Positions 1 through 64,000 of a DNA stretch of 64,000 bases are shown here, one piece after another; position 1 is the first letter of the stretch, and every line of letters starts with the position of its first letter. The stretch covers positions 1 to 64,000 of the forward strand of contig JABENI010000016.1 in the NCBI GenBank assembly GCA_013332095.1, read 5' to 3'. This DNA comes from Candidatus Bathyoplasma sp. NZ. GTDB lineage: Bacteria > Bacillota_I > Bacilli_A > MAG-NZ. A program made the position numbers and the translations under genes. Under the pieces are notes generated by a model that did not search any database, was not told the origin of the DNA, and worked only from the letters and a program-made list of their open reading frames with translations.

Positions 1-682
1 TATTTTCAGGTGATAAAGATCTTTTCGGTACAACATTTCCTCTAGTAATATTAAATATATCTTTTATGTAAAAACTTTGTGATACATCAATTTTTTTAAA
101 TCTTTGAACAAATCCTCTTTTATATAACTTAAGGAGTTCTAGTTTATTTGATAAAAATTCAATTTTTCCATCAATTGTGGATAAAAATGATGCAATTTTA
201 ACTTGTTCCTTTAAGTTAGGTAAATAAAATATAAAATTCTCTAAAATTTCTTTTTTTAAATTAGTAAAAACTGCTCCAGCTCCCTCACGTAGCAATCTTG
301 GTTTACAATTTAACACATTGTAATAGAAATAATTAAAATTAATCTCAGAACATTTCATTATTTTTAAAAACCCATCATTTAAATAACAATCTATGTTATT
401 AAACGTTGGAATCCCTGGAGAGGCACTATTGGTTAGAATAAATGATCCTTTTGGGGCGTATAATCCTTTTTTTGCTCCATCTTTAGTAATATTTTGTTTT
501 ATATTATTAATAAATTTTCCCTTTATATCACTTATTTTAAGCCATTTACAATTTCCTTTATTTACATATTTTTGAATTGGTCTCGGAGAAGAGCCACGTC
601 TTATAGTAGTAACTGATTTTAAATTAATAGGTTTATATTCATTGTCAAATTCCTTAAACTTCAATTTTGGCACGTTATCCAT
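1..682 (-). CDS. hsdS: Type I restriction specificity subunit HsdS (3' end cut by window edge)
   Basis: I translated this strand by hand and it stays open from the ATG at 682 to base 1, about 227 codons, so the C-terminal half lies outside the window. It starts MDNVPKLKFKEF, a typical HsdS opening, followed by a first target-recognition domain with TRRG-, KWLKISD- and LTNSASPGIP-like segments. Residues around 165-195 form the conserved spacer helix (LPNLKEQVKIASFLSTIDGK, then LELLKLYKRGFVQ), and a second recognition domain begins with IKDIFNITRG. HsdS selects the DNA target and bridges two HsdM subunits. It is the last gene of an hsdR-hsdM-hsdS operon, 49 bp after hsdM, with a GGTGAG ribosome site. 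Recognition domains vary, so the target cannot be predicted. Confidence 0.93.
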   Translation of the reverse strand, partial: MDNVPKLKFKEFDNEYKPINLKSVTTIRRGSSPRPIQKYVNKGNCKWLKISDIKGKFINNIKQNITKDGAKKGLYAPKGSFILTNSASPGIPTFNNIDCYLNDGFLKIMKCSEINFNYFYYNVLNCKPRLLREGAGAVFTNLKKEILENFIFYLPNLKEQVKIASFLSTIDGKIEFLSNKLELLKLYKRGFVQRFKKIDVSQSFYIKDIFNITRGNVVPKRSLSPEN

Positions 683-719
683 CTAACTCACCAATCCTTA
701 AGTAACGCACTTTATCCAT
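675..719 (-). other. 14-codon ORF overlapping the hsdS start
   Basis: ATG at 719 opens MDKVRYLRIGELDG and ends at a TAA that overlaps the hsdS ATG region. Its first codons (ATGGATAAAGTGCG) resemble the true hsdS start (ATGGATAACGTGCC). It may be a duplicated start remnant or a translational leader. Nothing shows that it is translated. Confidence 0.2.
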
Positions 720-731
720 ATTAAAAGTCTC

Positions 732-2276
732 CTAAAGTATCGGAGCTTCGATACCAAGCTCGTTACAGAATTTTTTTATTTCTTCATCTATTTCTTTCAT
801 ATCCATATCTATTTTTTTGATTTCTCTAGCTACATAATTTAAATCTATTTCTTCTTCCTCTTCAAACGTGTCAACATATCTAGGAATGTTTAAGTTATAA
901 TCATTTTCTCTAATTTCACTTAACGGAACAAATCTTGAATATTTTTCGATTTCTTGTTTGTTTGCATACGTACTAACAATTTTTTCAATATGGTCATCAG
1001 TCAGTGCATTTTGTGTTTTAATTTTCTTAAATTCTTTACTAGCATCAATGAAGATAATATTATCATCATTTACTCTACATTTTTTAAACACTAATATACA
1101 AGTCGGAATACTAGTCCCATAAAACATATTTGCAGGTAATCCTATTACTGCATCTAAATAATTTTTATCTTCTATTAGATATTTCCTAATAACACCTTCA
1201 GCTGCTCCTCTAAATAATACTCCATGCGGTAATACGATAGCCATTGTTCCATCCTCTGCTAGGTGGTAAATCATATGTTGTACAAAAGCAAAATCTGCTT
1301 TTGATTTTGGTGCAAGTTTTCCATAAGGCGAAAATCTTTCATCATCATATTTTAATTCATCCGCATTCCATTTTGCACTAAAAGGAGGATTCGCAACAAT
1401 TGCTGAAAATACTTTATCTTTATGCTGAGGATCTTCTAGCGTATCTCCTTGTGCGATATCAAAATCTAAAAAGTTAATCCCATGAAGAATCAAGTTCATG
1501 CGCGCTAAGTTGTAAGTTGTGGTATTTAATTCTTGACCATAAAAATATCCTACTTCTGCTTCTTTTTCTATTCTAAGCAATAAAGACCCTGAACCACAAG
1601 TGGGATCATATGCAGTTCTGATTTTCTTTTTCCCTAACGTTACAATTTTTGCCAGAATTTTTGATACTTGTTGAGGAGTATAAAATTCTCCTGCTTTTTT
1701 CCCAGCGCTACTCGCAAATTGTCCTATCAAATATTCATAAGCATCTCCTAATATATCTGAATCTGAATCATCAAAATTAAAATCAATTTCATTTAAATAT
1801 TTGATAACTTCACTAATAAGTTTATTTTTTTGGTCAACATTTTTTCCTAATTTTGAAGATGTTAAATCTAAATCTTCGAACAATCCTGCAAAATCTTGTT
1901 CGCTGTCAGTTCCTAAAGTACTTACTTCTATAGATTTAAGCGCTCTAGTTAAATCTTCAATTATCGATTCTTTATTAATTGCTCTTTTTACAATAGTCTT
2001 AAATAAGTATTTAGGTTCTATGAAGTACCCTAATTCATCAACAAGTTCATCTTTTAAAATATCTATTATTTCGTTATCAATAATTGCATTATTAAAAATT
2101 AATCCATCATCTTCTAATTCCGCATTTGCTCTGTCTTCTACTTTTTCTGATAAAAATTTATAGAAAATAAAACCTAGTATATAATCTTTAAATTCATCTG
2201 CTCCCATATTTCCTCTTAAATTATTCGCTATTGCCCATAGTTTAGATTCAAGCATCTGTTTTTGTGATTGTGTCAT
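732..2276 (-). CDS. hsdM: Type I restriction N6-adenine methyltransferase HsdM
   Basis: 514 residues, the normal HsdM length. It transfers a methyl group from S-adenosylmethionine to adenine within the sequence chosen by HsdS and is needed for both modification and restriction. The N-terminal helical region (about 10-165) includes LWAIANNLRGNMGADEFKDY, typical of the HsdM N domain. The SAM-binding motif DPTCGSGS is at 224-231 and the catalytic NPPF motif at 296-299. The C-terminus (about 455-514) is charged and helical, as expected for HsdS contact. It sits 57 bp after hsdR and 49 bp before hsdS on the same strand, forming one operon. Relics of at least one other hsdM lie near 5.6 and 41 kb. 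Confidence 0.96.
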   Translation of the reverse strand: MTQSQKQMLESKLWAIANNLRGNMGADEFKDYILGFIFYKFLSEKVEDRANAELEDDGLIFNNAIIDNEIIDILKDELVDELGYFIEPKYLFKTIVKRAINKESIIEDLTRALKSIEVSTLGTDSEQDFAGLFEDLDLTSSKLGKNVDQKNKLISEVIKYLNEIDFNFDDSDSDILGDAYEYLIGQFASSAGKKAGEFYTPQQVSKILAKIVTLGKKKIRTAYDPTCGSGSLLLRIEKEAEVGYFYGQELNTTTYNLARMNLILHGINFLDFDIAQGDTLEDPQHKDKVFSAIVANPPFSAKWNADELKYDDERFSPYGKLAPKSKADFAFVQHMIYHLAEDGTMAIVLPHGVLFRGAAEGVIRKYLIEDKNYLDAVIGLPANMFYGTSIPTCILVFKKCRVNDDNIIFIDASKEFKKIKTQNALTDDHIEKIVSTYANKQEIEKYSRFVPLSEIRENDYNLNIPRYVDTFEEEEEIDLNYVAREIKKIDMDMKEIDEEIKKFCNELGIEAPIL

Positions 2277-2333
2277 TTTCTTTCTCCTATTTTATGTTTA
2301 TATATATCATTTAAATATTTAATAATTTTTAAT

Positions 2334-5162
2334 TTACCAAGTATATTTATCTACCAATTCTTTTATCTCAAGGCTAACTTTTTTCTTTTTAGCAATCTTT
2401 GCACTAAGGAAACTTCCTTCAATTTTGGTAGGTTTTTTAATAGAGCTTTTTATTTTTTTACTATTCATTTTACCAACATATTGATATTCATCTACCACTT
2501 CTTTAATTATATTGATGTCAACTTCCTCTTTTTTACATAAATCTTCCAAATCTATTTCTTTTTTTCTATTCATGAACTTATCAAACTCACCTTCAGTCTT
2601 AAACTCATCCAATCCACCTGCATTGCATTCTTCTATAAACTCTTCTACTAATTCTTTCTTATTTCTTAAATTTTGATTAATAGCCATTATTTTAATAATT
2701 GTATTTTTCTTTTTGTCATAATCTTTATCTTCTTTAGACAACTCTTTTAATAAATTTAATATATAATCTACATTAATTTTGTCTCTTCTTAAAAGGTTAA
2801 TTTCAAAATCAATGTCATCAAGTATTGATTCTTTATCATTATTTTTTGTTTTGTTATATTGATCGACATAATTACTTCTAAGAGTAGAATATTGGTGTTC
2901 AGTAATCTCAATGTCTTTATAATCAAATTCACTAAATGCTTCTAGTTTATTCATCATTCTTATTAAAGCTCTCATTCTTCTAATAATTTCTAATTTCTCG
3001 TTTTCTGATTGAATACCATCTAAATGCCCATCTATATCAAACACTTTTTTTAGATTGTCAATAGCTTCGTTTGACTCTTCGACATATTCTTCATAAGACC
3101 TACTAAGGACTATGCTTAAAGCATCTTCATCAGAAAATAACACTATTGCATCTTCTGTATTTTTTATTAAATTTCTATAATTAACAACATATCCGCACAC
3201 TTTTTTTGTATCATATAGCCTATTAGTTCTAGAATAAGCTTGAATTAAACCATGATATTTTAAATTTTTATCAATATAAATTGTATTTAGTTTTTTTGAG
3301 TCAAACCCAGTTAAAAACATATTAACTACAAGAAGTATATCTACTTGCCCAGCTTTCACTTTTTTTGATATATCTATTTGATATCCATTAAAATTTTTGC
3401 TAATATCAAATTTACTATTATACATTTTATGGTAGTCATCAGCATATTCTTGTAATTTAACACGGTTATGGGGGTTTTCTTCTATAAATTCAGGATCATA
3501 ATTACCTTCATCTGAGAAATCTTGATTCGCTTTATATGTAAATACAGTTGCAATTTTTAAATTGTGTTTTCCCTCTTCTTTTTTCTTTTTAAAAAGATCA
3601 TAATATTTAATTAAATTCTCAATACTGTTTACTGCAAATATTGCAGTATATGTTCCATTTTTAGTTTTTTTATTATGAATACTTATTATATGATCTGTTA
3701 TTAATTCAAGACGTCTCAGATCACCAAACACTTCTTTTTTATCAATATTTTTAATTTTTTCGCTATCATAAGCGTAATCTCTACCAGAACTATCTTGCAT
3801 TTTAGCGTGTTTCATTGTACTTATATATTCAACTGAAAACTTTAAGACATTATTATCCGCTATCGCATCTTTTATAATATATCTGTGAAGACAATCTCCA
3901 AACAACATTTCAGTTGTTTTGTTGTTATTGTGATTTGTCTTAAAAATTGGTGTTCCGGTAAATCCAATAAATTGTTTGTTGGTGAAAAAATTGTTGATTT
4001 TTGTATGTGATTCACCAAATTGACTTCTATGACACTCATCAAAAATGAATACTATCCTTTTATTTTTCATTGGTTCTAATAATTCTAAATTGTAAGGTTT
4101 GGAAACTGCATTGTTAAGTTTTTGAAGCGTAGTAACAATAGTTCCTGACTTATTATCCGTTAGTTGTTTTATCAATTTTTTTGTGTTTTCGGTACTATCA
4201 ACACTGTCTTTACTAAATGAATTAAATTCTTTTAATGTTTGGGCGTTTAAATCTTTTCTATCTACACAAAACACTACTTTATCAACGTTTTCCCATTTGG
4301 ATAATATTTGACTTGCTTTGAAAGAAGTTAAAGTTTTACCACTTCCTGTTGTATGCCAGACATAACCATTTTTATTTGGAGTGTCTTCTACTAACTTTAT
4401 AATTTTTTCTACTGCATTATATTGGTATGGTCTTAAAACCATAAGAGTATTCTCTTCTTCACTTAAAACTATATACCTTGTTAGCATTTTTGCTAAATGA
4501 CATTTTTCTAAAAATGATTCAGTAAATTTACTTAAATTATTTTGTTTTTCATTTTCTTCATCTGCCCAAGAAAAAATTTGTTTTTCAGATAATGTTTTAT
4601 TGTTAGAAAAATATTTAGTTGTTACCCCATTTGATAATACAAATATTTGAATATATCCGAATAATCCAGTAAATGCATAACTTCTGTATCTGGCAACTTG
4701 ATGAAAAGCTTCTATCATTTCCTTGCCTCTTTTCTTCAATTCAATTTGAACTAAAGGTAATCCATTAATTAAAATAGTAACATCATATCTTACAGTAAAT
4801 TTCCCTTTGTCACTAATTTGATTAGAAACTTGGAATTCGTTATGACACCAATCTTTGATATTAATAAAATCAACATAAAAAATATCACCATTATCTAAAG
4901 GTAACTCGTATTTATCTCTTAATTTTTTAGATTTTTCAAAAATTGTTCCTCCATCTAAGTGAATAAGAATTTTTTCAAATTCCTTATCTGAAAAAGACTC
5001 TTTTCCATGCTGTTTAAGTTTGGTATGATTAAATTTTTCTAATTGCTTTTTTAAATTACTTTTTAACTCCTCTTCACCTTTAATTAACACCCTTTCATAT
5101 CCCATTTTAGATAAATCTTTAATTAGCTCATTTTCTAATGCTGCTTCGCTTTGATACCCCAT
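2334..5162 (-). CDS. hsdR: Type I restriction endonuclease and translocase subunit HsdR
   Basis: 942 residues. Domains in order: an N-terminal nuclease with D127 and E141-x-K143 (in QIELKKRG), matching the PD-(D/E)xK site of HsdR; a SF2 motor with Walker A TGSGKT (272-277), DECH (375-378) and a second RecA lobe containing LTGFDSK and QAYSRTNR; then a helical C-terminal region for binding HsdM. HsdR pulls DNA using ATP and cuts far from unmethylated sites. It is the first gene of the operon; upstream lies an AT-rich gap with a possible promoter but no regulator gene. No disruption is seen, so with intact hsdM and the visible half of hsdS the system looks functional. Confidence 0.96.
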   Translation of the reverse strand: MGYQSEAALENELIKDLSKMGYERVLIKGEEELKSNLKKQLEKFNHTKLKQHGKESFSDKEFEKILIHLDGGTIFEKSKKLRDKYELPLDNGDIFYVDFINIKDWCHNEFQVSNQISDKGKFTVRYDVTILINGLPLVQIELKKRGKEMIEAFHQVARYRSYAFTGLFGYIQIFVLSNGVTTKYFSNNKTLSEKQIFSWADEENEKQNNLSKFTESFLEKCHLAKMLTRYIVLSEEENTLMVLRPYQYNAVEKIIKLVEDTPNKNGYVWHTTGSGKTLTSFKASQILSKWENVDKVVFCVDRKDLNAQTLKEFNSFSKDSVDSTENTKKLIKQLTDNKSGTIVTTLQKLNNAVSKPYNLELLEPMKNKRIVFIFDECHRSQFGESHTKINNFFTNKQFIGFTGTPIFKTNHNNNKTTEMLFGDCLHRYIIKDAIADNNVLKFSVEYISTMKHAKMQDSSGRDYAYDSEKIKNIDKKEVFGDLRRLELITDHIISIHNKKTKNGTYTAIFAVNSIENLIKYYDLFKKKKEEGKHNLKIATVFTYKANQDFSDEGNYDPEFIEENPHNRVKLQEYADDYHKMYNSKFDISKNFNGYQIDISKKVKAGQVDILLVVNMFLTGFDSKKLNTIYIDKNLKYHGLIQAYSRTNRLYDTKKVCGYVVNYRNLIKNTEDAIVLFSDEDALSIVLSRSYEEYVEESNEAIDNLKKVFDIDGHLDGIQSENEKLEIIRRMRALIRMMNKLEAFSEFDYKDIEITEHQYSTLRSNYVDQYNKTKNNDKESILDDIDFEINLLRRDKINVDYILNLLKELSKEDKDYDKKKNTIIKIMAINQNLRNKKELVEEFIEECNAGGLDEFKTEGEFDKFMNRKKEIDLEDLCKKEEVDINIIKEVVDEYQYVGKMNSKKIKSSIKKPTKIEGSFLSAKIAKKKKVSLEIKELVDKYTW

Positions 5163-5362
5163 TTTATTGACTCCCCTATTTTTAACAGTTTCCTAATTGT
5201 TTTCTACTATATTCTATCATTTTTTATAAATTAAAACAATTTCAGAAAATTTACAATGTATTTTTTTTTATTAATTTATGGAAATATTTAACTTTTATTA
5301 GCAAAATATTCATCAAAATTTAAAAAAGTTGTATAATTTCACATTGTAGAAAATGCAAATCA

Positions 5363-5470
5363 AGTTGATTAAAAAATAAAAGCACTAGACCAAGTGATCT
5401 GAGTGCATAAGATTTTTTTATTCTTTTTTTCAATTTAAAATATATAAAGTAATGAATTTCATTATCAAAA
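5363..5470. repeat. Intergenic repeat copy 1, containing a hairpin and T-run
   Basis: This roughly 100-bp segment is similar to 18583-18700. Shared landmarks are a TTGATTAA-like lead-in, AATAAAAGCACTAGA, a short imperfect inverted repeat ending AGTGC, a T-rich run, and AATTTAAAATATATAA. The hairpin (AGCACT paired with AGTGC) followed by T-runs could act as a terminator. The extended similarity on both sides suggests a small mobile or repeated element. Confidence 0.45.
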
Positions 5471-5574
5471 TATTTCCTGAAACGTAAAAAAAGCGTGCAT
5501 ATATGCTTTAAGAAAATTAACAGTCAATTTTGCAATTTTATTGTTTAGTTATTTTTTAAAATTTACAAAACTTT

Positions 5575-5700
5575 CATCTCACAGAATTAATTTTTGTTTT
5601 CTAATTTCAAATTTTTCTGAAATAAATTTTAAAAATACTAATCCAATATCATGTTCATATATTCAACTAAAAGTGTTGGATCTATTAATTTATGCTAATC
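5575..5700 (-). pseudogene. Relic of an HsdM N-terminal domain
   Basis: The minus strand reads IDPTLLVEYMNMIL, then after a one-base frame change GLVFLKFISEKFEIRKQKL. These match the conserved HsdM opening (LRG...Y...VLGLIFLKYISDKFE). No start, stops around it, and nothing beyond: a decayed fragment of a different HsdM from the intact one at 732-2276. The rest of 5163-6021 is AT-rich, with a weak palindrome at 5975-5989 (AATCTG/CAGATT) and nothing else I can name. Confidence 0.4.
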
Positions 5701-6021
5701 CCCTAATAATGTTTCAAATTATTTTCATTCATAAAATCCCCCCCATGCAAATTTTTTATGCTATAACAGTTTTTCACAAATATTACATGCTCAAATATAT
5801 TAGAGTTTAAATACAATTTAATATCTGAATATTTAGCGTAGCATTAAAAATCCGTAATATTTATCACGTGCATATAAAAATATCATGTCAACTATTGCTT
5901 TTTAAAATTTATTTCCATTCACATTATAATCTCTCATAAATATCATTATATTTATCGGTCTTTATAAAACATCAAATCTGTAACAGATTAAATTTTTAAT
6001 TACGAACTGCTCACTTGATAT

Positions 6022-9000
6022 TTACTCAAAAATCTTTCCTCCGATAATCTTCACTTTCTTTCCATAAAATATTTTTAATTTTTCATATTCATTTTTGGTT
6101 ATAAACATAACAATTGCTATCTCAACACGTTCATTCCCATGATTACTGCAAATATTTTTGTAAGTCATATTTAAATTAACATCGTGGAAACAATTTAAAG
6201 TATATGGATTTATATCTCTATTTTTTCTTATATCATTTTTGATATCAAATATATATTCTTTCGTAAACACTGGTGACTGTAGTATATAATTCTCTGACTT
6301 TCTTTCCACGTGCATCTTATAGTCTTTGGAAATATGTGTATACAATCTATCTTCTATTATTATAAAATCATTTTTGTTAATAGGTATAAATTGAGCATTA
6401 TTTTGTTCTATCAATTTCTCAATATCAAATCTAGTCTGATTATAAATGAAACTAATTTCATATTTATTAAATTTATTATCTCTAACATTATTGTTAATAT
6501 GATTTAATATTAAACAGTAAAGTTGATTTTGAATAATTAATTTAGGATAAAGTATTGACCAAAATTCTGTCCAAGGCATAATGTTCTTATTTAAAAATGT
6601 TTCATATTTTACACTATCAGAAAACAGTTCTTCTATTTGTTCTATCCCTTCTATATTTATAAATTTCTCTAAATTATTAGCAAATAATAAACATTGAATA
6701 TTTCTCTCTGAAGTATTCGTAACTATTTTATTTTCCTCGTTGTTAAAATCAACTAGCCCTAGTTCCGCTTTCAAAATAATGTCTGTACTGTTCATTATAT
6801 TCATAATATCCATGTCCTTTTTTAATTGATTGATATTCGTTTTAAATTGATCATAGAGAACTCTATAAATAATTTTATAGTTTCCATCATAAGCAGAGTA
6901 AAAATCTTTTAATGCCTGTGACAATGGATTCTTATAATTATCTATATCATTAATTTCCTTAAAACTGCTTAATGTATTTAAAATACTATGCTTATCTAAT
7001 CTTTTCATTTTTTCCATCATTAACAATATAATTAAAGTATTTTTGTTATAAATTTTTGGAATTTCTAGATTTAATTTCAATTCTTTCTTAAAATATGGGA
7101 GTCTCTTTTTTTGATATATAATTAATGCCTCCAAAGAAGAACAGAACGATTCGTTGTAATATTTTTTTATCAATCTTATCACATTAAAAGAAAAATTATA
7201 AGTATAAAAATTTGAATTCATTTCTTTTTCCAAATATATAAATAACATTTCACTTGTTTTTTGCTCAGAAATATTATAGGCTTTATCAAAATAATGAATA
7301 TATTCACAGGAACGATACCATCCATCTTTTATATTTATGAAACATTTAACTAGAAATTCAATGAATATTTCATCTTCGGCTACATCTTCTACTATTTTTA
7401 TTAAATAATCTATTTTACTATGTAAATCATCCGTTTTATAACCAAATTTTATGTTTCTTAATATTGTATTAATATTGTGTTTTAATATAGTTACACCTTC
7501 CGAATGATTGTAGTCTATATTTTTATCTCTCAAATCTATCCAAAAATTGTTTAAATCATAATTTTCATCCAGCACTATAAATGGTGTTTTATTCATATCA
7601 GATTTTTCTATATTTCCATCTTCAATCTTAAATATTGATAAATCTTCAAATTTTTTATATTTATAGTTTATATGTGAGATAAATTTATTTAATTCATCGA
7701 TTTTTCCTATTGGTTTATAATTATTTTGAGTATATATTTTAGCACATAAATCTTTTTCAAAATAACTAATTTTAGCATCATCAATTTTAGTATTATTATT
7801 GTTGATTATTCGAGCATATGATTCAAAAATATTAGTTAATTCACCTGCATTCAGTGATTTATAAATAAGCAAAACTAAATTTTCATCAATTCCTTCAATA
7901 TTTTCAAATATGCAATTAATCATTTTCTCTATATTATAATCATTGGGGTATCTTCTAATTTTATTAATAACATACCAAATTGCCTGTTCTTGAAAATCTT
8001 TAATAAATTTTTCAAATATTTGATATTCAAAATGCCTAGTTTCTTTTCCATCTGTTCTATAAAGTATATATCTGCTATATGTAAGAAGCTCATAGTAAAA
8101 TTTCAATTTTTCAACTGGAATTTCTATTAATGATACTGTCTCAATCATGCAACTAAACGAAATATCCTTTCTGCTCGTATATGCTAATAACTCGGATACA
8201 AATTTAGCAAAATTTTTATTGATTCTTTTATTATTTTTTATTCTAATATGTGATAATTTATGAGAATAATCCGCTAATTCTAAATAAGAAAATTCAGAAT
8301 TTTTATGAAATTTTAGATATTTTCGATAAATTTTCCACATATACCTATTTTTAATTTTAAAGTTTATAAAGTCTAGTAATTCTTCTATATTTAGACCATG
8401 TATTCCAAATATTATATTCTCATCAGAAAATAATATTATATCAAGAATAGCATATATATTTTCTTCATTTTTTAGATTATTGATTATATTTCGAATCAAA
8501 AAATTAACCTCAAAGAAGCTAAAATGCATATCGCAAGCTCTTGGCTTTCCTTCATATCTATTTTTATGAGTATTCTTTAACAATTTAATATATTTAATAA
8601 ATATCCTATCATCTTTATATTTATTTAAATTAAAATTATTTACCAATACATAATAAAATCTACTAACCCAGTCTGTTTTTTCTTTCAAATAATTGAAATG
8701 TTCTAAATTAGATTTATCGCATTCATGTGTAAAAGAAATTAACTTCAATAATTCTGAATTTATAATGTATGTTTTATCTAGTATTTCTTTTGCTTTTGAT
8801 ATATTAAAAGTGCTTAACTTCACATGAAAACCAGAAAGTATCAATAGACCATTAAAATCAATGTCTGAATCTTTTATTTTTGGGCATTTTAAATCTAATT
8901 CCCATAAAAAATATAGTACATCGCGAGATATTTCTAAATTTTGAATAAATTCTAGTACTTTTTCAGGATTTTTACTGTTCATAATATATTTCGCAGTCTT

Positions 9001-11235
9001 TGTATTAATATTCGGTAACTCACCATCAATATAATCTTCCAACTCATAGCCATTTTTATTATTTATTGCAGCTAATGTCCTTTGAACCCTTAATCCATAT
9101 TTTGGTTTGAATTCGCACATTAATTTATTTACAAATTCTTCATCACAATCATTAATATAACATATTTGTTCGAAATATTCCTCTAGAAAACTATCCATAT
9201 TCAATTCTAGTGCATCAATTTCTTTTTTCATTTCGCTTAATATAATGAGATTTTTAAAATCCTTTCTTCTTGTTGCTGTAATCACAAAACTTTTATAATT
9301 TTTCAAAATGGATTCGCTACCATAACCGTTTTGTACTGATAAATTTACAAATTCAATATTTATAAAATTATTAATTGGTTCATACTGATTTAATTCAACT
9401 GCTAATTGAATAAAATATTTATACATTTTCCAACTATCAAAAAAATTTGCAATTTTTCTATTAAAAAATTTAAATAATGGTTTTAAATATAAGACTTTAA
9501 AGTCAACTTGATCTTTAACATGTTTTTCTGAAAAATATCTCTTTATGCTCTCATGATAAAGAGAGAAATTTCCATAACCATCAATGTTAAGAATATGCTT
9601 TATTTTATCTAATCTATTATTAGTTACTTTTTGTTTTATGAAAGCTAGAATAGTTTTTATCTCGCATGAATTCAGAGGAATATTCGTACAACATAGTAGA
9701 GATAAAATTCTATTTTCACAATCATTTCCTTCAATAAGATATTCATAATATTTTTCAATATTACCTTCATAAATTTTAATAGCAGATATAAATTCATTTT
9801 GATTTTCTTTATTAACATTCCTAAGAGCATTTACCATATATTTAGTGTATAAAAAATTACCTTTTGTCTTGCTGTAAATTTCGCAACTTGAATCTTCTAA
9901 ATTAAAAAATTCAAGATACTTTTTGGTCTCTTTATCAGTGATTCTAGAAATATCAATTTTTTGAATATTACAATTATTATCCAAAGGCTGTGATAAAAGC
10001 AAGAGTTTTATGTTTAAATCTTTTATAATTTTTATAAATCTTAAAACCTTATTTAGTTCATTTTCATTTTTTACTCGTTTAATATGGTCTAATCCGTCTA
10101 AAATAAGTATAAATTTTAAATTAGTTTTTTTAAAAAAATCAATAATTTCTTGCTCTGATACTGCTGAAACAGTTATAAATTCTTTGTATGAAATCTTATA
10201 ATTATTTATTAGTTGATCTTTAATTGTATAAAGCATTTGTTGATAGTTACATCTCTCTTTCAAGTGAGAATCTTCTACTGAAATATAGAAATGTAATTTT
10301 ACGATATTAGTTTCTGTATTATTCAATAAAGAATTACTAATTTTTTCGCTAACCCATGATTTCCCTGAACCAGGCTCCCCAATAATGTGCACACTATTTT
10401 CTTTTTTTAATATATTTAATATGCTCTCTATAATTTCATGCCTATTAATATATTCTTTTTCGTATATAGGAAAATTGTTATCAATTATATCTTTTATACG
10501 GTAAACACCTAAATTTTTAAATAATTCATCTGTTGTATAAGCCTTTTCTGAAAATATCCTGCATGATCTTATTTTTTCTTCAATATTTCTTGCAAGATTT
10601 TCCGAAGACTCATTTTGATACGGAAATTGTCCAATTCCTATATCATTATTTAACAACTCTAAAATAAAATTATCAAATAATTTAGGGACATCATAATCAA
10701 ATGAAACTTCCTTAGGTACAGAAAAAAAAGTTAATTCAGAAAGAAATTTTTTAAATATTTCCATATTCGAATGCTCATTTTCAAAATTGTTTTTTAATTT
10801 ATTAAAATTTTCTCTAATATTATTATTTTCTATTATTTTATCTATTTTTAACTTATATGAACGCAAATTTAACAATTTTTCACTTGTATTATCCTTTTTA
10901 AATAAATCTTCACCCAAAACCCTATTCGTAATTATAACTAACTTATAACTGACCTGCTTGTTCATAAGACCTAAATAAGTTTTATAATGTTTATACAAAT
11001 TCAAATCACCACTTGACAACATACTCACAGTAATATTTGAATCTTTAGAATATTTTACTTGTACTTTAAGATAAACATCATTATTTTCTATAATAATATC
11101 ATCAAAATAATCTTCTATGTCTTCTAGTTTTTTTTCTATTATAATTTTAGAATTCTTATTTTCTATAAAATCTTTTATTGACAATAAAGTAGTTATTTTA
11201 TCCTGAAATTCATACCCACCACCAAATCCACTCAA
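6022..11235 (-). CDS. Avs-like STAND NTPase with N-terminal PD-(D/E)xK nuclease (antiviral defence)
   Basis: A TTG at 11235 preceded by AGGAGG at 7 bp is the likely start, giving 1737 residues; an earlier TTG at 11259 would put the AGGAGG inside the gene. Domains, numbered from 11235: residues 1-70 hold GGGYEFQDK, E34, D45/D46 and Q59-V-K61 (in VQVKYSK), the pattern of a Cap4/DUF4297-type nuclease. An NTPase follows, with Walker A GEPGSGKS (286-293) and Walker B LILDGLD (377-383), the STAND style. About 1150 residues of low-complexity helical sequence then look like a solenoid sensor. Avs proteins with this plan sense conserved phage proteins and then degrade DNA. Order and size fit Avs, but the C-terminus is too diverged to place in a numbered type. 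It sits next to a type I RM system. Confidence 0.72.
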   Translation of the reverse strand: MSGFGGGYEFQDKITTLLSIKDFIENKNSKIIIEKKLEDIEDYFDDIIIENNDVYLKVQVKYSKDSNITVSMLSSGDLNLYKHYKTYLGLMNKQVSYKLVIITNRVLGEDLFKKDNTSEKLLNLRSYKLKIDKIIENNNIRENFNKLKNNFENEHSNMEIFKKFLSELTFFSVPKEVSFDYDVPKLFDNFILELLNNDIGIGQFPYQNESSENLARNIEEKIRSCRIFSEKAYTTDELFKNLGVYRIKDIIDNNFPIYEKEYINRHEIIESILNILKKENSVHIIGEPGSGKSWVSEKISNSLLNNTETNIVKLHFYISVEDSHLKERCNYQQMLYTIKDQLINNYKISYKEFITVSAVSEQEIIDFFKKTNLKFILILDGLDHIKRVKNENELNKVLRFIKIIKDLNIKLLLLSQPLDNNCNIQKIDISRITDKETKKYLEFFNLEDSSCEIYSKTKGNFLYTKYMVNALRNVNKENQNEFISAIKIYEGNIEKYYEYLIEGNDCENRILSLLCCTNIPLNSCEIKTILAFIKQKVTNNRLDKIKHILNIDGYGNFSLYHESIKRYFSEKHVKDQVDFKVLYLKPLFKFFNRKIANFFDSWKMYKYFIQLAVELNQYEPINNFINIEFVNLSVQNGYGSESILKNYKSFVITATRRKDFKNLIILSEMKKEIDALELNMDSFLEEYFEQICYINDCDEEFVNKLMCEFKPKYGLRVQRTLAAINNKNGYELEDYIDGELPNINTKTAKYIMNSKNPEKVLEFIQNLEISRDVLYFLWELDLKCPKIKDSDIDFNGLLILSGFHVKLSTFNISKAKEILDKTYIINSELLKLISFTHECDKSNLEHFNYLKEKTDWVSRFYYVLVNNFNLNKYKDDRIFIKYIKLLKNTHKNRYEGKPRACDMHFSFFEVNFLIRNIINNLKNEENIYAILDIILFSDENIIFGIHGLNIEELLDFINFKIKNRYMWKIYRKYLKFHKNSEFSYLELADYSHKLSHIRIKNNKRINKNFAKFVSELLAYTSRKDISFSCMIETVSLIEIPVEKLKFYYELLTYSRYILYRTDGKETRHFEYQIFEKFIKDFQEQAIWYVINKIRRYPNDYNIEKMINCIFENIEGIDENLVLLIYKSLNAGELTNIFESYARIINNNNTKIDDAKISYFEKDLCAKIYTQNNYKPIGKIDELNKFISHINYKYKKFEDLSIFKIEDGNIEKSDMNKTPFIVLDENYDLNNFWIDLRDKNIDYNHSEGVTILKHNINTILRNIKFGYKTDDLHSKIDYLIKIVEDVAEDEIFIEFLVKCFINIKDGWYRSCEYIHYFDKAYNISEQKTSEMLFIYLEKEMNSNFYTYNFSFNVIRLIKKYYNESFCSSLEALIIYQKKRLPYFKKELKLNLEIPKIYNKNTLIILLMMEKMKRLDKHSILNTLSSFKEINDIDNYKNPLSQALKDFYSAYDGNYKIIYRVLYDQFKTNINQLKKDMDIMNIMNSTDIILKAELGLVDFNNEENKIVTNTSERNIQCLLFANNLEKFINIEGIEQIEELFSDSVKYETFLNKNIMPWTEFWSILYPKLIIQNQLYCLILNHINNNVRDNKFNKYEISFIYNQTRFDIEKLIEQNNAQFIPINKNDFIIIEDRLYTHISKDYKMHVERKSENYILQSPVFTKEYIFDIKNDIRKNRDINPYTLNCFHDVNLNMTYKNICSNHGNERVEIAIVMFITKNEYEKLKIFYGKKVKIIGGKIFE

Positions 11236-11407
11236 CGTATTCCCTCCTAAATTATTCAAAATAACATTGTAATATCATTATGAATAATATATTTCCAAGC
11301 ATAAATAATGTAATTTTTTCATATTTCAGTATTACGTTTATAAAATAATTGATTTTTTACTATAGAATAAAAAAATTATTTTTTAAAATTTATATTGATA
11401 AAAGATT

Positions 11408-11430
11408 AAAACCATCTCAAATGACGGTTT
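11408..11430. terminator. Bidirectional terminator-like hairpin
   Basis: AAACC pairs with GGTTT around a short loop and is followed by six T on the plus strand. Read on the minus strand it lies after the small genes at 11574-12132. The rest of 11236-11573 is AT-rich and probably carries the promoter of the Avs-like gene. Confidence 0.5.
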
Positions 11431-11573
11431 TTTATTGCAATTACAGAAAAACAAATATTTCATTAAAAATTAATAATAACTTATTATATAGATTTAGTAT
11501 TAAGCAAGAATAATAAATTTTTTTATTGCATTTGGATTTAAAAGTATCTCTTTATTTACTCCTGTTATAAATA

Positions 11574-11936
11574 TTACAACTTATATCTTTTTTCATAAAA
11601 ATCTTTAGTTTCATCCGGTAACTCACTCAGAACTTCATCATAAGATTCACATCTGAACTCAAATTTCACTCCTATTAATTCCATATGCTCCTCAAACAAT
11701 GTTTTAATTTTGCAACTCGTAGCCATTGTCTCTCTATATTTTTCCGAATCATTTTTTAAATTATCATCATCAATTTTAAATAAAACATTCAAAAGTATAT
11801 GTTTTTTGTTAGTTTTATTTTCACGCCAATGATTATATATAGCGAGTAAATGTTTTACATTTTGCCAATAATCAAAATGTGAATATTCTAAATCTAACAA
11901 CTGATCAAACAAATTCATCCATTCGTTTGTATTCAA
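11574..11936 (-). CDS. Unknown 120-residue protein
   Basis: I do not recognise this protein. It is mixed alpha/beta in composition, acidic, with aromatic residues near the start (DYWQNVKHLLAIYNHW) and no membrane segment. The start is either TTG at 11936 or ATG at 11918. Neither has a ribosome site, and both lie inside or beside the end of the previous ORF (stop at 11905), which suggests translational coupling or a frameshift in one original gene. Its place beside the Avs-like gene makes a defence-island passenger or accessory possible. That is inference only. Confidence 0.5.
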   Translation of the reverse strand: MNTNEWMNLFDQLLDLEYSHFDYWQNVKHLLAIYNHWRENKTNKKHILLNVLFKIDDDNLKNDSEKYRETMATSCKIKTLFEEHMELIGVKFEFRCESYDEVLSELPDETKDFYEKRYKL

Positions 11937-12132
11937 TTAATATATTAGGATACATTTTTTCGGCATTGTCTTTTAATTTTTCATAAATTTTTTCATTTGG
12001 TATTTTCTTTATCATTTTATTTTCCTCCTTATTTTTAAAATACTTAAAATATGTCTTATTTAATTGCTTGTTTAAATGATATTCCATTTCAAAATCTGTC
12101 AATAGAACTTGTCGTTTGAACCAATTCGGCAT
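11905..12132 (-). CDS. Unknown small protein, two possible starts
   Basis: The frame is open from ATG 12132 (MPNWFKRQ), but an internal ATG at 12015 has an excellent AAGGAGG site, which would give only 36 residues (MIKKIPNEKIYEKLKD...). It ends in TGA at 11905 and overlaps the next ORF by 32 bases. A different frame upstream (about 12090-12290) reads through roughly 60 codons including LIEDILKFENKVILTEFATF without a good start, so the region looks partly decayed. No family is recognised. Confidence 0.35.
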   Translation of the reverse strand: MPNWFKRQVLLTDFEMEYHLNKQLNKTYFKYFKNKEENKMIKKIPNEKIYEKLKDNAEKMYPNILIEYKRMDEFV

Positions 12133-12510
12133 TTTTGAATTTTTTATCAATTTTAACAGTTATACATAACTTAAATGTTGCAAATTCAGTTAAAATAACT
12201 TTGTTTTCAAACTTCAAAATATCTTCAATTAATTGTAATGTAACATTTAGGCATCGATATCTTTTAGCAATTTTTATAATTTATTATAACAAAAATTCCA
12301 TAATATGGCAATATTAGGTTATTATCTAGAAATTTTATTTAATTTCAACTAAATATGCTATATTTTTCCTTTTAATCCTTTGTCATTATTGCTAATGCCT
12401 TTAGAAAAATCTTCTCTTTTTGATAACTTTCTTACTGTTTTCCTAAAATAAATAGATTAATCTAGATTCAAAAATAATAATGATAAATTATTTTTTATCT
12501 AAATAAAAAA

Positions 12511-12537
12511 AGCACACGAATTATCGGGTACTTTTCA
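12511..12537 (-). terminator. Terminator-like hairpin
   Basis: An 11-bp stem with two mismatches, around the loop ATTA, ends on the minus strand in seven T. The surrounding gap 12300-12700 is AT-rich and shows no convincing gene. Confidence 0.35.
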
Positions 12538-12657
12538 GAAATTTATTTTAATTATGATAGTCACCTTAGAATACAAGTAATATCTATTTTATAAAATGTA
12601 ATGATTTACAGAAAAGAGAATTCTGCTTCATTTATAAAGATATTAATGAGAAAATGA

Positions 12658-12684
12658 CAAAAACCCACAAACTGGGTTTTTTTA
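12658..12684. terminator. Terminator of the copper operon
   Basis: AAACCCA pairs with TGGGTTT around loop CAAAC, with a T-run on both strands. It lies 42 bp after the multicopper oxidase stop and closes the copper operon on the minus strand. Confidence 0.7.
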
Positions 12685-12725
12685 TTAAATAGTGTTTTTA
12701 TTACTAAAAATTCATAACTACTAAA

Positions 12726-14210
12726 CTAATCTATTACTTCAAATCTCCCCATCATGCCTCTTTCTTCATGAGAAAGAATATGACAATGATACATAAAAAG
12801 ACCAGTATGTTTAAACATTACTTGTACTTTTACCTTGTGACCTTCTCTTACATACACTGTGTCTTTCCATCCAAAATCTTTTGGATCTACTTTTTCACCA
12901 TCAATTTCTACTATCAAAAATCTTGCATTATGAGGATGAAAAGAATGATGTTTATTTGAAATATTATCAATTTCTAAGTAATAAATTTGATTTTTAGTAA
13001 AAGTTTCATCAATTGTATTCATACTAAATTGTTTTCCATTAATTTGATCATTGTCTAATACAAAAGTATTTGTTGTTGCTTGTCCTGTATATTCTTCATA
13101 CATTAAAATAGGGGCTAAGGTACTTATCATATTTGTAGTAAATGGTTTGTCAAAATCGTCATCAGTATCATCATTTATTTTTAAAGTTAATACTTGTTGT
13201 CCATTAGCAATAATATTAACTTCATCTCCAATTTCTTTTGAAGTTAAATCAATTAAAATTTCATACCTTTCACCAGCTGCGATTTCCATAAAATCTTTTT
13301 CTTGACTATTCTCCAAAAATCCCACATCAGTTGCAATAACATTTATTTTATCATTTGTATCAGTTGAAATATCCATTATTCCATGATTACTACCATTTAA
13401 TAACCTCAACCTAATAACTTCACTTCTAACTTCTTTGTAAGGAATGTAAAAACCATTACTCATTATTGTAAAACCACTAGTAGTAGATTGGTTTGAACCA
13501 TCTCCATCTTCAAACATCATACCCATCATATTACTTCTATTCATCATACCAGTTCCACCCATCATTCCGTGGTGTCCATAGGCTAAATTACCATTTTCAT
13601 CAAATTTCTTTGCTTGTAAAACTAGTGGTATGTCATTAACACCGTAAATATCAGGCAAGTCTAATGAATCACTATATTCATCTTCTATAATTATCATACC
13701 GGCTAAACCTTTATAAGCTTGACTTGCAGTAGTACCTAGTGCATGAGGGTGATACCAAATAGTTGCAGCAGCTTGAGAAATTTCCAGATTATATGTTTTT
13801 TCTTCTCCAGGGTATACTCTAGCATTTGGCTCTGCTGCACCGTCACTCATCCCATTAGTTTCTAAACCATGCCAATGAAGAGTAGTTGCTTCATCCAAGT
13901 TATTCATTAATATTGGGTTAAAAGTATCACCTTTTCTCATTTTGAAAGTCTTCCCTAAATAACCTTGCTCATTATAACTAAGAACATCTGTTTTAAAACC
14001 TTCAACAAACTCAAACTCAGTTTTATCGGCAGTAATTATAAAATCTTCATCGAGTGATGAAACATCTATTAATTCAGGAATAAATAACTCTTCATTATTT
14101 CTTATCATATCGACTGTCTTATTGTTCATCAGGTACATTACTCCAAAAGTCACAACTGCTCCAACAACAACTGAAACAAAAATTAATGCAATTACTTTTA
14201 TACTTTTCAT
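12726..14210 (-). CDS. Multicopper oxidase, CueO-like
   Basis: About 494 residues from ATG 14210 (AAGGGG 10 bp upstream; a GTG at 14219 is less likely). An N-terminal membrane anchor or uncleaved signal spans roughly residues 2-28. Copper ligand motifs are complete: HWHG (about 112), WYHPH, HSFHPHN, and near the C-terminus HCHILSHEERGMM, which holds the type 1, 2 and 3 ligands. A methionine-rich stretch (HHGMMGGTGMM and following) is like the CueO Met-rich insert that binds Cu(I). The enzyme oxidises Cu(I) to the less toxic Cu(II) outside the membrane using O2. It follows cueP by 17 bp as the last gene of the copper operon. Need for O2 suggests exposure to oxygen at least at times. Confidence 0.92.
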   Translation of the reverse strand: MKSIKVIALIFVSVVVGAVVTFGVMYLMNNKTVDMIRNNEELFIPELIDVSSLDEDFIITADKTEFEFVEGFKTDVLSYNEQGYLGKTFKMRKGDTFNPILMNNLDEATTLHWHGLETNGMSDGAAEPNARVYPGEEKTYNLEISQAAATIWYHPHALGTTASQAYKGLAGMIIIEDEYSDSLDLPDIYGVNDIPLVLQAKKFDENGNLAYGHHGMMGGTGMMNRSNMMGMMFEDGDGSNQSTTSGFTIMSNGFYIPYKEVRSEVIRLRLLNGSNHGIMDISTDTNDKINVIATDVGFLENSQEKDFMEIAAGERYEILIDLTSKEIGDEVNIIANGQQVLTLKINDDTDDDFDKPFTTNMISTLAPILMYEEYTGQATTNTFVLDNDQINGKQFSMNTIDETFTKNQIYYLEIDNISNKHHSFHPHNARFLIVEIDGEKVDPKDFGWKDTVYVREGHKVKVQVMFKHTGLFMYHCHILSHEERGMMGRFEVID

Positions 14211-14227
14211 TATCCCCACACCCCTTT

Positions 14228-14734
14228 TTATTTAATTTTCATTGTTGTTACACAAGTTTGGTCTCCGTGATTTGTTGTAAATTCCTCAGTTGCAGTTTTA
14301 CCATCAAGACTCACAGTGATTTCAAGCACCTTTTCTCTAGGTAACCAAAGATCTAAAAATCCGTTATTTTGTGTTTTAACTTTCTCGTCTACAATTATTG
14401 TTCCACTTTCATCTTTTACCAAAACATCAAATTCCTTATTTTTAATTTCGCCCTCACACCCCGTTGGACTATGTTGAGTTCAACCGTGTGTATATGTTTC
14501 ATAAGGTGCTATTGATAGATAAAATTCATCTGTTGGCATATCGTAATAACTTGTATTACCATCATCACGAATTTCTAAAACTTCATCTGTTGTCGTCGCA
14601 TAATAATCAGATTTCCCAGAACTTAAATATTCTATTTTTCCTTTTATTGTCATTTCTTCGATATTCTTATCTGAACAAGAAACTAAGATAATTGTTGCTG
14701 CACCTAAAATAAATACCCTAAATATTTTTTTCAT
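14228..14734 (-). CDS. cueP: CueP-family copper-binding lipoprotein with in-frame UGA at a conserved cysteine
   Basis: Two open frames on the same strand and in the same register (14734-14483 and 14479-14228) are separated only by a TGA at 14480-14482. Read through, they give 168 residues. The protein has a signal peptide ending ILVSC (lipobox), the block IAPYETYTHG, the UGA, TQHSPTGCEGE, NNGFLDLWLPRE, and a C-terminal TCVTTMKIK, all CueP hallmarks. In Salmonella CueP the conserved cysteines are 96, 104 and 172; here UGA-to-Cys spacing is 8 and Cys-to-Cys spacing 68, identical. CueP binds copper outside the membrane. Selenocysteine at this UGA or a nonsense mutation are both possible. ATG 14734 is preferred (GGGGG upstream); a GTG at 14740 is the alternative. 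It lies in the copper operon between copA and the oxidase. Confidence 0.75.
14452..14478 (-). promoter_or_regulatory. Possible SECIS-like hairpin just after the cueP UGA
   Basis: Starting two bases after the UGA, CUCA pairs with UGAG, CA pairs with UG after one bulged A, and an inner UCC/GGG closes a small loop. Bacterial SECIS elements sit in this position inside the coding region. The stem is imperfect and the loop does not clearly match known consensus, so this is weak support. Confidence 0.25.
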
Positions 14735-14946
14735 TTTCACTTTCCCCCACTATTTCAATTCCATTAATTTCTAACTCTTTGATAACTTCATCTAAAGTAT
14801 AAAATATCTCTGTGATACTTCATTACTCACTAATTCAAACTCAGTAATATTTTCATGTTTTAGCATTATTTTTACTGCTTCTTTATCTAAATCATTGATA
14901 ATTATTTTATTAGAATATTCATCCAAATCAATTACTTTTCTAAAGA
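14718..14946 (-). pseudogene. Decayed ORF between copA and cueP
   Basis: The minus strand reads DLDEYSNKIIINDLDKEAV and KIMLKHENITEFELVSNEV, then after a frame change FYTLDEVIKELEINGIEIV, ending 14-17 bases inside the cueP start. The two parts look like one small alpha/beta protein disrupted by frameshift. No family is recognised; operon position suggests a copper-related function. The remaining gap up to 15226 holds only unclear fragments. Confidence 0.35.
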
Positions 14947-15226
14947 TACTTTTTTTTAAGAATTCCTATTTCGCATTTCCTAAATTATCTATCTTTTGTC
15001 TATAATAAATGACCTTTCATTATCAATGAATTTTCCTTTTTTAAATCCCCTTGTTTAAAAATACCTATTATTTCATTTTACAACTACCAGAAATCTTATT
15101 GGTTATCTGAATTTTAACTTCGTTTTGCTTCAGCATAAACCATTCCAATTTTTTTTGTATAATGTGATTTTAAGAAAACTAATTACAGGACACCAAAATA
15201 ACCAAACACCAATTAAAATATTTTTC

Positions 15227-15253
15227 CATTACTCTAAACAATATAGAGTAATG
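15227..15253. terminator. Hairpin after copA
   Basis: A perfect 10-bp stem (CATTACTCTA / TAGAGTAATG) lies 26 bp after the copA stop. The T-run is weak on the minus strand, so it may be a partial terminator or an RNA-stabilising hairpin. Confidence 0.4.
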
Positions 15254-15278
15254 AATAGACTAAATTTTGATTTACTCT

Positions 15279-17705
15279 CTAACTTTTATCTAATTCAACT
15301 GTATAACCAGCGCCTTTAACAATATTAATTATCTCTTCTTCTGTTTGATTTCCTTGCTTAATAAGAACCACTTTTGTTTCTATATCGAACTTTGTTTCTG
15401 TTATCCCAATACTTTTAAGTGCATCTTCTATTTTCGCTGCACACTTCATACAAGACATATCATAAATATGTGTCTTTAAGATTTTTAATTTTCCATTTTT
15501 TTCGATTATTTTCTCTGATTCAAATATTTGATTTTGATCAATTTTAAATTTATATCTTTTTAAGCGTAGAGCATTTAATACTACAAAGATTGAAGAGAAG
15601 GCCATTGATATAGCTGCTACAACCATACTCAATTTTCCCATTGCGGCAAGTGGTATAGCTACAAGGTTATAAGAAAATGCCCAAGCAAAATTTTGATAAA
15701 TATTTTTAAGAGTTGCTTTACTTATATCAATCGCCTTAATAACGGTAATTAAATCATGATTCATCAGGGTAACATCACTTGAATCTATTGCCACATCTGT
15801 ACCACTACCCATAGCAATACCAACATCAGCAATTTTTAATGCTGGTGCATCATTGATTCCATCTCCAACAAAAGCTACTACTTTACCTTCTCTTTGGAGA
15901 AGTTGTACTATTTCAGATTTTTCATGGGGTAAAACTTCAGCGTAATAATCATCTACACCAAGTTCATTTGCTATTACCCCTGTAACAGTTTTATTATCAC
16001 CTGAAATAATGTAAGGCGTTAAATTTCTTTTCTTCATTTCTTCAATTAAATATTTAGAACTTTCTTTTATTTGATCCCTTATGGAGTAAAGTCCAACTAA
16101 TTCATTATTTACAGCTATAAAGTTTACCGATTTTGCAGCTTTAATCATCGCTTCATACTCATTTTTATATTTAGAAATATCAATATTATTGTGTTCCATC
16201 AGTTTAATATTACCAATAAAGATATCTTTTTCCTCTATTTGCGCAAATAACCCTTTACCTCTAATTTCTTCAAAGGAATTTAAATCATAAACTTTATTTA
16301 TTTTTTCTTTTAAATATTCATTAACTGAAATACTAATAGGATGTGTAGAATCCTTCTGAATTGAATAAGTATAATCAAATATTTCTTGATTACCGATAAA
16401 ATCAATTACCTCTGGTTTTCCTACAGTTAAAGTACCTGTTTTATCAAAACATATAACATTTATATTTTTTGCGGTTTCAAAGAATTCTCCACCTTTATAT
16501 AAAATATGATTTTTTGCAGCTAAACCACTACCAACTAAGATTGAGGTCGGTGTGGCGAGTCCGAGTGCACAAGGACAAGATATTACAATAACGGCGATTG
16601 ATGCTTCAAATGCATTTGAAAAATCAATGTTAAATAATAAAGTTTGGATTAATAAATTAAGTAAAGCTATTGTCAAAACTACTGGTACAAAAATACTAGC
16701 TATTTTATCAGCCGTTCTTTGAACTGCAGGTTTTTCAGCACTTGCTTCTTCAACTTTTTGAATGATTTGATTTAATACTGTTTCACTACCAATTTTTGTC
16801 GTTTTGACAATAATTTTTCCGTTTAAGTTCATTGTTGCAGAAAATACTTCCGAATCAATTTCTTTTGTTACTGGTAGTGACTCTCCGGTTAACATCGATT
16901 CATCAACCGAACTATTACCTTCAACTATTACACCATCAATAGGAATTTTTTCATTTGCTAAAACAATAATAATATCATTTTTTTTAACATCGTTTATATC
17001 AATTACTTTTTCTATTCCATCAACTAAAATCCTTGCCTCTTTTGCTGCTAAATTCATCAATTCAACTAAGGCATCACTAGTTCTATTTTTTGCGATATGT
17101 TCAATATAGTTACCAACAAGCACTAAAGTTAAAATTAGTGCGCTAGTTTCAAAATAATACTCTCCGTGAGTTATATTATTAATATCATCATATATAACTA
17201 AATAAGTACTATATACAAAGGCTGTAGTCGTACTAATAACTACTAAGATATCCATTCCTAACACTTTTTGTTTCAAACCTTTATATGCTGCTAAATAAAA
17301 TCTTTTTCCAATAAGAACTTGCAGTAAAAGACCACTAACCAATTGGAAATAACCATTTCTAAATATCATCGGAATATTTAAAAATGAAAATACTTGTAAA
17401 TGGGCAAACATGCCAATTAACAAAGGTAGTGATAACATAACAGAAAAATAAACTTCATTTCTCATTTTTCTCATTACTTCTTTTTCTTCTGCTAAGACAT
17501 TACCAGTACTTGGTTTGTAACCTGCTTTTTTAATAATATTGGATATCTCAGCCAATGAAATTTTATCTTCATCATAATCTGCTATAACTTTATTGGCACT
17601 CACATTTACTTTTATTTTTACATCTTCATAAGGTATAAATGCTTTTTCAATTATTTTTGCACAATTACTACAGGTCATACCTTCAACCTTTAGGGTTGTT
17701 TTCAC
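15279..17705 (-). CDS. copA: Cu(I)-exporting P1B-type ATPase CopA with heavy-metal domains at both ends
   Basis: 808 residues. It pumps Cu(I) out of the cytoplasm at the cost of ATP. N-terminal heavy-metal domain with GMTCSNC (C12, C15), TGES actuator motif (273-276), transmembrane metal site CPC (377-379), phosphorylation motif DKTGTLT (421-427), HP (455-456) and [10 protein letters not shown] hinge; all are intact. Unusually, a second heavy-metal domain follows the last membrane helices (MSCMKC, about residue 750, ending [13 protein letters not shown]). It resembles a fused CopZ chaperone, perhaps explaining why no separate copZ is seen. It starts 11 bp after the ArsR-type gene, so they are co-transcribed. 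Confidence 0.96.
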
Positions 17706-17716
17706 TCAATTACCTC

Positions 17717-18058
17717 CTAAAAACACCGATACTCTTTATTATTTTTGGCAATTTTTTTAAAATTATCAACATCTTCTTTTAGAGCATTATCTTTGTTTCT
17801 TACAGCTTTTAGTATTGTCATCAAAAAATTGTAGTCTTCAAATTGTTCATTATAATAGTAAAAAATTCTTGTTGATGTTCTTTTAGTCTTTAAAATAGAA
17901 AATTCTCTTAACTTTGAAAGACTTTTTGAAACTGTGACTTGATGAAGATCCAGAATTTCCTGAAGTTGACATCCACACAGTTCACCCTGCATTAATAAAT
18001 TCAAAATTCTTAGTTTAGAATTATCCGAACATAACTTAAATAACACTGATTTTTCCAT
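17717..18058 (-). CDS. ArsR/SmtB-family metal-responsive repressor
   Basis: 113 residues from ATG 18058, chosen because GGAGGTG lies 4-10 bp upstream; an ATG at 18070 would put that site inside the gene. A winged helix-turn-helix covers roughly 10-80, with ELCGCQLQ at about 27-34, the place where ArsR-type sensors often carry metal-binding cysteines, and HQVTVSKSLSKLRE as recognition helix. The C-terminus ends YRCF, adding another cysteine. These repressors leave DNA when metal binds. First gene of the copA-cueP-oxidase operon, with a perfect palindrome between promoter and start, so autoregulation in response to copper is likely. Confidence 0.87.
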   Translation of the reverse strand: MEKSVLFKLCSDNSKLRILNLLMQGELCGCQLQEILDLHQVTVSKSLSKLREFSILKTKRTSTRIFYYYNEQFEDYNFLMTILKAVRNKDNALKEDVDNFKKIAKNNKEYRCF

Positions 18059-18070
18059 GTTCACCTCCAT

Positions 18071-18090
18071 ATATAACCGAACGGTTATAT
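18071..18090. promoter_or_regulatory. Palindromic operator of the copper operon
   Basis: ATATAACCGAACGGTTATAT is a perfect inverted repeat (9-bp arms, 2-bp centre). It lies between the -10 box and the ribosome site of the ArsR-type gene, as expected for its own operator. Confidence 0.7.
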
Positions 18091-18102
18091 AACACTATAG
18101 TT

Positions 18103-18131
18103 ATATTACATTGTTTAACCTAAAATGTCAA
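18103..18131 (-). promoter_or_regulatory. Promoter of the copper operon
   Basis: On the minus strand TTGACA (18131-18126) is followed after exactly 17 bp by TAATAT (18108-18103). This near-consensus vegetative promoter would start transcription just before the palindrome. Confidence 0.75.
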
Positions 18132-18139
18132 TTAGAACA

Positions 18140-18582
18140 AAGAAAACAAGGGCAAAATTAACTTTTTATTACTTGTTAAAAATTTGCTAAAAAATAGAAT
18201 ATTATTTAATTTCTTGAATTATATAGAAGATCAATTCATTTATTAAAGTGAAATATTTAATGTTAAATCAAATAATGTAATTAACAATAACTAAACATAG
18301 ATTAAATCCATTAGATAAAGAATATATCAAAAGAATTATCTTAACACATATTGAAGAAGAGAGATTGTAAAAATACAATTTGGAGAACCTGTAGGTAGTG
18401 AAAAGATTACATTAGACTTGTTACTGTAATTATACGCTGTCGACCTTAGTACAGTAATACTTCCTACTACCAAAAACTAGAAAATATATTGAAAGATTTA
18501 ATCATATTATCTCTCACTGAAGTAGATGCATTTACAAACGAACCAATTGTAATATAAATCAATTAAAAATGCCTCTAAAAAA
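18140..18582. other. Gap without a recognisable gene
   Basis: Short open stretches such as NPLDKEYIKRIILTHIEEE on the plus strand are cut by stops. They suggest a decayed gene I cannot identify. Confidence 0.3.
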
Positions 18583-18700
18583 GACAAATTGATTAACAAT
18601 AAAAGCACTAGATCAAATGACCTAAGTGCTTAAAATTGTTTTATTTTTTTAAAAATTTAAAATATATAAGATGAATAATCAATAAGAAAATCAATATTTT
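18583..18700. repeat. Intergenic repeat copy 2
   Basis: Second copy of the repeat at 5363-5470. It has the same AATAAAAGCACTAGA start, an imperfect hairpin closing with AAGTGCT, T-runs and AATTTAAAATATATAA. It lies just after the broken MFS gene on the minus strand, where it could serve as its terminator. Confidence 0.45.
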
Positions 18701-18726
18701 AACATCAACTATTCTAATATTTTTCC

Positions 18727-19695
18727 TTATTCTTGATATAATGCTTGTTCATTTATTTTATCTAACTTTACGAACATTAAATAACTTCTTAATACAAAAA
18801 CAAATGAAATAATAACAACTATATAGATAAATTCAAAATTATAAGTCATAATTAAATAACCGCCGATAAAAGTACTAATTGCATCACCAAAATTATATCC
18901 TGTATTTATTATACTCATTAATTTACCATGATTTTCTTTAGGATATTTGGAAAGAATTCTATCAAAAAATAAACTTGATAAAATGGTATACGAAGAAGAA
19001 AACAAAATAATAATACATACCTGAAAAATCAAGTGTGTTTCAAAAAATAATGCAGAATACAAAACGATGAGCAATACTATTATTATTGGGATAAAATTTT
19101 TTATCTTAAACGAATTAATTAATTTGGCGACACAAATACTGAAAATGCCATTTATTAAATTGATAACACCTAATAAATAAATTAACGAAGCAAAAATTAA
19201 TCCTGTTTTAAAGTCATCTTGGATAAATTGTAGATTGTTAATATAACCACTTGCAAACGAACCTATTGTTAAACCTAAGAACCAATAGATTTATTAATTA
19301 TAAAAGAATTATTAATGTTATTGCTTTCTTTAAAGTTTATTAAAACTGGTCATTTAGATTAAGAATCAAAATGAATGAAAATCCATATAAAACGATATCA
19401 ATAGCAACATAACTTGATTTCCAACAATAGCCTGTAACAGAAATAATATACTTGCTGAAATGATTCCAAAAACAAGCAGTATTTTCTGATTTTTCTTATC
19501 TATTAATTTACCAGTATACATACTAAATGCTGCCATAGATACATTATCAACTGCAAAGAAAGTTCCAATAAATAAGTTATTGAAATCACTCGCAGATATG
19601 TACAGTTCATACAAAACAAAAAATATACCCAAACTAAAATATCTTAAAAAAGTTGAAAGTTCATAAAGCAAGAAATTACCGTAACTTTTTTTCAT
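18727..19695 (-). pseudogene. Broken major facilitator superfamily transporter
   Basis: An N-terminal part (19695-19366, MKKSYGNFLLYELSTFLRYF..., with GKLIDKKNQK, the MFS loop 2-3 signature) and a C-terminal part (19074-18727, with SKYPKENHGKLMS and several helices) are separated by about 290 bp. Between them membrane-like sequence continues in changing frames. Together they span one 12-helix transporter with several frameshifts. Substrate unknown. The middle reading frames near 19100-19260 show further hydrophobic MFS-like stretches, so little DNA has been lost. Confidence 0.75.
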
Positions 19696-19702
19696 AATTC
19701 TT

Positions 19703-19743
19703 CCGTTATAGTAGAATTAAATTATTTTGTTCTATTATAACGG
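19703..19743. promoter_or_regulatory. Large dyad upstream of the MFS relic
   Basis: CCGTTATAGTAGAA and TTCTATTATAACGG form an inverted repeat matching at 13 of 14 positions, separated by 13 bp. It sits 8 bp before the MFS start codon and includes a TATAAT-like box, so it is a candidate operator for a now distant regulator. Confidence 0.5.
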
Positions 19744-19847
19744 AAATTGATTTTCCTTTCAAGATGGCTTTTTATTAATTTTAAAATGTGAATGCAAATA
19801 AATATTTTGATATTTTTACAATATGGTTAAATTCATGCTTAATAATA

Positions 19848-20561
19848 TTAAATAGAAATATAATAGTTTAATTTAAGAATATTGTTTTTATTTACATGGC
19901 ATCTATTAACTTCCTTTTCCAATCCATTTCTATAATTATCAAGGATACTATTACCAAATATTTTTAAGACTTCTTCTAAATTTTTATTAGTACCATATTC
20001 TTGTATTTGTAAAATTTTATTATGAGCTATTAAATTCCTTAGCAAAATAATATCTTTCTTATGTTTAATAATAAACTCCTTATGTTCTATATTAAAGAAT
20101 TTTAAATAAAACTCCTCATATTTTTCAATAAAATCTATGAGTTCTGCAAATGTAGTTTCATTAATGCATTCGTACAGCGAAGTTAACTTTTTATCAGTTA
20201 TTCTTTTTAATTTAAGATTGAGTCTCTTATCATCTTTATATATATTATTTATAAGTTTTAAAAGTTTTTCTCTTGACGTTATATCTTCATCCATCAAACC
20301 ATTTAAAATTTGAGCACGTAGATATTCTTCAAACATTATTAAATATTTAAATATTAATCTTCTTAATCTCGTATCATATCTAGTTGTATCTAATAACATA
20401 GTTGAATCAATATACTCTACTCCTAAGTTTTTATAGTAAGATGCAACTTCTAAAAATCTTTCAATTCCTTTAATTTTACTAAAATAAAGTATATTATCAA
20501 TATCTTCTTTTATTATTATTATGTCTTTATCATTTAATATTTTAATAATATTATTTTGCAT
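19848..20561 (-). CDS. HEPN/Abi_2-like putative RNase toxin
   Basis: About 237 residues from ATG 20561 (a TTG lies at 20570). The middle has RYDTRLRRLIFKYLIMFEEY, similar to the Abi_2/AbiD/F helix pair, and residues about 175-180 read RNLIAH, the RNxxxH signature of HEPN ribonucleases. The rest is helical and lysine-rich. HEPN proteins cut RNA and act in abortive infection and toxin-antitoxin modules. The gene overlaps the end of a nucleotidyltransferase gene by 11 bp, so the two are translated together. This pairing resembles HEPN-MNT modules, in which the nucleotidyltransferase inactivates the toxin by modifying it. Distance from known families makes the exact type uncertain. Confidence 0.65.
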   Translation of the reverse strand: MQNNIIKILNDKDIIIIKEDIDNILYFSKIKGIERFLEVASYYKNLGVEYIDSTMLLDTTRYDTRLRRLIFKYLIMFEEYLRAQILNGLMDEDITSREKLLKLINNIYKDDKRLNLKLKRITDKKLTSLYECINETTFAELIDFIEKYEEFYLKFFNIEHKEFIIKHKKDIILLRNLIAHNKILQIQEYGTNKNLEEVLKIFGNSILDNYRNGLEKEVNRCHVNKNNILKLNYYISI

Positions 20562-21162
20562 ATTTCTCAACTACTTCACTATATATGTGTATTGATAATT
20601 TTCTATCGCCTTTAAGTTTTGATTTTTCACTACATTTATTTTTAATAACCTCTTGTTTCACTTTTTCTTTCATTTCGCTACTAAAACCATTATATGTAAC
20701 ATGTGCTTTTGTAAAATCCTTACATTTCTCCCATGAATATTCGTTTTTATGCGGAGTTTCACTTTTATTATTTCTTCTAGCTATTTGTTTTTTATTGTCT
20801 ATTTTTCTAATTATTGGAAAATCGATTTCATATCCATTTTCATATGCAACTACTGTGATACAACTAGTTGATTGCTCTATTCTCTCACCTTTATTTTCAC
20901 CTTCCTTTATCGCTTTTAAAAAATCTTCTCTTACAATAGTTGGTTTATTTATATTTACTGAATTATTAGTTAATATTAATTGATAATCTACATCGAAATA
21001 TTCATTTTGGGTCTTAACAGTTGTTCTAGTCACGTTTGAGCCAACTGCTTTAACCTCAAATTTATAACCTTTATCTAAAACCTTTCTCATATCTTTAATT
21101 ATTTTATTTGCTCTAGTTGTCGCAATCTTGCTATTGTTCTTTGAAACATATTTACAACTCAT
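20551..21162 (-). CDS. Polymerase-beta-fold nucleotidyltransferase, partner of the HEPN gene
   Basis: 203 residues with an excellent AGGAGG site before ATG 21162. The core is AVGSNVTRTT (G41-S42), then FDVDYQLIL (D57, D59) and YEIDFPII (D114), the GS...DxD...D triad of the polymerase-beta nucleotidyltransferase fold, with all three metal ligands present. The C-terminal 90 residues are basic (KSETPHKNEYSWEKC and onward). It could AMPylate the HEPN protein (an MNT antitoxin role) or make a nucleotide product; context favours the first. It is first in a two-gene unit with an 11-bp overlap. Confidence 0.65.
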   Translation of the reverse strand: MSCKYVSKNNSKIATTRANKIIKDMRKVLDKGYKFEVKAVGSNVTRTTVKTQNEYFDVDYQLILTNNSVNINKPTIVREDFLKAIKEGENKGERIEQSTSCITVVAYENGYEIDFPIIRKIDNKKQIARRNNKSETPHKNEYSWEKCKDFTKAHVTYNGFSSEMKEKVKQEVIKNKCSEKSKLKGDRKLSIHIYSEVVEKYAK

Positions 21163-21605
21163 ATCTTTCTCCTCCTATTTGGTTCTTTTTAATCATTTTA
21201 CAATATTTCGATATAAAATGATATATTTTACCCAAATAAAATTTGTTTTTACATATTTTAAAATAATATTGAATTTTGTAATATAAAATAAGTACTTTAT
21301 CCTTTGTTAAATATTTCACTCGATATAATTGAACATTTCTAAAAATATAATTATAATATGAGTAACATAATAATACATTTGGCATATCATATACATTGAA
21401 TTATAGGAATTTATTCGAATTGAAGGAAAAATAATAAAAAAAATTATATTTGAAATTGGATAAATGAGAAAATCATAATATTAGTAATAAATACTTTACG
21501 TGATATAACTATCAGAAATCAAAAAAATAAAATTAATTGATTTAGTAAACCAATTATATTTAATCAACCTTTAAATAATCTTAGAAATTTTAAGGACATG
21601 AAAAT

Positions 21606-21632
21606 GTAGTGCTGTGTTAAACACAACACTAC
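21606..21632. terminator. Strong hairpin after the helicase gene
   Basis: GTAGTG and CACTAC, then TGTGTT and AACACA, pair with one mismatch between them. It lies about 190 bp past the PLD-helicase stop on the minus strand and may end that operon. The T-run is poor. The rest of 21390-21820 is AT-rich with no visible gene. Confidence 0.4.
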
Positions 21633-21820
21633 ATAATAATAATAAATATTTAAACAATTGTTCCAATTATATTATTGAAATAATATATTATCAATAAATT
21701 TCCACAGGTCATAAATAATAATTCAGTTTTGTGTTAATATCAAATTTAAACCATAATATTAACATTTATCTTTTTATTGTTGTTATCAAGGTTTTTTGTA
21801 CATCATGAACTGGAATTGAC

Positions 21821-24373
21821 TTAATTAAATAATTTCTCAAAATCCTTTATTGAAATATTTTCCATAGGTTTAACTATATTTCCTTCAACTGATTCCAATA
21901 AATTTGTTTCTTTTTCCTTTAGTCTTTCATATACAATTTTATCAACTGGTTTATATTTAACTTCATCATTTACAGATTGGAATATAGTATATTTGGTTTC
22001 CTGATCACTCTTTAATCCTAATCGATGTATTCTATCCTTAGATTGTAAAAAATGTGTTAAGTTAAAACTATATTCAAAATAAATAGCATGATGACAAACT
22101 TCATGCAAAGAAACGGATTCTGCCATTGTTTGTGGATTACAAATAATAATTCTTGTTTTATCATTTTTAAACTTATTTATAAGTTCTTCTCTTTCTGCCA
22201 AAGTTTTTTTTCCATTAATAATAAATGAACTAACACCTATATCTTCTAATTTTTGATTAATTAAATCAATAGTATTATTAAAAATACACCATATAATTAA
22301 TTTTTCATCTTGAATTGATTGTATATGTTCTAATAAACTTTTTAACTTGGTTGAATCTCCTATTTTTTTTATTAGTTCAATATCATCAGAACTCAATTTT
22401 AATTTACTAAAATCATTGTCATAATCAAAATCTATTAATTCTGTTAAGTCTATCGAATTATTCAACAATGACTTAGCATTTGAACATAATTGAACAACTC
22501 TTATAAATTTATGTAAATAGTTAGTTTCTGTTTTAAAATAGATATTTTTCAATAATTTAGTCTCTTCAATCGTTAATTGAACCGTAATAATTTTATCCAC
22601 TAAAGGCTCTGGAATATGCAGGTCTTTTTTAGTTGTTCTAACAAAAAAGGGAAATAGTAAGTTGTTAAATTCTTTTATCTTTTCTCCCTTTTCCAAATTG
22701 TTTAAATCTTTGTATGAATAGTTGAAAAACGAATCATAATCGTTCGGATAAAGTATATTAAGCATATTAAATACATCTTGGAATCCATTAGGTATCGGAG
22801 TTCCTGTTAAAACTACTTTGTACTTCGTTCTATCAATAAATGCTTGTGAAGCAATAAAACAACTACCCTCCTGTTTCTTAATTCTATGTATCTCGTCAAA
22901 AACCAATAATGTCCTACTATTTACGAGCGACTTAATTCCATTTTTTAAACTTTTTAATTTTTCATAATTAAATAAAAATACATTTTCTTTAAAAGCTTTT
23001 GCTTTTAAATATAAATTGACATCTTCATTTAATCTAGTTTTATCTTGCACATTAAATAACTCCAATTTTTTTAAAGTACCAAAGCATTTAACAAATTCTT
23101 CTTTCCATGCAAGAAAACTACTCTTTGGACCAATAACAACAATCTTATCAATCAAATCTATTTCTTGTGAATTTAAATACGCAAAAAGTCCATAAATAAT
23201 AGAAGTTTTTCCTGATCCAGGAACACTAAAGTTCATAGATGACTTCATAAAATAATGATAAAATGCATTGTGCAACTGGGGGTCCCTTAGTGTTCTTTGC
23301 ATATTATTTGATAATATATCTTTAAAGTTATTAAATTTATCAATAAATTTTTCTAAATCATTTTTTAAAATTAGTCCTAATTCGTATCTTTCTTTGATGT
23401 ATAACTCTTTGCTCTTAATAAATTCAATACAACTTTCAGATACTTTGAAATTAAGGTTGGAAACTGAAGAATACTTTTCCATTCTTTTGATTAATTCTTT
23501 AAGTTTAGATAAATTAATATCATTATGCAATATAAATTTATTTTCATTAAATATATTTATATACTTACTAACTTTTAACTTAAAATCAAAATCGTTTTTA
23601 TTCATTTTTTTAGATAAATCATAAATATAAAATTCATCGTTAATTATATCATAATCAAGAATTACTCTATCAAAGTAAAATACATTTGAAACTTCAACAA
23701 GTTTTCCTTTTGAAAATTTAATAAGTTCTAATTTGACAACTTCCGGTATATTTAAAACTAGTAAATTTTCAATATTATTTTCCCATAAATTCTCAAACTC
23801 TTCTACTGCATTCTTAATTTTAATATTCTCAATTTCATAATCATTAAGAGTACTAGAAATCTCAAAAGTTTCGTAATTTCTTTTTATAGCTGCGTTTGTT
23901 TCATTGTTAGAACCCCTAAAATATATAATTTCATTTTCCTTAGAATACATTAACCCAAATTTATCATGAAACAAACCATTTTTACAAAATGCTACTTTAA
24001 CTTCTACAAATCCAATAGTTATCAAATAAGCTAGATTCGCAATAAAAGGAGCATTCTCAACAGATATTCCATTTATTTCCGATAATATATTTTTAGATAC
24101 TTCAGTTTTATTATAATACCCCTCTTTTATAAGTTTATAATCCTCTTCAGATATATCGTGCGAAATAATATATCTTACTTTACCTTTCTCTTTATAAATT
24201 TGTTCTAATCCTCGTGAAAATGAAACTAAAGTTTTCGAATCAAAATATGCACTTACTCTGTCATATCTTACGCTATTTTTTAGAACTTTGTTGTAAAATT
24301 CTGTAGTTACATCATCCTTTAATGAGTTATAAGATGGCTTTAACTTTAATATTCTATAACTCAAATGTCTCAC
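21821..24373 (-). CDS. Phospholipase-D-like nuclease fused to SNF2/SF2 helicase
   Basis: 850 residues from a GTG at 24373; a TTG three codons later with AGGTGA upstream is also possible. N-terminal PLD-type domain: FHDKFGLMYS (H136, K138) and RGSNNETNAA (154-161), the HxK...GSxN pattern. SF2/SNF2 motor: VPGSGKT (384-390), DEIH (493-496), TGTPIPN (523-529) and, in the second lobe, DRIHRLGL. Such PLD-helicase proteins occur in defence loci and restriction systems. It is the last gene of the four-gene operon with the Sau3AI-like endonuclease and overlaps the ParB-like gene by up to 20 bp. It likely moves along or remodels DNA for the nuclease and may cut DNA itself. Confidence 0.82.
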   Translation of the reverse strand: MRHLSYRILKLKPSYNSLKDDVTTEFYNKVLKNSVRYDRVSAYFDSKTLVSFSRGLEQIYKEKGKVRYIISHDISEEDYKLIKEGYYNKTEVSKNILSEINGISVENAPFIANLAYLITIGFVEVKVAFCKNGLFHDKFGLMYSKENEIIYFRGSNNETNAAIKRNYETFEISSTLNDYEIENIKIKNAVEEFENLWENNIENLLVLNIPEVVKLELIKFSKGKLVEVSNVFYFDRVILDYDIINDEFYIYDLSKKMNKNDFDFKLKVSKYINIFNENKFILHNDINLSKLKELIKRMEKYSSVSNLNFKVSESCIEFIKSKELYIKERYELGLILKNDLEKFIDKFNNFKDILSNNMQRTLRDPQLHNAFYHYFMKSSMNFSVPGSGKTSIIYGLFAYLNSQEIDLIDKIVVIGPKSSFLAWKEEFVKCFGTLKKLELFNVQDKTRLNEDVNLYLKAKAFKENVFLFNYEKLKSLKNGIKSLVNSRTLLVFDEIHRIKKQEGSCFIASQAFIDRTKYKVVLTGTPIPNGFQDVFNMLNILYPNDYDSFFNYSYKDLNNLEKGEKIKEFNNLLFPFFVRTTKKDLHIPEPLVDKIITVQLTIEETKLLKNIYFKTETNYLHKFIRVVQLCSNAKSLLNNSIDLTELIDFDYDNDFSKLKLSSDDIELIKKIGDSTKLKSLLEHIQSIQDEKLIIWCIFNNTIDLINQKLEDIGVSSFIINGKKTLAEREELINKFKNDKTRIIICNPQTMAESVSLHEVCHHAIYFEYSFNLTHFLQSKDRIHRLGLKSDQETKYTIFQSVNDEVKYKPVDKIVYERLKEKETNLLESVEGNIVKPMENISIKDFEKLFN

Positions 24374-25553
24374 CTAAATCCGTAATAATATCATATAATT
24401 TTTTAAAAGAATCCAAAAACTCATCGTATCGTCCAGAATCTAACAATTTTATCTCATCTTCTTTCAAAAAAGAAACCCAGTTAAGTAATTTATCTACTAT
24501 TTCTTTGTGTTTATTTTTTGATTTCTCAATGTCAAACTTATCTCTATAATTTTTATAAACTTTTTCTGCTTTGTCCTGTACTTCACTTGTCCTAATGTTA
24601 TCTCTTATAGAAGACGTATCTACAGTTTCTAAATCAGTGATTTTTTGGTATACTTCCCTACAAATATCTTCTTGCTCGGCTCTAAAATCTTCATTAATTG
24701 AACTATTATTTAATATGTCTATAACATTACGAATACCTCTTGTTAAATCTTTATCTACTAGTAATAGAATATTTGAGAATAATATGTAATTTTGCTCTTC
24801 CCATTCAGTTTCACTACATTTATTTTTGAACTTGATAATTTCATTAATTGGCCCATCTAACTGCAAATCTCTAGCAAGGAAATATTTCCCTTTTGAATCA
24901 ATAAATTCAAGAAATTCGTTCATTGCAATAGCTCTTTTTAATAAGTTTTCCCCTTTATTAGAATCCATTCCACAATTTGTTGAATACTCCTTTATTGTAA
25001 AGGTTTTGTCCAGTTCTACATATTCGTAAATTTCAACTAATCTGTCAATAGGATTATAAGTTACTTTAGATTCTTCTCCGTGTTGGATTTGCAACTCTAA
25101 TTTCTTAATGTCAATATTCTCTAACTTCAAATATTCCATATCTAAAATTACTGCTTCAAAGTAAAAATCTTTTGCATTATTATTTTCCCTATATAGTTGT
25201 CTTAAACACGTAAATCTTCTATTACCATCTATAACTTTTCCATCAGATATAACATAACCAGGCTCACGCTGGCCAAAATTGTCAATGCCATTCTTTGTGG
25301 TTTGAATTTCATTTTTACCAGATTTAACTATATAATCTTCAATAATCATATTTTTTTCTTCCACATTTAAATTGTTAATGTCTTCATGTGTAGAATTGTA
25401 TTCACTCATAAAAGTAGCTATTCTTCCGTTTTGTTCATTGTAATACAACTTGTCTAGAGGAATTCTATACACAGTCATTGTATGAGTTTTCCCCTTTATT
25501 TCAACTTTTTTTGCTGCTTCAGTAGGGTCAGCTCCCTTAAATATATTATTCAT
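24354..25553 (-). CDS. ParB/sulfiredoxin-fold protein in the restriction locus
   Basis: 399 residues. Residues 20-120 show the ParB-like N-terminal fold: MTVYRIPLDKLYYNEQNGR, then GYVISDGKVIDGNRRFTCLR, where DGNRR (109-113) matches the DGxHR nucleotide-binding box. The C-terminal 250 residues are helical and charged. ParB-fold proteins bind CTP or ATP, and relatives in DNA-modification and defence systems (for example DndB or Srx-like nucleases) bind or nick DNA. It overlaps both neighbours (8 bp with the upstream gene, up to 20 bp with the helicase gene), so it is translationally coupled. The exact role is not known to me. Confidence 0.7.
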   Translation of the reverse strand: MNNIFKGADPTEAAKKVEIKGKTHTMTVYRIPLDKLYYNEQNGRIATFMSEYNSTHEDINNLNVEEKNMIIEDYIVKSGKNEIQTTKNGIDNFGQREPGYVISDGKVIDGNRRFTCLRQLYRENNNAKDFYFEAVILDMEYLKLENIDIKKLELQIQHGEESKVTYNPIDRLVEIYEYVELDKTFTIKEYSTNCGMDSNKGENLLKRAIAMNEFLEFIDSKGKYFLARDLQLDGPINEIIKFKNKCSETEWEEQNYILFSNILLLVDKDLTRGIRNVIDILNNSSINEDFRAEQEDICREVYQKITDLETVDTSSIRDNIRTSEVQDKAEKVYKNYRDKFDIEKSKNKHKEIVDKLLNWVSFLKEDEIKLLDSGRYDEFLDSFKKLYDIITDLGETFEL

Positions 25554-27921
25554 AAATTTCCTCCATATACTGCTTTCTGTTTAGATATATTTTCTTAATT
25601 GTTTCATCGTAATATAAGTGATTTCTTGCGATTCCTTTTATTGTTTGGATACTTACATCTATATTAAATGAATTAAGAAGATAATTAGTTATTTCATAAT
25701 CATACATAGAACCATTTTTAATAATTATAGATTCTAAAAAACTTATTTTATTAAAATCGTTTGCTGAACAAGAATGTATTAAAATCCCATCTATTGAAAT
25801 GGTTTTAATCTTCTTACTTAAATATAATATGTCATCAATAAAAATACAATCGAGTCCGAAATTGCTGAATGATTTATAAGTTTCATCATCCATTAGTAAT
25901 TCTTGGGTAAAAAAGTCTAAATCGCTATAGTTACTAGTAATTTCATTTACAAAATTCTTAATTATATCTATATCAATTTGAATTTCATGTAATTTTTTAT
26001 AAGTTATATATTCATTTTGACTAAACTTAATTAATTTATAATCGGTCCTATATGTCCGTAACACAGAATTTAATGCTGATGGAGCTACTTCAATCATCTC
26101 ATCCAAAAAATCTTTATGAACAAAATCCATACCTTCGATTTGACTAGTGATATAATTTGTTACACTTATATAATTTTGCTTTAGTATGTATTTATTATAA
26201 TAAACTCTATAATTTAGTTCTTGAAGATGTCTTTTCAAAACAACATCTTCTAAGTTTATATCATTTTCTTTTTTAAAATTCGATAATTGATATAAATCTT
26301 TAATAAGAATAGTTTTTAACTTATCTAATATTTCAGATTCTACTTCTTCTTGATTATAATGCAATATGTCATTAGAAATGTATCCTGAGTATTCTAAAAC
26401 TAGATATGACCACATAGTTCCTTGATTATGCCCATAATTGTCTTCTAGGTAGGTTACTAAGTCATTCATGCTAATAGTTCCAACTGTTTCAAAGATATCC
26501 TTAAAAAAATTTTGTTTGTTACTACAATCAATTAGCAAATTGGGACTTCTGAGCAATTTAAAATCTTTCACAACTTTATTTCTCTTTATTAAATTATGTA
26601 ATTCGTATTGATCTTTTATATTTAAATCAAACATCAAATCTGGGTGATTTTCAAAAAAATATTTTGTTGAAAAAAAACCGTTTTGTTCTGTCATAATTTC
26701 AATTAAATGATTATAAGCATTAATATCCATTTCATCGTGAATATACCTACGGACACAATGATTCTTGCTTGAAATCACAACGTTGATATGCGTTAATATA
26801 TTCTCTAAAGAGCTTTCACTAATATCAAATTCAAAACCCAAAGGAGTATAAAATTTTTCTAATTTTTCAAATATTTCTTTTGTATTAAACTTTAACGAAT
26901 TATCTAATCGTGTACGAATAAAATATTTGACTAATTCAGTTTTATTTTTCCTTACAAAAACATCGTCAATATATAAAAAAGAAATGTTTTTAGATAAAAA
27001 TTCTTTTTGTTTTTCTGTTAATTTTGTGAATTTTATAAGTTTAAAAATATCATCTTGCCCCAATTTATATCTTATTTTTAAATAATTATAAGTTGAAACT
27101 TTTTCCTGAAAGAAATTTATAAAAAACTCCTTATCAATCTTGTATTTTTGAAAAACCTTGTTATATCGGTCTTCTTTAATATTTTTAAATAATTTAAAAT
27201 CTTTATCTACTATTTGTCTCACTCTTTCTCTTGTAATACCGTTTTTTGTTCCAATTTCCTCTAAAGTTAACCCTACAAAAACCCTATCATAGAAAATTTC
27301 AGGATTTACTGTTAAATATTTGTAATCATTCAAAGATATGCTCTTTAATGAAATGCCTAATGAGGTTTTTTTAATTAACAAATTTTCATATAAGATATCT
27401 AAAATTTTCTGAATTTCTTCCTTTACCAGATTTAATGAACGACCATAATCATGTATAGGTAGAAGTTTAATAAATCCATAAGTATTACAGTGTCTTCTTA
27501 TAAAATAGTATAAATCATGTAAATATTTCCTTTCTCTAAATAATTCTTTAGATCTATCAATATGTTCTAAAAAATCATTCTTTTTCTTATTCATAAAGTT
27601 ACTCATTTTCGCTAATTCATTATGATTAGTTTTTAAAAGTTTATCTAAATTTTGGAAATGAATTTTATATAGCATAATTACTCTATTGCTTAAACCTAGT
27701 AATCTAAGTGAATTGAAAGATATATAACTGTTTATTTTATGTATATCTTCTTTTGTTAAAGAGTTAATAATTTTTAAATCGTTCCTTTTAAGTATCTTAA
27801 AACGTCCTAAAATATTTATTTTTTCTCTTTTTAAAAGTAAATCTGAAGCTCCCAAACTCACCAATTTATCAATTTTAGTTATGCTGATTCCATGGTCAAC
27901 TAAATTGTACAGTCGATTCAT
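25546..27921 (-). CDS. Large unknown protein with sigma-70 region 4-like helix-turn-helix
   Basis: 791 residues. Residues 217-239 read GLTLEEIGTKNGITRERVRQ, almost identical to sigma-70 region 4.2, which binds the -35 element. Before it is a helical region with possible helix-hairpin-helix motifs (LVDHGISITKIDKLVSLGAS). The following 550 residues are unknown and may contain more winged-helix modules (for example HNLIKRNKVVKDFKLLRSP). No sigma region 2 is visible, so it is not an ordinary sigma factor; it probably uses the motif to bind DNA. It is second in the operon, starting directly after the endonuclease stop and overlapping the ParB-like gene. Confidence 0.6.
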   Translation of the reverse strand: MNRLYNLVDHGISITKIDKLVSLGASDLLLKREKINILGRFKILKRNDLKIINSLTKEDIHKINSYISFNSLRLLGLSNRVIMLYKIHFQNLDKLLKTNHNELAKMSNFMNKKKNDFLEHIDRSKELFRERKYLHDLYYFIRRHCNTYGFIKLLPIHDYGRSLNLVKEEIQKILDILYENLLIKKTSLGISLKSISLNDYKYLTVNPEIFYDRVFVGLTLEEIGTKNGITRERVRQIVDKDFKLFKNIKEDRYNKVFQKYKIDKEFFINFFQEKVSTYNYLKIRYKLGQDDIFKLIKFTKLTEKQKEFLSKNISFLYIDDVFVRKNKTELVKYFIRTRLDNSLKFNTKEIFEKLEKFYTPLGFEFDISESSLENILTHINVVISSKNHCVRRYIHDEMDINAYNHLIEIMTEQNGFFSTKYFFENHPDLMFDLNIKDQYELHNLIKRNKVVKDFKLLRSPNLLIDCSNKQNFFKDIFETVGTISMNDLVTYLEDNYGHNQGTMWSYLVLEYSGYISNDILHYNQEEVESEILDKLKTILIKDLYQLSNFKKENDINLEDVVLKRHLQELNYRVYYNKYILKQNYISVTNYITSQIEGMDFVHKDFLDEMIEVAPSALNSVLRTYRTDYKLIKFSQNEYITYKKLHEIQIDIDIIKNFVNEITSNYSDLDFFTQELLMDDETYKSFSNFGLDCIFIDDILYLSKKIKTISIDGILIHSCSANDFNKISFLESIIIKNGSMYDYEITNYLLNSFNIDVSIQTIKGIARNHLYYDETIKKIYLNRKQYMEEIYE

Positions 27922-29289
27922 CTATTCATTCACCAACTTTTCTAAAAATTTAGCATTTAGCCAAAAACATTGATTAGTAAATTCTGAACGTCCAGTAAGT
28001 ATATCTTTTACAGGTAAATCATTTGTTTCATATTTATTTTTAGCATGTGGTCTTACATGTCCTAAATAACTGCCTCTTATTTTTGGAAAGTTATTAAAAG
28101 TTCTTCCATCTGCAATGCTTGATATAACATTACCTTTGCTAATCACTTTTTTGGTGTTTTCATATATATTTCTCATTTCTTCTTCAAGCTCTTTTTCATC
28201 CATAGTCCAAAAAATTGTTTTTTGAAGAACTGTATCTCTACTGGTTTTCTTAAATACAACAAAATAAAATTTTGTTGTACTAAATATTCTATATATTTCA
28301 GATTCCCTATATTTCTGCCCGTAAATATCAATAAATTTAAATTTAGGAAAAGACATTGATTCTTTTATTTTTCCATTTTCATCCAAAGTTATTGTTTTAA
28401 CTGTAATTCCAGCTTTTCTAAATTCAGAAGTTTTATTAAGATTACACGTAATATTAAAAATTTTTCTTATAATAAGATCATTAATATTTTTTGCTGAACT
28501 TCTCAAGTCATATTGTGAAGCTATTTCACCAATGGTTTTTTTATAATGTATTTTTACAACACTTTCTATATAAGTCTCAAATGTCTTAAAATTAATTGTA
28601 TTATAGTCTTTAATTATCTTATCAGAAATTTTATCACCTAAAGCGTAATTCCTCAAAATTTCAGTCATATATGATGGCTTAAAAGAATATGCTCTTTGCA
28701 TTGCTTTAATATCACTAAACGGCTGCTCTCTTAAAGTCAATTTATTCTTACCTTTAGTACAAGCAGCAAGATACATTGTATCTCTCTCTGATATAAAATG
28801 AGCTTCACCTTTTTTTATTTTGTTCATAATAATATCATAATCATTTTTTATTATAATTAAGTCTTCTTCAGGATATTCATATAAAATTGCATGTTTTATT
28901 TCAAATTCTGAAATATCAATAGTATAATCATGAAGGTAAAAAAATAGAAGTAATGATTTATTTTTCATCCAAAATTTACTATCAAAGAATTCATATTTAT
29001 AATCTTCCATATAATTAATTAGTGATAAAACAAGTCTTTCTTTAGATGAAAACGAACGATTGGTATTTTGTTTAAATGGGGTGACTTTAAGTTCCACACC
29101 TATTTCTGAAAAATCAGCTGTAGGAGATGAATTTACTAAATATCCAAAAAAAGATTCCTCAATTATATGTCCCAGTTTTCCCTTATTTAATTTTTGATAT
29201 AATCTTAAATTTTTGTCAATATCCCCAAATTTAAGCCCTATTGCATCTTTAGACTTTTTCAATAATTGTTTTTTTGTTGAATATTTCAT
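27922..29289 (-). CDS. Sau3AI/MutH-type restriction endonuclease
   Basis: 455 residues, close to Sau3AI. The N-terminal catalytic domain has GKLGHIIEESFFGYL and then D59-x6-E66-L-K68 in DFSEIGVELKVTPF, with the same spacing as the MutH catalytic D70, E77, K79. The C-terminal half (about 240-440, KAGITVKTITLDENGK, SMSFPKFKFIDI) is the second MutH-like domain of Sau3AI that acts as an allosteric DNA-binding unit. Family members recognise GATC, so that site is likely but not proven. Its gene is first in a leftward operon divergent from a cytosine-5 methyltransferase, 98 bp away, the matching modification enzyme. Confidence 0.85.
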   Translation of the reverse strand: MKYSTKKQLLKKSKDAIGLKFGDIDKNLRLYQKLNKGKLGHIIEESFFGYLVNSSPTADFSEIGVELKVTPFKQNTNRSFSSKERLVLSLINYMEDYKYEFFDSKFWMKNKSLLLFFYLHDYTIDISEFEIKHAILYEYPEEDLIIIKNDYDIIMNKIKKGEAHFISERDTMYLAACTKGKNKLTLREQPFSDIKAMQRAYSFKPSYMTEILRNYALGDKISDKIIKDYNTINFKTFETYIESVVKIHYKKTIGEIASQYDLRSSAKNINDLIIRKIFNITCNLNKTSEFRKAGITVKTITLDENGKIKESMSFPKFKFIDIYGQKYRESEIYRIFSTTKFYFVVFKKTSRDTVLQKTIFWTMDEKELEEEMRNIYENTKKVISKGNVISSIADGRTFNNFPKIRGSYLGHVRPHAKNKYETNDLPVKDILTGRSEFTNQCFWLNAKFLEKLVNE

Positions 29290-29309
29290 ATTTTTCCCCC
29301 TAAAGTCTT

Positions 29310-29342
29310 GATCTTATGTCATTAATATTATATAATATTAAT
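29310..29342. promoter_or_regulatory. Divergent promoter region with perfect palindrome and a GATC
   Basis: Positions 29321-29342 form a perfect 22-bp palindrome with arm ATTAATATTAT, containing TATAAT-like boxes on both strands. A GATC at 29310-29313 lies beside it. If the methyltransferase modifies GATC, methylation here could balance the two directions. No separate C-protein gene is seen. Confidence 0.5.
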
Positions 29343-29387
29343 TGTAATTATCAAAATTTATTTTAAATTGTAAAACGAGGTGATAAA

Positions 29388-30611
29388 ATGTCGATAAAAA
29401 CCATAGAATTATTCGCCGGAGTTGGTGGATTTAGAATTGGCTTAAATAATGTCAAACTAGTTAATAACAACGTGATTGAAAATGATAATTTTGATTTTGT
29501 GTGGGCTAATCAATGGGAGCCTTCAACAAAATCTCAACCAGCATATGATTGTTATTGTGAAAGATTTGGAAATAATGAAAGTCATTCTAACAAAGATATA
29601 AATAAAGTAGCCATTAATAAGATACCATCACATGATTTGCTAGTAGGAGGATTTCCTTGTCAAGATTATTCTGTTGCTAGATCCCGATCAGGAGAAAAAG
29701 GAATTGAAGGAAAAAAAGGGGTACTTTGGTGGGGAATTCATAAAATTATAAAGAAGAAAAAAACAAAATATTTGCTTTTAGAAAATGTTGATAGATTGCT
29801 TAAATCACCCGCAAAACAAAGAGGAAAAAATTTCGCCATTATTTTATACTCTCTTTTTAAGTTAGGGTACAATGTGGAATGGAGAGTGATTAATGCCGCT
29901 GAATATGGTTTTGCTCAAAAAAGAAGGAGAGTTTTTATATGGGCATATAAAAAGGGCTCTAAAATAAATTGTAACCTAGAAGATATATTATTTAACACTG
30001 GTATATTTGCAAAATGTTTTCCAATATCGAATGAAATATTTAAAAATAGAGTTAATAGTTTAGATTTAAACAATTATAAAGATTTAGTTGATGTATCGGA
30101 TAATTTTGAAGAAGCATTTTATTCTACAGGAGTAATGATACGGGGGAAAATACAAACAATTCAATCAATACCAATTTATGAAAAACCGATTTCTCTAAAT
30201 GAGATTCTCTTAGAAAAAGTTTCAGATAAAAATTTGTATATACATGGAGATAGAATAAAAAAGTTTAAATATCTAAAAGGAAGCAAAAAAATAAATAGAA
30301 TAAGACCTAATGGAGAGCCGTATATATATTCTGAAGGAAAAATGCAATTTCCTGAAGGTTTGAACATTCCTGCTAGAACAATGCTAACTTCCGAAGGAAC
30401 AACTAACAGAAGCACTCATGTTGTACGTGACAAAAAGAATAATAAACTAAGATTACTACACCCAATTGAGGCAGAAAGATTAAATTGTTTTCCAGACAAC
30501 TGGACCGAATCCTTAACTAATAGACAAAGACTTTTTATGATGGGAAACGCTTTAGTTAGCGGTGTTGTTTATAGATTAAAGGACGAAATAATAAAATTTA
30601 TAAATAAGTAA
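29388..30611 (+). CDS. DNA (cytosine-5) methyltransferase of the Sau3AI-like system
   Basis: 407 residues, near M.Sau3AI in length. Motif I is ELFAGVGGF (7-15), motif IV VGGFPCQDYS with catalytic C91, and motif VI LLENVDRLL (129-137). Motif VIII follows (NAAEYGFAQKRRRVFIWAYK); the target-recognition region covers about 190-300, and the late motif reads MMGNALVSGVV. It methylates cytosine at the site cut by the neighbouring endonuclease. The ribosome site is AACGAGGTGATAAAATG. It is the only rightward gene of the locus, alone on its transcript, ended by the hairpin at 30813. Confidence 0.93.
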   Translation: MSIKTIELFAGVGGFRIGLNNVKLVNNNVIENDNFDFVWANQWEPSTKSQPAYDCYCERFGNNESHSNKDINKVAINKIPSHDLLVGGFPCQDYSVARSRSGEKGIEGKKGVLWWGIHKIIKKKKTKYLLLENVDRLLKSPAKQRGKNFAIILYSLFKLGYNVEWRVINAAEYGFAQKRRRVFIWAYKKGSKINCNLEDILFNTGIFAKCFPISNEIFKNRVNSLDLNNYKDLVDVSDNFEEAFYSTGVMIRGKIQTIQSIPIYEKPISLNEILLEKVSDKNLYIHGDRIKKFKYLKGSKKINRIRPNGEPYIYSEGKMQFPEGLNIPARTMLTSEGTTNRSTHVVRDKKNNKLRLLHPIEAERLNCFPDNWTESLTNRQRLFMMGNALVSGVVYRLKDEIIKFINK

Positions 30612-30812
30612 TTTTTAATAAAAAACAATTAAAAATAAATAAAATAATGTTAGTTTTTAATATAACATAGGATTTCTCATCTATTGTTTCTTTATTTTCA
30701 GGTATACTTTCCTTGTTAAAAATATTCTAGAATTTAGCTAATTTAGTTTTTTTATTAAAACAACTTATCTTTTGAGACATATTAATAGCAAATTATTTTA
30801 AAATATAAAATA

Positions 30813-30838
30813 AAAAAGCCTTTAAAACAAGGCTTTTT
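30813..30838. terminator. Strong terminator after the methyltransferase
   Basis: AAAAAGCCTT pairs perfectly with AAGGCTTTTT around a 6-base loop, with T-runs on both strands. Confidence 0.75.
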
Positions 30839-31419
30839 AGTTACATTCATTAATCCTCTCATTAAACTATCAAATAAATTTTCTATTTACTCTGTCTCCA
30901 AACAAACTATCTTTGAATAGATGGTAAAAAATAGTTACTGGCTTCAATATCCTCCATAACTTTCTTAATTGTTTTTCCTATCTGATATGTCCTTTAAAAT
31001 TACCTTTCTTAAAATATTTTCTAAATTGCATTTTTATAAGCGCTTTAAGCAATAGTTATTTCACATAAATTATAAATTTTAAAAATATTTTGTTATGTTT
31101 TCAACTTATAGATATTTTTTATTTTCATTTGGCGATAAAAATCACTCTAAAAAATTACTTAGTGCAATTTTAATCTTTATTATTTGACTAATAAATTTTT
31201 ACTTAAATGAACAAGTCCAAATAAAATATCATTATGTTAATTAAGTTCATGCTAATTTGTTTAACTAACTCTAAACAGTTAATTATTTATTTTTAAAATA
31301 ATAAATAATATAGAATGCTTGCTCCTAACACAAATAATTTAAGTATTGATATTAAAATTATTAAATATTGTAGTAATTTCTTTAATCAAATTATAACTAC
31401 TTTTAATCCTTTCGTAGTT

Positions 31420-31590
31420 ATTTGAATTTTTATAATCATACTTTTATGAATGGTCGCAACTTTTTTTCCTTGTTCAACCATTTATTCTCCAATTAAAGAA
31501 TTAACTTCACCAGTAATTGAATCAAATACTATATTGATAACTTCTTTTATAATTTCACTAAATTCTCTCCCACTTTAGATTCTAATAACT
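31420..31590 (-). pseudogene. Possible relic of a chemotaxis-receptor signalling domain
   Basis: The minus strand reads SEIIKEVINIVFDSITGEVN, then after one stop MVEQGKKVATIHKSMI. This recalls the tip and return helix of methyl-accepting chemotaxis proteins (EF..V..EV..L...S...T.EI..LI...V..G.KVA). No other part is seen. The surrounding gap 30840-31672 is otherwise featureless AT-rich sequence. Confidence 0.3.
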
Positions 31591-31672
31591 ATAATTTTGC
31601 ATTGTTTAATATATTGTTTTAATATAGTGAATGTCCTAAATTACAAAACAATCTCTATTAAAATAATTACTA

Positions 31673-32650
31673 CTAATTTTTAGTAGTTTCCCTTTTAATT
31701 AAAGTAGTTTTTATGATAGAAATAGGTTGTACACATTCTCCGTTAATTAAATTTATCAACAAACTTATGCTTTTTTTACCAAGTACATCAAAATTTTGAG
31801 AAATAGTTGTGATAGTTGGATTCATATGCCGACTAATTATTGCATTATCAAAACCAATTATATTAATTTTTTTGCCTATTTCATTAAACAAATTTTTAGC
31901 ACTAAGATATCTTATCAAATTAACAGCCATTATATCATTATAAACAAAGATGCCATCATATAATTCAGCATCAGAAAATAGAAATTTTAGTTCAGTTATA
32001 GACTTATTCTCATCTTCATCAAACAATTGTCTAGTAGCAATACTTATATTTGATTCTCTAGCTAAATCCATAAAGCCATTCTTACGTAATCTAATCGGTA
32101 AATGCTTATTATCACCTACAAACATTAATATTTTTTCGCACCCGCATGTTACTAAATGTTCTAATGCCAAACGACCTCCATTCCAATTATCTGCATATAA
32201 TAGTGGTATTTTATCATTAATTTTATTTTCCAATGCCACTATTGGAATATCTAGATTTTCATAAAGTTCTTTATGTTTTGTACGTGCTACAATAATTCCA
32301 TCTACTCTACTTTCTATAAGTGTCTTGATAATTTTCTTTTCTTTTTCTTTATCATCATTTACGATATTTAAAATTACGCTATAGCCTTTAATACTAGCAA
32401 AGTTTTCTATCGCAAATGATATTTCTGAGAAGAAAGGATTGCTCAAAGTTGGAATTATAAGACCAATTTGAAAAGTTGTCTTTGAAAAAATACTCCTTGC
32501 TAATGCATTTGGTACATAGTTCAAATCATATATAACTTTTTCTATTTTAATTTTAGTACTTTCTTTTACGTTAGCTGTTTTATTAATATATCTAGATACT
32601 GTAGAAATACTAACTCCTGATAATTTTGCAACTTTTCTTATATTAGACAT
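31673..32650 (-). CDS. LacI-family transcriptional regulator of nucleoside genes
   Basis: 325 residues starting MSNIRKVAKLSGVSISTVSR; this ATG (32650) is preferred to an upstream start at 32683 because LacI proteins begin here. The helix-turn-helix plus hinge (NKTANVKESTKIKIEKV, NYVPNALARS) occupies 1-60 and the periplasmic-binding-like effector domain follows (IGLIIPTLSNPFFSEI). It probably binds a nucleoside or ribose-like effector. It is last in the leftward nucleoside cluster, 68 bp after the hydrolase, and a LacI-type palindrome lies in front of the BMP gene, so it likely controls the cluster. Confidence 0.9.
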   Translation of the reverse strand: MSNIRKVAKLSGVSISTVSRYINKTANVKESTKIKIEKVIYDLNYVPNALARSIFSKTTFQIGLIIPTLSNPFFSEISFAIENFASIKGYSVILNIVNDDKEKEKKIIKTLIESRVDGIIVARTKHKELYENLDIPIVALENKINDKIPLLYADNWNGGRLALEHLVTCGCEKILMFVGDNKHLPIRLRKNGFMDLARESNISIATRQLFDEDENKSITELKFLFSDAELYDGIFVYNDIMAVNLIRYLSAKNLFNEIGKKINIIGFDNAIISRHMNPTITTISQNFDVLGKKSISLLINLINGECVQPISIIKTTLIKRETTKN

Positions 32651-32718
32651 TCTTTTACCTAATTTCTTCAAAAATTTTAACAATGCTTCAACATATATTA
32701 ATTCATAAATTGTAAAAA

Positions 32719-33636
32719 TTATGAAAGTAAATTTATCATTAAATTCATAAAATTATCTTTATCCATCTTAGTACAAATTGCATAATTTGAATTTTGAGTT
32801 GAAGTTATATATTGATATCCATACAGTGCTCCATCTTCTGTAACAATACTTGAATTTACATCCTGAATTTCAGTAGCGATTGATGGATCTATTGCTATCG
32901 CTACTATTCCTGGATCTGCAAGAACAAATCCTTCTGTCCCAAAGTGTTTTATATTAAATCTAACAAGTGCAGAATTAATATTTACAGAAAATTTTCCCAA
33001 TTTATTATCAATGCTATTTAACCTTAATATATCTTCTTTATTTAAATAAACTCCACTTAAACACGTATTCCAAGGAAGAAGTGTTATTTTAATTCCTAAA
33101 TCAGATACTATCTTCACGGCTTCAGCATCTACATAGAAATTGAATTCTGCATAATCTGTAATATTTCCACAGCCAAATCCATTTCCACCCATAACATAAA
33201 TAGCTTTTAATTTTTTCATAATTTCTTTATCTTTTTGTATTGCTTTTGCAATATTTGTTAGTGGACCTATTGCTATTAATTCAATTTCATTAGGATTATT
33301 ATTTATAATCTCCAGCAATGCATCAACTGCATTTTTATTTTCAACTATTTTTTTTGGAGTAGATAATTCTATATCACCCATCCCATTTTGACCATGAGCA
33401 AATTGTCCGGTAACTAATTTCCTATTAAGCGGTTTATCTTCTCCAGCAAATACAGGAACACCATATGTATTAGCTTTTTCAACAGAAATCAAGGCGTTGT
33501 TTATTGCTATTTCTAAAGGTACATTTCCAGCAACCACAGTTATTGCTTCAACCATAATATTTTTTGCTCTTAAAGCCATGATAATTGCAACCGCATCATC
33601 TGAGGCTGTATCAGTATCTATAATTAATTTTCTCAC
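32719..33636 (-). CDS. Inosine/uridine-preferring nucleoside hydrolase
   Basis: 305 residues, the family's usual length. The N-terminal calcium-binding signature DTDTASDDA is at 7-15; other conserved blocks are AIGPLTNIA, MGGNGFG, NFYVDAEA and the later DPGIVAIAIDP. It splits ribonucleosides into base and ribose by hydrolysis in the cytoplasm. It lies between the nucleoside importer genes and a LacI regulator, fitting salvage of imported nucleosides. GGGAG precedes the ATG. Base specificity cannot be read from the sequence. Confidence 0.92.
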   Translation of the reverse strand: MRKLIIDTDTASDDAVAIIMALRAKNIMVEAITVVAGNVPLEIAINNALISVEKANTYGVPVFAGEDKPLNRKLVTGQFAHGQNGMGDIELSTPKKIVENKNAVDALLEIINNNPNEIELIAIGPLTNIAKAIQKDKEIMKKLKAIYVMGGNGFGCGNITDYAEFNFYVDAEAVKIVSDLGIKITLLPWNTCLSGVYLNKEDILRLNSIDNKLGKFSVNINSALVRFNIKHFGTEGFVLADPGIVAIAIDPSIATEIQDVNSSIVTEDGALYGYQYITSTQNSNYAICTKMDKDNFMNLMINLLS

Positions 33637-33861
33637 ATATTCACTCCCTTAATTATTATTTGACATATAATTCTTTGATATAAATATCTTCTTAAAATTA
33701 AGAAGTATAAAAAATATTTGCTTAACTATTTTAAAATTGCAAGTTATTTTTAAAATAAGGACAAAAATCATTTGTTAAAAAAATTATTATTATATTTTAT
33801 CACTAAAATTTGCAAAAGATATGATTTTTTTACTTTTTTCAGTATATTACAAATAAAAAAA

Positions 33862-34095
33862 TTAGTCAATTAAACCTAAGGCGATTTTCATCATATTGAT
33901 AAAATTCTTCTTTCTTTCAGAAGAATTAATTTCTTTATCTGTTTCTAAATCATCACTTACAGTTAATAAACATCTTGCATTTTTATCGCTATTAATGGCA
34001 GTTGAAATGATGCAAAAGATTCCATCTCTACTGCTTTATATTGATGATTAATCCTAATTTTCTTATATTCTTGAAAATTTCTTCGACAAAATCTA
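33862..34095 (-). pseudogene. Relic of purine nucleoside phosphorylase (deoD)
   Basis: The minus strand reads YKAVEMES (the conserved VEME nucleoside-binding box) and, after a frameshift, LTVSDDLETDKEINSSERKK then NFINMMKIALGLID, matching the DeoD C-terminus (LTVSDHL.TGE..S.EER...F..MM.IAL). The N-terminal half is gone. It lies inside the nucleoside cluster, so the operon once also had a phosphorylase. The rest of 33637-34459 is AT-rich with no intact gene. Confidence 0.65.
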
Positions 34096-34459
34096 TCCTA
34101 TGATGAGGAACCTAATGTTGATGTTACACCAAAAATAACAGCAATCGTTGCTATAACTTGCAAATAATATGTTAATTTTATTAATTTTTTTCATTTAGAT
34201 TTCTACTTTTTTGCTTAATAAATTGAAAATTTACATCTATAATTCCCTAAACCACACAAATATTCTTGTTTTTGCTTATTTAGAATAAAAATCTAAAATT
34301 TTACAACTCCTAAATACTTATTTGTAAAACTCTTTAATATTTAGCATTGCTTAAATATAAACAAATCTAAAATAAATACTTTTCCCTCATTTATTGCTGG
34401 GAACTTAATTTCTCCAGAATTGTAAATTTTTAAGCCTTTAATAATATTTCTCACTAGTT

Positions 34460-35398
34460 TTATTTCACATTTCTTTTCATCTTTCTCCAACTAAAAAATA
34501 CAAGAGCAATAAGCGTAAGTAAATACGGAAGCATACTTATAAATTGGATAGGTATTGTTGAAAATAATTGTAATGAAATACTCAAGGCGTTTGCGAAACC
34601 AAATAGTAAGGTAACAAGCATTCCACCTACAGGAGTGCCACCCATTGTGTTTGCAGTTAGCGCAATAAAACCTCTACCAGCAGTCATTTCTGGGACAAAA
34701 TATTCAACAAATCCCATAGATAAAAATGCACCACCTAAAGCAGCAAGACCACCACTAATCAAAAGAGCAGTCATTTGGACTTTTTTCACACTTATTCCAA
34801 CAGATTGCACTGCTTTTGGATTTTCTCCAGTTGCCCTAATTCTTAGACCAAACACCGTTTTTTTCATGACAAAGGTCATAATTATTACTGAAAGAAATGC
34901 TATATAAACCAATAAATTTTGCCCAGAAATAATTTCTCCTATAAAAGGAATAGATTTTATCAATGGAATTTCTATAGTGGGAAATGCTAAACTTTTGTAT
35001 GTATATGAAGCTCCTTTGTCTCCTACAAAGACAAATAGTAAAAATACTGTCAATCCTGAGGCAACCATATTATATGCTAAACCAGTAATTCCTATATCTG
35101 AATTTAATTTTAAGTGAAAGAACCCTATAAAGAATCCACCCAACATCCCGCTTACTATAATAGCGATTACCGATATCAATAAATTTATTGGAATTGGTAC
35201 TCCCAATAAAAATAATTTACCACTAACAATAACACCTGTAAACGCTCCTACTAGCATTATACCTTCAAGACCTATATTGATTACACCAGCTCTTAGTGCA
35301 ATATGTGCTCCCATAGTTGCCAATAAAATTGGTGTGGTTAATTTTATAACTGTAAACCAAAAATCAGCTGATAGAAACAGATTTATTAAATTATCCAC
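34460..35398 (-). CDS. Nucleoside ABC transporter permease (second)
   Basis: 312 residues, about 8-9 membrane helices. The conserved cytoplasmic loop of this branched-chain/monosaccharide-type permease family is visible: RIRATGENPKAVQSVGISV, followed by GGLAALGGAFLSMG. The N-terminus shows RAGVINIGLEGIMLVGAFTG, the family signature. It forms a heterodimeric channel with the preceding permease, overlapping it by one base at 35398. BMP-dependent importers of this type (such as RnsBACD or BmpA-NupABC) bring in nucleosides. Confidence 0.92.
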   Translation of the reverse strand: MDNLINLFLSADFWFTVIKLTTPILLATMGAHIALRAGVINIGLEGIMLVGAFTGVIVSGKLFLLGVPIPINLLISVIAIIVSGMLGGFFIGFFHLKLNSDIGITGLAYNMVASGLTVFLLFVFVGDKGASYTYKSLAFPTIEIPLIKSIPFIGEIISGQNLLVYIAFLSVIIMTFVMKKTVFGLRIRATGENPKAVQSVGISVKKVQMTALLISGGLAALGGAFLSMGFVEYFVPEMTAGRGFIALTANTMGGTPVGGMLVTLLFGFANALSISLQLFSTIPIQFISMLPYLLTLIALVFFSWRKMKRNVK

Positions 35399-36456
35399 TA
35401 CGAAGCACCTCCATCATCCAATTTTCCAGATATTAATATTTTAAATTCTATTTTTGATATTAAATTTTTTGAAATAATTAATAGAATAATAATAGCTTGA
35501 ATTACTAGTATAATTTCAGCTGGAACATCAGAACGCCTTGTCATTATTGCAGCTCCAGTTTTTAAATACGCAACAAAAAAAGCTGCTAATGGAACATATA
35601 ATGGATTATTTCTTGCTAATACTGCTACAATAATTCCATCCCAACCATAACCAGGGCTACGATTAGAAGTAAAATTATCAAACACTCCTAAAGTATGGAC
35701 AGCTCCACCAATTCCTGCTAATGCTCCGCCTATTAATTGTGTTAATAATAAAACTAGACTGACATTAATGCCCATAACTTTAGCAAAATTAGAATTTTTT
35801 CCTGTCATTCTGATTTTATAACCTAATTTTGTTTTAAACATAAGTAAATATATCAAAAGCACAGCAAAAATTGCTAAAAACAACCCAAAATGCACTCTAG
35901 TCCCTGCAATTATGTTAGGCATTAAATACTTATCTGGAAAATCTGCAGAACTTACAGCTCTAGAATTTGCAGGCTTAAAGTAGTAAACAAGTATATATGT
36001 TCCTAGTAAAAACATAATAGAATTTAGCATTATGGAAGAAACAATTTCACTTGCTTCAGTTTTATTCTTCAGGTAACCCGGTAGACCAACTATAATTGCA
36101 CCAACAGTTGCTGAAACTATAATTAATATAATCCAAAAAATAATAGAAGGTACATTTATTGTAAAACATAAAACTAATGCCATTACTCCTCCAAAATAAA
36201 ATGCTCCTTCTGAAGCTAAATTAAAATTATTAGAAGAAAAAATTAATGACACTGCTAACCCTGTAAATATCAAAGGTATCGTTTTTTCTATGACATTACC
36301 AAAATTTCTTTTTGAAGAAATTGGTCCTAAAAATAAGTTATATAAAGCCTCAAGTGGATTATCACTAATTAAACTAACTATAACTACCAAAATAGTAAAA
36401 GCTATTGATAAAGCAATCAAAGTTCTTATTATTTCAACTTTTAATTTTTTATTCAT
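35398..36456 (-). CDS. Nucleoside ABC transporter permease (first)
   Basis: 352 residues with about 9-10 membrane helices. The loop KIRMTGKNSNFAKVMGINVS and the following GGALAGIGGAVHTLGVFDNF are typical of the first BMP-system permease, as is SNNFNLASEGAFYFGGVMA near residue 75. It overlaps the ATPase gene by 8 bp, so it is translationally coupled. It pairs with the next permease to form the channel. Confidence 0.92.
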   Translation of the reverse strand: MNKKLKVEIIRTLIALSIAFTILVVIVSLISDNPLEALYNLFLGPISSKRNFGNVIEKTIPLIFTGLAVSLIFSSNNFNLASEGAFYFGGVMALVLCFTINVPSIIFWIILIIVSATVGAIIVGLPGYLKNKTEASEIVSSIMLNSIMFLLGTYILVYYFKPANSRAVSSADFPDKYLMPNIIAGTRVHFGLFLAIFAVLLIYLLMFKTKLGYKIRMTGKNSNFAKVMGINVSLVLLLTQLIGGALAGIGGAVHTLGVFDNFTSNRSPGYGWDGIIVAVLARNNPLYVPLAAFFVAYLKTGAAIMTRRSDVPAEIILVIQAIIILLIISKNLISKIEFKILISGKLDDGGAS

Positions 36457-37996
36457 TTATAACACCACTAACATCTGTATCTTTTTTTACACCTAACATA
36501 TAGTACCCTAAGTCTTCTGGTTTGACTTTTTTTGGTTCTTCTACATATCCAACAATTTCACCTTTATATAATATTATAATTGAATCACAAACTTGCATTA
36601 ATTCCTGTAAATCCGCTGAATGCAATAAAATTCCTGAATCAGATTGCTTTAAATCTACCATCTTTTTCCTGATTAATTCGGCGGCACCTATATCTATACC
36701 TCTTGTAGGTTGGTTAATTATTAATAATTTTGGATTATTATCAAATTCTCTAGCTATTACAACTTTTTGAATGTTCCCCCCAGAAAGACTGCCAATTTCA
36801 GAATTTTCATCTTTGCATTTTATAAAAAATTCTTTTACTTTACTTCTAGCGAAACTTTTAATTTCCTTAAAATCGATTAACCAATGTTTTATAAATTCTC
36901 CTTCTTCTAATCTATCCACAATAAGATTATTATAAATAGTCTCATCTTTAATTACTCCATCTTTCATACGGTCTGCTGGGACATATCTTAACCCTTGTTT
37001 TCTTATTTCCTTTATCGATAATTTATTTACATTAACACCAGAAATAAAAATTTCCCCAGAATAGTCTTTTCTAAGACCTGCTAATGTTTCCAATAAATGT
37101 GAAGCACCATTTCCTTCAACTGCTGCAATCCCAAGAATTTGTCCTTCTCTTACATCAAAAGATATGTTATCTAGCTTTTTCTTTCCTAATTTATTGAAGT
37201 AGATTAAATTTCTCACTTTCAAAATAGATTTCCCTAATTTTTTTTCAGGTACTTCAAAATCTAATTCAACTTCTCTACCAATCATTTTTTCTGATATTTT
37301 TTTTACTGACAAATCTGAAACATTGTATACTCCAACACTTTTAGAAGAATTCATAATTGTTAATCTATCACATAATTCCTTAACTTCATTTAATTTATGT
37401 GATATAAAAACTATACTATGTCCATCTTTTTTAAGTTTTTTTAATTCAACAAATAATTCTTTTGTTTCTTGAGGAGTAAGCACTGCAGTTGGCTCATCTA
37501 AGATCAGTATTTTTGCTCCTCTATATAAAGCTTTTAATATTTCTATTTTTTGACAAACTCCAACTGATACATCACGTACTAACTGTGAAAAATCAATGTT
37601 AAAATTATATTTTTTACCAAATTCATTAGCATTTTTGATTATTTCTTTTTTATTTATCAATCCATTTTTCGATCTTTCATCTCCTAAAATGAGATTTTCA
37701 GCAAGATTCATTGACGGGATCAACATAAAATGTTGATGAACCATACCTATTTCATGCTTAAGTGAATCTAATGGAGAATTTATTTCTACTAATTTATCTT
37801 TAATAAATATTTCTCCCTTTGTCGGTCTAATCATTCCATATAAGATATGCATTAATGTGGATTTTCCTGCACCATTTTCTCCCAATAATGCATGAATTTC
37901 TCCTTTTTTAAGGGAAAAATTCACATTATTGTTGGCAATTGTACCATTTGGATAAATCTTAGAAATATTTCTCATTTCAATAACAAAACCACTCAT
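36449..37996 (-). CDS. Nucleoside ABC transporter, twin ATP-binding protein
   Basis: 515 residues with two nucleotide-binding domains. First: Walker A GENGAGKST (about 38-46), ABC signature region VSVGVCQKIEILKAL, Walker B ILILDEPTAVLT. Second: GNGASH replaces the usual Walker A, a degeneration known in this family, while LSGGNIQKVVIAREF and LLIINQPTRGIDIGA are kept. It powers nucleoside import with the two permeases. It begins 4 bp after the BMP lipoprotein stop. Confidence 0.93.
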   Translation of the reverse strand: MSGFVIEMRNISKIYPNGTIANNNVNFSLKKGEIHALLGENGAGKSTLMHILYGMIRPTKGEIFIKDKLVEINSPLDSLKHEIGMVHQHFMLIPSMNLAENLILGDERSKNGLINKKEIIKNANEFGKKYNFNIDFSQLVRDVSVGVCQKIEILKALYRGAKILILDEPTAVLTPQETKELFVELKKLKKDGHSIVFISHKLNEVKELCDRLTIMNSSKSVGVYNVSDLSVKKISEKMIGREVELDFEVPEKKLGKSILKVRNLIYFNKLGKKKLDNISFDVREGQILGIAAVEGNGASHLLETLAGLRKDYSGEIFISGVNVNKLSIKEIRKQGLRYVPADRMKDGVIKDETIYNNLIVDRLEEGEFIKHWLIDFKEIKSFARSKVKEFFIKCKDENSEIGSLSGGNIQKVVIAREFDNNPKLLIINQPTRGIDIGAAELIRKKMVDLKQSDSGILLHSADLQELMQVCDSIIILYKGEIVGYVEEPKKVKPEDLGYYMLGVKKDTDVSGVINE

Positions 37997-38000
37997 ACTA

Positions 38001-39068
38001 TTAAGAGACCACAGCTTGTTTGTAATTATTTGTTTCTTCTTGAGTCATGCTATAAACATCAAGCACATCTATCGTTCCGTCAATAATTTTTTGTTCAATA
38101 TCTAAAATTGAATTTCTTTGATCTACAGTTAGAAACTCGTCATATTTTCCAGTTTTCACCATAAACGATCCATCTTCCGCAAGTCCATAAGACATTAACT
38201 CACCTAATGGTAATCCATCACCAAAGTATTCTGTAAATAAATTTACCATTACAGGTTCAATCCCTTTAACTAATGAAGAAACTATAGTATTGGCCTTATC
38301 TGGGTGAATATCTTTTAATAATTCATATTGGTCTGAATCTACTCCAATTGTTTTTATACCGACATTTTCAGATGCGGTATCAAAAATACCTAATCCTGCG
38401 CCTCCTGCAGCCGCAAATAAAACATCTGCTCCAGCTCCTACAAGTGCATCTGCTGATGATTTACCTAAAGCAGCGTCTGACCAGTTGTTAGTATAAGATT
38501 GTAACACTTTTATATCTGGATTAACGTATAACGCCCCTTGAATAAATGGAACTAAAAATTCATGTATTTGTGTAATATCCATACCGCCAATAAATCCTAA
38601 CTTATTACCTACATTTGCTGCAATTGCTCCAGCCACAAATGCAGCTTCTGCAGGTGGAGTTTCTATAGTAACTACGTTTGATAAATCAATATTTTCATAA
38701 TCTACTTGCCCATCAATATGAATAAATTGTACATCTTTATACTGAGGAGCAATATCTTCAATCATTTCTGCTAGCTCAGGTGAAACTGTTACAATAATAT
38801 CTTTACCTAGGTCTGCAGCATCATAGATAGCAGGCTCCCAATTTTCTTTGTCAATGCCCGCTTCTGTGACAACAATATCTATTTGATCCCCATATTTATC
38901 ACCAACGGCAATCATTCCTCGATTTATACCATCAAAGTATGATTTATCCCCTAAATTACCTGGAATAATTACAGAAACATTTGTTTTGGTTGAATCAATA
39001 CCACTTGAACAACCTGCAACCATAAATGAAAGCGCTAACATCATAAACGAAAGTAAAATTTTTCTCAT
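38001..39068 (-). CDS. BMP-family nucleoside-binding lipoprotein
   Basis: 355 residues. The signal peptide MRKILLSFMMLALSFMVAGC ends in a lipobox with the modified cysteine at 20. The mature part is a BMP/PnrA periplasmic-binding fold: VSVIIPGNLGDKSYFDGINR, then GMDITQIHEF and ADVLFAAAGGAGLGIFDTAS, where ligand loops sit. It captures nucleosides outside the membrane for the ABC importer encoded directly after it. It is first in the operon, with GGAGGAAG before the ATG and a clear promoter and operator. Confidence 0.93.
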   Translation of the reverse strand: MRKILLSFMMLALSFMVAGCSSGIDSTKTNVSVIIPGNLGDKSYFDGINRGMIAVGDKYGDQIDIVVTEAGIDKENWEPAIYDAADLGKDIIVTVSPELAEMIEDIAPQYKDVQFIHIDGQVDYENIDLSNVVTIETPPAEAAFVAGAIAANVGNKLGFIGGMDITQIHEFLVPFIQGALYVNPDIKVLQSYTNNWSDAALGKSSADALVGAGADVLFAAAGGAGLGIFDTASENVGIKTIGVDSDQYELLKDIHPDKANTIVSSLVKGIEPVMVNLFTEYFGDGLPLGELMSYGLAEDGSFMVKTGKYDEFLTVDQRNSILDIEQKIIDGTIDVLDVYSMTQEETNNYKQAVVS

Positions 39069-39093
39069 ACAACTTCCTCCAATTTTTTAGTAA

Positions 39094-39109
39094 ATGAAAC
39101 ATGTTTCAT
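39094..39109. promoter_or_regulatory. LacI-type operator of the nucleoside operon
   Basis: ATGAAACATGTTTCAT is a perfect 16-bp palindrome of the LacI/PurR/CcpA style, placed just after the predicted transcription start. The LacI-family gene at the end of this cluster is the obvious candidate to bind it. Confidence 0.75.
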
Positions 39110-39119
39110 CTCTAAATTT

Positions 39120-39148
39120 AGACTACATTATTTTATTTAACATGTCAA
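39120..39148 (-). promoter_or_regulatory. Promoter of the nucleoside operon
   Basis: On the minus strand TTGACA (39148-39143) and TAGTCT (39125-39120) are separated by 17 bp, 10 bp ahead of the operator. Confidence 0.65.
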
Positions 39149-39281
39149 GTATTTTACCACAAATTTTCTTATATGGTAAATAGGTATTTATATTAAATTA
39201 CTTAATATAGAAATTTATAAATACTTGCAATAAAAATTAATCGAAATTCAAATAGTTGATTTTTAAATTTTTTATAAAAAA

Positions 39282-39307
39282 AGCAGAAAATTGTTATAAT
39301 TTTCGCT
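39282..39307 (-). terminator. Terminator after the acetyltransferase gene
   Basis: AGCGAAAATT pairs with AATTTTCTGCT with one bulge, followed by seven T on the minus strand. Confidence 0.6.
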
Positions 39308-39489
39308 ATTTATAATTATTTTAGTTTCACTTAACTTATCATTTAATTGTTAAATTATTTTTTTAAAATTAAATGTATTTTTTATTATTCCATCTTGATG
39401 CAGTTTAAAATAAATTTAAGTGATTTTTTAAAGAAAACTTCTTTCCTCAAAAATATTTCTAATTCTTGAAAACAAAATAATTCTTATTT

Positions 39490-40308
39490 TTATAATTTTT
39501 TATAATAATTTTTTGCAATTTCATATAAGTCTTTTGCCTTTAGCAAAGTACAAGTTGCATCACCAATTTTAGTTATCCTTAAGGAGTCTGTGTTTTTATA
39601 CGTTTCTTCAAATAAATTATAAATATTTTTAAAATCTATTTCAAAGTCATCACTCGCCTCATAATCGTTAACTTCTACATTTTCTATTTTTTTATTTTTT
39701 AACATTTTAGTTCTAAAGATTTTTTTCTGAGCTTTTGAAGAAAATATTTCACACTGATGTAAAAATGTACAAGTTGTTATGTCAGTACCTAGAAATAAAA
39801 TATAACCATCTTCTTCTACTAATTTATACATAGGGTTACTACTATTTGCTTCATCTAAGGAATGGATAAACCAATCTTTTGAATTACTTTTATTATAAAC
39901 AGCTAAGGAAACTGAAGGATTATCAGTTTTAGTAACATTTTTATATCTTAAAAATGTTATTGGAGTTATGCCTACAGATTCACTTATAAAAATATTTGGA
40001 TCATAATATTTTCTATTTTCTTCAATTACTTTGTGCCACTCTTTTGGTACAGGTGGATTTTCCCATCCTTTTGAATCAGAAAAAGAATGACTATTGTGAC
40101 TTGGCATTATAATTACTCCATCTTCCATCGTTTCAATTAAGGCATCTATCATATCATATTGTCTGTTAACTATATATCCAAAACTTTTAAGTGATGTATG
40201 AACCATTACTTTAGTTTCTTGGTTTAAGCCTAATTCTTTCAAACCGTTTATTATATCACTTTTTAAAACTAGTTTTCTAGTGTTTTTTACTATATCTTTT
40301 AATCCCAT
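39490..40308 (-). CDS. AAC(3)-family N-acetyltransferase
   Basis: 272 residues from ATG 40308, chosen for its AAAGGAG site; an upstream start at 40365 lacks one. Family blocks: VMVHTSLKSFGYIV near residue 32, VIIMPSHNSHSF, PVPKEWHKVIEENRK, ESVGITPITFLR, and YILFLGTDITTCTFLHQCE, the acetyl-CoA and substrate region of aminoglycoside 3-N-acetyltransferases. Chromosomal YokD-like members of this family often do not confer strong drug resistance and their natural substrate is unclear. It stands alone between two terminators or gaps. Confidence 0.85.
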   Translation of the reverse strand: MGLKDIVKNTRKLVLKSDIINGLKELGLNQETKVMVHTSLKSFGYIVNRQYDMIDALIETMEDGVIIMPSHNSHSFSDSKGWENPPVPKEWHKVIEENRKYYDPNIFISESVGITPITFLRYKNVTKTDNPSVSLAVYNKSNSKDWFIHSLDEANSSNPMYKLVEEDGYILFLGTDITTCTFLHQCEIFSSKAQKKIFRTKMLKNKKIENVEVNDYEASDDFEIDFKNIYNLFEETYKNTDSLRITKIGDATCTLLKAKDLYEIAKNYYKKL

Positions 40309-40487
40309 AAAATGCTCCTTTTTATTGAAATAATTTAATATTTCAATTAATTTAATCATAAGCAAATCAACATATCAATTTACTTTATTATTTTTAATAG
40401 TACCTTTATTTGTGCTTGATTTTCACAATTTAAAACTTTCTTAACTAATTTTTTTAAGTAATATTTTTAGATAATTGAGTTTAATAA

Positions 40488-40640
40488 TTATTCTTTAATT
40501 ACTTTAGAAGGCTTACATAAATCAATTGTCCTAATTTTTAATAAATTCTTTTCATTTTCACAGTAACATAATATATCATTGATATCCTTATCTGTTAAAA
40601 AGTATATTAATTCTACACGTATTCTTTTATTTGTTTTTTA
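40488..40640 (-). pseudogene. Unidentified C-terminal ORF fragment
   Basis: About 48 codons are open on the minus strand (VELIYFLTDKDINDILCYCE, then KNLLKIRTIDLCKPSKVIKE, stop TAA) with no start. I do not recognise the family. It is one of several relics between 40.4 and 42.5 kb. Confidence 0.25.
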
Positions 40641-40808
40641 ATAATTAAATAAGGTAAATTTAATAAAGATTAGTATTGATATATTTATAATTTCTATTTT
40701 TAAACAATTTTACCGTAAATTTTCTGTAAGTATATCAACAGACATTATTGAAATTTTAATTCTTAGTTCTTTAAAATTTCATCTGATATTCTTCTATTTT
40801 TTAACATT

Positions 40809-40825
40809 TGGTTGGGAAGACTGGA
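40809..40825 (-). repeat. Short sequence resembling the 3' end of tRNA-Pro
   Basis: TGGTTGGGAAGACTGGA matches the fragment at 48818 (TGGTCGGGAAGACAGGA) at 15 of 17 positions. It may be a decayed integration-site copy, or chance similarity. Confidence 0.2.
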
Positions 40826-40905
40826 AAAACAAAACACGTTATGTTATAAATAAATACCTTTATTCAATATTAGGTCAATTCTTTCTAAATCAATGTTGTA
40901 CTGTT

Positions 40906-41325
40906 CTAAAACACTTTTTTCTTTGAATTTTTCCAATTAACCCCAAAAGGAGATTTCGTTATAAAAAAATTAAATTTTTCTTTTTTAAATTGATCTTCTG
41001 TCAAGGTATCACGATGTCTGATGTTATCAACATCTTGCTCTTTAATAAGTATATTGGTTTTACATATCGCATATCCTTCATCATTAATATCCTGACCATA
41101 AAGTCTTATTGTTGTATTTTTTATATCTTTTTGTCTTCGTTCTTCAACTATTCTACTTTCACTAACCGATAGCATTCCACCTGCATCAAAACACCCATCG
41201 TAGATCTTAAATAGTTTTCCATTAACATCCATATCTTCATAACCCGATAAAAGTAAATCAGTACAAAACTCAATAACTTCTCTAGGTGTGTCATGGTCCC
41301 CCGCTTCAGCAAGTCATACTAAGCT
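40906..41325 (-). pseudogene. Relic of a type I HsdM methyltransferase
   Basis: The minus strand reads TPREVIEFCTDLLLSGYEDM, KIYDGCFDAGGMLSVSESRI (degenerate SAM motif), RLYGQDINDEGYAICKTNIL and KFNFFITKSPFGVNWK, where NPPF has become KSPF. This is the catalytic core of an HsdM unlike the intact one. The upstream part (to about 41325) continues in the same or a shifted frame and is cut by stops; the downstream part is missing. Confidence 0.8.
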
Positions 41326-41356
41326 TTCAAATTAAATTTCATTACTATAGTATATA

Positions 41357-42181
41357 TTAAAAAGTGATGCTGTCGGGATCAGGAAACAGTTTTATTTCTT
41401 TATTTAGTGTTTTTAATTGTGCGACTTCGTCAGTAGTTAATTGAAAATCAAAGATCTTAAAATTTTGCTCAATTCTTTTTTTATCAATCGATTTAGGTAA
41501 GACGACATAGCCTAAACTAATTAAATAATTTAGCGCGATTTGCGTATTAGATTTATTGTGCGCATGTGCAATTTCGGTGATGATGTTGTTATTTAAAAGC
41601 TCACTTACGTTTTTACTCATAAGGGGGGCGTAAGCTAATAATTTAAAATCATTAACATTTGCATATTTAAGCATTTCTAAATTTAAAACTTGGACATGGG
41701 CTTCAATTTGATTAATCATTGGTTTAATAATTGCCGTTTCATTTAGTTTCATCATGTGATGAATTTTAAAATTAGAAACTCCGATGGCTTTAATTAATCC
41801 GCTTTCATAAAATTCTTCAATCGCTTTCCATGATTGTGCTGTTTTTTCATAACTTTTCGGCCAGTGAATCAAGTATAAATCTAAGTAATCTAATTGCAGT
41901 TTGTTTAAAGATTCTTGAAAAGCAATTTTAGTCGTTTCATATCCCTGGTCTGCATTCCATAATTTTGATGTGACAAATATTTCTTCACGCTTGATTTTTG
42001 AATCTTTAATCGCTTTGCCAACTTCAACTTCATTTTCATAAATTGCTGCAGTGTCGATGTGACGATAGCCAATTTCAAGAGCCCATTTAACAGCATTGTA
42101 ACATTCTTTCCCTTTATTTTGCCAAGTTCCTAAACCGATTTGGGGAATTTCATAACTATTTATTAATTTTATTTTATGCAT
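41357..42181 (-). CDS. Aldo-keto reductase (AKR5-like)
   Basis: 274 residues, the usual length. An (alpha/beta)8 barrel with catalytic tetrad D43, Y48, K73 and H106, in HIDTAAIYENE, FVTSKLW and DLYLIHWP. GVSNFKIHHM and the NADPH-binding region (VLPKSIDKKRIEQNF) are present. It reduces carbonyls with NADPH in the cytoplasm; 2,5-diketogluconate reductase and methylglyoxal-type reductases are the closest named types, but the substrate is not predictable. It is a single gene, slightly less AT-rich than its neighbours, which may reflect transfer. Confidence 0.93.
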   Translation of the reverse strand: MHKIKLINSYEIPQIGLGTWQNKGKECYNAVKWALEIGYRHIDTAAIYENEVEVGKAIKDSKIKREEIFVTSKLWNADQGYETTKIAFQESLNKLQLDYLDLYLIHWPKSYEKTAQSWKAIEEFYESGLIKAIGVSNFKIHHMMKLNETAIIKPMINQIEAHVQVLNLEMLKYANVNDFKLLAYAPLMSKNVSELLNNNIITEIAHAHNKSNTQIALNYLISLGYVVLPKSIDKKRIEQNFKIFDFQLTTDEVAQLKTLNKEIKLFPDPDSITF

Positions 42182-42344
42182 AAATCCTCCTAATTAACTC
42201 ATTATTTATTATTAGTAATTCTTTTGGCAGTTTTAATTGATACAGGTCAACTCTATTCCCATACATTTAACTAGTACTTACACGCCGATTATTAAGATAT
42301 TTTCAATTTTTCCCATGCGATTTTCGGCACTTTTGAAATATGGA

Positions 42345-42482
42345 CTAATCCTTTACTGCTCTATTTAAAGTCGATAATTCAGCTGTAGCCTCAATACATG
42401 CTTTCAATAATTTTTTATTTTCAATATTTTTAATAATACTTAGTTTTGGCAAATCATTATATGGTCTTGTCTTTTCAAACAT
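42345..42482 (-). pseudogene. N-terminal relic of a Fic-family protein
   Basis: ATG 42482 (GGGTGA upstream) opens MFEKTRPYNDLPKLSIIKNI and ILKACIEATAELSTLN-like sequence, the PYNDLPxLP...A...L..L opening of Fic proteins, ending at a TAG after 45 codons. Further bases in another frame read GLVHISKVPKIAWEKL. The catalytic HPFxxGNGR core is absent. Confidence 0.5.
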
Positions 42483-42509
42483 AAAATCACCCTATGTATA
42501 ATTTAGCAC

Positions 42510-42530
42510 GCTTTGTGCTTTGTGCTTTGT
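42510..42530. repeat. Three tandem copies of GCTTTGT
   Basis: A perfect 7-bp unit repeated three times just upstream of the Fic relic. The remaining gap up to 43034 shows no gene. Confidence 0.6.
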
Positions 42531-43034
42531 GTCGATATGTATATGTTTTTTTTGTAGACATAATTCATTATTGTGGGTACATATTTTTTATGATGTTTTA
42601 CTACAATACTAAAATATATTTTAGTTAGTGACAAAATCTTCTCAAAACTATTTTCAAAGAAATATCTATTATCAATAATAAACAATTAATCAACTAAGTC
42701 CCACTGCTGATAAGGCGATATCGGAATCTATCTTCAAAAAATGATTCTCCATTCAATTTAGGCAACTTAAAAATTCTTACAGATTTGTAAGAAAAATAAT
42801 TAATTCCTCTAGAAAAAAAGGAAATAAGATTTCTTATGTAACTCTCTAAAATCTTGCAGATAAAAATACAAGAGATTTTTTCATTAATTCAGTATTTCAC
42901 CACAATCAAATGTATCTAGTCACATATTAATACGTAATCAAAAAATAAATTTTAAATTATTTTTAAGGTTTGCAAAATAGCCTTATTATGAAAACTGTAT
43001 GCAAGTAGATTAGTTCTTCACTTATAAGACAATT

Positions 43035-43058
43035 AGTAAGTAGCGCTAACTGTTTACT
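43035..43058 (+). terminator. Orphan plus-strand terminator
   Basis: AGTAAGTAG pairs with CTGTTTACT (two G-T wobbles) around CGCTAA, followed by TTTTTTT. No plus-strand gene precedes it, so it may end a small RNA or a lost gene. Confidence 0.45.
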
Positions 43059-43096
43059 TTTTTTATACCCTTTCAGATATGGAAATATAAACCCAA

Positions 43097-43120
43097 AAAA
43101 ACACGATTAACGTGTGTTTT
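43097..43120 (-). terminator. Terminator-like hairpin
   Basis: AAAACAC pairs with GTGTTTT; on the minus strand a run of T follows. It lies past the gene at 43354 and probably ends its transcript. Confidence 0.5.
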
Positions 43121-43353
43121 CAGTAGACCAAACTAATCAGATAACATTTACTCATAAAATTATAGCGACTCAGATATAACTTTAATAACTATTTAACTAA
43201 AAATATTAACTTGTTTAGTAATATCAAACATTGATTATATATCCAATTAATAATTATTTAATTGATTAATAAATTTTATAAATTCAAATAGTTTATCGGA
43301 AGATTCGATTATATATTGACACTAATGTTTTTTTATCCTATCCAAAATTATAC

Positions 43354-43983
43354 TTACAATATATCTTTATAATCATAAATCTTATAATCCATATTATACT
43401 TCTTCACAAGGGTATCAATATATTTATTTCTAGAAGTACTCTCTCTAACGGATGGAGGAAATTCTAAACAAGTTTCATCATACAATTTCATATACGGTAA
43501 TACCTTATCTTTACCGCTTTCATATAGTTTATCTAGCATATGAATTGAATATAATTTTTTCACTATAAACTTAGGTTCTAAAATTTTTAGACAACCTCCG
43601 TATACACCATTCATGACCTCGTTAAATAATTCTTTTATCTCAGTTGATGAGTATTTTAACTCAAATTTATTTAGTTCACTTTCTAACTCTACAATAAATG
43701 AATTTTTAACTATGTCAAAATTGCAATCATAACTAAGCGGATATTTTTTATAAAAATTTATTACACTTTTATTAAAAAAGCCTTCCTCTAAATATTTAAA
43801 TTTCTTTTCATCAAGCGCAGTCCATATGACTTTATCATTCTTTATAGCATAAGTAGCTAATGGAAACATTTTTTTATTTATTAAATTACCCAACAAATCA
43901 ATTTTAATATTTAATTCTTCACATAAAGATTGAGTAGAAATAAAGTATTTTTTTATGTATAATATATCCTCTTTAGTAAACAT
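43354..43983 (-). CDS. Unknown cytoplasmic protein, possibly DUF6058-like
   Basis: 209 residues from ATG 43983, where GAGGTG lies upstream; a GTG at 43992 is less likely. It begins MFTKEDILYIKKYFISTQSL, and the middle holds NGVYGGCLKILEPKFIVKKL, which recalls DUF6058 (a YGVCL-type motif); the match is from memory and weak. There is no signal peptide or membrane segment. The C-terminus carries KYIDTLVKKYNMDYKIYDY. Function unknown. It stands alone, with a terminator-like hairpin at 43097. Confidence 0.55.
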   Translation of the reverse strand: MFTKEDILYIKKYFISTQSLCEELNIKIDLLGNLINKKMFPLATYAIKNDKVIWTALDEKKFKYLEEGFFNKSVINFYKKYPLSYDCNFDIVKNSFIVELESELNKFELKYSSTEIKELFNEVMNGVYGGCLKILEPKFIVKKLYSIHMLDKLYESGKDKVLPYMKLYDETCLEFPPSVRESTSRNKYIDTLVKKYNMDYKIYDYKDIL

Positions 43984-44077
43984 AACTGTCACCTCTTTCT
44001 TATCCTAAGTATAATTTTTTATACGTTTTTAATTTATTAAATTAGTCATTCAGTAGTAACTTATTTAGCAGATTTTT

Positions 44078-44647
44078 TCATCCGTTAATTACTTTATCTA
44101 CTGAAAAAATAACTTGTGTTCCATATTTTTTATCATAAAATGATTGATTATTTTTAATCAATAAAGAAATTATGAATTGAACAATCATCCATGTAAATGC
44201 AATTAATCCTAAAATAGCTGAAATTGCATTAATAATTGGATTTGATATCAAAAACATATCCTTTATCGCTATACCAAAAGTTATCACCGACTGATAATAA
44301 AACCAATGAACAATTTTTGTTCTTTTTATATAGATATCAAAAGGAATAATTCTATTATTTTCATCTACAACATATAGTCCAAATAATATTTTGTATATTG
44401 TACGATTATTATTTTTTAAAGGAATATATATATACCAAATTGTACTCATAGTAAACATAATTAATGCTGTAAACATATAGTCAACATAACTTGCCGAATT
44501 AATATCATTTTTGAAAATTATATTTCTTACTATATTAATAACAATTGAAACTCCCATTACCGTAATAAAATCACACATTCCTGCTATAATTCTTTTTAGT
44601 TTAGTATATTTTAATGTTTCTTTGTTTAGTTTATTCAACTTATTCAC
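44078..44647 (-). CDS. RDD-family membrane protein
   Basis: 189 residues with three to four membrane helices. The family signature is visible: KRIIAGMCDFITVMG (Arg and Asp in the first helix) and, after the last helix, QSFYDKKYGTQVIF, the usual RDD ending. Function of most RDD proteins is unknown; some are ion/H+ exchangers. The start may be GTG 44647 or TTG 44638, the latter better spaced from AAAGGTG. It follows pepD by 4 bp and is probably co-translated. It is the clearest gene here ending in TGA. Confidence 0.8.
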   Translation of the reverse strand: MNKLNKLNKETLKYTKLKRIIAGMCDFITVMGVSIVINIVRNIIFKNDINSASYVDYMFTALIMFTMSTIWYIYIPLKNNNRTIYKILFGLYVVDENNRIIPFDIYIKRTKIVHWFYYQSVITFGIAIKDMFLISNPIINAISAILGLIAFTWMIVQFIISLLIKNNQSFYDKKYGTQVIFSVDKVING

Positions 44648-44651
44648 ACCT

Positions 44652-46094
44652 TTAATTTACTTTTGATAATACCTCTTTTAAAAATTCATACACTCTTATC
44701 GCAGAAGAAATATCCATTTTTTCATTTGTAGTATGAACTTCTTTTAAATTTGGTCCTATTGATACCATATCAGAATTCGGATAATCAATACTTAAATACC
44801 CACACTCAAGACCACAATGCACAGAAGTTATAATCGGCTTTATTTCGTATAACTTCTCATAAGTTTCCACCATTAAAACTCTAATGTAAGATTCTTTTTT
44901 AAATTTCCATTCTGGATAATCACCAAGAGTTTTTAAAGTAGAATTAGTTAGTCTAGCTAATTTTTGAAATTTTACTATCATGTACTCTTTAATTGAAACT
45001 TCTGCAGATCTAATTACGTTACCAAAAAATATTTCATTGTCTGTAATTTTTATTAATCCCAAATTAGTGGAACTTTCTACTACTCCAGGTACACTTAATG
45101 ACATTGTATTAATCCCCTGATCTATCAATGTCAAAATATCGATTATAGTAATAAAATCATCTTTAATAATATACTTATCACAATTAGAAATTTCTGAAAT
45201 TTCTATATTAAAACCTTTTTCTAACAAATCAAATTCCATAAAATATTTTTTCTCTAAATCTTTAATCTTATTTAAGACTATATCAACATCAATAGAATTT
45301 ACGTTTAATAAAACTTCACAACTTCTTGGTATAGCAGTTGCACTCGTTCCTCCTACTATATCTGAAATAGAAATATCAAATATTTCATTTAATTCACTCA
45401 ACAACCTTGCAGTAACTTTAAATGCACTTATTCTATTTTTATCTATTTCCATACCAGAGTGACCACCTAAAAGTCCTCCAATAATTACTGAAAAAGATTT
45501 ATCATATTTATTTTTTTCAAAACTTATATTTTTATACAAATTTGTTCTAACTGCGCCTGCACAAGAAGTAAATATTTTTCCTTCTTCTTCTGCATCAATA
45601 TTAATAATAATATCACAGGGAAACTTTTCAGGATTAAAACCAATTATTCCTCCCATTCCATCTTCCTCATTTGCGGTAAATAAAGCTACGATATTAGGAT
45701 GTTTTAATTGATCACTTTCTAATATGCTCATAGTATAAGCTATCGCAATGCCATTGTCTGCACCTAACGTAGTTTTATTAGCAGTTAAATAATCACCTTC
45801 AACTATTAATTCTACTCCATCATTTAAAAAGTCAAAATCAAATTTACGTTCTTTTTCACAAACCATATCCATATGACCTTGTAACATAACTGTTTTATTT
45901 GAATCAGAAGTCGAAGCCTTCTTAATAATGATATTTAAGTGCTCATCTTTATAAGTTTCTAATCCTAAAGATTTACCAAATTCTAATAAAAATTCACTTA
46001 TTTTTTCTTCATTGTGACTTCCTCTAGGTATTTTAGATATTTTCTTAAAATTTTTAAAAATATCTTGTTTCAGCATCTCATTAATATTATACAT
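44652..46094 (-). CDS. pepD: Cytosolic non-specific dipeptidase (aminoacyl-histidine dipeptidase) PepD
   Basis: 480 residues, standard for M20C peptidases. Metal and catalytic residues are H74 and D76 (LQGHMDMVCE), D113 (LGADNGIAIAY), E143/E144 (FTANEEDGMGG), D167 (NIDAEEEGK), and a late His (SVHCGLECGYLS). It hydrolyses dipeptides, including Xaa-His, in the cytoplasm with two zinc ions. AAAAGGAGC precedes the ATG, but that site directly follows a terminator-like hairpin shared with the upstream DUF819 gene, suggesting regulated read-through. Confidence 0.95.
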   Translation of the reverse strand: MYNINEMLKQDIFKNFKKISKIPRGSHNEEKISEFLLEFGKSLGLETYKDEHLNIIIKKASTSDSNKTVMLQGHMDMVCEKERKFDFDFLNDGVELIVEGDYLTANKTTLGADNGIAIAYTMSILESDQLKHPNIVALFTANEEDGMGGIIGFNPEKFPCDIIINIDAEEEGKIFTSCAGAVRTNLYKNISFEKNKYDKSFSVIIGGLLGGHSGMEIDKNRISAFKVTARLLSELNEIFDISISDIVGGTSATAIPRSCEVLLNVNSIDVDIVLNKIKDLEKKYFMEFDLLEKGFNIEISEISNCDKYIIKDDFITIIDILTLIDQGINTMSLSVPGVVESSTNLGLIKITDNEIFFGNVIRSAEVSIKEYMIVKFQKLARLTNSTLKTLGDYPEWKFKKESYIRVLMVETYEKLYEIKPIITSVHCGLECGYLSIDYPNSDMVSIGPNLKEVHTTNEKMDISSAIRVYEFLKEVLSKVN

Positions 46095-46114
46095 AAATTG
46101 CTCCTTTTCAAAAA

Positions 46115-46148
46115 GGTAACATCTTATTGTTAAATATAAAATGTTACC
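46115..46148 (-). terminator. Terminator-like hairpin before pepD
   Basis: On the minus strand GGTAACAT pairs with ATGTTACC and the stem extends through TTAT/ATAA, closing on a loop of about eight bases and followed by TTTTTG. It lies between the DUF819 gene and pepD. Confidence 0.65.
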
Positions 46149-46193
46149 TCTATTATTTTAAATTTATATTTAAATCATTAACAATAAGATGTT
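46118..46193 (-). promoter_or_regulatory. Possible antiterminator pairing, exclusive with the terminator
   Basis: AACATCTTATTGTTAA (46193-46178 on the minus strand, the last codons of the DUF819 gene) is perfectly complementary over 16 bp to TTAACAATAAGATGTT (46133-46118), which is the 3' arm and loop of the terminator hairpin. Both structures cannot form at once. Confidence 0.5.
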
Positions 46194-47381
46194 CCCAACT
46201 ATGACACCACCCAATGTACCAACGATTACTCCTAACATACCCATTAACACTCCAACTGGTACTAAAGTTTCATCATAAGCTCCAGCTATTACTGGTGAAC
46301 TTGCTACTCCACCGATGTTTGCACATGAAGCAACCGCACAAGTGAATAAATCAAGTTTAAATAGTTTAGCAACTACCACCATGATTCCACCATGAACAAT
46401 TAAAATTACAAATCCTGCAATAATATAAAGAGGAGCTTCTGTTAATTCCATGAAATTTGCACTTGCTGCTATTAATGCAACGTTTATATATAACATTACA
46501 TTTGCAATTTCCTTTGTGGAAGGTAATTTGCTTAACGAGGTCATCGCAAGACCAATACCAGCAATGGTTGCTAATACAATTGTCCATCCTGTACTATTTA
46601 AAATTAACATGCCGCCAATTTCCAAATCGGGAATTTTAGTACCTACAAATAATAAGAAAGCACCAACACCTAATCCTAATCCTAATGTTGAAAAAATATC
46701 TGAGAAAGTTATTTCTTTTCTTATTCCAGATTCTAAATCTTGCAAACCTTCTGCAATTTCTTCAATTACTTTAGTATCAGCTTTAGTGAATTTATTAAAT
46801 TTTTCAACAAAAATTTTACTTGAAACAAAATAAATTAAAATCATAATCCAAATTGAATAATCTATTGAATCAATCAATAAAGTATACCCCATTTGAGCAT
46901 CACCTAGATTAAATACTTCTTGAACAGCTACCATGTTTTGAGTACCACCAATCCATGAACCACCCAAAGCTCCAAATGATTTTGCAACGATTTCTAATTC
47001 TCCAGTGAAACCGCCTTTGAACATTGCAAATGCAATTACAAATCCTAGCATAATTGACAAAGTGGCACAAAAAAATGCAATTAACATTTTTGAACCAAGT
47101 TTAGCAATTTGTCTTAAATCAGCCCTCAATAACATTAAAAATATCATTGATGGTAATAATGCTGATTTAAATTCACCTCTTGCAATACCAGCACCAGTCG
47201 CTAATCCATCTACTTTTAGTTGCCATAATCCAAATGTGGAAAATAACATAGAACCAAAATAAATAATTACTAACGGTGGTACCATATCAAAAAACTTTGA
47301 TTTTGTTTTCTCTTTAATAGCGAAAACTAAAGCAGCAAATGCTACTATAAAAGCAATAAACGAAAAACCTTCTACAATCAT
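46170..47381 (-). CDS. DUF819-family membrane protein
   Basis: 403 residues from ATG 47381, which has AAGGAGG 7 bp upstream (a longer start at 47417 is unlikely). About 10-11 membrane helices. Family markers are MVPPLVIIYFGSMLF, KSFGALGGSWIGGTQNMVAV near the middle, and CAVASCANIGGVASSPVIAG near the C-terminus. The function is unproven; conserved GGT-N and ANIGG loops look like a transporter. It precedes pepD, so peptide or amino-acid traffic is an attractive guess only. Confidence 0.88.
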   Translation of the reverse strand: MIVEGFSFIAFIVAFAALVFAIKEKTKSKFFDMVPPLVIIYFGSMLFSTFGLWQLKVDGLATGAGIARGEFKSALLPSMIFLMLLRADLRQIAKLGSKMLIAFFCATLSIMLGFVIAFAMFKGGFTGELEIVAKSFGALGGSWIGGTQNMVAVQEVFNLGDAQMGYTLLIDSIDYSIWIMILIYFVSSKIFVEKFNKFTKADTKVIEEIAEGLQDLESGIRKEITFSDIFSTLGLGLGVGAFLLFVGTKIPDLEIGGMLILNSTGWTIVLATIAGIGLAMTSLSKLPSTKEIANVMLYINVALIAASANFMELTEAPLYIIAGFVILIVHGGIMVVVAKLFKLDLFTCAVASCANIGGVASSPVIAGAYDETLVPVGVLMGMLGVIVGTLGGVIVGNILLLMI

Positions 47382-47536
47382 ATTAAACCTCCTTTTTTTT
47401 TCATCAAATATTGTCAAATTTATGCTAATTTCATTCTAGCATAAAAAATAAATAAAACCAAATTTATTCTTGTCGATTTATAAAAAACTGATTATTATAT
47501 TTTTACTTTGCTAATTTTTCAGATTTGACAACCATT

Positions 47537-47728
47537 TTATCCTATTTTTCTATCAACTAATTCATCAATTGAATATTTTAAAAAATTAGCCAGTGTTTTT
47601 AACATTTCAATATTAGGTTCTCTTTTTCCTTGTTTATACAGTGCATAAGTAGCAGTTGTAATACCATTTTTTTTAGCCAACTCTTTTTGTGTTAACTTTA
47701 AAACTTTTCTTTTATTTTTCAAATTCAT
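47537..47728 (-). CDS. Small XRE-family DNA-binding protein
   Basis: 63 residues from ATG 47728 (MNLKNKRKVLKLTQKELAKK), with AGAGATAGGT upstream; a longer frame to 47791 is unlikely. A lambda-repressor-type helix-turn-helix is visible: LTQKELAKKNGITTATYALY, then GKREPNIEMLKTLANFLKYS. Such short XRE proteins are often repressors of mobile elements. It is divergent from a decayed XRE-like ORF at 47821, an arrangement like a phage or plasmid switch. Confidence 0.8.
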   Translation of the reverse strand: MNLKNKRKVLKLTQKELAKKNGITTATYALYKQGKREPNIEMLKTLANFLKYSIDELVDRKIG

Positions 47729-47820
47729 ACCTATCTCTTTTAACAAAACGTTTATATAAACAAAATGTTCTGTTAAAATAATATCAAACAAATTGTTTAG
47801 TATGACAGGAGGTGTTTAAT

Positions 47821-48011
47821 ATAAAACGATTAAGAACTCTGAGAGAAAATTTAAATTTAACTAAAACGAAAGTTGGCAAAATATTTAGAGATAACTCCAA
47901 CAGCATTAGCGAATTACGAAAAAGGTGTAAGTCTTCAATCCAAAAATATTAAGTAAAATCACTGGATATTTTGAAATTACTGTAGATTTTCTATTGGATA
48001 TTGATAGATAA
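47821..48011 (+). pseudogene. Decayed XRE-family regulator
   Basis: After AGGAGGTG the frame reads (ATA)KRLRTLRENLNLTKTKVGKI, then after a frame change TALANYEKGVS, and finally ILSKITGYFEITVDFLLDID with TAA at 48009. The three pieces rebuild one XRE repressor. The start codon appears to have become ATA, and there are two frameshifts. Confidence 0.65.
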
Positions 48012-48139
48012 GGTAATCATTACCCAAAATGAATATGATAACTTGTTTATCCCTAGTAAAAAAGAACTAATATAAGTAATTTCAATTCTGAATTAACATT
48101 AACTGAAAATAAAATTTAATTTAATTCAAAATATTATAA

Positions 48140-48505
48140 CTAATAAAGTTCTTCAGAGTTCCAATTCATATTTTTTATCCATTTTTCTATTTTGTTTAAG
48201 TTTAAATATACATTTCTTCTTTTGCCTTTTAGTCCTTTATTAGTTATAGTTACACCCTTAGCAAATCCAACTTTCTTAATAACTTTCATGGTATATTTAA
48301 CCATTGCCAAATTGCTATCAAACTTATTTACTAGATATTCATTTGACATAAATATTTGATTATTCCCTTCAACTCTAAAAATTATTAGGTAAGTTAGTAC
48401 CCTAACCCATAATGGAATACTATGGTCCATGTAATAATTCTCAATATTACCCACGTAATGATAATTTAGATTCCATCTAACTCGCTTCGTTTTTTTATCG
48501 TTCAT
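48140..48505 (-). CDS. Small putative DNA-binding protein
   Basis: 121 residues, AAAGGAGT before the ATG. It is basic, with a helix-rich centre (SIPLWVRVLTYLIIFRVEGN, then MSNEYLVNKFDSNLAMVKYT) and a possible winged-helix layout (VKYTMKVIKKVGFAKGVTIT, then KGKRRNVYLNLNKI) resembling replication or helix-turn-helix domains of mobile elements. I do not recognise a named family. Its position beside XRE genes supports a mobile-element origin. Confidence 0.55.
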   Translation of the reverse strand: MNDKKTKRVRWNLNYHYVGNIENYYMDHSIPLWVRVLTYLIIFRVEGNNQIFMSNEYLVNKFDSNLAMVKYTMKVIKKVGFAKGVTITNKGLKGKRRNVYLNLNKIEKWIKNMNWNSEELY

Positions 48506-48660
48506 CAGTTACTCCTTTAAATTAATTTTTTATAGTTGTTAAAAGAGCTCCATTATTTATAAGTTGATTTTGCTTTCATCATTAGAGGCTAGCAAGTTAT
48601 TGGAGTAACTTGTTTTTATTTAGATTTAGATTCTAACAACCAAAGTTCTTATAACACACA

Positions 48661-48695
48661 AAAAGAACTCTATGGATAATTCCATACAGTTCTTT
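48661..48695. terminator. Long hairpin, terminator-like
   Basis: AAAAGAACT/AGTTCTTTT (9 bp) and TATGGA/TCCATA (6 bp) pair around TAAT with one mismatch. T-rich flanks on both strands fit a bidirectional terminator. Confidence 0.55.
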
Positions 48696-48817
48696 TCATA
48701 TAAGAACAATGGGTCGGAAATCATACAATCATAATACTAAGATTACATAACATATAGACCTATTACAAAGATATAAATACATTTTACTAATATATATATA
48801 TTCTTTTAAACTTAATT

Positions 48818-48837
48818 TGGTCGGGAAGACAGGATTC
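48818..48837 (-). repeat. Last 20 bases of a tRNA-Pro gene (candidate attachment-site core)
   Basis: Read on the minus strand, GAATCCTGTCTTCCCGACCA is the 3' end of bacterial tRNA-Pro including CCA. The rest of a tRNA is not there: the sequence passes directly into a truncated pirin gene. Integrases commonly use tRNA 3' ends, so this may be an att scar. Confidence 0.55.
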
Positions 48838-49367
48838 CCACACATCCACATAATAATTTAGAGGTAGCTTCGTATGTAGTTGAAGGTATATTAAATCATA
48901 AAGATTCGGGTGGTAGTGAAGAAGTACTTAAAAGGGGAGAATTTCAACATATAAGTGCCGGAACAGGTATTAAACATTCAGAGTTTAATTTAAGTGATAA
49001 TACTAATAGAATGCTACAAATATGGTCAGAGGCTGACGTATTAAATACAGAACTGAAGTATACATTTTATAAACCATCATTAGATGATAGATATAATAAG
49101 TGGTTACACGTTGCTTCAAAAACTAATGATAAAGTTGGTATAAAAGTTAAAAGCAATTTAGATATATGTTTAACAGAAATAGATAAAGAAATTAAATATA
49201 ATTTAAATGCTAGTAAAATGTTATATATTTTAAATTTAGAAGGTAACACTGCTTACAATGATGTAACAATTGAAAAGGGCGATACAATTGAAGTAGTAAA
49301 TGAAAGTATTACTATAGTTCCTGAAAATAAATCTCATATAATAGTATTTGAGGTATACAAGATATAA
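48834..49367 (+). pseudogene. 5'-truncated pirin-family bicupin
   Basis: The open frame begins without a start inside the tRNA-Pro fragment and reads IPTHPHNNLEVASYVVEGIL, KRGEFQHISAGTGIKHSEFN, then MLQIWSEADVLNTELKYTF, the pirin/quercetinase core with metal ligands His-x-His, Glu and His. About the first 50-60 residues of a normal pirin are missing. An internal ATG (49011) could give a 118-residue remnant without the metal site. Pirin relatives oxidise quercetin or act as redox-linked regulators; this copy is probably inactive. Confidence 0.7.
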
Positions 49368-49394
49368 TAATTTTTTTTGAAGGGAGGTGGAATT

Positions 49395-49565
49395 ATGTCA
49401 GATAAAAAAATATGTGGGTGTAACAATGTAACTGAAGGTCAAATCGTTGAAGTAATCAAAGGTGGAGCTATTACAGTTGAAAAAGTTGGAGAAATAACTA
49501 AAGCAGGTACTGGTTGTGGTGGTTGTAAACCAGCTATTCAAACTATAATTGATGCTAATGCTTAA
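49395..49565 (+). CDS. BFD-like [2Fe-2S] protein
   Basis: 56 residues from ATG 49395, with GGGAGGTGG upstream. MSDKKICGCNNVTEGQIVEV and GTGCGGCKPAIQ carry the C-x-C...C-x2-C pattern of the BFD [2Fe-2S] domain, found in bacterioferritin-associated ferredoxin and in NirB. It probably moves electrons or handles iron in the cytoplasm. It follows the truncated pirin by about 27 bp and ends at a strong terminator, so it is transcribed with the pirin remnant or from an internal promoter. Confidence 0.85.
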   Translation: MSDKKICGCNNVTEGQIVEVIKGGAITVEKVGEITKAGTGCGGCKPAIQTIIDANA

Positions 49566-49572
49566 TTAATTT

Positions 49573-49592
49573 AAAGCCAATTGGCTTTTTTT
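49573..49592. terminator. Terminator after the BFD gene
   Basis: AAAGCCAATTGGCTTT is a perfect palindrome followed by TTTT. The next stretch, 49593-49976, shows no convincing gene; a possible promoter for 49977 lies at its end. Confidence 0.7.
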
Positions 49593-49976
49593 AGTATTCT
49601 CGGTGGTTCTATTGCAAAGCTCATCCAATTTTAATTATGGTCAAATCAATCTGAAGTGGACCAATAAAGTTGGGCGTAATTAAACCAATTATATTGGAGC
49701 ACTCCATTCTTAAAACTGATATTTCAGTTCAAGTTTAGGGGTGTAGTACACTTTTTACCATGCTAACTATTTACTTTTCCAGTCATTGATTTGCATTTTT
49801 TGTAATAGTTCATTAAGGTATGGTTTGTTTATTGGAATATAGTAAAAAATAATGCGTAGTTAGCATAGTCTTAAAATTTAGATATTTCTTTCTTAGAAAC
49901 TTCAAGTCGTATTAATTGATAAATTTTTTATATTAAAATATAATAAATTCAGAAAAAAATAAAAGGAGATTAAAAC

Positions 49977-50405
49977 ATGTTTAAAACGTTAGAAGAAACA
50001 ATGGATTTTTGTGCTGAAGTAAAAACTGGAACTATGGCTGCATTAGATAATGGGTCACCTGTCCTAAGACCGCATCATTTTCAAATGTTCAAGGATAACA
50101 GATGTTACTTTGTTCTTCATTCTGGAAGAAATGCTGTAAAATATTTAAAAGAAAACCCGACAGTTCAATGGATGAGTCATAAAATGAGTTCACCACCACC
50201 AATTGTTAGAATTTCTGGAGATGCAAGATTTATTGATGATATTGACATTAAAAAAATGGTATTTGAAAACAATGAAAATCATTTAAATACTCGATTTAAG
50301 AATGGTTATAAATCTGATGATTTTCTTGTATATACTGTAGATAACTGTAAAATTCAAACATATATGGCTGGAAACTCAACAACTATAGCAGAATTTAACT
50401 TATAA
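49977..50405 (+). CDS. Pyridoxamine 5'-phosphate oxidase-family protein (FMN-binding split barrel)
   Basis: 142 residues with AAAGGAG before ATG 49977. Split-barrel features: GTMAALDNGSPVLRPHHFQM near residue 18, then NRCYFVLHSGRNAVKYLKEN and VRISGDARFIDD, as in flavin-binding PNPOx relatives. Small stand-alone members bind FMN or F420 and act as reductases or flavin stores; the substrate is unknown. It stands alone between terminators at 49573 and 50522. Confidence 0.8.
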   Translation: MFKTLEETMDFCAEVKTGTMAALDNGSPVLRPHHFQMFKDNRCYFVLHSGRNAVKYLKENPTVQWMSHKMSSPPPIVRISGDARFIDDIDIKKMVFENNENHLNTRFKNGYKSDDFLVYTVDNCKIQTYMAGNSTTIAEFNL

Positions 50406-50521
50406 TATAGTACTATAGTTTAAATTTATTAATAATTATTGAAATTTTAGAATGTAGCAGAAAATGATATATTCAATAAATGAACACAAAGATAAGTATT
50501 CTTTTTGTTAATTTAATAACA

Positions 50522-50549
50522 AAAAAAGCCAAAATAATTTGGCTTTTTT
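50522..50549. terminator. Bidirectional terminator
   Basis: AAAAAAGCCAAA pairs with TTTGGCTTTTTT around ATAA. It serves the plus-strand PNPOx gene and the minus-strand small genes. Confidence 0.8.
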
Positions 50550-50565
50550 TATGTGAAATAATTTC

Positions 50566-50760
50566 TTATATCTCCACTGTCCCAAGCATTGCATTAACTA
50601 CTACTACACCTAAAATAAATGCTACATTAATCAAATATCCTTTCCTTTTATCATTCTTACTTACATCATCATTTCTCTTATCTAAACCCATTTGAATTAA
50701 AGCCCTAATAACAAAACCTGCAAAAACCATAATCATTACCCAATTAAAAAACTCTTTCAC
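50566..50760 (-). CDS. Small membrane protein, two predicted helices
   Basis: 64 residues from GTG 50760. Two hydrophobic helices (WVMIMVFAGFVIRALIQMG and INVAFILGVVVVNAMLG) are joined by a charged loop, DKRNDDVSKNDKRK. No family is recognised; size and shape recall holin-like or conjugative-element proteins. Its start overlaps the stop of the 26-residue ORF before it (TAGTG), so the two are coupled. Confidence 0.55.
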   Translation of the reverse strand: MKEFFNWVMIMVFAGFVIRALIQMGLDKRNDDVSKNDKRKGYLINVAFILGVVVVNAMLGTVEI

Positions 50761-50840
50761 TATCTCAAATATACTTTAAGTAGCATCATTTTACCCAATA
50801 GAATAAAAGCCCCACTTCCTGTTAATATAATAAAATTCAT
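50760..50840 (-). CDS. 26-residue hydrophobic peptide
   Basis: ATG 50840 opens MNFIILTGSGAFILLGKMML and the TAG overlaps the next start codon. It begins 5 bases after the previous ORF stops. Tight packing on both sides supports it being real; function unknown. Confidence 0.4.
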   Translation of the reverse strand: MNFIILTGSGAFILLGKMMLLKVYLR

Positions 50841-50844
50841 CTTA

Positions 50845-51045
50845 TTATCCCGCTATTTCATCTAATAACTTTTTCACATCTTCGGACAACACGAATCCGT
50901 CATCTAGATTTATATCTTCACTATTTTCTTTTCCATCTACTTCTTCAATCTCATTAAATTTACTATTAAATATATCTTCTTCATTCATTACAAATTCTTT
51001 AATACTTATTTCTTTATTCGTTTCATCACTGTTTCTTTTTTTCAA
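50845..51045 (-). CDS. Acidic 66-residue protein, unknown
   Basis: Very acidic (VNEEDIF, EEVDGKENSEDINLDD), with a C-terminal helix DVKKLLDEIAG. First of three tightly packed small genes ending at 50566. No family is recognised. The region 51046-51385 upstream has no visible gene and likely holds the promoter. Confidence 0.45.
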   Translation of the reverse strand: MKKRNSDETNKEISIKEFVMNEEDIFNSKFNEIEEVDGKENSEDINLDDGFVLSEDVKKLLDEIAG

Positions 51046-51385
51046 AGTTTTTAATATAATTAATTTAAAGATATTAATTTGTAATATGTTTAAGTTAGTA
51101 TTAATATATAGATTTTAAATCTAATTTTACGATGTATTGTTTCATTTGGAAGCAGCGTTACTAAGTTGTCATAACATCATTCACTACGGTAATTTTATAA
51201 GGAGCCTCAGATAATCACATAAAATAAAAAAAGTTGAAAATACTCCGCGAACACAGAGAAACATATACTTCCAACTCAAAAAAACATTTCTACTATAATC
51301 ACTTCTTTCCATCACAGGAAACAAGACACAAATACTAAGCCAACTACCACATACAAGAATATTAATAAAATAATACCAAAGATAA

Positions 51386-51772
51386 TTGAAAAATGATAAA
51401 ATATATATAAGATTTACTAACTATTTAAAAACCACTAAAGATCACATACCAAAAGCACAAAAAGAAGTAATTACTAAAATCAGTAAACAATATCTTCTTC
51501 TAGAGACATTTTTAAAGACCCAAAGAGACATTATAACCAACTCATCTAAAACAGACCTATCTTTCAAAGATATAAACAAACAGACTCAAATGACTATTTT
51601 TGAAGTTATAGAAGACGAAATCATTGCTTCAGGTGAACGTAGTTTAAATAAAAAAATGCCCGCGGACAAATACAAGGTGCGTTTAGAAAAATTACACAAA
51701 AGAAAATTTTCTTTAAATTCAGTCGCAACTTACCTTACTAAAATCAATAATGATTTAAGTATTAATATTTAA
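51386..51772 (+). CDS. Unknown basic helical protein
   Basis: 128 residues with a TTG start and only a weak ribosome site. Lysine-rich, helical (QKEVITKISKQYLLLETFLK, then KMPADKYKVRLEKLHKRKFS), no membrane segment. Could belong to a mobile element; no family recognised. It is followed by a very strong terminator. Confidence 0.45.
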   Translation: MKNDKIYIRFTNYLKTTKDHIPKAQKEVITKISKQYLLLETFLKTQRDIITNSSKTDLSFKDINKQTQMTIFEVIEDEIIASGERSLNKKMPADKYKVRLEKLHKRKFSLNSVATYLTKINNDLSINI

Positions 51773-51829
51773 GGAGAGAAATATATATTTACTTATCTAT
51801 TTTTATACAACAACAGGCTTATTAAAAAT

Positions 51830-51865
51830 AAAATATCACCTGTCTTTTCGACTAGGTGATATTTT
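51830..51865. terminator. Very strong bidirectional terminator
   Basis: AAAATATCACCT pairs perfectly with AGGTGATATTTT and GTC/GAC extends the stem. T-rich runs follow on both strands. It ends the plus gene at 51386 and the long minus-strand sulfite/metal operon. Confidence 0.85.
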
Positions 51866-51866
51866 G

Positions 51867-51891
51867 TTTTTTACATGTCCGTTAAGAATAT
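51867..51891. repeat. Solo copy of an IS-end-like sequence
   Basis: TTTTTTACATGTCCGTTAAG matches the end of the IS3 fragment near 58443-58465 (minus strand TTTTTTATGTGTCCGTTAAG) at nearly every base. It may be a leftover IS end. Confidence 0.35.
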
Positions 51892-51939
51892 ATCAATTCA
51901 TATATCTATGATCTCTTTTTTATTTAATAAAAATAATAA

Positions 51940-52845
51940 CTATTCATACATTGTATTATATATAAGTTCCAATCCTTCTATATGTCTAAAAGTAGGTGAT
52001 GTAATAATTTTTTTGTCAATGATTAAAATATTATCTTCTTGTACTGATGTCATAACCTCAAAACCTTCTCTATTTTTGATGTCATCTACATTAATTTCTG
52101 TTGTAGTAGACCAGTTTTGTATTATATAAAAATCAATTTTATCTGATTTTCCAAGCAACCTTTCAACTCCATAACTTACATAAGTAGATGTACTACTTGG
52201 TATATCATTTTCAGTTACATGAATACAACCTATTAACTCAAGGTCATTCCAAATAATTGAATTTTTTGAAATTGTCGAATATTCATTTTCTCTAGATTCA
52301 AAAAATATAATTTTTTTATCAGTAATGAATGTTGCTTTTTCTTTAATAACTTGAAACCTTTCATTATAAGTTGCTAATTTTTCAACTGCTACATCTTCTT
52401 TAGAAACAGATTTTGCAATTTTCATAACATATTCATCGAATGTTCCTTCATTATCAAGTGCAACAACTGCTATCCCAACACCTCTTAGCGCATCAAAAGT
52501 TTGTTTATATTTCTCTGCAATAGTAGTTCTTACAAATACTAAATCAGGGTTTCCTGCTATAAATGATTCTGCATCATCTTTATAAGAATAAAAATCAATA
52601 TCAAGTACTTCAGGTGGGTATGTTTCACTTGAACCCACACCAATTATTTTGCCTCCAACACCAAGTACAAATAGGTTTTCAGTAATAGCTGAATATGTTG
52701 ATATTATTCTTTCTGGTTCTTTTGATGTGTCAATTTCATATCCTAAATCATCTATAAAAATATCGTTTGTTATATTTCTATCATCATTTGTTACCTTGCT
52801 ACAACCAGATAATAATAAAATAAAAATCATTAATATAAATTTCAT
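51940..52845 (-). CDS. Iron-chelate/B12-type ABC substrate-binding lipoprotein
   Basis: 301 residues from ATG 52845 (AAGGAGAG upstream). MKFILMIFILLLSGC is a lipoprotein signal with the modified Cys at 15. The mature protein has the helical-backbone (BtuF/FepB) fold: PERIISTYSAITENLFVLGV, GKIIGVGSS, SFIAGNPDLVFVRTT and GIAVVALDN. It captures a metal chelate outside the membrane. It is the last gene of the operon behind the ATPase, with only 1 bp between them. Siderophore, heme or cobamide cannot be told apart from sequence alone. Confidence 0.88.
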   Translation of the reverse strand: MKFILMIFILLLSGCSKVTNDDRNITNDIFIDDLGYEIDTSKEPERIISTYSAITENLFVLGVGGKIIGVGSSETYPPEVLDIDFYSYKDDAESFIAGNPDLVFVRTTIAEKYKQTFDALRGVGIAVVALDNEGTFDEYVMKIAKSVSKEDVAVEKLATYNERFQVIKEKATFITDKKIIFFESRENEYSTISKNSIIWNDLELIGCIHVTENDIPSSTSTYVSYGVERLLGKSDKIDFYIIQNWSTTTEINVDDIKNREGFEVMTSVQEDNILIIDKKIITSPTFRHIEGLELIYNTMYE

Positions 52846-52846
52846 T

Positions 52847-53608
52847 TTACTCTCCTTCTTCAAAAGAAAAGTCAATATAGTTTTCAACAATATTTGATTC
52901 TACATTGAATACATCTCTTATCATTTCACTCGTAATCACTTTAACTGTGCTTCCTTTATCATATAACATTCCGTTTTTAATTACAATTAATTCATCAAAA
53001 TAATTAAGAGCAAAATTAATATCATGTATAACCATTATAATGATTTTATTGTCTTTCCTAATTACATCCTTAAGATATTTTTTAAACTTAATTTGAAAAT
53101 AAATATCAAGATTAGAGAAACCTTCATCAATTAATATAATATCTGCACCTTGTGATAACACTTTACAATAATTGACTCTTTGCAATTCACCACCACTAAG
53201 ATTTAGTATATTTTTATCCTTGAAGCCATTTAATTCGCAAATTTCCATATATTTTATCATACTACTTTTTGAACTTATAAGGTTCTCTTTGTCATTATAT
53301 GGATATCTAGATGCAGATATATATTCTTCCACGTTTAAATTAAATCTCGGAGTTATATTTTGTCTCATATAAGAAATTTTTCGTGCTCTAGTTTTAGAAT
53401 TCATATTTTTAATATCAATATCACCTATTTTAATATCTCCAGTATAGTTAATTAATTGCGTAAGTGCATTAAGCAATGTCGATTTCCCACTACCATTTGC
53501 CCCAATTATTCCATATATATTACCAACTTCAAAATCTAAATTAATATCCTTTAATATTTTATTTTTATTATATATGACATTTAAGTTATGAACTTTCATT
53601 TTATCCAT
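52847..53608 (-). CDS. ABC transporter ATPase, FecE/BtuD family
   Basis: 253 residues from ATG 53608, with AAGGAGAG upstream; a longer frame to 53656 is unlikely. Walker A GANGSGKST (about 34-42), signature LSGGELQRVNYCKVLSQ, Walker B ADIILIDEGF (glutamate catalytic) and the switch histidine VIHDINFA are complete. It drives import through the preceding FecCD permease, overlapping that gene by 8 bp. The Walker B region has DEGFSNLD where many relatives have DEPTSALD. Confidence 0.92.
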   Translation of the reverse strand: MDKMKVHNLNVIYNKNKILKDINLDFEVGNIYGIIGANGSGKSTLLNALTQLINYTGDIKIGDIDIKNMNSKTRARKISYMRQNITPRFNLNVEEYISASRYPYNDKENLISSKSSMIKYMEICELNGFKDKNILNLSGGELQRVNYCKVLSQGADIILIDEGFSNLDIYFQIKFKKYLKDVIRKDNKIIIMVIHDINFALNYFDELIVIKNGMLYDKGSTVKVITSEMIRDVFNVESNIVENYIDFSFEEGE

Positions 53609-54569
53609 AAGTATCTCTCCTTGATATAAGTAAATAAATAAAGAATATTCCACCAATTAGTGTTGTTATTATTCCTACAGGTATTTGATGTGGAAGATAA
53701 GCTCTTGTTATCGTATCTGAAATTAATAAGAAAATCGCTCCTAGTAATGCAGTTATTACGAGACTTCTACTATTACCACTTCCTACTAACGACCTTGAAA
53801 TATGAGGTATAAATAAACCAATAAAACCTATAATTCCAGACAAAGATACAACGAAACCAACAAGTATTGATATAATCATTATATAAACATTGAACAATTT
53901 ATCATATTCAAGACCTAGTAAAATCGACTCTTCTCTACCTAACATCATAATGTCTAAAGTTTTTCTATTTTTATAAAAATATACATAAATAGCAATAACA
54001 ATAACACCAAAGACAACAACTTGATCCATCGGAACTTTATCAAGTGATCCCATTAAATATCCAAGTATTATAAAGACATCTTCATCAGCAAAGTATTTAA
54101 TCAACGTTATTAAAGCAGAAAAAATAGTACTTACAATAATTCCCGCAAGAATTACATTTGATGGATCTACTTTGTTTTTCATACCTGAAAATTTTAATAC
54201 AATAACAATTGTGATAACTGCAAAAAATACTGCAAGTATTTGTGGAGGTATATGTATACCACTTTTTAAAGTTAAATATATAGATAACGATGCCCCAAAG
54301 GCAGCTCCCGAGGAAGTTCCTAATGTAGATGAACTTGCTAATTGGTTGTTTAATAAGATTTGTGCAATATGACCGCTAATTGCAAGTGCAATACCAACAA
54401 AGATTGCTAGGGAAATTCTTGGCAACCTTATATCAGCTATTATAATCTTTCTTATTTCTTTAGATAATAAGAAAATATTAGTATGTCCACTTATTAGTGC
54501 AAATAAAATGCTAATAATAAGTATAATAATGCATATGTATAAAGTTACTCTAAACTTGTTGTCAGTCAT
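53601..54569 (-). CDS. FecCD/BtuC-family ABC permease
   Basis: 322 residues, about 9-10 membrane helices. Typical markers: RLPRISLAIFVGIALAISG near the N-terminus, LGTSSGAAFGASLSIYL, DVFIILGYLMGSLDKV, and GFIGLFIPHISRSLVGSGNS, the ATPase-contact loop. It forms the channel for siderophore, heme or B12-type ligands. It starts only 20 bp after asrC, so it is probably transcribed with the sulfite reductase genes. Confidence 0.92.
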   Translation of the reverse strand: MTDNKFRVTLYICIIILIISILFALISGHTNIFLLSKEIRKIIIADIRLPRISLAIFVGIALAISGHIAQILLNNQLASSSTLGTSSGAAFGASLSIYLTLKSGIHIPPQILAVFFAVITIVIVLKFSGMKNKVDPSNVILAGIIVSTIFSALITLIKYFADEDVFIILGYLMGSLDKVPMDQVVVFGVIVIAIYVYFYKNRKTLDIMMLGREESILLGLEYDKLFNVYIMIISILVGFVVSLSGIIGFIGLFIPHISRSLVGSGNSRSLVITALLGAIFLLISDTITRAYLPHQIPVGIITTLIGGIFFIYLLISRRDTYG

Positions 54570-54589
54570 AAAATGACATCCTTAAGTAC

Positions 54590-55582
54590 TTAATATGTTT
54601 TAAATATTCTATCTTTATCATTAAAGTATCCACCAAAATTAATACTTTCAGAAATCTTTGCGCCATCATTCATTTCAATTCCTTCAAGTATAAAGTTTTT
54701 AAATTCCTTAAATCCTACTCTATCAACAATATATCCAATATGCTCTTTAGGTAAGGTTCTATCAATATATTTATCTACAAATTCGTAAGTTTTTAATATG
54801 ATTTTTGTTATGATTTTTTCTGTAGTCCATTCTATAAATGGCATTGCAACTCTAGGGTTTATTTTTCCTGTTCTTCCCATAATAACTAATTTATATTTCT
54901 TATTAGGATTTCTAGTCCAAGCTGAAGTAGGACAAGCAAGAACACATTCTCCGCACCCGATGCAACGTCTAGAATCTCTAATTATTTTACCATTTTTCGG
55001 AGTTAAAGCTTCTGTTGAAACTTTCTTACACCTTTTAGAACAAGCATTGCAACCAATACAACGGCTATATTCATATTCTACATCAGCTTGACCAATAATA
55101 CCAAAATCTTGTGAATGAGCTTTTATACAGTCATTTGGACAACCTGTTACTGCGATTTTAAAATGAAAATCATTTGGAAATATAATTTTTTCAATTCTTT
55201 TAACAACATCTGTTGTATTAAACTGAGCGATAGGGCATTCTCGATTTCCAACACATCCTGAAACATTTCTAGTACCTGCTGCTGGATAACCATTTTCTGG
55301 ATGAACTGCATTAATTTCAAGTCCTATAATCAATTTCTTAGCATATTTATTTACTTCATCAACCTTATCAAGAGGAATCATATTTATTTGAAAACCTTGC
55401 CTAGTTGTTATGTGTACGCTTCCATCACCAAATTTTTCAGCAATTTCTGAAACAATACTTAGCATTTCTGCATTAATTGCTCCTCCTGGAACCCTAACTC
55501 TTAAAGCAGTATAATTTCTATTTTTAGTGACTCTATAAGCATTTTTAGTTAATTTTTTTGTATTTATATCTAAACTCATCAT
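54590..55582 (-). CDS. asrC: Anaerobic sulfite reductase subunit C (siroheme subunit)
   Basis: 330 residues. The siroheme/[4Fe-4S] site is built from CVGNRECPIAQF (two cysteines) and TGCPNDCIKAHSQDFG (two more). Two ferredoxin-type [4Fe-4S] sites follow: CIGCNACSKRC and CIGCGECVLACP. The N-terminal TTRQGFQINMI is typical of the siroheme reductase family. It reduces sulfite to sulfide by six electrons, supplied by AsrA and AsrB. It begins 7 bp after asrB; AsrABC allows anaerobic, NADH-dependent sulfite reduction. Confidence 0.95.
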   Translation of the reverse strand: MMSLDINTKKLTKNAYRVTKNRNYTALRVRVPGGAINAEMLSIVSEIAEKFGDGSVHITTRQGFQINMIPLDKVDEVNKYAKKLIIGLEINAVHPENGYPAAGTRNVSGCVGNRECPIAQFNTTDVVKRIEKIIFPNDFHFKIAVTGCPNDCIKAHSQDFGIIGQADVEYEYSRCIGCNACSKRCKKVSTEALTPKNGKIIRDSRRCIGCGECVLACPTSAWTRNPNKKYKLVIMGRTGKINPRVAMPFIEWTTEKIITKIILKTYEFVDKYIDRTLPKEHIGYIVDRVGFKEFKNFILEGIEMNDGAKISESINFGGYFNDKDRIFKTY

Positions 55583-55589
55583 TTTTCTC

Positions 55590-56390
55590 CTAATCTATTA
55601 AAGTTTCGCCTTTTACAAAATCAAATACAGGTCCATCTACACATACATAAGTATCATCTATTTTACAATGCCCACATTTACCAACTCCGCATGACATTTT
55701 TCTTTCAAAAGAAACCCAAATTTTACTTTTAGGGATACCTCTTTTTAAGAATTCTAGTACTGTAAATTTCATCATTAAAGGTGATCCAACAACAATAACT
55801 TCGACTTCATCAATATCTTTTACTTTAAATTCAGAAATAAACTCAGTAACTAAACCCTCTTTATCATCCCATGTTTTAAGAGCGTTTGCTGAATCTACCG
55901 TAACAATAACATTAGCATTTTTCTTCCACTTTGCAATTGAATCTTTAAATAAAACATCTTTTGGAGATTTAAATCCTAATAATATATCAAATTTCTTAAC
56001 TTCATTTTTATTATCAGAAAAATAATTGACCAATTGTTTAACTGGAGCAAGCCCAGTACCACCTGTTACTACAATTAAGTGTTTGTTCTTGTATTGATTA
56101 ATATCGAAACCATTTCCATAAGGACCCCTTAAATACATATAATCTCCTTTATTAAGATTATATATTTCATCAGTTAGAGTTCCAACTTTACGAATAGTTA
56201 ATTCTACAAACCCGTCACCAAAATCACTGACTGAAATAGGAGCTTCACCAACTCTTGGAATTGATACTTGTAAAAATGTTCCTACCACAAGTGGCCCGTG
56301 ATATTCTACTATATAAGTTATATCTAAATCAGTTTGTGCATAGACATCTAATATTTTATGCTTTTTAGGTATTAATTCGTTATTTTCCAT
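55590..56390 (-). CDS. asrB: Anaerobic sulfite reductase subunit B (FAD/NAD and [2Fe-2S])
   Basis: 266 residues from ATG 56390 (AAGGTGGTAAAG upstream); a GTG three codons earlier is possible. FAD-binding barrel with PISVSDFGDGFVELTIRKVG, NAD-binding half with VVTGGTGLAPVKQLVNY, and a C-terminal cluster CGVGKCGHCKIDDTYVCVDG with the four-cysteine [2Fe-2S] pattern of dihydroorotate-dehydrogenase-electron-transfer-like proteins. It takes electrons from NADH and passes them to AsrA/AsrC. It overlaps asrA by 11 bp. Confidence 0.94.
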   Translation of the reverse strand: MENNELIPKKHKILDVYAQTDLDITYIVEYHGPLVVGTFLQVSIPRVGEAPISVSDFGDGFVELTIRKVGTLTDEIYNLNKGDYMYLRGPYGNGFDINQYKNKHLIVVTGGTGLAPVKQLVNYFSDNKNEVKKFDILLGFKSPKDVLFKDSIAKWKKNANVIVTVDSANALKTWDDKEGLVTEFISEFKVKDIDEVEVIVVGSPLMMKFTVLEFLKRGIPKSKIWVSFERKMSCGVGKCGHCKIDDTYVCVDGPVFDFVKGETLID

Positions 56391-57402
56391 CTTTACCACC
56401 TTCTTTTAAAACATTAGAAATTTTGTTGATTGTACTTGAAAATTTAATATATTGCGGGCATATATCATCACATCTAGAGCATCCAACACACATATTTTCA
56501 CCAAATCTTTTTTGATAATCATATATTTTGTGCATAGCCTTAAATCTCATTCTAGAAGCATTATCTTTTCTAAAATTATGTCCACCTGCCATAGTTGTAA
56601 AACCATCTATGTGGCAACTTGCCCAAGTTCTTCTTCTTTCTCCACTATTAGGATTATCGTCATAGTGTAAATCAGTAGTGTTAAAACACGTACAAGTAGA
56701 ACATGTAGTTGTACATCTACCACAAGCAATGCATCTTGCATTAAATTCATCCCACATTTCGTGGTTGAATATTTCTTTATTTATATCCGTAATATTTGGC
56801 ACATTCACAACATTAATATTTTTTTTAACAAATTTTGGTTTAAAATCTACCTCTTTGTATTTTGAAAGTAATTCAGTAAATTCTTTTGTATTAGAAGTAC
56901 AAAGTACTCCTTCATCAGAAATTCTAACTGCTAAATCGTATTTCTCTGTTTTATTTGATTTCATTGAAACACAGAAACAATTTTCAAATGATTCTTTACA
57001 TTCAATCATTATTATAGTAACTTTTTCTCTTAATCTTTTATAATAATAATCCTCAGTATCGCCATTTTTCAAGAAGATTGTATCTAACCTTCTTAAAGCA
57101 TTAATGTCACACGGTCTGATAAAGATAACTATTTTTTTATCATCTATATTAGCTTCTTTATAACCGTCTTCATTAAAATAAAACATAGTTTGAGTAATAG
57201 GAGTTATTATTTCTTTTGGTGAATAAGTAGACTTTTTATCGTATACAATTTCTTCTACTGCTTCAATTTCCTTATATAATATTAAATCCGTATCTGAAAA
57301 TCTACCTCTTGATTCAACTCTTTTAGGAGCGTAAACTTTATGATTCTTTGATAGTTCTTTTATTATGTCATTAAATTCTATATTTGATAGTTTAAATCCC
57401 AT
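56380..57402 (-). CDS. asrA: Anaerobic sulfite reductase subunit A
   Basis: 340 residues from ATG 57402 (GGAGGAAAATT upstream). A helical N-terminal part has IFIRPCDINALRRLD, typical of AsrA/HydB-like proteins. Two [4Fe-4S] groups lie at the C-terminal end: CIACGRCTTTCSTC and MCVGCSRCDDICPQY. The CxxCxxC...C patterns are intact. It shuttles electrons between AsrB and AsrC. It is first of asrABC, with a terminator between it and the upstream FNT gene at 57514, so it has its own promoter or reads through. Confidence 0.94.
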   Translation of the reverse strand: MGFKLSNIEFNDIIKELSKNHKVYAPKRVESRGRFSDTDLILYKEIEAVEEIVYDKKSTYSPKEIITPITQTMFYFNEDGYKEANIDDKKIVIFIRPCDINALRRLDTIFLKNGDTEDYYYKRLREKVTIIMIECKESFENCFCVSMKSNKTEKYDLAVRISDEGVLCTSNTKEFTELLSKYKEVDFKPKFVKKNINVVNVPNITDINKEIFNHEMWDEFNARCIACGRCTTTCSTCTCFNTTDLHYDDNPNSGERRRTWASCHIDGFTTMAGGHNFRKDNASRMRFKAMHKIYDYQKRFGENMCVGCSRCDDICPQYIKFSSTINKISNVLKEGGKDGK

Positions 57403-57513
57403 AATTTTCCTCCACATTAAAAACTATAGTTTATCCTTTATCTGTCTAAATCAAATCCCTTTATCTTGAGATTTGTCTTTTGTATATAACATATTACAAT
57501 ATCTTTTTTAACT

Positions 57514-57559
57514 AAAAATAATACAAAGTTCTATTTGATATCACTCTGTATTATTTTTA
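57514..57559 (-). terminator. Terminator after the FNT channel gene
   Basis: AAAAATAATACA and TGTATTATTTTT pair over 12 bp with a T-rich tail on the minus strand, directly past the stop codon of the channel gene. It separates the FNT gene from asrA partly or fully. Confidence 0.65.
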
Positions 57560-58333
57560 TTATACTACTTCTTCATCTTTTGTAACGTAATAATAAGCAA
57601 GCGCTACTGAACATCCGCCAACAATATTACCAAGTGTAACTAGTATTAAGTTATATGCAAAACCTGTTAATGAAACTCCAGAAGCAGCATCTCCTACAAA
57701 TAATCCCATACTAAGAAGAGACATATTTGCAATACTATGCTCAAGATCTATACCAATAAATGCGAATAAACATAAGAATATAAGAATAAGTTTCGCTACT
57801 TCATCTTTAGATTTAACACACATCCATACTGCTAAACAAACTAAAATATTACATAAAATACCTTTAACAAAAAGCGCTAATGGTGCCTCCGCCATTTTTC
57901 CTGCACTTGCACCAATTATAAACGTTTCTAAATCACCTTGGATTAGGCCTGTTTTGAATACTAAAAACGCTATAAAAACAGAACCTATTAAGTTACCTAA
58001 ATAACAAAATATCCAAACTCTAAAAACATCCATTGCACTAACTTTCTTTTTTAATATCCCTAATGTCATTACTAAGTTATTTCCTGTAAACAATTCACTA
58101 CCTGCAAAGATTACAAGTGTTAATGCAATACTAAAATTAAATGACATAATAAATTTTACATTAGGCGAACCCACTGCATTTAAAGGAGCCCCTAATGAAA
58201 ATATTAATATAACACCTATTCCTACAAAGAATCCCGCTAAAATTGATAACACAATATATTGACCCAAACTTTTTTTTACTTTTTCTGCTTTTTTAATAGC
58301 AGCATTTGATAAATTTTCTACTGTTTGTACCAT
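57560..58333 (-). CDS. FNT-family channel, probable hydrosulfide (HSC) channel
   Basis: 257 residues with six membrane helices and the FNT markers GSELFTGNNLVMTLG and GILCNILVCLAVWMCVKSKD, GIDLEHSIANMSLLSMG. FNT members carry formate, nitrite or hydrosulfide. In Clostridium difficile the member beside asrABC is a hydrosulfide channel (HSC). Placement just upstream of asrABC in the same direction makes export of the HS- made by AsrC the best guess. GGGAGGAAAG precedes the ATG. Formate or nitrite transport is the alternative. Confidence 0.88.
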   Translation of the reverse strand: MVQTVENLSNAAIKKAEKVKKSLGQYIVLSILAGFFVGIGVILIFSLGAPLNAVGSPNVKFIMSFNFSIALTLVIFAGSELFTGNNLVMTLGILKKKVSAMDVFRVWIFCYLGNLIGSVFIAFLVFKTGLIQGDLETFIIGASAGKMAEAPLALFVKGILCNILVCLAVWMCVKSKDEVAKLILIFLCLFAFIGIDLEHSIANMSLLSMGLFVGDAASGVSLTGFAYNLILVTLGNIVGGCSVALAYYYVTKDEEVV

Positions 58334-58352
58334 ATCTTTCCTCCCAATTACT

Positions 58353-58364
58353 ATGGTATACCAT
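58353..58364. promoter_or_regulatory. Palindrome and -10 box upstream of the FNT gene
   Basis: ATGGTATACCAT is a perfect 12-bp palindrome between a TATAAT box (58395-58390 on the minus strand) and the FNT ribosome site. No good -35 box is seen, which fits activator-dependent control. Confidence 0.45.
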
Positions 58365-58468
58365 GTTTTTTTATACGAATATACTTTATATTATAACATA
58401 TTTTTGTAAAAAAGGACTGAAAATTAATTTTTGAAAAAGTAAATACTTAACGGACACATAAAAAATTA

Positions 58469-58681
58469 TTAAGCACCTTGAGAACATCTATATTCTTGAG
58501 GTGTTTTCATTTTCAATCCTTTTGTAAATCTCTCTTGATTGTAATACTTGATATAATCATCTATTATTTTAAACAGATTTTTAACATTGTATAAATCAAA
58601 ATCTAAATATAATTCTTGTTTTATCCAGCCATTCAATGATTCAATTAATCCATTATCAACAGGTGTTCCCGCTCTTGACAT
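58469..58681 (-). pseudogene. C-terminal fragment of an IS3-family transposase
   Basis: 70 codons starting SMSRAGTPVDNGLIESLNGW and ending KGLKMKTPQEYR, the C-terminal end of an IS3 orfB with the last catalytic Glu. Its N-terminal part is replaced at 58684 by the end of another IS element. Beyond the stop lies an IS end, TGTCCGTTAAG, near 58447. Confidence 0.8.
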
Positions 58682-58683
58682 TG

Positions 58684-59760
58684 ACTGGAATAGTCCCTAT
58701 AAATTGTTAAACTTTCGTTCAATTTATAGGGACTATTCCAAGATCTTAAAATTGGAAATGTTGCTAAAAATTTAGATATTTCACCATCAATGCTTTCTAG
58801 ATGGATAAACGAATATGATGAAAATTACAAAGAGGCGTTTAGAGGAAACGGTAACTCTGCAATGATTGAGTTGGAAAATAAAGTTTTAAAAAGAAGAATA
58901 AATAAATTAGAAAATCAATTGAAAATTAAAGAAGAATTTGAAGCTTTTTCAAAAAAAAAAAATATAAAGTTCGCCTACTTTGCAAAACATTAAAAATTGC
59001 TAAATCAAGTTATTATGATTATCTAAATGTTAAAAAAATAGAGGAAAGAGATTTTATGAAAATGAAATATTCAAAGAATTGATAGAAAAAGTACGGATTG
59101 CCTCCAAAAAAAGTTATGGTTGTGTCAGGATAACTAAATCACTTAATAAATCAGGTTACATAGTAAATATTAAAAGGATTCGTAGATTAATGCGTGAACT
59201 TGGAATTTCTAGTTTTAATAGACGAAAAAGAAATGTTAGAGTTCGCGTTAAAAAAGCAACTATTGTTCATAATAATTTAGTAAATCAAAACTTCAAGACT
59301 CATTCAAAAACCCAAATTTAGTTTGGAGATATTACATATATTCCTACAAAAGAAGAATTTCTATATCTATCAACATTCGTTGATTTATATACAAGAAAAG
59401 TAACCGGATGGTGCGTGGACTATAATATGAAAGAGCATATCGTACTTGATGCGTTTAAAGATGCTGTTTCTAGAAATAAACACAATGTTGGAATGATAGT
59501 TCCTACTGACCAAGGAGCTCAATATACTTCTCATAAATTTCAAAAGTTGTTACTTGAAAAAAGATGTTTAAGTAGCATGAGCAGGAAAGGAAATCCTTAT
59601 GACAATGCAGTTATGGAATCTTTTTACAAAACTTTAAAAACAGGATTAGGAGATATATTCCCGTATGAAAATAGAAAAGTAGCTGAAAGGAGCGCGTTTG
59701 AGTACATAGAGTTTTTTTATAAATTGTTAAACTTTTCGTCCAGTTTATAGGGACCATTCC
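58684..59760 (+). mobile_element. Decayed IS3-family element inserted in the older fragment
   Basis: The left end is TGGAATAGTCCCTATAAATT, followed after 13 bp by an inverted copy of the same end (58718-58738), so the first 55 bp look like a collapsed mini-element. The right end is GGGACCATTCCA at 59749-59760. Plus-strand coding: orfA from about 58742 (N-terminus lost; DISPSMLSRWINEYDENYKE), then orfB with KKSYGCVRITKSLNKSGY, a TAG at 59322 in place of a Trp before FGDITYIPTKEEFLYLSTF, then PTDQGAQYTS and NPYDNAVMESFYKTLKT. The DDE residues survive but frameshifts and the stop make it inactive. Confidence 0.8.
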
Positions 59761-59761
59761 A

Positions 59762-59804
59762 AACATCTCTTTTTTCAGATGTCCATCTTATAGGTTTCAT
59801 TTTA
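59762..59804. repeat. Direct repeat copy 1, IS terminal sequence
   Basis: AACATCTCTTTTTTCAGATG, then CCATCTTATAGGTTTCATTT; the same 43 bases recur at 60284-60328 with one difference. It is the outer end of the small IS remnant below, so a second copy of that IS once stood here. Confidence 0.7.
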
Positions 59805-59807
59805 GAA

Positions 59808-59978
59808 GTTCGTAGGTTAAAGGTTACATGTGGTATTAATAATTTAAATGCTAGTAAAATTTTATTAGAAGGTTTATGGGTAAAAGAATCTGGATTTAAA
59901 ATAAATGATTTTGTAGAAGTCACTTTAAAAGACAAGGGTATATTAGAAATAAAAAAGGTAGAAGAGTCAGTAAAATGA
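59808..59978 (+). pseudogene. SymE-like toxin remnant
   Basis: About 56 codons without a start: EVRRLKVTCGINNLNASKIL, LEGLWVKESGFKINDFVEVT, LKDKGILEIKKVEESVK and TGA. The L.G.WL..AGF..G..V.V....G.L.I pattern is that of SymE (AbrB-fold RNA endonuclease of type I toxin-antitoxin loci). Its 5' end abuts an IS end and its stop lies inside another IS end. Confidence 0.55.
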
Positions 59979-60328
59979 AATCTATGTAAGGGCATTTTGA
60001 AAAAAAGATTATTACTTAGAAATGCAATGTCTGCATTCAGCAGGTGTTGCATTTTTTAATGCAGTTTGTGGTCTTTCATTTCTAAAAATTTTAGGGGGCG
60101 TCTTTCCATTTAAAGATTCAGCGATAACTAAAGCTTTAAATTCATCTGTATATATAATAGATTTTTCCGAAACTTTTAAAACATATTCATTCTTACTCAA
60201 AATCTCTATGTCATTTAATGAAAATTTAATTCTACTCATATTATCAACCCCATTGATTTTATTATATAAGAAAAATCTATAAGATAACATCTCTTTTTTC
60301 AGATGACCATCTTATAGGTTTCATTTTA
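59975..60328 (-). mobile_element. Internally deleted IS3-type element (orfA head joined to orfB tail)
   Basis: Imperfect inverted ends start TAAAATGAAA on both sides. Inside, the minus strand encodes SRIKFSLNDIEILSKNEYVL and YTDEFKALVIAESLNGKTPP (orfA helix-turn-helix, from 60242) fused in frame to NERPQTALKNATPAECRH, the orfB C-terminus. About 800-900 bp of a full element are missing. It is a MITE-like derivative. Confidence 0.65.
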
Positions 60329-60377
60329 ATTATATTATGTTCTTTTTTATTAACTATTTATCAATAGCCTTAAAAAA

Positions 60378-60530
60378 TCACTTAGAGTCTTTTTCATATT
60401 TTGAACATTTTTCAATAATCATTTCGTTTCTAGTTAGTTCTTCAAATAATTCTTTTTTATCAAATTCATCAGCATTTTCTATGGTATCTTTTAAACAACT
60501 TGAATTTTCAATTGCCATGAATTTAATCAT
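60378..60530 (-). CDS. 50-residue unknown protein
   Basis: MIKFMAIENSSCLKDTIENA then EFDKKELFEELTRNEMIIEK, with AAAGAG upstream. Acidic and helical, no family recognised. It may be a fragment, because the frame is open further upstream without a good start. The gap 60600-60960 shows no gene. Confidence 0.3.
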   Translation of the reverse strand: MIKFMAIENSSCLKDTIENADEFDKKELFEELTRNEMIIEKCSKYEKDSK

Positions 60531-60970
60531 AATTAACTCTTTAATAGTAAACAAAACATATCCCCCATTTTTTATGATGCATAATTAGTGTGCTGAGTTA
60601 TAAGTCCATTAAATAAAAATACAAATTAGTTATTGTTATAATTAATACAGTTTTATTCAAAATAATCAACTTCTCTAATCAATATTACATCAGAATTATA
60701 ACAAAAAAGTAATTTTTTGTAAAATAAAGAGGCAATTATATTCATACTTTTAACAAAAATAATTATTTCATTATAATCTTAGAAATTTTCTATGCATTAT
60801 ATTATACTGTAATACAAACAACAAGATAGCAAATACTAAAGTTAGAATGATACCTGCCCTACTATGACAATTAAAAAACTTATTACGTTCTAACTGATAT
60901 TCAGATACTAGAATTGCTAATACTTCTTAGGGGTAATTTAATTATTTTTTTCTCTTTCATATCATTCACA

Positions 60971-61046
60971 CTAAACGAACATCTTTCTTAACAAATCTTT
61001 TTTGAACAACTTAAGGTTTTGAAGTTTATTTTCTAGCGCAAGATTA
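60971..61046 (-). pseudogene. C-terminal relic of HsdS
   Basis: ALENKLQNLKLFKKDLLRKM then FV and TAG, the conserved C-terminal helix of type I specificity subunits (compare the intact HsdS spacer helix in this window). Upstream frames are broken. Confidence 0.55.
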
Positions 61047-61188
61047 GCCTGATGTTTTATCTTGAAAATTTATCCTGAATGATTCGGACATAGTTTTTTT
61101 AGATAACTATGATTGATTGTTGGAGTAATAAACCCTAGCAAGTAAAAAGAGATGAATAAATTCGCCTTTTTTTATGCTTCAAAATAAT

Positions 61189-61456
61189 TAATAAATCTTC
61201 ATATCATTTTCAAGAGATGTCTCTATTCCATGGATTTTTAAACTATCATTCTCTTTTATGTCAATTAATTGTTGAAATAAATTTTTCTTGATTTTTATAT
61301 CATTTAATTTAGAATCGTTTAATAATTCTTGGAAGGGTTACAATATATTAGACCATCCTTAACTTGACATGTTAAAATCCTAATTTCACATTCTTTATCA
61401 GTATTTTTAATAATACTAGGGATTTTATTTCTTACTAACTTAGTATATACTTTCAT
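61189..61456 (-). pseudogene. Relic of a MazG-like NTP pyrophosphohydrolase-related protein
   Basis: ATG 61456 opens MKVYTKLVRNKIPSIIKNTD and ECEIRILTCQVKDG, the typical start of small phosphoribosyl-ATP-pyrophosphatase-like proteins. After CNPSK the frame shifts to ELLNDSKLNDIKIKKNLFQQ and ends DMKIY. The catalytic EExxE helices are not recognisable, so it is decayed or divergent. Confidence 0.45.
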
Positions 61457-61466
61457 ATTTATACCT

Positions 61467-61625
61467 CTACATCATTAAATTTAAATAATACTTCATAACT
61501 AAATCATTATCATTTGCATATGATAAATCCATTACTTCTTTACCACTATCTGGTAATACTTCAATTAAGTTTAAATTTCTCTCTTTTAATCTTTCAATAA
61601 CTGTTATTAAGAAAATTATTTTACT
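61467..61625 (-). pseudogene. Unidentified C-terminal ORF fragment
   Basis: About 50 codons read IERLKERNLNLIEVLPDSGK and YANDNDLVMKYYLNLMM, with a stop 11 bp before the MazG-like relic. No start and no recognised family. Confidence 0.25.
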
Positions 61626-61696
61626 TTAGATGAAAATAAAATCCATAGTTACACTTTTGGAATCAATTAAAATATATGAAATTATTGTAAACATAA

Positions 61697-61721
61697 AAAA
61701 ACACCCTAAGAAGGATGTTTT
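61697..61721 (-). terminator. Terminator of the Abi gene
   Basis: AAAACA.CC pairs with GG.TGTTTT with one mismatch, followed by TTTTTTT on the minus strand, about 40 bp past the Abi stop. Confidence 0.65.
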
Positions 61722-61759
61722 CCAATAAGATATTTATTGGTTCATTATATTATATGCAA

Positions 61760-62707
61760 TTATATAGAAATATTGCGCAAAATAGAAATATCTTCTAATT
61801 TTTTTAGTCCTAAATCTGCTCTGATTTTTTCAAAAGTAGGCTCTAGAATGTTTTTGAGCATGTATTCTTTTAAAATTTTTACGTCTTTTTCAAATTTTGT
61901 AAGCATTTCATTATGCTTTTCTGGAGTTAGAAAATATTTTAAGTAAATAACACTATGAAAAATTGAGTAGTTTTTCATTTTTTTATAAGATTTTGGAAAC
62001 TCTTCTAAAATGTCGAGTTTGTTAGGTGGATGTTCTTTTTTTAAAAAATAAGTTCTTTCGCCATGTGCGCTCGCATTTCTCACCATTCTTAACCAATCTA
62101 GAGTTGCTCTTAACTCCTTTTGAGAATAATTTTTATTTGAAGTCACTCCATATCGAGTTGCTATTTCTTTTGAAATTTGTATCGGGCATTCAGCTAAAAA
62201 TTTAATTAAATCATAAAATCTAATTGCTTTAAAAACAATCCATAATGGTATATCCCCTATATCATCAACTTTATTTCTATAATGAATTACATATTGATTT
62301 TTTGAATCTTTCAGTGCTGTTTTCACATTATTTATAAAATTGTCAATATTTCTACAATAAAGTGTGGAATCATCCCATTTTTTATCTTTAGCATCTAAGT
62401 ACGATGAAAATAAGTTAGAAAAGATTGCTCTGATATTATCTTCAACTAATGTTATATAATAAAACATATTCATACGAAGGTCCCTATCAAATTGGTACAA
62501 TTTATGTAATGCATCTATGTTTGTGTTAGGTATATATATATGATTACCATCTCTATCTTTATTTTGAACAAATGGTGTTTTATAACCATTTATAAGATTA
62601 AAGTATCCAATATTTTCTAGGATTAAGGGTGAGTTTGGTCCACAAGTTATTTTTTTTGTTTCTCGTAGGTACATAATTTGATTTTCAATTGACTTATAGG
62701 TTTTCAT
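61760..62707 (-). CDS. Abi_2-family abortive infection protein (AbiD/F type)
   Basis: 315 residues, the family's usual length. The N-terminus has ENIGYFNLINGYKTPFVQNK, the Abi_2 start, then LYQFDRDLRMNMFYYITLVE, the helix pair of the family, and residues about 213-218 read RNASAH in VRNASAHGERTYF, the RNxxxH HEPN ribonuclease motif. These proteins stop phage growth, presumably by RNA cleavage. A structured leader RNA lies directly upstream, as known for abiF loci. AAAGGGAG precedes the ATG. Confidence 0.9.
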   Translation of the reverse strand: MKTYKSIENQIMYLRETKKITCGPNSPLILENIGYFNLINGYKTPFVQNKDRDGNHIYIPNTNIDALHKLYQFDRDLRMNMFYYITLVEDNIRAIFSNLFSSYLDAKDKKWDDSTLYCRNIDNFINNVKTALKDSKNQYVIHYRNKVDDIGDIPLWIVFKAIRFYDLIKFLAECPIQISKEIATRYGVTSNKNYSQKELRATLDWLRMVRNASAHGERTYFLKKEHPPNKLDILEEFPKSYKKMKNYSIFHSVIYLKYFLTPEKHNEMLTKFEKDVKILKEYMLKNILEPTFEKIRADLGLKKLEDISILRNISI

Positions 62708-62725
62708 ACTAATCTCCCTTTAAAT

Positions 62726-62786
62726 TAAAAAACCTTGCCTGCAAGAGACAAGATTTTTCCCACTTGCATGAAATGGGTTCTTAACT
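62726..62786 (-). ncRNA. Small structured RNA upstream of the Abi gene, candidate abiF motif RNA
   Basis: The predicted transcript starts near 62786. Hairpin 1 is CCCA...TGGG (62777-62759); hairpin 2 is a 9-bp stem AATCTTGTC / GGCAAGGTT (62755-62731), followed by TTTTTT. The loop region GCAAG of hairpin 1 is complementary to CTTGC in the loop of hairpin 2, allowing a pseudoknot. The abiF RNA motif is known to precede abiF/Abi_2 genes; family membership here is inferred from context and needs a covariance search. Confidence 0.6.
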
Positions 62787-62792
62787 AATTAT

Positions 62793-62821
62793 AGTTTAGC
62801 ATCATATAAAACTGATGTCAA
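62793..62821 (-). promoter_or_regulatory. Promoter of the Abi leader RNA
   Basis: TTGACA (62821-62816) and TAAACT (62798-62793) on the minus strand with 17 bp between. Confidence 0.65.
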
Positions 62822-63259
62822 CAATTTTGTAGATTTAATATTGCAATTTACATTTATACTAGCTTGTTAGTATTGCTCTTGCTAATACGATTTTAGATGT
62901 TATGATAATAGTGCACAGACAAAATTACTCACTCTACTTAATTGTATGAACTATTAACTTTGGTTGCCACTAGCAACTGCGATTTTTTAAAACGAGGGCA
63001 GATACTTCTTCGTGCGTGTATTGCTGGATATCTTTATTAATATATCTACTAAATATTAAGTGTATGGATTAAATCAACTATAGTTGTGAATTAATTATGA
63101 CAGCACATAATCTTATAATAAATTCATTGTAATCAGTTGATATATCAGAATTCCTTATAAAATTTAATAATACTTGTGCTATAGAAATCTACTTCTATCA
63201 GTGCGAGAGTTTGTTACTTACAAACCTCCATTGAAATATGAAATTGAGGAGGCTGAACT
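62822..63259. other. Gap without a clear gene
   Basis: A hairpin GTTGC/GCAAC near 62960 is followed by a T-run on the plus strand, so a short plus-strand RNA may end there. No coding sequence is convincing. Confidence 0.3.
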
Positions 63260-63370
63260 ATGTTTGAAATTATTAAAATTTTAAAATTAAAAGATAAAAG
63301 TTTAACAAAATTTTTTGTTTATGCTGTAGTATGCAGTTTTGTATTTGTACTTAATATGACAATTTGGTAA
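63260..63370 (+). CDS. 36-residue basic-then-hydrophobic peptide
   Basis: ATG 63260 with GAGGAGG 8 bp upstream encodes MFEIIKILKLKDKSLTKFFV followed by YAVVCSFVFVLNMTIW, a charged start and one membrane helix. It could be a small membrane peptide or type I toxin. It converges with a minus-strand ORF, overlapping its end by 20 bp. Confidence 0.4.
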   Translation: MFEIIKILKLKDKSLTKFFVYAVVCSFVFVLNMTIW

Positions 63371-63644
63371 ACAATAAGAAATCATTTTCTTTTTTATCTA
63401 TGTTATTTTCTTTATAAATTTTAAGAATATCTTTTAGAAAACCTGCTACTTCAATATCTCCTTTAAAAACTAATGTAATATTATTGGAATGATATGTTTG
63501 CTTGTTTTCACTACTTATAATATACATTGGTATATCTGTGTCAAAAGCTTAATTCTTGGATACCTCCATCTCACTATCTGCATAATAATTTAATAATCTA
63601 GTAATAATCATAGCATGATAATTATATTCTTCTTTATTAGCCAT
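63351..63644 (-). pseudogene. Unknown small gene with in-frame TAA
   Basis: ATG 63644 (GGAGGG upstream) reads MANKEEYNYHAMIITRLLNY, then MEVSKN, a TAA at codon 32, and continues in the same frame as TDIPMYIISSENKQTYHSNN, ITLVFKGDIEVAGFLKDILK to a TAA at 63351. One nonsense mutation in a 97-codon gene is the simplest reading; two coupled genes is the alternative. Confidence 0.4.
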
Positions 63645-64000
63645 ATTTTCACCCTCCGTTTTTACTTATTATATCAAAAAATTTTAAATATAAAATTGGG
63701 TTAATAAAATTTATTATCACCTTAAATTTATCTTTTAATGCATAAGAATAACGTTCAGTAATCAATTAAACTATTGACATATTGATAATTATTTTTCTTC
63801 GTACATTATTTTAAAATATAATTTCATATGACATTAAGTTTCTTTCTAAACTCTGGAAGAGAAATTATAAATGTTTTTTTTATGCAATTTTCCCATACAA
63901 ATCGGAGAAACCGACTTGTTATCAATTTTCAAATTTTGGAGTTTATCTTTTAATAAATTTTTAACATTTTCTTTTGTTTAAAATAATAATAAGATTTAAG
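63645..64000. other. Terminal stretch without a clear gene
   Basis: AT-rich. A short TCGG/CCGA hairpin lies near 63900. Minus-strand open segments near the edge (KNVKNLLKDKLQNLKIDN) have no start or recognised family. Confidence 0.3.

Follow-up and report, generated by a model that had tools for sequence, protein, structure and literature searches.

Does the single TGA codon inside a cueP-like gene of Candidatus Bathyoplasma sp. NZ mark a broken gene, or is it read as selenocysteine (Sec)? The window, by which we mean the whole 64,000-nucleotide stretch of DNA that was analysed, carries on its minus strand a frame that runs from an ATG at 14734–14732 to a TAA stop at 14230–14228, and TGA at 14482–14480, residue 85 counted from the ATG, is the sole break in it. 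The sequence-only reading had described one register with this TGA as its only interruption, and that description holds, with the gene placed on the minus strand. The features of the gene are as follows.

14228..14734, minus strand: cueP coding sequence with in-frame UGA, 168 residues, predicted Sec at 85 (NF038094, PF21172 and 4gqz matches; alignment; 4gqz-fold model)
14480..14482, minus strand: UGA codon, predicted Sec, at the position of Salmonella CueP Cys96 (4gqz match, alignment, UGA in relatives)
14456..14458, minus strand: codon of the second conserved cysteine, C93 (invariant alignment column)
14252..14254, minus strand: codon of the third conserved cysteine, C161 (invariant alignment column)

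The read-through product is a CueP, as had been proposed from the letters alone. It scores above the cut-offs of NCBIfam NF038094 CueP_fam (E = 5e-46, 156 bits, cut-off 60) and Pfam PF21172 CueP (E = 2.5e-42, 144 bits, cut-off 27) and matches Salmonella CueP in the PDB (4gqz, E = 5e-28), with the UGA aligned to the Cys of the THPC motif. The residues that are invariant in CueP are all present after the UGA, and AlphaFold modelling (window and locus proteins) gave a structure with pLDDT 91 that superposes on 4gqz with a TM of about 0.8. The three cysteine positions of the family are found at the expected spacing of 8 and then 68 residues, with UGA replacing the first; in Salmonella CueP we take the corresponding residues to be C96, C104 and C172. 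By eye, the N-terminus reads as a signal peptide that closes with the lipobox LVSC, which suggests that the protein would be exported and membrane-anchored, probably as a lipoprotein. The window protein thus resembles Salmonella enterica CueP (4gqz; NF038095, PF21172) in fold, length, three cysteine positions, export and predicted copper binding. It differs from it in the UGA-encoded first cysteine, in falling under the cut-off of the enterobacterial-type model NF038095 (123 versus 195 bits) and in its probable lipid anchor, Salmonella CueP being free in the periplasm.

Absence of the selenium machinery from the genome would have spoken against decoding as Sec, and the sequence-only reading had pointed to the four sel genes for this reason. 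All four are intact in the window's genome (G000, 97% complete), where they stand on contig C29 in the order tRNA-Sec (selC), selD, selA, selB. The tRNA-Sec has anticodon tca and scores 67.8 bits (cut-off 47), and selB scores 328 bits (cut-off 242). The selD gene has a UGA of its own within the frame (CGGUAGK), and a strong hairpin (-10 kcal/mol, GGA loop) comes after it. Upstream of this intact cluster, at 10321–10572 of the same contig (L009), lies a second, partial selD start together with a weak tRNA-Sec-like sequence (32 bits); this is a decayed duplication.

Judged from sequence, we put the probability that the gene is a selenoprotein form of CueP, its UGA decoded as Sec, at roughly 0.94. 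SelB and Sec-tRNA(Sec) would decode the UGA, steered by a SECIS hairpin just downstream within the coding sequence, and Sec would take the place of Cys96, the first of three copper-site cysteines, with the second following 8 residues later and the third close to the C-terminus. The support for this reading consists of the intact frame, the sel machinery, conservation of the UGA, SECIS covariation in relatives and exchange between Sec and Cys; Sec insertion itself and the chemical role of selenium are inferred.

Conservation of the codon is evident in near relatives. Within the window's order, CueP is present in three of four genomes (the window's included), and each of the three copies has one internal TGA, at the identical codon. 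The other two genomes, G002 and G003, belong to another genus and share the motif THTULIHSATGC, and their CueP proteins are 34–40% identical to that of the window. Both selB and tRNA-Sec score above cut-off in G002; neither was detected in G003, which is 55% complete. Among the 395 genomes of the class, UGA forms occur only in these three; the remaining CueP genes have no stop, with Cys wherever the motif could be extracted; among 34 of the genomes with these genes, selB was found in 1. UGA is kept within the family of the window and is frequent in Bacillaceae and Desulfobacterota, so the comparison of relatives for UGA or Cys came out in favour of the earlier suggestion. The G002 genome (L101), a member of the window's family with tRNA-Sec and selB, is labelled 'Mycoplasmatota bacterium strain zrk6'; according to a 2022 review, Mollicutes apparently do without Sec.

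Beyond the family, an earlier scan for relatives that used the window protein alone had returned no matches, whereas a DNA pattern requiring UGA at this codon succeeded. Run on 84,980 species genomes, it matched at least 119 stretches; nearly all matches listed are genuine CueP frames, with more than 110 UGA-CueP genes beyond the window's family. Two matches, L103 and L160, are chance hits and not CueP. The hosts are Bacillaceae (Cytobacillus, Neobacillus, Mesobacillus, Salipaludibacillus, Anaerobacillus, Halalkalibacter and others) and, outside that family, Desulfobacterota or deltaproteobacterial MAGs. L069, titled Chryseobacterium sp. ISL-80 (Bacteroidota), has a Bacillaceae-type Sec-CueP; this assembly is likely mislabelled or contaminated.

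In the Bacillaceae-level family of Cytobacillus firmus DS1, 194 genomes were searched with a codon-blind profile, and 104 have CueP above cut-off; by listing count these comprise 86 with a one-TGA copy, 16 with Cys only and 2 with partial or fragmented copies; no full-length match has TAA or TAG. In a Desulfobacterota order (243 genomes), CueP is present in 8 genomes and has the UGA in all 8. At the 69 codon-blind loci with an extractable motif, the codon at the UGA site is TGA in 32, TGT in 28 and TGC in 9. This restriction to TGA, TGT and TGC, together with the sel cluster, the conserved UGA and the SECIS covariation described below, strongly supports the original proposal of selenocysteine. 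In a plasmid collection, 22 records have CueP, and the one inspected has Cys. Staphylococcus equorum plasmid pKS1030-2 (L179, 3001–3330) carries the C-terminal part of a Cys-type CueP with a damaged start, adjoining a copper ATPase and missing from the annotation table.

The UGA form also co-occurs with the Sec machinery. In the C. firmus DS1 family, selB is above cut-off in 36 of 36 UGA genomes tested versus 7 of 16 Cys-only genomes (Fisher p = 3e-6, kinship ignored), and over all lineages it is found in 41 of 44 UGA-CueP genomes. One of the three exceptions has tRNA-Sec; the two with neither gene are a 2.9 Mb incomplete MAG and Metabacillus malikii (L078). In M. malikii the UGA-CueP block, at least 5.4 kb long, is 95% identical to one in Robertmurraya massiliosenegalensis (L097), and its Sec-CueP was probably acquired horizontally and stranded without the machinery, unless an assembly gap is responsible. 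The CueP tree needs 9 changes between Sec and Cys, at least three of them forced by supported branches. L173 (Sec) and L190 (Cys) have near-identical proteins, and one genome, G477, has both a UGA and a Cys copy.

Such a double endowment would suit a different role for the codon, in which the Sec-UGA is mainly regulatory: without selenium only a truncated fragment would be made, and copper defence would be gated by selenium supply. Any Sec-UGA gene truncates under selenium scarcity, which is also in keeping with such a switch. However, the repeated exchange of Sec and Cys resembles substitution for function, and an attenuation signal was not found. We consider a selenium-gated switch improbable, and it is no competitor to Sec insertion itself.

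Decoding of the UGA as Sec would call for a SECIS element, and the window offers one candidate.

14450..14469, minus strand: candidate SECIS hairpin with a GGG loop (offset from UGA as in Bacillota relatives; weak, -4.5 kcal/mol)

Folding of the mRNA after the UGA, proposed in the sequence-only reading, gave a divided answer: relatives have covarying hairpins, but the window copy's own hairpin is weak. Alternative folds are as good, it is no better than shuffles, the covariance model of the Bacillota SECIS family does not find it, and an Rfam scan of the locus returned chance matches only. At the level of the family, a SECIS hairpin does lie downstream of the UGA. The Bacillota element has seven pairs and a GGU loop 22–24 nt from the U of UGA (that U counted as 1); 99.3% of cells are paired, 15 cells show double changes versus 2.4 in shuffles, and every slid register scores poorly. 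The Desulfobacterota element likewise has seven pairs, with a GUC loop four nt further downstream than the Bacillota loop, 98.4% pairing and 6 double-change cells versus 1.0 in shuffles. The compensatory changes are largely synonymous (Leu TTG with Gln CAA 69, Leu CTG with Gln CAG 11, mixed 1). Most Cys forms of the C. firmus DS1 family have the hairpin broken by other synonymous codons; L187 and L190 encode a Cys-type CueP yet keep it intact, which points to a recent Sec-to-Cys change. The window gene is thus like SECIS-directed selenoproteins such as SelD of the same genome in having UGA at a Cys-equivalent site, a complete selABCD set and a hairpin in relatives, and unlike SelD in the strength of its own hairpin (-4.5 versus -10 kcal/mol).

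The weakness of this hairpin could also be taken to favour a pseudogene, in which a recent Cys-to-stop nonsense change has left the gene dead or making only its 84-residue N-terminal part. A short decayed stretch just upstream of cueP and a split MFS gene nearby lean the same way, as they indicate that some genes in this region do decay. Yet the frame is otherwise intact and keeps every CueP-invariant residue after the UGA; the UGA is kept in another genus at 34–40% protein identity and across phyla; and TAA or TAG never occurs in full-length copies, which refutes decay for CueP of the C. firmus DS1 family. A recent mutation, which the sequence-only reading had left standing, is effectively excluded by conservation of the UGA across genera and phyla, and we reject the pseudogene as very improbable.

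Among the 44 window ORFs of at least 90 aa, 29 end in TAA, 13 in TAG and 2 in TGA, so TGA is rare as a terminator, as had been remarked, though TGA triplets are commoner than TAG triplets across the window; among the other long read-through frames of the window, none resembles an interrupted gene. Genome-wide reassignment of TGA to a standard amino acid (Trp, its code 4 meaning, or Gly) could draw on this rarity and on the Mycoplasmatota label of the nearest named relative (L101), code 4 being common in Mycoplasmatota, but it has next to no credibility: the same 44 ORFs hold 92 TGG codons and no in-frame TGA, so Trp is not encoded by TGA in general, and with two of them ending in TGA code 4 is rejected; selD ends in TGA, so a plain sense reading of TGA fails for this genome; and at the position aligned to the UGA the residue is Cys throughout, with neither Trp nor Gly occurring.

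CueP as a selenoprotein therefore remains the preferred reading, and this form is widespread and apparently not yet described, with priority likely. Known metal-related selenoproteins include CopZ-family 2Fe-2S proteins, a mercuric transport protein, the SO_0444 Cu/Zn transporter and SaoB/SaoC (PMC13188914); they share with CueP a Sec proposed at metal-handling sites but differ in having unrelated folds and families. CueP is absent from the 119 prokaryotic selenoprotein families with domain accessions in that May 2026 review (PMC13188914), and the passages of the deep-Sep paper that were covered do not mention it. A search of openly available full-text literature for CueP with selenocysteine or selenoprotein returned nothing relevant. 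Together with the inventory, it agrees with the initial impression that no Sec-CueP had been described. If our reading is correct, a common selenoprotein family would be added to the bacterial selenoproteome, and selenium nutrition would be tied to copper handling in soil Bacillaceae and Desulfobacterota. Gene prediction that takes UGA for a stop would cut such genes short, and genes for copper tolerance may be overlooked or split as a result. The occurrence of Sec and Cys forms in close relatives with near-identical proteins, such as L173 and L190, provides a ready-made natural experiment; such pairs could show the benefit of selenium at a copper site and how SECIS elements originate and decay.

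What Sec would do in CueP is suggested by its surroundings, a copper defence cluster within which the protein would work.

12726..14219, minus strand: multicopper oxidase gene, just downstream of cueP (Cu-oxidase domains)
15279..17705, minus strand: copper-type P1B ATPase (CopA-like), upstream (E1-E2 ATPase and two HMA domains)
17717..18070, minus strand: ArsR-family regulator (HTH_5)

The regulator is likely the metal sensor of the cluster, a sensing role that we infer. In G002, cueP lies near a CopA and HMA proteins; the cueP neighbours examined in Bacillaceae and Desulfobacterota are mixed. Salmonella CueP provides SodCII with copper and has a protective role against the metal (PMC7558416), and its C104 is required for copper resistance (PMC13201067); a paper cited in the latter has, going by its citation, interfacial disulfides and copper sites as its topic. 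These copper roles and the gene neighbours favour a selenolate that takes part in a Cu(I) site, either binding the metal or acting as a redox switch. CueP would then be an exported copper-binding metallochaperone, here probably a lipoprotein, whose extracytoplasmic selenolate most likely either coordinates Cu(I) or forms the reactive partner in a selenenylsulfide/disulfide redox switch that governs how Cu(I) is loaded and released. Whether the whole of this picture applies, namely a selenolate Cu(I) site in an exported metallochaperone and not in a redox enzyme, in a widespread, undescribed family that exchanges Sec and Cys repeatedly as lineages keep or lose the machinery, we regard as an evenly balanced question.

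Between copA and cueP, positions 14741–15278 (minus strand) hold a decayed or frameshifted frame with no intact ORF, and pieces in two frames resemble one former small protein. Further along, at 18727–19695 (minus strand), an MFS transporter gene is split in two and is probably a pseudogene.
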